Below the pieces are notes generated by a model, which saw only the letters and a list, made by a program, of their open reading frames with translations, was not told the origin of the DNA and made no database searches. Positions 1 to 36,856 of a stretch of 36,856 nt of DNA are shown in pieces; within the stretch, counting starts at the first letter, position 1; each line of letters opens with the position of its first letter. The stretch comes from Desulfobacteraceae bacterium (GTDB lineage: Bacteria; Desulfobacterota; DSM-4660; Desulfatiglandales; Desulfatiglandaceae), in the NCBI GenBank assembly GCA_030642205.1, contig DAOWOF010000003.1, forward strand, positions 1-36,856, read 5' to 3'. A program made the position numbers and the translations under genes.

Positions 1-617
1 GACAAAAAAGGTGGATTACCTGTTGCGCATTCATATAAAATTATGCCCAGTGCATACAGATCACTACGATAATCCACATTAAACCGGATTCTGCCGGTTT
101 GTTCAGGTGATAGATAAGGCAAGGTTTCTCGCCGGTATTGATTATCCTGAATAAATCGACTGAACTGGCTGTTATCTGACACTCTGATATCATCAATCAG
201 ACGAATGCGGATCGGGTTTTCCTGAATCAGGATATTGCTGGGTTTAACAGCTTTGTGAATAAATGCCGCCTTGTGGCGAACTGCCAGACAATCAGTCAAT
301 GCAATGCCTATTTCAAGCAAGGTGAGGGTATCGAGCTTTTTGCGTTTTGCCAGCCATTCAGAAAGAATCTGCCCTTTAAAACTGGGGGAAATCAGCAATA
401 GTGCCTCGTCATTATCGGTCTGCAGTTCCGGTATAATCAGGTCTTTGATATTTAACTGTAAAAGATATGCCCTCTGCTGCTCAATATGCTCTTTAATACC
501 CTCTGCAAATTCAGTGCGTATTTTTTTTACAGAAACAGATTCTGTTGTATTTTCATTTTTGGCTAAAAACACTTCTGCTGCCAGGCTTTCACCCAGTTTT
601 TTCTTAATTGTTTCCAT
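1..617 (-). CDS. Partial N-terminal Ser/Thr-kinase-like domain, probably of a large multisensor kinase; truncated by the window edge
   Basis: My reading of the minus strand gives METIKKKLGESLAAEVFLAKN...HKAVKPSNILI...IRLIDDIRVS...PYLSPEQTGRIRFNVDYRSDLYALGIILYECATGNPPF, open at the window edge. The YLSPEQTGR..DYRSDLYxLG motif is typical of the kinase domain in multisensor hybrid kinases. Absent from the supplied ORF track because it runs off the edge. Confidence 0.8.
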   Translation of the reverse strand, partial: METIKKKLGESLAAEVFLAKNENTTESVSVKKIRTEFAEGIKEHIEQQRAYLLQLNIKDLIIPELQTDNDEALLLISPSFKGQILSEWLAKRKKLDTLTLLEIGIALTDCLAVRHKAAFIHKAVKPSNILIQENPIRIRLIDDIRVSDNSQFSRFIQDNQYRRETLPYLSPEQTGRIRFNVDYRSDLYALGIILYECATGNPPFL

Positions 618-770
618 GCTTTTTCCAAAGTATTAATTGATTTTTTGTTAGTTCAGAAGGGAGAGCCTAACTCATTAGATAGTACGAGTCTGGAAGACAT
701 GTAAGCCTGAGTAGATTCGCAACCTGTCGAGTCTCTTTGTATTGGGGTTAAATTGTGAATCAGATACCTG

Positions 771-1514
771 TCAAGGGAATATTAAGTCAGGGGCCGTTTT
801 CACCTTAAAAGCCATCTGCTTTAATATTTTTCCATCCTCTGTAGTGACATTTACTTTCCATAAACCAGCTTTAGCCTTGGTGTTAAGAGTTATCTTGCTC
901 CAGGTTCTCATTCGGGGATATTTGATTTTCAACGAGACGGCGCAATACTTTTTTCCGTTAAGATAATAAGTGTGATTAATGCTTGTCGGCAATGATTTTG
1001 CCCAAATCTCTGTCCAGACAAAAACATATTTGTCCTCTTTAAGGTAAAATATATTTCTAATATCTTTGGGTATTCTATTTTTTATACTGCTGCAAACAGA
1101 GCCTTTGGCTATTTGTAATAATGGTTGAACCTTTTCGTTATCATCCTTGACAGGCAGTGAAATATTTTCTCCATTTGGACCCTCGGATACAGATGTTTTT
1201 AAATTATTTAAAGACTTATTTTTTGTGGCAAGAAATGTTTCTTTTAATACATTTTCTTTTTTCAATGCCTTTTGTTTGTTGAGTTTGATTTTTGGTATGG
1301 TTTTATCTGTCGGAATTTTATTTTGATCATTAGTGATATTATTAGTATGGAAAAAAAAGAATACAATCAAGCTGATAAAAAATAATGTAAGAATGATTTT
1401 TTTCCGAGCTCGATTCTTTTGAGTAATTTGATTTCTTTTTCTTATCAGTCTTAGTTTATTTAATAGATCAAGATCTCGTTTCTCAATTTCTTGTTCTTCC
1501 ATAGATAAAGTCAA
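771..1514 (-). CDS. DUF2914-like protein with an N-terminal transmembrane segment
   Basis: 247 aa; hydrophobic segment KIILTLFFISLIVFFFFH; C-terminal half with VFVWTEIW..INHTYYLNGKK...RTWSKITL...GLWKVNVTTEDGKIL resembles DUF2914. Confidence 0.7.
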   Translation of the reverse strand: MTLSMEEQEIEKRDLDLLNKLRLIRKRNQITQKNRARKKIILTLFFISLIVFFFFHTNNITNDQNKIPTDKTIPKIKLNKQKALKKENVLKETFLATKNKSLNNLKTSVSEGPNGENISLPVKDDNEKVQPLLQIAKGSVCSSIKNRIPKDIRNIFYLKEDKYVFVWTEIWAKSLPTSINHTYYLNGKKYCAVSLKIKYPRMRTWSKITLNTKAKAGLWKVNVTTEDGKILKQMAFKVKTAPDLIFP

Positions 1515-1581
1515 TCCTTCATCTGTTTGGGGAAAACAACTCTTGCTGTTCTTCCAGCATGTTATTGAGACTTTCAGCCCC

Positions 1582-2565
1582 TTATTCTATCAAAAGGATT
1601 TCTCCTTTTAAAAAAAATTGTTCAAACATACGGTTAAAGCCTGTCCATGATCCCTCGTGCCGATCCTGTGCCATAAAGCGATCAAGACCATTGATTTTGG
1701 CATCCAGGTCATCTATCAAATTAATAGCAATTGCTTCCAGAAATTTTGGTTTTTTAGGAGATCCAAATTCATACTGGCCATGATGACTCAGGATTATATG
1801 CTTTAAGCGAAGGGCTAAATCAGGGGGAAAATCTTTTATTTTAGCTATTTTGTCATCCAGCATCTGGACTCCGATAACTAAATGTCCAAGCAGCCGGCCT
1901 TCATCAGTATAATTGATATTTGTTTTTATCTCCAGCTCACGAACCTTTCCAATATCATGTAAAAAAGCGGCAGTAATCAAGATATCCTTATCCAGTTGAG
2001 GATAATGACCTGATACTAGTATCGCAAGCCTGCAAACAGATAAAGAGTGTTCCAGGAGTCCTCCCAGATAACTATGGTGAAAATTTTTGGCAGCGGGCGT
2101 CCTCTCAAAGAGAAGCATAAAGTCATGGTCAGACAGGAAACTTTCCGCTAAGGTTTTTAAATGAGGATTCTTGACATCACGGATAATAATTCCGAGATCA
2201 TTAATCATTTTTTTTGTGTTAGAGGAGGTAGCCTCCATAAATAAACCAGGGTCAATTTCTTTATCAGAGCGCTTTAAGTTAGTAATTGTAATCTGTATTT
2301 GTCCCCTGTAAGAACTCGCGTGACCCGTAATAGATATAATATCTCCTTCCTTAAACAGGGCTCCCAGCTCTTTTGCTTTATCCCATACCTTGGCATCAAG
2401 TTCACCGGTGCGGTCAGATAGACTGAGGCTGATGAAAGGCTTGCCATTCCTGGTTGTTCCCAGTTGTTTCAGTTTTACCAGATAGTAGTCCTTAACACTG
2501 GCTCCTTCAATTATGTCTTTGATCCAAATATGAGTTGTTGTTTTGTTGTTTGTATTTGTTGTCAT
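1582..2565 (-). CDS. YhaM-family 3'-5' exoribonuclease (OB-fold plus HD domain)
   Basis: 327 aa; N-terminal OB-like region (ISLSLSDRTGELDAKVWD) and HD motif (HHSYLGGLLEHSLSVCRLA...AAFLHDIGKVRE...HIILSHHGQYEFGSPKKP), which is the YhaM architecture. Confidence 0.85.
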   Translation of the reverse strand: MTTNTNNKTTTHIWIKDIIEGASVKDYYLVKLKQLGTTRNGKPFISLSLSDRTGELDAKVWDKAKELGALFKEGDIISITGHASSYRGQIQITITNLKRSDKEIDPGLFMEATSSNTKKMINDLGIIIRDVKNPHLKTLAESFLSDHDFMLLFERTPAAKNFHHSYLGGLLEHSLSVCRLAILVSGHYPQLDKDILITAAFLHDIGKVRELEIKTNINYTDEGRLLGHLVIGVQMLDDKIAKIKDFPPDLALRLKHIILSHHGQYEFGSPKKPKFLEAIAINLIDDLDAKINGLDRFMAQDRHEGSWTGFNRMFEQFFLKGEILLIE

Positions 2566-2710
2566 AAATAAAATAACAGCCAGGGAGATTGTCCAGGGCG
2601 GTCTTTGCTCCTTAAAGATAAATAAAAATGGCGAAAGTTATTCGTTTGATATTCCATCTCTGAGCCTGCCTGTGCATTGGACACAAACAGGCTTAGGGAT
2701 CGCTCAAATG

Positions 2711-4006
2711 TTAGTCATCAAAGTCCCCTTCAGGCCCTTGATTCACCTCCAGTTTACTGGCTTTTTTAATAATTTCAGCTTCTGTCCACTCAGCAGGATC
2801 CAGGATGCGCCCAACTTTGGATCCCAAGTCATATGATCCTGCCTTTAAAATGGCGTCAATAGCCAGAGGCGCGGTATCTTGCGCGTTAAAAACATTTACA
2901 AGCAGATCATATATAAAATCTTCAACCGCCTTTGACATCCTTTCCCGCACATCTTGAGGCTGACCCAGGATCTTATTCTCAAAAAGGAGATTTAATTTTT
3001 TATAATTGCCCCCCTTTATTCCCTTGGATTCGGCATATTCCACCATCTCTGACCATGTTTCCTTGTTTACTCCTTTGCCTGACATTTTGATAAAGTCCCC
3101 ATTATTATCAAGCTGGGCATTTCCATATTCGTTTACCTTAACTCCCCAGCTAATCATCTGGAGGGCAGTGGCCACATTTGCCTTGGTGGTGTTGGTGTTT
3201 TCCGTGATATCCCTTAACCTCTCAGAATTATTTCCGGAGGTGCCATGCTGCGCGCCAGAGATTCCATATTTGGCCAATGCGTTATGGATTTCCGTAGTCA
3301 ATGGAACCTGTATCCCCATGTCACTTGCCTCTATTCCATGAGTCGTTCCATTGTTTAAGGCGATCCAATCCGGAAAAATATCATGGGCATTAAGACCCTG
3401 GATTAAAAAAGAAGCTTCGTCTTTTGTGGAAAGTCCCTGGGTCCCCTTGATTTCTCCTACTTCAGTTTCATAACCTGCCCACTTTGGAACATAGGGAGCA
3501 AGAGCAATATTTGCTAAAAGATTCTTATCATCAGGCAGATGAGAAGCATCAATAGCAATGGAGGTTATCCCCGCATCAAACATGGATGGAATTTCAACCG
3601 TTCCTTGTTCCACATCTTTGTCGCTCTTTATGCCATAATGGTCTGCATGGATGGCTACAGGTACTGTTATAGCAAGTTCATTCATTGTCGCGTCAACTTG
3701 TCGCGCAAGGTTCCAAAAACTGGGGGCACAATAGGCATTTGCTCCGCCTTCAGATTTGGCAATTTCTATTATGACCGCAGCGTTGGCGCGTTGAGCCGCT
3801 TTCAGGATTCCACGAATTACTGCATTGCTGCGGCCATTAGCAGCTATAGTCATTGCCTTGCCTTTTGCAAGCAAAGCCCTGTCAATAACCTTTCCGCTTA
3901 CTATTAATGCCCTGGAATTGGGGAATAAATTAACAATATTAGGCGGCCGACCAATTTTGAGAGCATTTTTAAACTGATTATCTGCATTAGTATTCTTAGA
4001 AGACAT
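2711..4006 (-). CDS. Divergent class II fructose-bisphosphate aldolase-like protein
   Basis: 431 aa; class II aldolase hallmarks VAIHADHYG, GYETEVGEIKG, LNNGTTHG, SGAQHGTSGNN; longer than typical FbaA. Confidence 0.75.
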   Translation of the reverse strand: MSSKNTNADNQFKNALKIGRPPNIVNLFPNSRALIVSGKVIDRALLAKGKAMTIAANGRSNAVIRGILKAAQRANAAVIIEIAKSEGGANAYCAPSFWNLARQVDATMNELAITVPVAIHADHYGIKSDKDVEQGTVEIPSMFDAGITSIAIDASHLPDDKNLLANIALAPYVPKWAGYETEVGEIKGTQGLSTKDEASFLIQGLNAHDIFPDWIALNNGTTHGIEASDMGIQVPLTTEIHNALAKYGISGAQHGTSGNNSERLRDITENTNTTKANVATALQMISWGVKVNEYGNAQLDNNGDFIKMSGKGVNKETWSEMVEYAESKGIKGGNYKKLNLLFENKILGQPQDVRERMSKAVEDFIYDLLVNVFNAQDTAPLAIDAILKAGSYDLGSKVGRILDPAEWTEAEIIKKASKLEVNQGPEGDFDD

Positions 4007-4190
4007 AGCGACCCTCCTTTAGAGTTTTTTTAGGTTATTTTTATTTTGATATAATTGTACGCATCTTTACGAGCAGTTTTCGTTTAGATTCTATTTAAGT
4101 GGCTTTTATGAATAAAATTTGAGTCAGATATAAAAAGATGGTCATTCGGAAATAAATAACAGGCAATATGGCAAGTACTGATAACATGTC

Positions 4191-5240
4191 TCATTTATGT
4201 GGTTCCACAATAACTTTAATAGATTCATGGTCTAATGGCGAGCTGACCATTTTGAAACCCTTTGGACCATCCTGCATTGCCAAGGTATGAGTTACTGTCT
4301 TTAAGACCGGAATGGTCCGGGCCTTGATCATTTTCAGAGCAGTGCTGCAATCGTAAGGCGCTCCGGCATAAGTGCTTGTACATGTAATCTCTGTCCGCCA
4401 GAAAAGGTCGTTAATGGTACACGGAATCATGGCTTCTTCGGCAGCTCCTCCAAAAAAAAGGATTGTGCCGCCTCTTTCAACTGCCTTAAAGGCCAAAGGC
4501 AAAAAGCCATCGAAACATATAATTACAAGGTCGGCCAACAGGCCTCCATTTGCGTCACGCAGAGCTTCAGTCAGGTTTTCGTTAAAAGGCAGGGATAAAT
4601 GGGCTCCCATTTTTTTCGCCATTTTCAGTCGAAATTGAATGGTATCCACAGCCACTACCAGGCCTGCTCCCAGGGCGCGGGCAAGACCAATATGAAGCAG
4701 ACCCGATATGCCGCTCCCTAAAACCAAAACTGTCTGGCCTGGCTTCAAACGGGCCATCCTTTGTCCACGCAAGACACAGGCTAAAGGTTCCATAAAAGTA
4801 GCTTGATTAAAGGATACTTCCGGCTGGATATGAAAAAGACCACGATCGACATTAATGGCGGGGACACGGATATATTCGGCAAATCCTCCCGGCTCAAAAT
4901 GGGTGCCTCTTAAAAGCGTGTCACACATGGTATGATGTCCGTTAAGACAGTAATGGCATGTATTGCAAGGGACATGATGAGTGGCCGCCGCATGATCGCC
5001 CACCTGAAATCGGGAAACATTCTTTCCAATCTCAACCACTTCACCTGCCACTTCATGCCCAAGTACCAGTGGAACCTTGTCCCGCCGATACCATTCCATA
5101 ACATCACTGCCACAGATCCCGCTTGCCATTACTTTTAAAAGAACTTCATCCGGGCCAATCTCGGGGATGGGTAATTCCTCCAGGCGAACATCATTATTGC
5201 TATAATACATCAAGGCACGCATTTTTTTATTTGGAGGCAT
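4191..5240 (-). CDS. Zinc-dependent alcohol dehydrogenase (medium-chain, sorbitol/threonine dehydrogenase-like)
   Basis: 349 aa; GICGSDVMEWY, GHEVAGEVVEIG, CNTCHYCLNGHHTMCD structural Zn site, and a Rossmann motif (VLVLGSGISGLLHIGLARALGA). Confidence 0.88.
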   Translation of the reverse strand: MPPNKKMRALMYYSNNDVRLEELPIPEIGPDEVLLKVMASGICGSDVMEWYRRDKVPLVLGHEVAGEVVEIGKNVSRFQVGDHAAATHHVPCNTCHYCLNGHHTMCDTLLRGTHFEPGGFAEYIRVPAINVDRGLFHIQPEVSFNQATFMEPLACVLRGQRMARLKPGQTVLVLGSGISGLLHIGLARALGAGLVVAVDTIQFRLKMAKKMGAHLSLPFNENLTEALRDANGGLLADLVIICFDGFLPLAFKAVERGGTILFFGGAAEEAMIPCTINDLFWRTEITCTSTYAGAPYDCSTALKMIKARTIPVLKTVTHTLAMQDGPKGFKMVSSPLDHESIKVIVEPHK

Positions 5241-5269
5241 CTATCGAGTTTCCTCATAGACAAATAATC

Positions 5270-6166
5270 TTAGTTTGATTCGTGTTTTAATGTCTCATAA
5301 ATGTCTAAAGCCTGCTTTGGTGTGATTTTATCATGAATTATAGAGTTTAATGCTTTCATCATAGCAACTGGATGCGGATTCTGCCAGATATTTCTTCCCA
5401 AATTCACCCCAATAGCTCCTTTTTTTATTCCATCGTAGACAAAATCAAAAGCCTCTAACTCTGTCTCACATTTGGGGCCACCCGCGATTACCACCGGCAC
5501 AGGACAGCCCGTTGTTACCTTTTCAAAGTCTTCATCGCAATAATAGGTCTTGACAATTTTAGCGCCTAACTCGGCAGCGATTCGGCAGGCTAGAGATAAA
5601 TAGCGTGCGGTTCGTTTCTCTAATTCTTTCCCAACAGCAGTTACAGCCATAACCGGGACACCGCATTCCTCGCATTTGTCTACTAACCGGGCAAGGTGTT
5701 CCAGGGAGTCTTTTTCGTATTCACTGCCCACAAAGATTGATATTCCCACCGCCGCGACATTAAGGCGGACAATTTCTTCAATGGAAGTAGTAAGGACTTC
5801 GTTAGCAAGATCTTTTCCTATTACACTGGTTCCTCCGGATACCCTGAGAATAATCGGAGTTTTAATATCCGGGCTTACAGCTGCGCGTAAAACTCCTCTG
5901 GTAACAAAGAGGCCGTCTGCGAAAGGAATCAGATCTTTTATTGTTTCCCCAGGCCTTTCCAGACAGCGGGTTGGCCCCTGGAAATATCCATGATCAATTG
6001 GCAGAAACTGACAATGGCCATCATCTTTGATAAGCCTTGATAAACGATTTCTCATTCCCCAATCAAGATTATCCGCGCCTTTTATTGTTTTTTTCCCTGA
6101 TTCTTTTTCAAGGGGGGGCAATTCATCCATTTTTCTGGGTTCCAAAAGATTTTGCGCGTCCGGCAT
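5270..6166 (-). CDS. LsrF/DhnA-family aldolase-like protein (3-hydroxy-5-phosphonooxypentane-2,4-dione thiolase-like)
   Basis: 298 aa; LDWGMRNRLSRLI..., PIDHGYFQGPTRCLERPGETIKDLIPFADGLFVTRGVLRAAV, KTYYCDEDFEKV, CPVPVVIAGGPK, HPVAMMKA closely match LsrF as recalled from established knowledge. Confidence 0.82.
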   Translation of the reverse strand: MPDAQNLLEPRKMDELPPLEKESGKKTIKGADNLDWGMRNRLSRLIKDDGHCQFLPIDHGYFQGPTRCLERPGETIKDLIPFADGLFVTRGVLRAAVSPDIKTPIILRVSGGTSVIGKDLANEVLTTSIEEIVRLNVAAVGISIFVGSEYEKDSLEHLARLVDKCEECGVPVMAVTAVGKELEKRTARYLSLACRIAAELGAKIVKTYYCDEDFEKVTTGCPVPVVIAGGPKCETELEAFDFVYDGIKKGAIGVNLGRNIWQNPHPVAMMKALNSIIHDKITPKQALDIYETLKHESN

Positions 6167-6197
6167 GTCATATTCCTCCTGTAATCATAAATAAATC

Positions 6198-7700
6198 CTA
6201 ACGTTCATCAAGCTTTAGTTCTTTTGCTATGGCTGTTGCTGTTTCTTTGATAAAATGTTTCATCTCATCACCTTCCAGGGGGTGGCCTTGCTCCGGATAT
6301 TTTTTTATCTTGGAAGAAGCAATCAATTTAGGAGCATTTTTCAGGTCTTCTCTTGGATGTACCTCAAAATCAGATCCAAAACTATTATTAAAATACATTT
6401 CCTGGAAACTGGCAAATTTAATAATATGAGCAGTTGAATTCAATACCCCCACTTCGTCCTGTTTCACATAACCCAATTCGACCGCTTTTTTTAAGCCAGC
6501 CATGGATTCCCCCCCCTGGGTACAAGCAATATTGCCATTACGATTAGCAATAATCATGCAATCCATGATCTCTTGCTCTGTTACCTGAATCACAAAGACT
6601 TTTTCCTTCCTGGCCTTTTGGTTATATCTGTTTACAAGCTCAATGACCCTTGGCATTGAAACAGGGTTGCCGATCATGGCTGCCTGGGCTACACTTGGAC
6701 GAACTGTAACCGGGACAAATTTTCTTTTATCAGGAGATTTTTCTTTGTAATAGTGATAGACAGGATCCGCGTGTTCCGATTGGACACCGATTATTTTTGG
6801 TAAACTATTGATGATTCCTGCCTCAAAGAATTTTAGGAATCCGCTCATAATAGCAGTAATATTCCCTGCATTGCCGATAGGAACTATAACTGCCTTGTTT
6901 TCTACCTGGTAATCAAAATCCTGTGATATCTCAAATGCAAATGATTCCTGCCCCAGGATACGCCAGCTATTTTTTGAGTTCAAAAGTGCGACCTGGTATT
7001 TTTCAGCCAGGGATTCTACAACCTTCATGCAATCATCAAAGACACCTGGAATTTCAAGGACCTTCGCTCCACTGCCGAGGGGCTGAGAAAGCTGCTGAGG
7101 AGTAACTTTTCCCCGGGGCAGGATTACTGCCGATTTAATAAAATCCCCCAGATAGGACGCATAGAGCGCCGCTGAAGCTGAAGTATCCCCGGTAGAAGCG
7201 CAAATAGCCAGGATTTTAGCGCTGTTATTCTTCCTGGCAAGATGATTAATGTAGCTCAAGGCACAGGCCATGCCTCTGTCTTTAAAGGAAGCTGATGGAT
7301 TCAGGCCATCATTTTTAAAATAAAATTCAATCCCTATCATTTCCTTTAGGCGGCTGTTGCTTTTCACCAGAGGAGTATGACCCTCTCCAAGATAGATGAT
7401 GTCATCCAGAGGTATGACAGGCGCAATAAATTCATAATAGCGAAAAATACCTTTTAAGGCCTGATGATTTAACATCTTGCGATAATCAAAAAGCATTCGC
7501 CAGTGACTGCCGCTTAAAGAAATAAGCTCAGCGTGATTTTTATTATATAAAAGAAATACCGAGCCACAATCAGGACAGGTATAATGGAGTTGATTGGCAT
7601 CCATCTCCTGCTGGCAACCAAGGCAGCGATAAACCATCTCCCCTTTTGGCTCAGGGATCAAATATGGGCGGATAGCTTTTGGGAATTGTTCAATGTTCAC
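6198..7700 (-). CDS. thrC: Threonine synthase with N-terminal zinc-ribbon
   Basis: 500 aa; CLGCQQEMDANQLHYTCPDCG zinc-ribbon, PLP motif NPSASFKDRGMACALS, CASTGDTSASAALYAS, PIGNAGNITAIMSG. Confidence 0.88.
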   Translation of the reverse strand: MNIEQFPKAIRPYLIPEPKGEMVYRCLGCQQEMDANQLHYTCPDCGSVFLLYNKNHAELISLSGSHWRMLFDYRKMLNHQALKGIFRYYEFIAPVIPLDDIIYLGEGHTPLVKSNSRLKEMIGIEFYFKNDGLNPSASFKDRGMACALSYINHLARKNNSAKILAICASTGDTSASAALYASYLGDFIKSAVILPRGKVTPQQLSQPLGSGAKVLEIPGVFDDCMKVVESLAEKYQVALLNSKNSWRILGQESFAFEISQDFDYQVENKAVIVPIGNAGNITAIMSGFLKFFEAGIINSLPKIIGVQSEHADPVYHYYKEKSPDKRKFVPVTVRPSVAQAAMIGNPVSMPRVIELVNRYNQKARKEKVFVIQVTEQEIMDCMIIANRNGNIACTQGGESMAGLKKAVELGYVKQDEVGVLNSTAHIIKFASFQEMYFNNSFGSDFEVHPREDLKNAPKLIASSKIKKYPEQGHPLEGDEMKHFIKETATAIAKELKLDER

Positions 7701-8047
7701 TATTTTAATCCTTAATATATTGATGATGTCGTAAAAAGAATAAATTACAAGGAGTAGCGATAGTTTTTTAATATCAGATCGTACCCTATTTAAATTTCCT
7801 GATTTTCATTCAAATACTATCTAACCAGATTGATAAAATTAAGGCAAAGAAAATCCTTGTTTTTGCAACAAAATATCTGAGCCCGCAATTTCGTGTGATC
7901 TTTGTCCTGCATGTATTTATTCCCTCAGGGATATAGTTGAGTAAATTTTATATCATTGACCTCAATTGTAGAAAAACGCATAGTTATCCAGCGGGTTTTT
8001 CCTTCACGATTTCTTATATCAAATATCAGGAGGAATAGGTATTGTTC

Positions 8048-8076
8048 TTGACAAAAAAATATTGTAATGTTACACA
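8048..8076 (+). promoter_or_regulatory. Candidate sigma70-type promoter for the rpsF operon
   Basis: TTGACA at 8048-8053, 17-nt spacer, weak -10-like TACACA at 8071-8076. The -10 match is poor. Confidence 0.3.
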
Positions 8077-8100
8077 GAAAAATTTAATTTCATACTCCTT

Positions 8101-8156
8101 GTTCCATAAATTTGTGAAAAGGAACCCTATTTTTTTAATTACCAGACCGAAAGGAG
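8101..8156 (+). promoter_or_regulatory. Candidate rpsF leader: weak hairpin plus U-tract, then CCG and Shine-Dalgarno
   Basis: GTTCC...GGAAC (8101-8105/8121-8125) followed by TATTTTTTT (8129 on), then CCGAAAGGAG (8147-8156) just before the rpsF ATG. CCG near the RBS is reminiscent of the known S6:S18 leader motif. No fold was computed. Confidence 0.3.
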
Positions 8157-8165
8157 CCCATCTAT

Positions 8166-8567
8166 ATGAGGTATTATGAAACACTTTATCTCCTCAAGCC
8201 AAACCTGACAGATGAAGATTACCAAGAGACTGTAAATAAATTCAATAATCTTATCGACCAATACAAAGGCGTACGTATTAAGGTTGATGAATGGGGCAAA
8301 AAGACATTAGCCTATGAAGTTGAAAAATTTAGCAAAGGCTTTTATATATTGGTCAACTATTGCGCTGAACCGGAAATAAATGATAAGCTTAACAGAGCAT
8401 TTAAATTGGACGACAGGGTCCTGAAATATCAAACCATCAAGCTAAGTGATAATGCAAATCTGGAAGAACTCAAGCCCAAAGAAGAGGATGATGAAGGGGC
8501 AGAAATAACCGATTCCGAAAATAAAGAGCAAGTAACTTCAAATCAAGAGGCTGACAATGGCATTTAA
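8166..8567 (+). CDS. rpsF: 30S ribosomal protein S6
   Basis: [26 protein letters not shown]...[19 protein letters not shown] pattern; followed by rpsR and rplI. Confidence 0.95.
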
Positions 8568-8805
8568 TCAGGGCAGAAATTCGTTTAAAAGGACCTATCA
8601 TCGAAGGAAAGTATGTAAATTTTGTGCGGACAGCAGTCTTGTAATTGATTATAAGGAGGTCAAAACCCTGCTATATTTTACTACTGAAAGGGGCAAAATT
8701 ACCCCCTGCAGGATATCAGGGACTTGCGCCAAGCATCAACGCCGATTGGCCCAAGCTATTAAAAGGGCAAGAAAAATGGCCTTATTACCTTATACCAATG
8801 TCTAA
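8557..8805 (+). CDS. rpsR: 30S ribosomal protein S18
   Basis: 82 aa; [65 protein letters not shown]. Confidence 0.97.
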
Positions 8806-8877
8806 GAGAAGAAATTACGAAAGGCATGGACAGGTAAGTAATTGAATTTCAAACATTGTGCCTGAGAATAAATTGAT

Positions 8878-9810
8878 ATGTCAAATCTGCTGGGCTGTGT
8901 ATGCTGGGCTATCTTTCTGCTTTTAGCATCCGCATGGACACCTATTTTTGGTCCTTTTTTTAGTTTGCTAACTCCGTTGCCATTTCTATATTATTCGAGC
9001 AAATTTGGTCCTTATCAGGCCATGAAACTGGTTATACTCACCGCTCTTATTATTGCAATCATCGCAAATTTGTTAGGGCAATTACGAATCATTCTTGTTC
9101 TTCTGGAGTTCAGTGCCCTGGGCCTTGTTCTGGCAGAATTTTTCCGGCGAAATATTAGCTTTGGACACACTATTTTAGTGTCTACTATATTTATGCTGCT
9201 GGTAGGTATGGGGGCTCTTTTTTTTGTTGGGCTTAACAGGGATATGAGTATTTCAGAGATGTTAATTCATTATTTTGATAATCATATTCAAGCTACCTTT
9301 AAGACTTACCAGGAGATTGGGATCAATAATGAAAGTGAATTGCAATTAGAATCCTTTAAAAAGAATTTTATAAGTATTATCTCAAAAATTTATCCTTCAC
9401 TGATTATTATTGGAACAGGTTTTACTGTTTGGTTCAATATTGTTATTGCTAAGCCCTTTTTTGGATTAAGGAATCTGGATTATCCGGATTTTGGGCCTTT
9501 AGATCGTTGGAAAGCCCAGGATACACTGGTTTGGGGGGTTATTGCCTCTGGTGTTGTTTTATTTTTATCATCAGGATATTTTAGCTTTATAGCTATCAAT
9601 GCCTTGATAGTAATGATGGTTATATATCTATTTCATGGGATATCTATTGTTTTATTTTATCTGAATAAATACCATATACCATCATGGGTTAGAATTGGAG
9701 TTTATTTGTTAATTATCATTCAACACTTCTTTTTAGCAATTTTAGCCCTTATGGGGCTCTTTGACCAGTGGATGGATTTCAGGAAAATACATAAAAAAAC
9801 AGATAGCTGA
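8878..9810 (+). CDS. DUF2232 (YybS-like) polytopic membrane protein
   Basis: 310 aa, multiple hydrophobic segments; lies between rpsR and rplI, the usual position for this family. Confidence 0.75.
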   Translation: MSNLLGCVCWAIFLLLASAWTPIFGPFFSLLTPLPFLYYSSKFGPYQAMKLVILTALIIAIIANLLGQLRIILVLLEFSALGLVLAEFFRRNISFGHTILVSTIFMLLVGMGALFFVGLNRDMSISEMLIHYFDNHIQATFKTYQEIGINNESELQLESFKKNFISIISKIYPSLIIIGTGFTVWFNIVIAKPFFGLRNLDYPDFGPLDRWKAQDTLVWGVIASGVVLFLSSGYFSFIAINALIVMMVIYLFHGISIVLFYLNKYHIPSWVRIGVYLLIIIQHFFLAILALMGLFDQWMDFRKIHKKTDS

Positions 9811-9983
9811 TTTTGAAATGTTTAGAATCAATTTCAAAAATATGCAATTTTGGCCAGGATCAAGGTATTGTGCCATTGATGTTCAGAGCCAGCAAAGAAA
9901 AGCGTCATTTGGGCCTTTTGAGATATAATAAGGCATAATATTAAAAGAATTTAAAAAACCCTCTTAATGGGAGGAACTGTAAT

Positions 9984-10439
9984 ATGGAAATTATTTTATC
10001 TAAGGATGTTGACGAGCTTGGATTCGAAGGGGATATTGTTGATGTTGCCAAAGGCTATGCCAGAAATTACTTAATCCCCAAAGGATTTGCTCTTTTATTA
10101 AACAAACAGAACCTTAAATTGATAGAATCAAAAAGGAAAAAGATTGAACTCAGAAAAATAACTATCAAAGAGGATGCAGAAAAGCTCCAAAAAGAATTTG
10201 GTGAAGTGGAGATAAAATTTATTCATAAAGCAGGGGGGGAAGGAAAGCTCTATGGATCAGTTACCAGTATGGAAATTGCTTCTCAGCTTGCAGATAAAGG
10301 GTTTGTGATTGAAAAAAGAAAAATTATCATGGAAAAGCCGATCAAGACTACAGGCGAATTCAAGGTCTCAATAAAACTCCATCCAGAAATTCTTGCTTCA
10401 ATAAAGGTTATTGTAGTCCCAGAAGAAGAAATTGATTAA
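9984..10439 (+). CDS. rplI: 50S ribosomal protein L9
   Basis: MEIILSKDVDELGFEGDIVDVAKGYARNYLIPKGFALL N-terminal signature. Confidence 0.97.
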   Translation: MEIILSKDVDELGFEGDIVDVAKGYARNYLIPKGFALLLNKQNLKLIESKRKKIELRKITIKEDAEKLQKEFGEVEIKFIHKAGGEGKLYGSVTSMEIASQLADKGFVIEKRKIIMEKPIKTTGEFKVSIKLHPEILASIKVIVVPEEEID

Positions 10440-10493
10440 AAATTAAAATGATTTTAAGATAATATCTGGAGTAAAGCTGTAAATTAATAAAAA

Positions 10494-11861
10494 ATGGATC
10501 GCCTGAAAGAGATAATAAGCCCCAATAATATTAATGTTCCACCCCATAATATAGAAGCCGAGAAAGCTATTTTAGGGGGCATTTTGATTAATAACGATGC
10601 TATTAATCAGACAATGGACATTCTTTCCCCTGATGATTTTTACAAAGAAAGCCATTCGCATCTGTTTGAGGGGATGATTATGCTATATAACGAGAATGAG
10701 CCAATTGACTTGATTACTGTTACACAGATACTTGCTACGAAGAACACCCTGGATAAAAGTGGGGGCAATGATTATATTATTTCTTTAATAGAGTCGGTTA
10801 CTACATCAGCCGGAATTATTTTCCATGCAAAAATAGTGAAGGATCTTTCCATAAGAAGAAGACTGATAAACAAGTGTGCTGTTATTTCAGAATCATGTTT
10901 TCAGAATATGGGAAACACAGAGTTGCTCCTGGAACAGGCTGAACAGTCAATTTACGATCTTGCTGAAGACCAAATAAACCAAGGTTTTGAAAGCCTGAAC
11001 AATGTAATTGTTTCAAGTTTCAAGAAACTTGAGAGCATCTCTGATGCTGATGGAGATGTTACAGGCGTTCCAACTGGTTTTAAAGATTTTGACCGATTAA
11101 CAGCCGGTATGCAGCCATCTGATCTAATAATTATTGCTGGGCGACCCAGTATGGGCAAAACTGCTTTTGCCTTAAATATTACTTATAATGCGGCAAAAAA
11201 GATGCAGAAGGGGGTTGCTGTTTTTTCTTTGGAAATGTCCATGCAGCAATTAGGCATCAGATTGCTGGGCGCTAATTCCGGCATAGATGCCACTAGACTG
11301 AGGACAGGGCGTTTGGGCAACAACGACTGGGGAAGGTTAAGCGCCTCTGCAAGCGAATTGTCTGAATTGCCCATCTTTATTGACGATAGTTCGGGACTTA
11401 GCGTTCTTGAAATGAAGGCCAAATGCAGAAGACTGAAAAAAAGCAATGACCTTGCATTAATCGTTATTGATTATATGCAATTGATTCAAAGTCGATATTC
11501 AGTTGAATCCAGACAGCTTGAGATGTCAGAAATTTCACGAATGTTAAAGGCTTTGGCCAAAGATCTTGATGTGCCTGTGATAGCCCTTTCCCAATTAAAC
11601 CGAAAAGTAGAGGATCGTCCCAATAATAAACCTCAACTATCAGACCTGAGAGAAAGCGGCGCTATAGAGCAGGATGCAGATGTAATTGTCTTTATTTATA
11701 AAGATAAATCTTCTATTATATCAGGAGATGTTGCCTATGAAAATATAATCAACATAGATATAGCCAAACAGAGGAACGGTCCAACTGGTACATTTAAGTT
11801 GACATTTCAAAAAGAGATCACACGTTTTAGGGATTATATAGAAGCAATTCCTTCCATGTAG
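10494..11861 (+). CDS. dnaB: Replicative DNA helicase DnaB
   Basis: 455 aa; VPPHNIEAEKAILGGILI, IIAGRPSMGKTAFALNI, VIDYMQLIQ, LSQLNRKVEDRPNNKPQLSDLRESGAIEQDADVI. No intein. Confidence 0.97.
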   Translation: MDRLKEIISPNNINVPPHNIEAEKAILGGILINNDAINQTMDILSPDDFYKESHSHLFEGMIMLYNENEPIDLITVTQILATKNTLDKSGGNDYIISLIESVTTSAGIIFHAKIVKDLSIRRRLINKCAVISESCFQNMGNTELLLEQAEQSIYDLAEDQINQGFESLNNVIVSSFKKLESISDADGDVTGVPTGFKDFDRLTAGMQPSDLIIIAGRPSMGKTAFALNITYNAAKKMQKGVAVFSLEMSMQQLGIRLLGANSGIDATRLRTGRLGNNDWGRLSASASELSELPIFIDDSSGLSVLEMKAKCRRLKKSNDLALIVIDYMQLIQSRYSVESRQLEMSEISRMLKALAKDLDVPVIALSQLNRKVEDRPNNKPQLSDLRESGAIEQDADVIVFIYKDKSSIISGDVAYENIINIDIAKQRNGPTGTFKLTFQKEITRFRDYIEAIPSM

Positions 11862-11963
11862 CCAGGCTTTAATTTAAAGCGGGTTATTCTTAAAATTACC
11901 AACCATATTTAGCTATTGCCAAAACCTGAATTTACACTGCTTTAATTATATAAGGGGTAAAAC

Positions 11964-13637
11964 ATCGAAAAGGTTTATGGAAAAATTAGCGGACTTAAGG
12001 CCAGCCAATTAAAAAGACTTCGAAAATTATACCTGCGCACAATATCACCCAATGAGATTATTTCTAATGAACTTGCACGTCAGATAGTTTCTATATCCTA
12101 TGAAATCAAAAGACAAATTGCTCTTACCATAACTCGCAAAGGCAAAATAGCACATGTAATTGTGGGAGATAATAAACAGATTCTGATCCCTGACCTAAGT
12201 TCATATCGTTCAGGGAACAGCCGCTTAAAAGGTCTGCGTTGTATCCATACCCATCTTAATCATGAATCACTTTCTGAAGAAGATCTAAGTGATCTAATCT
12301 TGCTTAGCCTCGATCTGATAATGAGTATTGAAGTTAAAAAGGATGGTATTCCAGGTGTCCTGTATTATGCTAATATCCTGCCAAATAATAAGGCCGGTAA
12401 AGGGTGGGTAATCAATAAAGTCCCGGATACAGGATATTTAAAGGTTGATTTTTTGGCAATGATTCAGGCCATGGAAGATGAACTGTCCAAGGCTAATATG
12501 GGCCTTGCGATAAAAAAAACTGAGCTGGCGATCCTGGTTGGAGTAACCACAGGTCCTCGATGGAAAGAGGAGGAACGGCTGGTTGAACTTGAGAAACTGG
12601 CTATCTCTGATAATATTGAAGTCATTGGAAGAATAGTACAGCGGGTTAAAAAAGTGGATAACCGTTATATGATCCATAAAGGTAAATTACGGGAATTGGT
12701 CATCAAATGCCTGCAAACCGGATCTAATATTCTGATATTCAATAATGAATTGACCCCTACTCAGATAAAAAGCCTTTGTGAATTTACTGAGTTAAAGATT
12801 ATTGACCGTAGTCAACTGATTCTTGATATATTTGCCATGCGGGCCATAACCAGAGAGGGTAAAATTCAGGTAGAATTAGCCCAACTCAAATATTTGTTGC
12901 CCAGGTTGGCTACTAAAAATACCTCTATGTCCAGGCTCACTGGAGGAATTGGCGGCAGAGGGCCTGGGGAAACAAAACTGGAAATTAATAGACGCCGGGT
13001 GCGTGATAGAATTACCAGGCTTAACCGGGAGCTAAACCAAATCAAGGTTCAGAGACATGACCGTAGACGGCTAAGACGACAGAGACAATTACCTGTTATT
13101 TCCATAATAGGTTACACAAATGCAGGGAAATCAACCCTGTTAAATACTCTTACCAATAGTAAGACAGGGGTTAAAGATCGTTTTTTTGAGACACTGGATC
13201 CTAGTAGCAGACGACTTCGTTTTCCAAGGGAAAGAGAAGTTATTATTACAGATACAGTCGGCTTTATCAGGGATCTTCCTCAAGGTTTGATGGATGCATT
13301 TGCAGCAACTCTGGAAGAATTAAATGATGCTGATCTCCTGTTGCATATTGTTGATGCCAGCAATCCACACATGGAAGAACAGATAGGTATAGTAGAAGAT
13401 ATTTTAATTAAGCTTGATTTGAATAGAACTCCAACTCTTTTGGTATTAAACAAGATCGATCGTTTAGATCCTGCAGAGGCCGATATCCTGGCCGAGAAGA
13501 TGGACGGGGTTGGTATTTCAGCCTTAGACCCTGCAAGTTTAGAGAAATTAATGATAAGGATAGAAGCCTTTATCTGGCCCAATTTTCTTATTAAAAAAAG
13601 AGAAGGACTCATAAAGAGTCCCTTTTTTAACAGTTAA
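11964..13637 (+). CDS. hflX: GTPase HflX; probable non-canonical ATC start at 11964 (ORF track starts at an internal GTG, 12162)
   Basis: Walker motif GYTNAGKSTLLNTLT, GGRGPGETKLEINRRRVRDRI, DTVGFIRDLP. The conserved N-terminus EKVYGKISGLKASQLKRLRKLYLRTISPNEIISNELARQIVSISYEIKRQIALTI lies upstream of 12162 in the same frame, bounded by TAA at 11958. Confidence 0.9.
   Translation: MEKVYGKISGLKASQLKRLRKLYLRTISPNEIISNELARQIVSISYEIKRQIALTITRKGKIAHVIVGDNKQILIPDLSSYRSGNSRLKGLRCIHTHLNHESLSEEDLSDLILLSLDLIMSIEVKKDGIPGVLYYANILPNNKAGKGWVINKVPDTGYLKVDFLAMIQAMEDELSKANMGLAIKKTELAILVGVTTGPRWKEEERLVELEKLAISDNIEVIGRIVQRVKKVDNRYMIHKGKLRELVIKCLQTGSNILIFNNELTPTQIKSLCEFTELKIIDRSQLILDIFAMRAITREGKIQVELAQLKYLLPRLATKNTSMSRLTGGIGGRGPGETKLEINRRRVRDRITRLNRELNQIKVQRHDRRRLRRQRQLPVISIIGYTNAGKSTLLNTLTNSKTGVKDRFFETLDPSSRRLRFPREREVIITDTVGFIRDLPQGLMDAFAATLEELNDADLLLHIVDASNPHMEEQIGIVEDILIKLDLNRTPTLLVLNKIDRLDPAEADILAEKMDGVGISALDPASLEKLMIRIEAFIWPNFLIKKREGLIKSPFFNS
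13605..13628 (+). terminator. Intrinsic terminator inside the 3' end of hflX
   Basis: GGACTC ATAAA GAGTCC (13605-13621) followed by CTTTTTT. Confidence 0.75.
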
Positions 13638-13758
13638 GGGGCGAGTAAGCCAAAGGCCTGGGATGGAGGGTTGAACCATCTAAATGACGGTGATGACTTT
13701 TTATCTGGTTACCGAAATTGGATAGTAAAAAAGTGTAGATTAACCTAAGTCAGGTTAA

Positions 13759-13835
13759 TGGCGCGCCCGGAGGGATTCGAACCCCCGGCCTGCGGATTAG
13801 AAGTCCGCTGCTCTATCCAGCTGAGCTACAGGCGC
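13759..13835 (-). tRNA. tRNA-Arg (anticodon TCT), CCA encoded
   Basis: Minus strand GCGCCTGTAGCTCAGCTGGATAGAGCAGCGGACTTCTAATCCGCAGGCCGGGGGTTCGAATCCCTCCGGGCGCGCCA. Acceptor GCGCCTG/CGGGCGC, T-loop GGTTCGAATCC, anticodon loop CTTCTAA. Confidence 0.95.
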
Positions 13836-13926
13836 ATAGAGAATTACGAGTATAATAAAGTCTTCCTTTGACCTCTTCAAGTAATCTTTATCCGATCCTC
13901 AATCTGAGCGCCAAATGCAACTCTAA

Positions 13927-14007
13927 TCTGATTAAACCATGAAAAACTTACCTGACAGGTCGTAAAGAAAGAACCTGCTAAATGTACAGCTTCAAAGTTT
14001 AATCAGA
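13927..14007. repeat. 11-bp perfect inverted repeat between tRNA-Arg and the 465-aa ORF
   Basis: TCTGATTAAAC (13927-13937) and GTTTAATCAGA (13997-14007). Confidence 0.6.
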
Positions 14008-14074
14008 TCAGTGTCATGTGTCTGAAATCAGCATCCTTGAAATAACTGAATAGATATAAAAATAATACCATTGT

Positions 14075-15472
14075 TTAGGCATTCATACAACCATGATTTA
14101 CATTATTTGAAATCGCTTTAAGGTGAATAGCGTTGGTATTCATTAGATCATCATAGCCGCTAAGAGCTTCTTCCAGGAGATCGTTTGTATTCTGTTCCAG
14201 CTGATTCATTATCTGTGCCAGTATAGTAAGGTGCATTAGTCTTTTCTTGGCTTTTTCCTGATTTGGTAAATTGAGAGAAGGGTCACCGAGAACCTGGTTA
14301 ATACGCTTAAGGAGCGTAAAATCAATTTTATCCGTATCAGTATAAATAATATCTGTCCACTCTTGTTTTAAGGATTCAGAAATATTATCATAACTTGCCA
14401 AAATATCAGGATCTTCCCCCAGATAAATGGATTTTTTCAATTGTTCAAGGCCCTGATAAATTTCTTCCTTTTGCTTCACGTTCAGTGATCTATCGAAAAT
14501 TAAAGATTCCCATCTGTTCTCTATCTGCATTCTGATCCAATTTTTAGCCCGTTTAGGTGGAAGGTAGAGGCCTAAGAACATCTTTTGTTTGCGCAACAGA
14601 TCTTTGGCCGATTGATCAGAAGGAGGGGCAATTGTGCTAAGTATTTCATTTAAGGTATCAATAGCATCATGTCTCACTTCTTTCTGGCCAGATCGCTCAA
14701 GAAGAAGATCCTCCCATTGTTTCCGCAGCTCTAAAAGTTCTAGTTTTATCATAGAAAAAACAATACCTGATTTACTAATGGCATTTCGTAGTGTATCAGC
14801 CAGGATATTATAAGAATGCAGTCTATCTTTGGCCAAGCGCTGTGTTTCCTCTATGGATTGGTATCTTAGATGTAAAGAAAATAATTCTGTGCTCAGGGCA
14901 TTGGAGAGATTTTTGATTATCCTTATATCAGAACTGCCAATTTTGATAGTATTTGGTAAAAAATGAATCTTAATGATGGCAACAGTCACATAGTCCCTTC
15001 CATTACAGATAGTTTCATCCAAGGAATTTTTAGGATATTTGAGCGTCTTTCCATTATTGATAAAGAGTTCTTCCTTGCGCAATAATACCGGTTGCATATG
15101 GTAGCAATCTTCAAGACCCTGCCTGCAATTAGGTCCCCCTTGAATGTTATCTTTGGAGCATCCCTCGCTTGTCCAACTCATTTGTTTTTCTACGCACCAG
15201 CTAATGGCCTCATAATCAGGTTTTTTTGCATTGCTATATTCTATCCAAGGCTTGCCTGGAGGCCTGAAATCTGGTTGCTCAGGCAATTTCCAATTAATAT
15301 ATTTCCGATCTTTATCTATAATTCCGGAAGTAATGCGGCTGGCATATAGGTCTGGGGGATTACCAATACGGAAGACTGTTCCTCGGTATGCATTAGGAAG
15401 ACAAAATAAAGTGGTCTCAATAATCTCCTTGCATGCCTTTTCCAATAATATTTCATCAATCTTAATTATCAA
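14075..15472 (-). CDS. Uncharacterised cytoplasmic protein with a Cys-rich N-terminal region and a coiled-coil/dimerisation-like middle
   Basis: 465-aa ORF; cluster WCVEKQMSWTSEGCSKDNIQGGPNCRQGLEDCYH; helical segment SIEETQRLAKDRLHSYNILADTLRNAISKSGIVFSMIKLELLELRKQWE. No family recognised. Confidence 0.75.
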   Translation of the reverse strand: MIIKIDEILLEKACKEIIETTLFCLPNAYRGTVFRIGNPPDLYASRITSGIIDKDRKYINWKLPEQPDFRPPGKPWIEYSNAKKPDYEAISWCVEKQMSWTSEGCSKDNIQGGPNCRQGLEDCYHMQPVLLRKEELFINNGKTLKYPKNSLDETICNGRDYVTVAIIKIHFLPNTIKIGSSDIRIIKNLSNALSTELFSLHLRYQSIEETQRLAKDRLHSYNILADTLRNAISKSGIVFSMIKLELLELRKQWEDLLLERSGQKEVRHDAIDTLNEILSTIAPPSDQSAKDLLRKQKMFLGLYLPPKRAKNWIRMQIENRWESLIFDRSLNVKQKEEIYQGLEQLKKSIYLGEDPDILASYDNISESLKQEWTDIIYTDTDKIDFTLLKRINQVLGDPSLNLPNQEKAKKRLMHLTILAQIMNQLEQNTNDLLEEALSGYDDLMNTNAIHLKAISNNVNHGCMNA

Positions 15473-15759
15473 AACTTTGCTTCCTCTATAATATGATTTA
15501 TAGCCCTTAAATTAGGTATCTGAGACCTTTTTGAAAACGCCCCATTTTGTCCAATTTCAGGCGCCAGTCTCAAGTGTTAAGATTATATTATATTCCTTTA
15601 TATTATTGCTTGGTGATAGTCCATATTTATTAGGGTTTTGTCAATAATAATATTTTAGTGAAAAAATGAAGTAACTGCTCATGATAATTAAATTTCTTTT
15701 AATTACGGAAGGTTATGGTCTTTACGAAAAGAGCAGCCTCTGACATTCACTAAACCTTC

Positions 15760-15810
15760 CAACGAACTTAATTTTCAGGTTCGTTGTTCATAGGATGCCG
15801 CTTGCGGCAT
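15760..15810. repeat. Two adjacent short hairpins downstream of the sirtuin gene
   Basis: CAACGAAC/GTTCGTTG (15760-15767/15779-15786) and ATGCCGC TT GCGGCAT (15795-15810). Confidence 0.55.
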
Positions 15811-15838
15811 AAATCAGCTTTTTACGAATACATCAATT

Positions 15839-16591
15839 TCAGATAATTTTATTACCCTTATTTTTAATTAGATTTACAAGGGCAGATATGATTTTACTTG
15901 CACTTCCCTGCAAGAATAGATCGCTTATCCCATCGCTTAAATGGGTCCGTTCCATATTAATCTCAATTATTTTTGCATTATTTCGTTTAGCGATGTCTGG
16001 AATAAGATTGGCAGGTGATACAAGGGCAGATGTACCCACGACCATTAAGCACTGAGCTGAAGAAGCTAATTCAAGAGACCGATTCATGGCTAATGCCGGA
16101 ATCATTTCCCCAAAAAAAACAACATCTGGCTTTAAAACTTGCTGACACTCACAAACTGGAGGAAAAGAACCTCGTTTTTCTTCTGCAGAATAGCTTTTAC
16201 CACACCAGAGGCAAGAGAGGGTGCGGGAATTGCCATGGTATTCAATGACATGACTGGATCCTCCGGCCTGATGAAGATTATCCACATTCTGTGTAATAAT
16301 GCATTCCAGAAAGCCCATTTTTTCTAAGTCACCCATTCCTATATGGGCTGCATTTGGTTTGGCACCCGATACAATTTTGTCCATTGCATGAAGCATTTCC
16401 CATACTTTTAATGGGTCGGCCTTAAAGGCGCTGATAGTAGCAAATTCAGATGGATTATATTTTGACCATAGGCCTCCACTGCTCCTGAAATCAGGAATAC
16501 CGGATTCAGTAGATACGCCTGCTCCTGTCAGGGCTATAGTCATTTTTGAATTAGAGACTATATTAGCAGCCTGCTTCAGTAATTCATCCAT
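15839..16591 (-). CDS. Sir2-family NAD-dependent protein deacylase (sirtuin)
   Basis: 250 aa; ALTGAGVSTESGIPDFRSSGGLW, TQNVDNLHQAGGS, YHGNSRTLSCLWCGKSY...CECQQVLKPDVVFFGEMIP, VGTSALVSPAN. Confidence 0.93.
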   Translation of the reverse strand: MDELLKQAANIVSNSKMTIALTGAGVSTESGIPDFRSSGGLWSKYNPSEFATISAFKADPLKVWEMLHAMDKIVSGAKPNAAHIGMGDLEKMGFLECIITQNVDNLHQAGGSSHVIEYHGNSRTLSCLWCGKSYSAEEKRGSFPPVCECQQVLKPDVVFFGEMIPALAMNRSLELASSAQCLMVVGTSALVSPANLIPDIAKRNNAKIIEINMERTHLSDGISDLFLQGSASKIISALVNLIKNKGNKII

Positions 16592-16618
16592 AATGGTAGT
16601 CCCTCTAATATAGTCTCT
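16553..16618 (-). promoter_or_regulatory. Long-range hairpin enclosing the sirtuin RBS/start codon
   Basis: AGAGACTATATTAG (16553-16566) and CTAATATAGTCTCT (16605-16618) are perfectly complementary (14 bp); start codon at 16589-16591 lies in the 38-nt loop. Confidence 0.55.
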
Positions 16619-16814
16619 GGAAAATTATCAGATCAATGGTCATGGCTTTATTTTGAAAACCCATTTGATTCTTTTTACCTTTAACAAGATGCTTGTTGAA
16701 CAGCACTTTGCCGGTCATCGAGTGATAGCTGGTGATTGCAGGTATATTTCCAAAAGCAAGAAAAAGGCTCCTCATCTATCCTGACGATGAAGTGATGGGA
16801 TATTTAGCCATAGT

Positions 16815-16992
16815 TAGTGTCTGAAGGGAAACTATAATTTTTTCGAAGTCTGCACTTATCTGTCAAGGACAAAGACAAAAATTTTAACCGCAGGAATACA
16901 TTTAGGTATTTTGAGGGTTGAAATTTTTATCTGACGCATAGACTGGATAGATAAATGCAGAGTTCGAAAAGACAGTTTTCATTCGGGCACTA
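16815..16992. mobile_element. MITE-like palindromic element, copy A (~178 bp)
   Basis: Left end TAGTGTCTGAAGGGAAACTATAATTTTTTCGAAGTCTGCACTTATCTGTC; right end (reverse complement) TAGTGCCCGAATGAAAACTGTCTTTTCGAACTCTGCATTTATCTATCC; shared core TTTTAACCGCAGGAATACATTTAGGTATTTTGAGGGTTGAAATTT. Confidence 0.75.
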
Positions 16993-17123
16993 TAGATATC
17001 CCCATTTGAACTGATACTCTTTTTACCTATATATTATTAGAGATGGTATCAAGTCATGTGAGGAGGACTATAGTTAATAGTAGATCCATTTCAGCTTGAG
17101 TTTCTGTTTCTGGAGAATTACAG

Positions 17124-17312
17124 TTAAATTGGTTCAAAAATAATCTTTCTTTCACTGTTGCTATATAGTTTTATCTTGGCAGTTATAGTTTTTTGTTCAC
17201 CAAAGATGCTCATTAATTTTGCTTCATTACCATCAAGCTCTACCTGATCAACATTTTCCATAACCATTTCTTCAATACCATCTTTCATTATAAATGCATG
17301 TGCTTCACACAT
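17124..17312 (-). CDS. CooT-family nickel-binding small protein
   Basis: 62 aa; MCEAHAFIMKDGIEEMVMENVDQVELDGNEAKLMSIFGEQKTITAKIKLYS..., CooT-like pattern starting MC. Confidence 0.8.
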   Translation of the reverse strand: MCEAHAFIMKDGIEEMVMENVDQVELDGNEAKLMSIFGEQKTITAKIKLYSNSERKIIFEPI

Positions 17313-17420
17313 TTTTTTCTCCTTTTACATTCTGCTTATTAAAAAATGAGCATCTTACGGACAACTCCTGATTTATTCTTTAGGGATGGAGAAAAAAACC
17401 ATAGTCATCTGATGGATTGA

Positions 17421-17636
17421 TCAATCAAGAGCTGCAAGTGCCTTCTGAAGACAGTCGGTGCTTTTTTTGGTCAAGACCATCATATCTCGTATTTGTTTCG
17501 CGCTATCATTCTTTCCGGAATCTTCAAGCTGTTTAGCAAAAGCTTCATACTCCTCGTAGTGATGTTTATCATGGGAAATCCAATGTTCTATTCTAATCTT
17601 CGCTTTTTCAAGAGCATCCATCTTAAAAATCTCCAT
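17421..17636 (-). CDS. Small helical protein resembling DUF8180
   Basis: 71 aa; KAKIRIEHWISHDKHHYEEYEAFAKQLEDSGKNDSAKQIRDMMVLTKKSTDCLQKALAAL; HWIxHxxxHxEEY pattern; next to cooT-like gene. Confidence 0.6.
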   Translation of the reverse strand: MEIFKMDALEKAKIRIEHWISHDKHHYEEYEAFAKQLEDSGKNDSAKQIRDMMVLTKKSTDCLQKALAALD

Positions 17637-17842
17637 GCAGTTCTAAGTCTATATTTAATCTAATATAGTATTGACTAGTAAAAAGTCCATCTACAGACTA
17701 GTGGCAGGTAAAACCCCTGGGATAAGGTGGAACCATTTGAAATGAATTCAAATAGAGTATCAATAATAGTTTTCCAAAAAGACTGGTCAGGTTATAATAT
17801 TCCATGTAATGACAAAATTTTTGTAATATAATAAAAGGATGT

Positions 17843-18805
17843 TTAAGATACCATCAATGGCAATCGTACCAAAAATTTTGCGCCTTCACCCTCTTCACTG
17901 TCCAGAATCATTTCACCACCCATATCCTCTACCAATACTAAAGCACCGGCCAAGCCTAAACCATGGCCTCGAACATTACAAAACTCGCTTGAATTAACCT
18001 GGAAGTAACAATCAAAAATCTTTTTATGATACATAGAAGGAATTCCCTTCCCATCATCTTTGACCTCAATAGTTAAACAATCATCTTCTTTACTAACCAC
18101 TAATTCAATGGTTTTCTTGCGATATTTCAAGGCATTGCTTAAAAGATTCCTGAGTATTTGTTTTATCTTTTTTTCATCCTGCAATATTTTTTGATGCCAC
18201 AGCTTTTCATTTATAGACAAACAAATGCCTTTCTCATTCAGGGCCTCATTCAATTTTTTGAGGGTACTGCATTTTCTTAAATTTTGTGAGGTATTATAAT
18301 CAGTAAGATCAAATAGCTCAACCAAGGACTGTTCAATTAAATTAGATAAGGCAAAATGCTTTAAACATACTTTTTTTTCCCTTGATCTACCCAATTCGAG
18401 TGTATCATCTACCAACATCTGCGTGATTTTGGCGTTCCTTAAAATTCTTTTTAGTACTTTTGTCTGCTTTTCCGTAACCGAACCAAATTTATCAGGCCGG
18501 TTAAGCAATGAATTGGCCCCTGCCTCAATTACTGCTAAAGGGCTTTTCAGGTCATGAACCAGAAGATCTAGTTTAATTCTTCTTCGCTGCATCTCTGATC
18601 CCTTTCTCATATTTAGGTTTAAGATATTAAAGGCCAGTTTAATAAGATTTAATATCAAGAATTGGATAAAAAGATTGAGACGTATAATGATTGAATTAAA
18701 TGTGACAAGCTCATTTAAAGGTATAAACAAAGAATAGAATCCAGCCTGATAAGAATAAAAAAATATATACCCAATCCTCTTTTCCAGACCAAGGCGATCT
18801 TGCAT
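17843..18805 (-). CDS. Sensor histidine kinase lacking a recognisable sensor domain
   Basis: H-box VHDLKSPLAVIE, N-box QILRNLLSNALKYR, G1 VKDDGKGIP, F-box KIFDCYFQV, G2 RGHGLGLAGALVLVEDMGGEMILDSEEGEGAKFLVRLP. True start may be downstream (MQRRRIKLDL...). Confidence 0.88.
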   Translation of the reverse strand: MQDRLGLEKRIGYIFFYSYQAGFYSLFIPLNELVTFNSIIIRLNLFIQFLILNLIKLAFNILNLNMRKGSEMQRRRIKLDLLVHDLKSPLAVIEAGANSLLNRPDKFGSVTEKQTKVLKRILRNAKITQMLVDDTLELGRSREKKVCLKHFALSNLIEQSLVELFDLTDYNTSQNLRKCSTLKKLNEALNEKGICLSINEKLWHQKILQDEKKIKQILRNLLSNALKYRKKTIELVVSKEDDCLTIEVKDDGKGIPSMYHKKIFDCYFQVNSSEFCNVRGHGLGLAGALVLVEDMGGEMILDSEEGEGAKFLVRLPLMVS

Positions 18806-19123
18806 TATAATAGTGAGCTTACAAAAAAGTCATTAGTCATTAATATTCTCGACAAGTAAACTGACTTTACTTCATTAGTATAATAATTATAGCAAATTTT
18901 ATATAAAAGATCAATCTTTAAAGGTTTCAAAAGCAGAAAAAAGCTTTATAGATTTTCCCTTCTTAAAGATAATAGTTTTGCAAAAGCATGATGCAGCAAT
19001 AGCTGGCGTTGCGTCATGTATCAAAAAATTAAAGTATAAGCTAAATGTGAATGGTGCCTATAACAATAAAATGTGAAGCTTGACCTTATTTACATGCTTT
19101 GTTGTGCCTGTCAGGGCATGGTG

Positions 19124-19990
19124 TTATGAAGAGAAAACAATTCCTCCATAGCCGACAAAACTACTATCGGGCCTGATGTCATAACTAGTAAGATAAGAAA
19201 GTAAAGCAGCCTTTTTGGCTCCTAAAATCTTGGATGCAATAATAGCGGCTCCTGCGGCACCTGAACAACAAGCATTTTGGTTTTTTAAGGCTTCATCAAT
19301 TACGGCTTGCCCATTCATCTCCAATATCAGATTTATAATCTGTTTGTCATTAATGTTTTTTACCCAGTCAACTGCTTTCTGACCCTCTCCATGTGGTAGA
19401 TACCCATAATTATGTCCGTAATGGGTGAGGTCTGTAGAACCTAGAACGATAGTTTCTCTTTGCAGGCTGATTGCTATTTCAGCAGCCCTTTTGGCTATTT
19501 TTAGCGATTCATGCCTGGGAGGTAGTCCAAAGGGAACAATTTTTATACCTGGTGAAAAATATTTCAAGAATGGAAGCTGTAATTCTATAGTATTATCTTG
19601 TTCATAATTAGAGGGTGATTCAATGATAAATTGAAATTCATCAGCGATCTTTGTGGCAATCTCCCTGTCAATTTCCAGATTTCCCAAGGGAGTCTCCCAT
19701 TGTCCCTGGGTCATTATATAATTATTGCTGGAAGGCCCTAAGTGACGGCCAAAAATGAGACAGGTGTCAGCATTATTTTTAAGACAATGAATCACTTCAC
19801 AGGCTATTTTGCCAGAATAATACCATCCCGCATGTGGTACGATTCCTCCCAATAGATTTTTTTTATCTTTTGGACATGGAGGAATATTTGTCAAATAATC
19901 CTTTATTATGTGATTACATTCCAAACCGCCACCAGGATACCAGGAGCCAGCATAATCAGCTTTTCTTAAATCCATAAAAGGCCTCCTCAT
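19124..19990 (-). CDS. MEMO1-family protein (AmmeMemoRadiSam system protein B)
   Basis: 288 aa; RKADYAGSWYPG, GGIVPHAGWYYSGKIACEV, GRHLGPSSNNY, GSTDLTHYGHNYGY, CCSGAAGAAIIASKILGAKKAALLSYLTSYDI..SFVGYGGIVF. Confidence 0.9.
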   Translation of the reverse strand: MRRPFMDLRKADYAGSWYPGGGLECNHIIKDYLTNIPPCPKDKKNLLGGIVPHAGWYYSGKIACEVIHCLKNNADTCLIFGRHLGPSSNNYIMTQGQWETPLGNLEIDREIATKIADEFQFIIESPSNYEQDNTIELQLPFLKYFSPGIKIVPFGLPPRHESLKIAKRAAEIAISLQRETIVLGSTDLTHYGHNYGYLPHGEGQKAVDWVKNINDKQIINLILEMNGQAVIDEALKNQNACCSGAAGAAIIASKILGAKKAALLSYLTSYDIRPDSSFVGYGGIVFSS

Positions 19991-20259
19991 ATATAGAATA
20001 TATTATTTATTCCCAAGAATAACTTGGGCCATTTTTCATGGCTGTAATCATGTTTTTTTATCTTATTTTGAAATAAATTATAGGTAATACTTGTAATTTT
20101 CTCTTGTATGCTTATAAATTATACTTATACATTTGCGATGAATATAGAAGTTCTATCAATTTATAAAATGAATGTTTGAACGAGCCCTTAGTCAGAAGAT
20201 GAGTTTTACCTTCTGGATTTAGACCCATTCCAAATAAAAATATTTTTAACAAGATAAAA

Positions 20260-20391
20260 ATGATGGAAAAATTATTGAGGCAAGGGACATCAGAAGTTAA
20301 AGAAATTTCCATAAGGATAGCTGATGATTCAGGAGCATTAATAACCACCATGTATTTTCCTTCTGATGAGCTTACTGGATATGTGGCTTAA
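20260..20391 (+). pseudogene. Short ORF, possible remnant of a larger gene
   Basis: MMEKLLRQGTSEVKEISIRIADDSGALITTMYFPSDELTGYVA; C-terminus resembles ARKRLLIYPDDEVMGYLA encoded just before element copy A. Confidence 0.3.
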
Positions 20392-20439
20392 AAAATCATT
20401 TGTGGCAAAGGATATCGCTGTTTTTCTCCGATAGTATCA

Positions 20440-20560
20440 AAGCCGGTTGTCATTGTTTATATTGGAACCAATGTAGGAGTCTCAACGGTTTATTTAAAAC
20501 AAAATATCCAGATTCCACAATTTTTGCCTTTGAACCATTATTTTTTATATTTTTCCATAC
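20440..20560 (+). pseudogene. FkbM-type methyltransferase remnant, frameshifted
   Basis: Frame 1 KPVVIVYIGTNVGVSTVY continues in the adjacent frame as FKTKYPDSTIFAFEP, matching the DIGANxGxSTLYF...P.a.v.AFEP pattern of FkbM methyltransferases; then stops. Confidence 0.55.
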
Positions 20561-20609
20561 CTTCAACGCAATGTAAATCATTTTAGTAATTATCCTTTTT
20601 TGAGAATAT

Positions 20610-21224
20610 ATGTCCTTAAATATTGCTAATTTAATTATTCAGATACCAGTCTTATTATTTGCACTCACAATTCACGAATACGCTCATGGCCGTGCAGCTT
20701 TGTGGCAGGGAGACACGACTGCCCAGCGAATGGGCAGGCTGACCCTTAATCCCCTGCCGCACATTGACATCATCGGAGCTATCTTTCTATTGCTTTTTCA
20801 CTTTGGCTGGGCCAAACCGGTTCCGGTAAACCCTGGTAATTTTAAAAATGTAAAACAGGGTATCATAATAATGGCATTAATGGGCCCTCTAGCCAATATT
20901 TTCACGGCTTTTATAGCCGGTAGTTGCATTAGATTCCTGCCCATTCCGTGGGAGGTTTGTCAGTTGATTTTATTATATTCATTATACATTAATCTGGGGC
21001 TTGGCTTATTTAATCTATTGCCGCTTCCACCCCTGGACGGCTCCCATATTCTGGAAAATATGCTCTCGCCTTCTTCTGCGGAAAAATATAGGACTATTGG
21101 CCGCTATGGGCCTTTCATCCTTTTGGGCATTATGATTCTGGACAGTTATGCTCATACTGGCATCTTAAGCAGTATCTTGACTGGCCCAATACATCTTTTG
21201 GCACATTTTTTTGCAGGGATTTAA
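20610..21224 (+). CDS. Site-2 protease family (M50) membrane metalloprotease
   Basis: 204 aa; HEYAHGRAALWQGDTTAQRMGRLTLNPLPHIDIIGAIFLLLFHFGWAKPVPVNPGNF, LFNLLPLPPLDGSHIL. Confidence 0.93.
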   Translation: MSLNIANLIIQIPVLLFALTIHEYAHGRAALWQGDTTAQRMGRLTLNPLPHIDIIGAIFLLLFHFGWAKPVPVNPGNFKNVKQGIIIMALMGPLANIFTAFIAGSCIRFLPIPWEVCQLILLYSLYINLGLGLFNLLPLPPLDGSHILENMLSPSSAEKYRTIGRYGPFILLGIMILDSYAHTGILSSILTGPIHLLAHFFAGI

Positions 21225-21358
21225 TATGATGCCCATGTAATCAAAATTTGACATAAAAATATTATTTTTTTATTATTAAAATCATAGATAGAACTAATTT
21301 GCCACAAACTAAAGCTGCTGAATAGCTTTTTTGAACTAGCCTCTACGAGTAATACATT

Positions 21359-22414
21359 ATGGCAAAAATAGATCAAATTTTGGCAAAGGCCGCTGAAATC
21401 GGCGCCTCTGATGTTCATATATCTGTTAATAATCCTCCTATGTTTCGCTATCTTGGCGACTTGAAAAAATTTAAGACTCAGGCATTTTCTGCTGATATCA
21501 CAAAATCTCTTCTCTACGAAATCCTTACACCCAAGATGCAAAAGCAATTCGAATCCAATATGCAACTTGACTTTTGCTATGAAATTAAAGGAGTTGCAAG
21601 GTTTCGGACTAATATCTTTTGTCAGAGACAGGGTATTGATGGCAGTTTTAGAATCGTTCCTTTAAAGATACCAAGGCTTAATGATCTTGGTTTGCCAGCA
21701 GTAACCACCAAGATCCTGGAGCAACATCAGGGGATAATTTTATTGACGGGCTCTACAGGTCATGGCAAATCAACCACTCTTGCCGCCATGATTGATTACC
21801 TCAATGAACATCGGCCTCATCATATCCTGACTGTAGAAGACCCTATTGAATTTGTTCATCTTACAGATAAAAAGGGCGTAGTCAACCAGAGGGAAATAGG
21901 AAATAATACGCTATCTTTTTCAAATGCGCTAAAGGGAGCCTTAAGAGAAGATCCGGACATAATAGTTATCGGCGAGCTACGTGATCCGGAGACGATTTCT
22001 CTTGCCTTGACAGCGGCAGAAACAGGGCACCTGGTTATTGGGACCATGTCCACATCCAATTCTCAAAAGACAATTGATCGGATCATTGATTCATTTCCTC
22101 CTGAACAACAAAATCAGGTGCGAACTATGCTGGCTGATTCCATTCAGGCCATTATCACCCAGCGCCTAATTAAAAACAAAGATGGGACCCGTCGTTCCCT
22201 GGCTACTGAGGTATTGATAGGAACTATGCCCATTGCGACTCTTATTCGTGAGGATAAAACATTTCAGATCCCCTCCATGATGCAAACAGGGCAAAAACAT
22301 GGGATGAAATCACTGGATGAAAGCATCATGGACTTGCTTAATAAAGGACAGATTTCTCATGAAGCAGCCCTTATAAATGCCATAAACAAAAAGTATTTTC
22401 AATCGACTGGTTGA
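21359..22414 (+). CDS. PilT/PilU-family type IV pilus ATPase, paralogue 1
   Basis: 351 aa; Walker A GSTGHGKSTT, HILTVEDPIEFVH, IGELRDPETISLALTAAETGHLVIGTMSTSNSQKTIDRIIDSFP. Confidence 0.9.
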   Translation: MAKIDQILAKAAEIGASDVHISVNNPPMFRYLGDLKKFKTQAFSADITKSLLYEILTPKMQKQFESNMQLDFCYEIKGVARFRTNIFCQRQGIDGSFRIVPLKIPRLNDLGLPAVTTKILEQHQGIILLTGSTGHGKSTTLAAMIDYLNEHRPHHILTVEDPIEFVHLTDKKGVVNQREIGNNTLSFSNALKGALREDPDIIVIGELRDPETISLALTAAETGHLVIGTMSTSNSQKTIDRIIDSFPPEQQNQVRTMLADSIQAIITQRLIKNKDGTRRSLATEVLIGTMPIATLIREDKTFQIPSMMQTGQKHGMKSLDESIMDLLNKGQISHEAALINAINKKYFQSTG

Positions 22415-22452
22415 ATTAAGGACTCAACAAAAACCACATAAGGAGGCATAAT

Positions 22453-23517
22453 GTGGCTCAGATAAATGAGCTTTTTAAAACAATGAAAGATGCAGGAGCA
22501 AGTGACCTGCATCTTTCTGCTGGCTTTCCTCCAATCCTTCGTTTAAAAGGAAATATGAGCAGACTGGATCTGCCTGTACTTACCAATGATGGTCTAACCT
22601 CAATGCTCTATGAGATCCTCTCTCCGGATCAGCGACAGTATCTGGAAAAAAATCGGGATCTGGATACTGCATATGAACTACAGGGTGTAGCTCGCTTTCG
22701 TTGTAATTTCTTATATCAGCACAGAGGCATTAGCGCTGTTTTTCGAATTATTCCCACTGATATTCTGACCATTGAAGACCTTAAGCTTCCAAAGGTCTTG
22801 TATCGCATTGCAGATCTGCGTCAGGGTTTGGTTGTGGTCACAGGACCTACCGGCAGTGGAAAATCAACAACCCTGGCAGCTATCATTGATCACATCAACA
22901 AAACCCGGGAAGCCCATATCCTTACAGTGGAAGATCCTATAGAGTTTGTGCATCCCAATATTAAATGCCTTATAACCCAAAGAGAGGTTGGCACGCATAC
23001 TCACAGCTTTGCCGACTCCTTAAAAGTCGCGACCAGGGAAGATCCTGATATTATTCTGGTAGGTGAAATGCGAGATCTGGAGACGATTTCCCTGGCCCTG
23101 ACATGCGCGGCGCTGGGAATCCTGGTCTTTGGGACACTACATACCAACAACGCGGCCAAAACCATAGACAGGATTATCGACGCATTTCCTTCTGATCAAC
23201 AAAATCAGGTTCGATCAATGCTGGGAGACTCTGTGAAGGCCATTATTGCTCAACAACTCCTTCGCACCAAGGATGATCAGGGTCGTTGTGCGGCAAACGA
23301 AATTCTACTTGGCTCACCAGCTCTGGCCAATATGATTCGAGAAGGGAAAGCAAACCAAATTCCTTCCCTGATTCAAGGTGGGCTTAAGGAAGGTATGCAA
23401 ACCATGGATGCCGCATTAAAGCAATTGATCAATGAAAATAGAATAACCAGAAAAGCTGCTTATGAAAAAGCTAGTGATAAAACTCTCTTTGATAATAAAG
23501 ATATGACAGGCCTGTAA
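22453..23517 (+). CDS. PilT-family type IV pilus retraction-like ATPase, paralogue 2 (GTG start)
   Basis: 354 aa; GPTGSGKSTT, HILTVEDPIEFVH, VGEMRDLETISLALTCAALGILVFGTLHTNNAAKTIDRIIDAFP. Confidence 0.93.
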   Translation: MAQINELFKTMKDAGASDLHLSAGFPPILRLKGNMSRLDLPVLTNDGLTSMLYEILSPDQRQYLEKNRDLDTAYELQGVARFRCNFLYQHRGISAVFRIIPTDILTIEDLKLPKVLYRIADLRQGLVVVTGPTGSGKSTTLAAIIDHINKTREAHILTVEDPIEFVHPNIKCLITQREVGTHTHSFADSLKVATREDPDIILVGEMRDLETISLALTCAALGILVFGTLHTNNAAKTIDRIIDAFPSDQQNQVRSMLGDSVKAIIAQQLLRTKDDQGRCAANEILLGSPALANMIREGKANQIPSLIQGGLKEGMQTMDAALKQLINENRITRKAAYEKASDKTLFDNKDMTGL

Positions 23518-23594
23518 AAAGCTCTGAATTTCAATTTATACCTCAGAAGGTTATCCTGGTTTTTTCGGTGAACAATGAGCTCAAGAGTTAGGCT

Positions 23595-23611
23595 CTGTCA
23601 CTTCGTGACAG
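23595..23611. repeat. 7-bp stem hairpin CTGTCAC TTC GTGACAG
   Basis: CTGTCAC (23595-23601)/GTGACAG (23605-23611); GTGACAG[AG]CC[CT]TAAG/TTAG-type sequence recurs near 29876 and 33680. Confidence 0.6.
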
Positions 23612-23689
23612 GCCCTAAGGCGGAATGGCTCTCTTTCCCAGTTACTAAGTCTGAAAACCATTGTTTCAACCTATGGATTCTAATATATT

Positions 23690-24382
23690 ATGTTTCATCA
23701 AATTACCCATAAAAAAATAAGTGGTAAATCGGCCTCCAGGCTTGATTATCACTTGGCCAGGCGGAGAATGGTTGAAGGCCAATTAATATCGAGAGGGATT
23801 AAAGATCCAAGGGTCTTGGAAGCGATGGGCAAGGTTCCAAGGGATCTCTTTGTGGAAGAATCTCTTGTGGGGGAGGCCTATAATGACCATCCTTTGCCGA
23901 TTGGATATGGACAAACCATTTCCCAGCCGTATATTGTAGCTCTTATGACAGAGTCACTTAAACTGACAGGAAACGAGCACATCCTTGAAATAGGAACTGG
24001 CAGCGGTTATCAGACTGCGATCCTGGCGGAGCTTTGCAGCAAAGTCTATACTGTAGAAAGAATAGAACCATTATTAACCAGGGCAAGAAATTTATTGACC
24101 AGGTTAGGCTATAAAAATATATTATTTAAGGCATCTGACGGTACGATGGGCTGGAAAAAAGGGATGCCATTTGATGTAATTATGGTTACAGCAGGAGCAC
24201 CCAAAATACCCCAACCACTCCTTGAACAGCTGGCCGAGGGGGGGCGTCTCATTATTCCCGTAGGGAATAAAACCACCCAGGAACTTATCCAAATTGAAAA
24301 ACGGCAAAAAAAATATATAAGCAATAAGCTCGGAGGTTGTCGTTTTGTTGATTTGTTTGGCGTTCACGGCTGGAAAGAATGA
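23690..24382 (+). CDS. pcm: Protein-L-isoaspartate O-methyltransferase
   Basis: 230 aa; RRRMVEGQLISRGIKDPRVLEAMGKVPRDLFV, PIGYGQTISQPYIVALMTE, HILEIGTGSGYQTAILAEL. Confidence 0.95.
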   Translation: MFHQITHKKISGKSASRLDYHLARRRMVEGQLISRGIKDPRVLEAMGKVPRDLFVEESLVGEAYNDHPLPIGYGQTISQPYIVALMTESLKLTGNEHILEIGTGSGYQTAILAELCSKVYTVERIEPLLTRARNLLTRLGYKNILFKASDGTMGWKKGMPFDVIMVTAGAPKIPQPLLEQLAEGGRLIIPVGNKTTQELIQIEKRQKKYISNKLGGCRFVDLFGVHGWKE

Positions 24383-24409
24383 GATAAGGGACGGGGGGGC
24401 CAGCCCTCC

Positions 24410-24452
24410 ATCTCAGAGTAAGGAGTCTCGGAGCGGCTTTTTACTCTGAGAT
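24410..24452. terminator. Inverted repeat between convergent pcm and thioesterase genes; possible bidirectional terminator without a clear U-tract
   Basis: ATCTCAGAGTAA (24410-24421) and TTACTCTGAGAT (24441-24452), 12 bp perfect. Confidence 0.45.
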
Positions 24453-24458
24453 CAATCT

Positions 24459-24974
24459 TTAAGAAGGGAAGGTCTCAAATAACTTAATAAATTCAGCCTT
24501 AACATCTTTAGGCACAGAGTCAAGCTGGTTTTCGGAGAGAATCATATATTTGCCATAACCTTTAGCAAGAATATTATTTTGAGGGTCAAATATTTCACTT
24601 TTTGCCTTTATTATCTTTTCCTGAGAAGAATCCATGATCTGGCCTTTAACGATCAATGGCATTCCAGTTGAGACTGGCCTCACAAATTTTACTTCCATAT
24701 TTGTTGTCACAGCAAAAGTTTTTCTGAAATAGGCAATTGTCCATGCCATAACTTCATCAAGGAGACCGGAAATAATTCCTCCATGGGCCATATTTTGCCA
24801 TCCCACGTAATTTTGACTTAATGTAATTTCTGAGCAAACATTATCGCCTTCGCAATAAAAATCGAGATTTAATCCAATGGGGTTGTCTGTCCCACAATAA
24901 AAGCAAGGTTGGCGCTGAAGCTTTTCAATTTTAACCCTGTTTGTTTTTGACATGCCATCTCCTTTAATAAACAT
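24459..24974 (-). CDS. PaaI/hotdog-fold thioesterase family protein
   Basis: 171 aa; CFYCGTDNPIGLNLDFY, GWQNMAHGGIISGLLDEVMAW, TTNMEVKFVRPV. Start may be the internal MSKTNRV. Confidence 0.82.
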   Translation of the reverse strand: MFIKGDGMSKTNRVKIEKLQRQPCFYCGTDNPIGLNLDFYCEGDNVCSEITLSQNYVGWQNMAHGGIISGLLDEVMAWTIAYFRKTFAVTTNMEVKFVRPVSTGMPLIVKGQIMDSSQEKIIKAKSEIFDPQNNILAKGYGKYMILSENQLDSVPKDVKAEFIKLFETFPS

Positions 24975-25034
24975 TTTTGCAAAATCTTGCCCGTGCTATC
25001 AATCGTTTGATAATAGTAATCGGTGTTGGCTATG

Positions 25035-25211
25035 TAGTGCCCGAACAAAAACCAGGATTTTTTCAAGATCAAGGAATGCAAAAATTTTAACCGCAGGAAT
25101 ACATTAAGTATTTTAAGGACTAAAATTTGAGACTGGCGCATAAATTGAGAAAATTAGGAGTTGTCCTGCAATAAGTTGGACAATTTCTTAGCAATTTTCG
25201 TTCAGGCTCTA
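25035..25211. mobile_element. MITE-like palindromic element, copy B (~177 bp)
   Basis: Left TAGTGCCCGAACAAAAA; right (reverse complement) TAGAGCCTGAACGAAAATT; core AAAATTTTAACCGCAGGAATACATTAAGTATTTTAAGGACTAAAATTTGAG. Confidence 0.75.
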
Positions 25212-25279
25212 TGTATTTATTATAAGCTTTTGGGATTATTTTTTAGTATTTGATAGCTAAAAGGAAAAGCAAGAAAGAT

Positions 25280-25558
25280 CTATTTTTTAAAAAGCGCATC
25301 CAAGGCCTTTTTAGCATTCATGGTTTTATTCATATGGGTATTCTTTGTTCCTCTAAGGACGAAGTATTCACAGAAATTGGTCCTTTCCTTATCAGCGATC
25401 CTTTCTGCTATAACCTCACGACAATCATTATAAGCATGTTTATCATAAAACTTGCATTGCTTGCAGCATCTTAAATTCATATGGCAATAGGGGCATCCAT
25501 CATTTCTTCCTACTATTCCCTTGACATCGATTCTATTATTACAGAATGCACAATACAT
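25280..25558 (-). CDS. Small Cys-rich putative zinc-ribbon protein
   Basis: 92 aa; MYCAFCNNRIDVKGIVGRNDGCPYCHMNLRCCKQCKFYDKHAYNDCREV....FCEYF. Confidence 0.75.
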   Translation of the reverse strand: MYCAFCNNRIDVKGIVGRNDGCPYCHMNLRCCKQCKFYDKHAYNDCREVIAERIADKERTNFCEYFVLRGTKNTHMNKTMNAKKALDALFKK

Positions 25559-25823
25559 AAATTATATTCCTTTTACCTAAGGTTAATTTGTAATATGTTG
25601 AGGCTGTTTCATATTACCGGAGGGTCCTATAACATTACTCAATTCTTTTTTTCGAATGTTAGAGGCTCTTGCAGATACCTCCAAAATGTGGACGTCTTTT
25701 CAGTCTAAGTAGTGTTGTGTTTTTATATTTTTACAAGAGCATCATTTTATACTTAATGGATTCGTAAAAAGTTCATCAGGAGACCGAGGGCAGGTAAGCC
25801 TCAGTTATCATACTTAGCACAGA

Positions 25824-25871
25824 TCAGAATGAGTCTAAAATAATTGAGGCATTATTTTAGACTCATTCTGA
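25824..25871. repeat. 20-bp perfect inverted repeat, 8-nt loop
   Basis: TCAGAATGAGTCTAAAATAA (25824-25843), TTGAGGCA, TTATTTTAGACTCATTCTGA (25852-25871). Confidence 0.9.
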
Positions 25872-25917
25872 CATCATTAAATTTTGACAAATTTATAAAG
25901 AGAAGTTAGGAGCTCCC

Positions 25918-26326
25918 TGTGAAATCAAGAAAATTGAACATATGGCAGACCTTGGCATCTTAGTATTTAGTCAGGATCTAAAAGGGCTTTTTACAGGAGC
26001 GGCCCAGACAATAATGCAGATCATGCTCAAAAAAAAGCCCATGTTTTACTATCAAAGGAACCTCAACAAAAGTAACGATTGAGGGTGGAGATCTATTTGA
26101 TCTTATGGTCTCTTGGCTAGGTGAAATACTCTATCTTTTCGCTGGCGAAAAGGAAGTGGCTATAAGTATTAAAATTGATACCATTCCCACCTCTTATATT
26201 GAGGCTATGTTGAAGGTTCTCTCATTTGGTCCTGCTTTTTATGAAATCAAGGCAGTTATTTATCATCAAATCCAAGTAATTAAAAATAATGATAAATGGG
26301 AAGCAAGGATTATTTTTGATTTATAA
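25918..26326 (+). pseudogene. Archease (SHS2-domain) gene, frameshifted and apparently without a normal start
   Basis: Frame 1 CEIKKIEHMADLGILVFSQDLKGLFTGAAQTIMQIM; after an A8 run (26029-26036) frame 2 reads TIKGTSTKVTIEGGDLFDLMVSWLGEILYLF...FYEIKAVIYHQIQVIKNNDKWEARIIFDL. Matches the archease pattern EHTADxGI ... DLxxLLxxWLNELLYLF ... IKAVTYHxL.I....W.A.VIFDV. Confidence 0.75.
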
Positions 26327-26481
26327 AAATTGTAAAATAATATACCTTTAACAAATATATCTTATCTTATTTTCTATGTCCATACTAAAATTTTATGTAA
26401 CTATTCAGCAATGTAACCGGGGTGAAAGATCCCGGCGTTTATTATAGAAATAACTTTCATCGCAGTTACTTAGAAGCAATT

Positions 26482-26820
26482 TCAATGATCATCCGTATCA
26501 GAGTAGGTATTCATTTCCTTTAGCATCTTTTTTGTAATCTTGCATGCTTTATCATATCTTATCAGACCCTTGTCAAGGAAGTCATCGGTTTGATTTTTGT
26601 TGACTTCCACAAATACGGCTTTTAATATAACGACCCTCTGATCAACAGCAGTTAATTGAGCATCTAATGAATCGTTATTATCATCTGCTGGCACAGAAGG
26701 GATTCCCATTAACATGCCCCAATATAGATTCTCTACATCTGGCAAGGCTCCAGGCTGACTAAAATCAACAGAATCCTTGAAATCATGGTAGGCCTTAATA
26801 AAGGCATCAGGATTGCTCAT
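26482..26820 (-). CDS. Hypothetical protein
   Basis: 112-aa ORF with soluble helical composition; no family recognised. Confidence 0.5.
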   Translation of the reverse strand: MSNPDAFIKAYHDFKDSVDFSQPGALPDVENLYWGMLMGIPSVPADDNNDSLDAQLTAVDQRVVILKAVFVEVNKNQTDDFLDKGLIRYDKACKITKKMLKEMNTYSDTDDH

Positions 26821-26836
26821 TTTTATTTTCCATAAA

Positions 26837-26981
26837 TAGTGTCTGAATAAAGACTGCTAATTCTTTCAATTTCTGTGCCAGTCTCAAATCTTAATCCTCA
26901 AAATACTTAATGTATTCCTGCGACTAGAATTTTTGCCTTCCTTGATACTGGAAAAATTTTCTGATTTTAGTTTGGATGCTA
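26837..26981. mobile_element. MITE-like palindromic element, copy C (~145 bp, internally shortened, core in opposite orientation)
   Basis: Left TAGTGTCTGAATAAAGACT; right (reverse complement) TAGCATCCAAACTAAAATCAG; core (reverse complement) CGCAGGAATACATTAAGTATTTTGAGGATTAAGATTTGAGACTGGCAC. Confidence 0.7.
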
Positions 26982-27096
26982 AATAGTTATTGAGTATACA
27001 ATCTATTAAAATAGTAGTAATCTACTATTCATGCCTATCAAAAGCAAGACTTATTGAACAAAACAAAGGAGAGATTTAAGCGGGAAAATTAAATCC

Positions 27097-27870
27097 ATGA
27101 TATTTCCTCAAATACTTAAACATCTCATTATTCTCCTGATGATTCCAGTACTTTTTAATGCCTGCATGAGCAGGAGGCATCATCTTCCTGATGAATTTAA
27201 TAAGCTTCAAAAACTTGAACCTTTATCCAGGCCCTATGAGATCAATGGAAAATGGTATTATCCTTTAGCTTCATCACATGGTTTTAAACAAATAGGATAT
27301 GCATCCTGGTATGGAGCCGATTTTCATGGAAAAAGAACAGCCAATGGTGAAATATATAACATGTATAAATTAAGTGCTGCTCATAAGACTCTTCCCCTTG
27401 GAACCTATCTTAAGGTACACAATCTCTCCAATGATAAAAAAATTGTTATCAGGGTTAATGATCGTGGCCCCTTTATAAAAGGAAGGGTTATTGACCTTTC
27501 TTATGCGGCAGCAAAAAAACTGGATATTCTTTTATCAGGAATTGCTAAAGTAAAGATTGAATCTATTGTGCCCAATCGTTCTCAATCACATTCAACTTTA
27601 GGCTATAACAATAATAAGATGAATAGCGGGATAGAGAAAACAGGTTTTGTTGTTCAAGTAAGCGCCTTCAAAATGATGAAAAATGCATACAAACTAGCCA
27701 ATAATCTGAAAAAACATTTTAAATCGGTAGATCTAATACTAAGCCATAAGAATGATGGTGATTTTTATAAAGTATGGGTTACCAATATTTTTATTTTAGA
27801 AAATGCTCATAAGGTTACGAGACAATTAAAAAAAATGGGTTTTAATGATGCCTTTATTCTTTGCCAGTAG
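27097..27870 (+). CDS. rlpA: RlpA-family septal ring lytic transglycosylase (DPBB plus SPOR domain)
   Basis: 257 aa lipoprotein-like; [63 protein letters not shown]-terminal SPOR-like [26 protein letters not shown]. Confidence 0.93.
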
Positions 27871-28150
27871 CTGTATTTATTTTTTCTCGTAAAATCCCGG
27901 ATATCCTGAACACAACAACTCTCCTGGCTCTCAATTGCAGATCTTCTGCAGTCTGCGGATTCCTTCCCCTTCGAGCGGCCTTGTGTTTTACCATGAATTT
28001 GCCAAAACCGCTTATGAGAATGTCTTCTTCCTCTTCCAATGTATGTTTAATAATTTCGAGTAGACTTTCTATTGCATTACGAGATTGTTTTTTACTCATA
28101 CCAACTTGAGAATAAATGCTGTTAATAATATCTTCTTTGGATAAAGTCAC
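27854..28150 (-). CDS. HU/IHF-family DNA-binding protein (IHF alpha-like)
   Basis: 98 aa; [92 protein letters not shown]. Confidence 0.92.
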
Positions 28151-28324
28151 TTAAGATTCCTCTCATTAGAGTTTGCATGACATCTCAAATAATATATGCC
28201 TGATTTTGGGAAACTAGTGTAGTATCATGTATCAAATGTTTAATGTGAAAGAAAGTGGAATACCTCCCATGTTATTCCTGTAAACACGGCAATCCAGTAT
28301 TCCTGGCTGCTTTGGCTTTTCTGG

Positions 28325-28344
28325 ATTCCCGCATTCGCGGGAAT
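28325..28344. repeat. ATTCCCGC-N4-GCGGGAAT palindrome (dRS3-like interspersed repeat type)
   Basis: CTGGATTCCCGCATTCGCGGGAATGACGG; perfect 8-bp arms. Confidence 0.75.
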
Positions 28345-28602
28345 GACGGCCATATTTGCGAGATTATATAAATGACATGACATTAGTCTAGAATGATACA
28401 AATATATGAGGCATCCTTTTGCACCACCCCTGATGGAGAATCCTCCAGGGAATATGTATAAGCCGTCACGGCCTTGGACTCAAAAGGCACCCAAAAAAAT
28501 TGTAAAAAGACATAGTTACTCATGGTAAGAGTGGTGTCAAGGCTTTTATGCGCTTAGAGCATTGAAATCATATCAATTTTATTGAAATATAAGATTTTTG
28601 TC

Positions 28603-29139
28603 TTAGGAGTTGTCCGGAAGTGACTTGAACATCTCGCATCTCATATTCAGGTCATTTTTGGCTATCTTTTCCTTTAATTTTCGGTCAACAAAATCAGGGA
28701 TAAGACCGCTTATATCGCCTCCTAATTTGGCGGCCTCCTTTATCAATGTGGAGCTGGTATAAAACCATTTATAATCAGTCATCAAAAAGATTGACTGGAC
28801 ATCACGATTAAATTTACGATTTATTAATGCCATTTGGAACTCATATTCAAAATCTGAAAGCGCACGAAGGCCTCTTAATATAACATTTGCATTTTTTTTA
28901 ACAGCATAATCTACAACCAGGCCATCAAATGTATCAACTTCGATATTATGAAGCCCATTTACTGCCTTGCCTATCATATCGATTCTTTCATCCAGAGTAA
29001 AAAAAGGACGTTTTTGAGGATTATTTAAAATAGCAATGACCAACTTATCAAATATTTTAACCGCACGTTTAACAATACTTAAATGTCCGTTGGTTATTGG
29101 ATCAAAAGTTCCTGGGTAGATAGCGATTCTTCCGCTCAT
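28603..29139 (-). CDS. coaD: Phosphopantetheine adenylyltransferase
   Basis: 178 aa; IAIYPGTFDPITNGHLSIVKRAVKIFD, VILRGLRALSDFEYEFQMALINRK, YTSSTLIKEAAKLGGDISGLIP. Confidence 0.97.
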   Translation of the reverse strand: MSGRIAIYPGTFDPITNGHLSIVKRAVKIFDKLVIAILNNPQKRPFFTLDERIDMIGKAVNGLHNIEVDTFDGLVVDYAVKKNANVILRGLRALSDFEYEFQMALINRKFNRDVQSIFLMTDYKWFYTSSTLIKEAAKLGGDISGLIPDFVDRKLKEKIAKNDLNMRCEMFKSLPDNS

Positions 29140-29702
29140 ACTTTTTTCCTCATTTTTTTGTAGATATTTATTTTTGTATCTCCATATATCCTTATGTCAG
29201 ACATCTCTAAATCGCCATAGAAGGAAGATAAAACCTCATGTTTAGAAGATTCTGCAATAACTTTCGCATTAGCAGAAAGGATTTTTCCTTCAGAGAGCTG
29301 TTCTAATAAAGATGGTAAATAATCCTTTCTATAGGGAGGATCAATAAAAACCAAATAAAAAGTTTTATATTTGAATAAATGATTTTGTAATAGGCCTTTT
29401 TTTAGATCTCTTCGTAAAATTTGGCCTATATCTACATAACCACATTGAACAAGATTTTTTTTTATAAGGTTTATTGCCTTTTGAGAATTATCAATAAACA
29501 GGGCATTCTTCGCGTTACGACTTAAGGCCTCAAGGCCTAAACTGCCAATGCCGGCAAAGAGATCCAGAACTTTCATGTTGCTCAAATCATGACCTATGAT
29601 ATTAAAGATAGCCTCTCTGACACGATCTGATGTCGGCCGGGTATTCAACCCCTTGGGAGGGAATAAATTTCTGCCACTTATATGTCCGCCTGTAATCCTC
29701 AT
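29136..29702 (-). CDS. rsmD: 16S rRNA (guanine966-N2)-methyltransferase; start likely at the internal MRITGG rather than the ORF-track ATG at 29735
   Basis: MRITGGHISGRNLFPPKGLNTRPTSDRVREAIFNII, LDLFAGIGSLGLEALSR, FIDPPY; 4-bp overlap with coaD. Confidence 0.93.
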   Translation of the reverse strand: MRITGGHISGRNLFPPKGLNTRPTSDRVREAIFNIIGHDLSNMKVLDLFAGIGSLGLEALSRNAKNALFIDNSQKAINLIKKNLVQCGYVDIGQILRRDLKKGLLQNHLFKYKTFYLVFIDPPYRKDYLPSLLEQLSEGKILSANAKVIAESSKHEVLSSFYGDLEMSDIRIYGDTKINIYKKMRKKV

Positions 29703-29740
29703 TAAATATAGTGTAAAATTTGAGCCTGACAACAAAATTG

Positions 29741-29870
29741 GTCAGATAAGCACAGACCTCGAAAGAAGATGTTTTGTAATGGTTTCAATGTATTTGTGGT
29801 ATCTTGGGGATTCAAATTTGGGCCTGATACATAAATAGTGCCTGAACAAAGACTATCTTTTCGAAGTCTG
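29741..29870. repeat. Degenerate/rearranged copy of the MITE-like element
   Basis: CAGATAAGCACAGACCTCGAAA (inverted TCGAAGTCTGCRCTTATCTG), degenerate core TATTTGTGGTATCTTGGGGATTCAAATTTG, then TAGTGCCTGAACAAAGACTATCTTTTCGAAGTCTG from 29836. Confidence 0.55.
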
Positions 29871-29945
29871 ATTTCGTGACAGACCTTAGGTTTGTTTGAT
29901 CTGAAAATGCAAAATTCGGCATCGTTCCTAACCTAAAGTTCCTCA

Positions 29946-30728
29946 TTAATTGGGGGGGGGATTCTCCATGTCAAAACCACTTGAGGTTTTTCTTTTATGT
30001 ATGCGATATATAGTTAATATTGGTCCTAATATAATATAGGTTGTCGCTATAAAAAATAGCATTATTTTAGGTTTATAGGCAATTACCAGCAAGATCAGGA
30101 TTACAGTCACCAAGACATTGAACGGCTTCTGCCGTTTAAAATTAAATTCTTTAAAACTCAAATAATCAACAGTACTTACCATCAAGAAAGACAAGATATA
30201 GATCATTATAATAACAAGAATATCCTTAAAACCTGTTAATCCGCCAATGGTAGAAGTAAAAAGGATTAATGACGAAATAAAGCTGGCTGCTATGGGAATA
30301 GGCAGCCCTTTAAAATAGTTGGCTTCAACACTGCTTTTTTGAACATTAAAACGAGCCAATCGCAGAGCTCCACAGATCACATACATAAAACAAGCCAACC
30401 ATCCCAGACGTCCAAATGGTTCCAGTGCCCATTCAAAAGCCAATATCGCTGGAGCCACTCCAAATGCTACCAAATCGGACAAAGAATCATATTCTGTCCC
30501 AAACTGGCTTGTGGTATTTGTAAAACGGGCAACCCTGCCATCAAGACCATCCAGAAAACATGCAATAATAATGGCAATTGCTGCTGTTTCATAGGCCCCC
30601 TGAATACTCGATATAATTGCATAGAATCCGCAAAACAGACTTGCGGAAGTGATTAAATTGGGGATAACGTAAATACCCTTCTTGCTTGCAAGCCGATGAT
30701 TCATATTGTATTTTGCCCTCATGTTCAA
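29946..30728 (-). CDS. pssA: CDP-diacylglycerol--serine O-phosphatidyltransferase
   Basis: 260 aa; IPNLITSASLFCGFYAI, CFLDGLDGRVARFTNTTSQFGTEYDSLSDLVAFGVAPAI. Confidence 0.95.
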   Translation of the reverse strand: MNMRAKYNMNHRLASKKGIYVIPNLITSASLFCGFYAIISSIQGAYETAAIAIIIACFLDGLDGRVARFTNTTSQFGTEYDSLSDLVAFGVAPAILAFEWALEPFGRLGWLACFMYVICGALRLARFNVQKSSVEANYFKGLPIPIAASFISSLILFTSTIGGLTGFKDILVIIMIYILSFLMVSTVDYLSFKEFNFKRQKPFNVLVTVILILLVIAYKPKIMLFFIATTYIILGPILTIYRIHKRKTSSGFDMENPPPN

Positions 30729-31429
30729 TATCCTATTATTGTAGTTCCAGCTTTTACCTTTTGTCCGACCTTGACAATAATCTTACTATCTTCAGGAAGA
30801 AAGACCTCTAATCTTGAACCAAACCGAATAAGACCAAAGCGTTGACCTGCTTTCATCTCTTCTTCCTTTTTAACCCAACAGACAATCCTTCTTGCAATTA
30901 GACCCGCGATCTGAATAACCGCAATCTTTCTGCCATCCATGGCTTCCAAAATAATTAGATTATTTTCATTTAGCTGGGATGCCTTATCCAAATTTGCTGA
31001 AAAAAATTTACCTGGGTTATAGGTGATGTTTTTTATTGTGCCAGTAATGGGACTCCTGTTAACATGAACATTAAATATAGTCATAAAAATGCTGATTTTA
31101 ACCGCTGGTTGGTTAATTGGGTTTTGGCTATTATTAATGGTTCTGATCTCAATTATTTTTCCATCTGCCGGTGTTAGAACCGCATTCCCTGCAGCATCAT
31201 GGTATCGTTCAGGATCTCTGAAAAAATAGACAATAAATAAGCTTAGAATTCCTGTACAGATAGCCAAATAAATTGCTCCTGTCCAAATAAGAATACAGGT
31301 TACAAGAGATGATATCAAAATAAAAGGCAGCCCTTCTTTTGCCACTGGCCATTTATTATTAATGTGCGCATGATTAACCGCATGGCCTTGAGGGACATTT
31401 ATTTCACTCTTATTAAAATCAGATTCCAT
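30725..31429 (-). CDS. psd: Phosphatidylserine decarboxylase (short, archaetidylserine-decarboxylase-like)
   Basis: 234 aa; FFRDPER, ADGKIIEI, FMTIFNVHVNRSPITGTI, GLIRFGSRLEVFLP self-processing region; overlaps pssA by 4 bp. Confidence 0.93.
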   Translation of the reverse strand: MESDFNKSEINVPQGHAVNHAHINNKWPVAKEGLPFILISSLVTCILIWTGAIYLAICTGILSLFIVYFFRDPERYHDAAGNAVLTPADGKIIEIRTINNSQNPINQPAVKISIFMTIFNVHVNRSPITGTIKNITYNPGKFFSANLDKASQLNENNLIILEAMDGRKIAVIQIAGLIARRIVCWVKKEEEMKAGQRFGLIRFGSRLEVFLPEDSKIIVKVGQKVKAGTTIIGY

Positions 31430-31572
31430 AAATTATGATCTTCCAAATATACTTTTTGGATTGAATAGCATATTGTTTTTTACTGATTATTATATTGCTT
31501 GCCTGATCTTTGTCAACATAGGAATCTTTTTTGATGCTACCTCAAGGATATGAATCCCGTTTATTTTAAGTA

Positions 31573-32283
31573 TCAGGAAAAATGATTTTGTGAAAGATAT
31601 TTATTGACACGAATATCAGGAGGGTTCAGATAGCAAGGCTCCAGGAGATCAGGATCATCGAAATCTTTTGCATTGAATCTCTTTAATCCAATAGAACCGG
31701 TTGTAATGGACTTGAGCCCCCAACAATGGGCAGGGGCCATATGAGCCTTGGAGCCAAAACTTTGTTTAAGTATCTCTACCTGCTTAGTAAAATTATTACC
31801 TATAAAAACTGTTGGGGTCTTTAAATACTTAGATAGATCAAAGATGTTGATAGACTCATCGTATCGAGTCCTTTCAAGTTCCGATTTTCTATTCCATCTA
31901 AATTGTGCAGTAAAGAGTTCTTCTTTCCTGGAATCGAGGACAGGAGTTATAAGGCTGTCCGGACAATAAAATTGATTAGCCATACCCTCCATTGTAGAAA
32001 CACCAATAATAGGGATATCCAGCCCATGGCATAAACCCTTGGCAAAGGCAAGGCCAAGCCTCAGTCCGGTAAAACTTCCAGGCCCACGGGCTACAATAAT
32101 CCCTTGCAGATCTTTGACTTTAAAGCCTCCCGAAGTAATGATAAAATCAAAAGATGCCAGCAGGGGATTAAAATTACGATCACCTTTTGATAGTTCATAA
32201 TTTGCCAGAACATTTCCATCTTTGCTTAAAAGGGACAGACTGAATGCAAAAGATGATGTATTAATACTTAAAATCATTTCCAA
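31573..32283 (-). CDS. tsaB: tRNA threonylcarbamoyladenosine biosynthesis protein TsaB
   Basis: 236 aa; ILSINTSSFAFSLSLL, IIVARGPGSFTGLRLGLAFAKGLCHGLDIPIIGVSTMEGMA. Confidence 0.93.
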   Translation of the reverse strand: MEMILSINTSSFAFSLSLLSKDGNVLANYELSKGDRNFNPLLASFDFIITSGGFKVKDLQGIIVARGPGSFTGLRLGLAFAKGLCHGLDIPIIGVSTMEGMANQFYCPDSLITPVLDSRKEELFTAQFRWNRKSELERTRYDESINIFDLSKYLKTPTVFIGNNFTKQVEILKQSFGSKAHMAPAHCWGLKSITTGSIGLKRFNAKDFDDPDLLEPCYLNPPDIRVNKYLSQNHFS

Positions 32284-32285
32284 TA

Positions 32286-33392
32286 TTATCCAAATAGCTT
32301 CTGAAAGACATTCATACGGTCAAGATCATTATATGTTATAGTAAGCATCAAGGCAATTAAAGCAAAAAAACCGGCTTTCATTGCCCATTCCCGGGTTTTT
32401 TGTCCAAGCGGCCGGCCTAAAAGTAATTCTAATAGAAGAAATATAATAACGCCACCATCGAGGATAGGGATCGGGAAGAGGTTAATAATCCCTAAATTAA
32501 CACTTATGATGGCTGTAAAAGGTATCAGATTCAGATAACTCTTTTGAGCCAGTTCCCCTGTCATTTGACCTATCAAGATTGGTCCTCCTATGTTGTTAAA
32601 GGGGATCTTGCCCTGGAAAATCTTACCTAACAAGACACAAGTCAACTTAATCCATCTCCATGTCTCTTTAAAGCTCTCTTCAAAGGCCTGGAAGATTCCT
32701 GTTTCCAGGGTATTCATTTTACCTGTGGAAATAATCCCTATTAATTTTGTTTTAATTTCTTCACCAAATTCATTTTTTAAAGTACCTGTTTTCGGTATAA
32801 TGTTTATATCAAGTATTTTATCACCACGTTGAACTGTGAGTGTTACGGGTTCATCACCACTGGATTGCACATGTCCTTTTATATCAGACCAATTATTTAA
32901 TGGTCGGCCTTGAATTGCAATAATCAAGTCACCTTTTTCCAGACCGGCCTTTTGAGCGGGGGAATTTTCTCTAACCTGACCAATCTCGGTACTCATAACC
33001 TTAATGCCGGATACAATATGAATTCCTGAAAAAAGTAGAAAGGCTAAAACAAGATTGAAAATTGGACCCGCAGCTACAATGGCAATCCTCTGAAACACCG
33101 GTTTTTTGTTAAAGGCCCTTTCCTCTTCTTCTGGTGATAAATCTAATGGGTCGTCATCATTGGGATCTTCTTCACCCAACATTTTCACAAACCCGCCTAA
33201 AGGAAAAAAACGAATGGAGTACTCTGTTTCACCCATATCCTTTTTTAATAATATCGGACCAAAACCTAAAGCGAATTTTTCTACTTTAACACCATAAAAT
33301 TTAGCTACCAAAAAATGCCCTAGCTCATGAAAGAATATGAGCATTCCAAGCACCAGGATAAAAGGAATTAAATAATATGTAATAATAGTCAT
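32286..33392 (-). CDS. rseP: RIP metalloprotease RseP
   Basis: 368 aa; FFHELGHFLVAKFYGVKVEKFALGFGP, PDZ segment, NLFPIPILDGGVIIFLLLE. Confidence 0.96.
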   Translation of the reverse strand: MTIITYYLIPFILVLGMLIFFHELGHFLVAKFYGVKVEKFALGFGPILLKKDMGETEYSIRFFPLGGFVKMLGEEDPNDDDPLDLSPEEEERAFNKKPVFQRIAIVAAGPIFNLVLAFLLFSGIHIVSGIKVMSTEIGQVRENSPAQKAGLEKGDLIIAIQGRPLNNWSDIKGHVQSSGDEPVTLTVQRGDKILDINIIPKTGTLKNEFGEEIKTKLIGIISTGKMNTLETGIFQAFEESFKETWRWIKLTCVLLGKIFQGKIPFNNIGGPILIGQMTGELAQKSYLNLIPFTAIISVNLGIINLFPIPILDGGVIIFLLLELLLGRPLGQKTREWAMKAGFFALIALMLTITYNDLDRMNVFQKLFG

Positions 33393-33417
33393 ATCTTTGC
33401 CTCATATAGGAATTAAG

Positions 33418-33574
33418 TCGTGCCCGAACGAAAACTGTTTTTTCGAAGTCTGCGCTTATCTTGTCAATCTCTGCATCAGATAAGAATTTTAATCCTCAAA
33501 ATACCCAATCTATTTCTGCGGTTAAAATTTTGATCTGTCCTTGACAAAAAATCCTGGTTTTCTTTCAAACACTA
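33418..33574. mobile_element. MITE-like palindromic element, copy D (~157 bp), between dxr and rseP
   Basis: Left TCGTGCCCGAACGAAAACTGTTTTTTCGAAGTCTGCGCTTATCTTGTC; right (reverse complement) TAGTGTTTGAAAGAAAACCAG; core (reverse complement) AAAATTTTAACCGCAGAAATAGATTGGGTATTTTGAGGATTAAAATTCT. Confidence 0.75.
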
Positions 33575-33900
33575 AGAATATCAATTGCAAAAAAACAAGT
33601 TGGATGGACTTGTGAAAAATCTATAAAACAGGCCGGGGAGGATTAATAACACTCATCCGCCTCGTAAGCAACACTTATTTTGTGACAGACCCTAAGAACG
33701 GAAAATACATGAAATTTGCAATAAGAGTGCCAGTAAGTCACTCAATATAATATTATCAATCCCCATGCCCTGGAAGGTAGAATAAAAGATGAAAGATGCT
33801 AATACATTTAATGTCTTCAGGATTAGCATTTGTATATGGGAAAAGATCTGTGGCCAAAATTGGCCTTTTAATATGTTTTTTGAAAGCGATAAATACTTTA

Positions 33901-35058
33901 TTAAAGATCTTTAATAAATTTCAGGGCATATTTACGCGCCCATGAATCCGCTTCCAAAACAGTATCAATGCTATCAAGTGATACTATCTTATGAGATGCC
34001 ATCGTCTTTGAAATAACATTGGGGATATCAAGGAATCGAATATTTTCATTGAGAAAAGATTCCACTGCAATTTCATTTGCTCCATTAAGAACAACTGGCA
34101 TGGTTCCACCATGTTTAGCAGCCTGTAATGCCAAGGCCAGACATGGAAAAATTTCCATGTCCGGCCTCTTAAAGGTAAGACTGCCAATCTGATCAAGATC
34201 CACTGGAGGAAGGTCATTTTTCAAATGGCGGGGAAAAGAAAGGGCATAAGAAATAGGAAGCATCATATCAGGTATCCCTAACTGGGCAATAACTGAGCCA
34301 TCAGTATATTCAACCATAGAATGAATAATACTTTGAGGATGAATGAGGATAGAGATCTGTTCCATTTCAAGATCAAAGAACCATTTAGCTTCAATTGCCT
34401 CAAATCCTTTGTTCATCATGGTCGCCGAATCAATGCTGATTTTTTTGCCCATACTCCAATTTGGATGTTCGAGTGCCTGTGCGGGTGTCACTGAAACCAT
34501 GTCATTTAAAGATTGGTCTCTGAATGGTCCTCCTGATGCAGTCAGGATTACTCTGCTAAGGTCCTTTCTTGGATGCCCTTGAAGGGACTGGAGAATAGCA
34601 CTGTGCTCACTATCTATAGGCAGGACCGAAACCCCCATTTCTTTGGCCTTGTTCATAACCAGCGGTCCAGCCATGACCATGGTTTCCTTATTGGCTAAAG
34701 CTATATTTTTGGCTGCGCAAATACCTGCATATGTTGGTAAAAGACCTGCTGCTCCGGTCATTGCAGAAATAAGAGTATCTATCTCATCCATAGTAGCCAA
34801 GCGCTCATAGCCTTTACTACCAAACAAAATATCCGGAATTCGATTTGGATTGAGCCTTTTTTTTAGCATAAGGGCAAGATTCTCATCCAGAACCGCGACT
34901 GCTTTAGGATGAAAAGTTTCAATCTGTTCTGCGAGAAGTTCAATGTTCTTACCTGCTCCTAGGGCAATAACTTTATATTTCTCAGGATTATTTTTTATTA
35001 CCCTAAGTGTAGTTACTCCAATAGAACCGGTAGACCCTAATATCGTTATTTTTTTCAT
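33901..35058 (-). CDS. dxr: 1-deoxy-D-xylulose-5-phosphate reductoisomerase
   Basis: 385 aa; ILGSTGSIGVTTLRVI, ALANKETMVMAGPL, PIDSEHSAILQSLQG, LTASGGPFRD, HPNWSMGKKISIDSATMMNKGFEAIEAKWFF. Confidence 0.97.
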   Translation of the reverse strand: MKKITILGSTGSIGVTTLRVIKNNPEKYKVIALGAGKNIELLAEQIETFHPKAVAVLDENLALMLKKRLNPNRIPDILFGSKGYERLATMDEIDTLISAMTGAAGLLPTYAGICAAKNIALANKETMVMAGPLVMNKAKEMGVSVLPIDSEHSAILQSLQGHPRKDLSRVILTASGGPFRDQSLNDMVSVTPAQALEHPNWSMGKKISIDSATMMNKGFEAIEAKWFFDLEMEQISILIHPQSIIHSMVEYTDGSVIAQLGIPDMMLPISYALSFPRHLKNDLPPVDLDQIGSLTFKRPDMEIFPCLALALQAAKHGGTMPVVLNGANEIAVESFLNENIRFLDIPNVISKTMASHKIVSLDSIDTVLEADSWARKYALKFIKDL

Positions 35059-35170
35059 GTTGGCCCATATTTGGTTATGATTAATCGAAATATTTGCTAA
35101 AAGCTATAATAAGGTTATTTTTTGATTTCTGGTTTGCAATACATATCCCCCAAGAAAAAACATTATAATC

Positions 35171-36001
35171 TTATCTCAAATTCAGGTATATATAGAGAAT
35201 CGGAATTGAAAAAATAAGGCCATCAATCCTATCCAGGATGCCACCATGACCTGGAAGAATAGTCCCTGAATCTTTGATACCATGATTTCGTTTTAGCATC
35301 GATTCAGATAAATCACCAATCTGACTGATAACAGAAAGGCTTAGTATCAGAGCAAATGTCTTGGGATTAAAGGTATCAATATGAGTAATTTTAAGAAAAA
35401 TGTTGCCAAACATCAGACTGCTTATTAAGCTTCCTACAGCACCTTCCCATGTCTTTTTAGGGCTTATTGCCTTATATAATTTATGTTTACCAAAAAATCG
35501 TCCAAAATAGAATCCTCCTGTATCAGTCGCGAAAATAACAACCAGCAGAAAAGCAATCCATATTTTACCATTAGGCATAATATCGATTAGTATTAGCATG
35601 GCCAAAGGAATTACCAGATAAAAAGGTCCCATAGCAGCCATGCCTATCTCGGATGTAACAGCTTGCTGTTTGGTGGAAGGATTTAACATATACCAAACCA
35701 TGGGGATAAAGACCCATAAAGTAAGGATTGCTGGCGCGAGTAAAATTTTGTGTAAATAAATTATCTGAAATAATAAAAAGGCCACTAAGAAGCTTGTTAT
35801 CTTGATGATTTTAGGAAGATCAGGTGAGGTAATAGCATAAAACTCTTCAAGAGATAGCAGGGATATAAGGTAAAGAAAAAGGTAAAATAGCCAGCGAGGT
35901 CCAAAGCCAATCATAAAGACCAGGAGAGGAATAGCCACTAAGGCTGTTAGCCAACGCTTTAAATGCATTCTTTCAAGATTCTCCCAAACAACACCGTTCA
36001 T
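35171..36001 (-). CDS. cdsA: Phosphatidate cytidylyltransferase
   Basis: 276 aa; polytopic; DTGGFYFGRFFGKHKLYKAISPKKTWEGAVGSL, SQIGDLSESMLKRNHGIKDSGTILPGHGGILDRIDGLIFSIP. Confidence 0.96.
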   Translation of the reverse strand: MNGVVWENLERMHLKRWLTALVAIPLLVFMIGFGPRWLFYLFLYLISLLSLEEFYAITSPDLPKIIKITSFLVAFLLFQIIYLHKILLAPAILTLWVFIPMVWYMLNPSTKQQAVTSEIGMAAMGPFYLVIPLAMLILIDIMPNGKIWIAFLLVVIFATDTGGFYFGRFFGKHKLYKAISPKKTWEGAVGSLISSLMFGNIFLKITHIDTFNPKTFALILSLSVISQIGDLSESMLKRNHGIKDSGTILPGHGGILDRIDGLIFSIPILYIYLNLR

Positions 36002-36020
36002 TCAAATTTTAAGGATAGTA

Positions 36021-36067
36021 TTTTTTTAACCGCATTACATTGAGTGTTTTGAGAATTCAAATTTGAA
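36021..36067. repeat. Isolated core of the MITE-like family, copy E (no recognisable TIRs)
   Basis: TTTTTTTAACCGCATTACATTGAGTGTTTTGAGAATTCAAATTTGAA resembles the copy B core. Confidence 0.5.
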
Positions 36068-36114
36068 CAAAACGTAACAATTGTAAAAATTCACCGATCG
36101 TGAATCGAGACTAT

Positions 36115-36831
36115 TTAAATTCCGCCAAAGCGCCGCTCCCTTTTCTGAAATACATTTATGGCCTTAATAAATTCATTCCTACCAAAATCCGGCCAAAGGG
36201 TGGGGGTGAGATAGAGCTCGGAATAGGCAATCTGCCAGAGTAAAAAATTACTAATTCTTTGTTCTCCACTGGTTCTGATAAGTAGATCCGGATCAGGCAT
36301 TCGGGGAGCATATAAATATTCCGCCAACAATTTCTCGGTAATCTGTTCAGGGGCTATGTAGCCGTCCTGTATCTTTGCAGCTATTGTCTTTAATGCGTCA
36401 ACAATCTCTTGACGGCCGCCGTAACTAAGGGCCAAGGTCAGTACCATCTCTTTTCCTGACGATGTCTGATCTATAACCTTAAAGAGAGTTTTCCTTGTAT
36501 TTTTATGTAATTTTTCAAGCCTTCCTATGCTCCTTAAAGAGATGCCATTCCTCTGCATCTCCTTAACTTCACTTAGGAGATAGTTATTTAACAGATTCAT
36601 TAATGCATCAACTTCAAGGGTAGGCCTCTGCCAATTTTCTTCGGAGAAAGCGTAGAGAGTTAACCACTGAATCCCTATTTCACGACTGGTTCTTACAACC
36701 TTCCTGACTGCCTGAGCTCCCTTTTGATGACCTCTAATCCGGCCAAAGCTCCTGTTTTGTGCCCATCGGCCATTACCATCCATTATAATAGCTATATGTT
36801 TGGGTAAGTTATTAGGATCAATTGAGGTCAT
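36115..36831 (-). CDS. uppS: Isoprenyl transferase (undecaprenyl diphosphate synthase family)
   Basis: 238 aa; HIAIIMDGNGRWAQNRSFGRIRGHQKGAQAVRKVV, TLYAFSEENWQRP, ALSYGGRQEIVDA, DLLIRTSGEQRISNFLLWQIAYSELY. Confidence 0.97.
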   Translation of the reverse strand: MTSIDPNNLPKHIAIIMDGNGRWAQNRSFGRIRGHQKGAQAVRKVVRTSREIGIQWLTLYAFSEENWQRPTLEVDALMNLLNNYLLSEVKEMQRNGISLRSIGRLEKLHKNTRKTLFKVIDQTSSGKEMVLTLALSYGGRQEIVDALKTIAAKIQDGYIAPEQITEKLLAEYLYAPRMPDPDLLIRTSGEQRISNFLLWQIAYSELYLTPTLWPDFGRNEFIKAINVFQKRERRFGGI

Positions 36832-36856
36832 AATGAAATTTCTGGATTGTCGTAAA

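Follow-up and report, generated by a model that had tools for sequence, protein, structure and literature searches.

The intergenic repeats of the DNA analysed here (a stretch of 36,856 nucleotides from a Desulfobacteraceae bacterium, hereafter the window) are probably members, with T1 ends, of a single Desulfobacterota-wide lineage of non-autonomous elements, in which the tips have been exchanged repeatedly and a hairpin core has been retained. One such core is found within at least six types of 12-base tips, most of them with a target duplication length of their own, and the lineage therefore appears to have changed the transposase that it exploits several times. The sharing of one core by at least six terminal types across the phylum was not visible to the preliminary description, which was made from the sequence of the window.

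Copies of the element in the window and in the phylum

The window contains four copies and several fragments, as follows (TD, target duplication).

4073-4097, plus strand: possible remnant of a T1 right tip, GCAGTTTTCGTTTAGATTC followed by TATTTA, from sequence only
15522-15580, minus strand: fragment with a T2 tip (GAGACCTTT..) and part of the core
16817-16990, plus strand: copy A, T1 tips; core on the plus strand, covariance-model match at 16857-16946; flanks TAGTTA/TATAGA, a decayed TD
25031-25036, no strand: left TD of copy B, TATGTA
25037-25209, plus strand: copy B, T1 tips; core at 25063-25148 on the plus strand; an additional small hairpin within the right arm
25210-25215, no strand: right TD of copy B, TATGTA
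26833-26838, no strand: left TD of copy C, TAAATA
26839-26979, minus strand: copy C, T1 tips; core at 26866-26951 on the minus strand; 141 bp, the standard length
26980-26985, no strand: right TD of copy C, TAAATA
29645-29741, plus strand: weak decayed core (covariance model, E 0.014)
29836-29870, minus strand: solitary T1 arm, 88.6% to the consensus
33420-33572, minus strand: copy D, T1 tips; core at 33464-33550 on the minus strand; flanks TAAGTC/TAAGAA, a decayed TD
36003-36084, plus strand: decayed core (covariance model, E 6e-7)

All four copies named in the preliminary description (16815-16992, 25035-25211, 26837-26981 and 33418-33574) are present, with borders corrected to lie inside the terminal TA; the element proper runs G..C. 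Inverted matches among them extend over 77-105 nt at 77-86% in a repeat search; with a covariance model built on the core, the four cores are recovered in the window at E values of 3e-21 to 1e-17. No transposase is encoded within any copy, as had been said. The degenerate pieces fared unevenly. The one proposed at 36021-36067 lies within a decayed core, and 29741-29870 resolves into the weak core and the T1 tip. The fragment at 15560-15580 was confirmed, although its end (GAGACCTTTTTGAAAACGCCCC) is of type T2, a second end type beside the T1 copies; at 4070-4140 there is a T1-like right tip only, and no match to the covariance model. An extra inverted segment (TTCGAAGTCTGCGCTTATCT / AGATAAGCGCAGACTTCGAA) lies between tips and core in T1 copies of this genome, including 16817-16990, and lengthens them to about 174-180 bp.

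The core recurs in its own genome (a 2.34-Mb assembly in 294 contigs, 80% complete) far above chance (a failure to do so was named in the preliminary description as a refutation): BLAST with the 178-bp copy gives 44 matches, and the covariance model of the core gives 82. In a sample of 396 Desulfobacterota genomes the core of about 86 bp was matched in 53, a few of them by marginal short matches, representing about twenty families; first-look candidates numbered as many as 340 in a single genome. Similarity among relatives is confined mainly to these central 86 bp or so. Among the matches listed from public genomes, every named one is desulfobacterial, deltaproteobacterial or a loosely labelled proteobacterial metagenome assembly; searches of phages and plasmids gave no match to the core. 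One genome (G178, L357 and L358) has a diverged core with 148 model matches and arms resembling GGCGAGGCCCCGAGAGGGGGC, which differ from all six tip types.

Terminal types, target duplications and the common core

The terminal types and their duplications are given below; expected counts were obtained from shuffled flanks.

T1: tip GTGYCYGAACGAAAAC; exact 6-bp duplication in 15 of 26 copies, 3.7 expected
T2: tip GAGACCTTTGMAAAA; exact 5-bp duplication in 48 of 70 copies, 0.9 expected
T3: tip GTGTCCATCCRKAAATG; exact 6-bp duplication in 21 of 44 copies, 1.1 expected
T4: tip GAGGCTGTCCGAGAATG; CTAG-like flanks, about 4 bp, in seven copies only
T5: tip GAGSCAGTTTCAAAA; exact 4-bp duplication in 9 of 13 copies, 0.8 expected
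T6: tip GGGTGTCTTGAAAAATTAG; 4-bp TNNA duplications in five copies, by visual reading; from a different family of Desulfobacterota

Single copies hint at further tip types. Elements are about 142-178 bp long, the standard being about 142 bp, and have matched tips at both ends. Insertion is seen directly in type T2: in genome G441 a T2 copy has ATCTT on each side, and in G423 the same flanks (about 900 bp each, 93% identical) meet at a single ATCTT (adjacent at 61801/61802 by BLAST coordinates); G155 likewise lacks the element. The orthologous empty site, which the preliminary description had proposed to look for, was thus found for a sister type of the window copies, and it shows insertion of the 5-bp type. 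By every MITE feature tested (short length, inverted tips, target duplication, lack of a transposase gene and, for T1 and T3, tips in common with an autonomous element) the repeats are MITEs; the 6-bp duplications, the empty site of the sister type, the intergenic dispersal and the lack of coding bear out the earlier reading on this point. REP elements are hairpins of 20-40 nt that make no target duplication. Assignment of the repeats to REP/RAYT elements does not fit their length of about 142 bp and duplications of 4-6 bp.

Types differ at their ends and agree in their centre. In comparisons between types and genomes, identity over the outer 12 bp is 46%, against 91% within a type and 25% when shuffled; for the core it is 84% between types and 86% within them, and the T1-T5 consensus cores agree with one another at 92-98%. 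The distance from tip to core is usually 28 bp on the left and 27-28 bp on the right in all types. An inner arm AAAATGTTCAATTTTGT is common to T2 and T5, and another, AATGAGATA.., to T3 and T4, so that the difference lies mainly in the outermost 12-13 bp. Wherever both ends could be typed they are of one type (160 of 160 copies, none mixed). Even one genome can hold the same core within differing terminal repeats: among 245 copies in 88 genome labels, two or more types occur in 16 labels, an approximate count because JAFDFH and G016, with four types each, may be one organism and other labels could coincide too. In G037, types with different duplication lengths coexist and their cores are up to 97.7% identical. 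The tips of different types retain a G.G.C...AAA pattern, and they may be diverged relatives of one another, not foreign replacements, because their identity of 46% exceeds the shuffled value. Some T2 elements lack the core (L291, L292 and L304), one of them being just 49 bp, almost two tips back to back. Longer T2 copies in G016 and G037 (L285-L304) carry GC-rich hairpin inserts of 30-60 bp inside the core, at about four fixed points shared by several different inserts.

The core is a conserved imperfect hairpin. In 59 diverse cores 92% of cells are standard pairs, compared with at most 49% when the pairing is slid; two-sided changes are seen in 19 of 28 pairs (9.3 in shuffles), and covariation scores 0.235, compared with 0.132 (sd 0.006) for shuffled and at most 0.091 for slid versions, all from copies that share ancestry and are not independent. 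For a T2 sequence of 142 nt the folding energy is -65.8 kcal/mol (z -11.8). The core strand gives a more stable RNA fold than its complement in 212 of 224 copies, and G-U outnumber A-C mismatches by 482 to 113 (161 to 113 when two fixed G-U columns are left out); the strand counts share the same non-independence. Of 131 copies, 6 lie inside an open frame. Between tandem genes, 50 copies are in the sense orientation and 27 against it, and the downstream gene is co-directional in 79 cases and not in 46. These observations fit an effect at the RNA level. The strand asymmetry could also stem from a shared founder, and two-sided changes can come from correction of quasi-palindromes in DNA; perfect palindromic patches are found in L006 and L190. 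The sole Rfam 15 match above the gathering score in the window is a tRNA, and none falls on the repeats. A tandem GA/GA mismatch is kept in most cores (A1 columns 26-27 and 77-78); such mismatches are stable in both RNA and DNA.

Partner transposases

A search of the relatives with PF01609 recovered a 1698-bp insertion sequence (L218/L226), which ends in T3 tips (GTGTCCATCCAGAAATG..) and lies between duplicated copies of TAATTA. The protein that it encodes has 468 aa and reaches 449.6 bits with the NCBIfam ISNCY transposase model NF033593, whose cut-off is 325 bits. L227, L228 and L246 are further T3-tipped ISNCY elements with 6-bp duplications. A full-length insertion sequence with the tips of the window copies, which the preliminary description had proposed to seek, also exists: L236 is 1931 bp long, T1-tipped, flanked by TACTTA/TAATTA, and encodes a protein scoring 508 bits with the same model. 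The core is absent from all seven ISNCY elements examined, and the genome of the window, as assembled (80% complete, 294 contigs), has no match to an ISNCY transposase. T1 and T3 are thus predicted to be mobilised in trans by an ISNCY-family transposase; the insertion sequences that match their tips probably belong to the ISDol1 subgroup. The ISNCY proteins also match the IS5 model.

The right tip of T2 is letter for letter the published tip of the IS5-family element ISNme1, GAGACCTTTGCAAAA (PMC4596501, Table 2), and because of this identity we infer that T2 uses an IS5-type transposase. Searches of the draft genomes by tip pattern, PF01609 and NF033578 found no autonomous element for T2, T4, T5 or T6. 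In public contigs, pairs of tips separated by 0.3-2.9 kb were considered as possible insertion sequences and rejected: the pairs examined enclose ordinary host genes, and are therefore neighbouring MITEs. Genome G011 has at least 89 matches to DDE_Tnp_1 transposases, mostly of one repeated family.

Explanations for the variable tips and comparison with known systems

The ends of the window copies read TA..TA, from which the preliminary description had suggested mobilisation by an IS630/Tc1-type transposase with a TA duplication. The exact 6-bp duplications (TATGTA and TAAATA in the window, and those of 15 of 26 T1 copies in the family) place the terminal TA within a TANNTA duplication, and the tip-matched insertion sequences code for ISNCY transposases; on both counts the suggestion is refuted, and we give it next to no credence. 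A small independent element that entered several unrelated MITEs on separate occasions and became their core would account for the presence of the core within several tip types, and other small hairpins do enter the core. Separate insertions would not be expected to yield the constant distance of 27-28 bp from tip to core, on which ground we reject this very improbable scenario, nor the common inner arms, and no duplication was noticed flanking the core. The earlier choice between a mobile element and a regulatory RNA turns out to be drawn too sharply, since mobility goes together here with a core that forms a covarying, strand-asymmetric hairpin. Still, it is rather unlikely that the core works for the host as a structured RNA or regulatory hairpin that transposition has spread and selection on transcripts maintains. 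The covariation, the stability of one strand, the excess of G-U over A-C and the sense and downstream biases would all suit such a function; yet the copies are not independent, some of those in the window are decayed, Rfam has no match, and the orientation bias may merely reflect which insertions were tolerated.

The strongest rival is ordinary diversification, in which the tips of an ancient MITE drifted gradually along with related IS5 and ISNCY transposases, with no exchange and no function of the core; we regard it as possible, if doubtful. It draws on the homology of ISNCY and IS5 transposases, on the 46% identity and common G.G.C...AAA pattern of the tips, and on the short inner arms common to different types. 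Against drift, the tips are discrete, with matching ends in all 160 doubly typed copies; conservation is much higher in the core than in the tips, whereas an ordinary MITE shows the opposite; and the types with unlike duplication lengths in G037 can have nearly the same cores. We therefore prefer the exchange of tips around a retained core. A transposase acting in trans would recognise the outer tips and insert the element, duplicating the target bases on either side; in the case of T1 and T3 it would be an ISNCY-family DDE transposase that makes 6-bp TANNTA duplications. Repeated swapping of the outer tips of about 12 bp, at both ends, would have allowed passage from one transposase to another. 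In a near-palindrome, one altered tip might be copied onto the opposite arm by intra-strand template switching, and such copying through the hairpin would explain why the ends always match. The core may persist because the element benefits from its structure or sequence, or because it is tolerated in transcripts. The fullest version of this account, a parasite of transposases that outlives each enzyme by one-step tip copying and switching of families, with its core under selection throughout the phylum, is offered only tentatively.

MITEs are expected to retain the tips of the parent transposon and to lose everything else. In the elements described here, the tips are variable and the centre is conserved, which is the opposite. 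If tips were indeed exchanged, a non-autonomous element could survive the loss of its transposase, and this would help to account for the persistence of MITEs in lineages that have no autonomous partner. With hundreds of copies, spread over many genomes and six tip types, the question is open to testing by phylogeny and by assay, and the covarying core offers a specific candidate for a structured RNA or DNA that MITEs carry. We found no earlier description, in the open-access literature to which our search was confined, of these sequences or of MITEs with exchanged ends; what seems to be new is a MITE lineage with a conserved centre whose recognised tips vary in type and in duplication length.

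A conserved centre with differing ends that recruit different enzymes is known from the CORE-SINEs of animals, which are eukaryotic retrotransposons with no relationship to the elements here and serve as an analogy only. Correia and ERIC elements resemble the present ones as long imperfect hairpins and are read into transcripts; their hosts differ from those here and, to our knowledge, each has a single terminal type. Closer at hand are the ISNCY insertion sequences, which share the T1 and T3 tips and the 6-bp TANNTA duplications but lack the core, so that the MITE is not their simple internal deletion. Geobacter is a genus in or near Desulfobacterota. Its species G. uraniireducens has an intergenic MITE, Chunjie, of 178-235 bp with 38 full and 57 partial copies, likened to ours by description; the part of the source consulted, which also states that Correia transcripts are cut by RNase III, reports no exchange of tips (PMC10969869, citing Chen 2008 for Chunjie). 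The bcr1 repeats of Bacillus cereus are high-copy repeats with features of mobile elements; unlike the elements here, they are associated with a TTTAT motif, may use a site-specific mechanism and belong to one host group (PMC6542083). In Neisseria, ISNme1 with its ATR (IS5) resembles our elements in that its tip equals one end of T2, and for BrickBuilt of Porphyromonas gingivalis, non-autonomous and with stem-loops, the use of several transposases has been speculated, as its duplications differ (PMC4596501). No core common to tip types is reported in that work, whereas in the present lineage several tip types, each with its own duplication length, are found around one core throughout a phylum.
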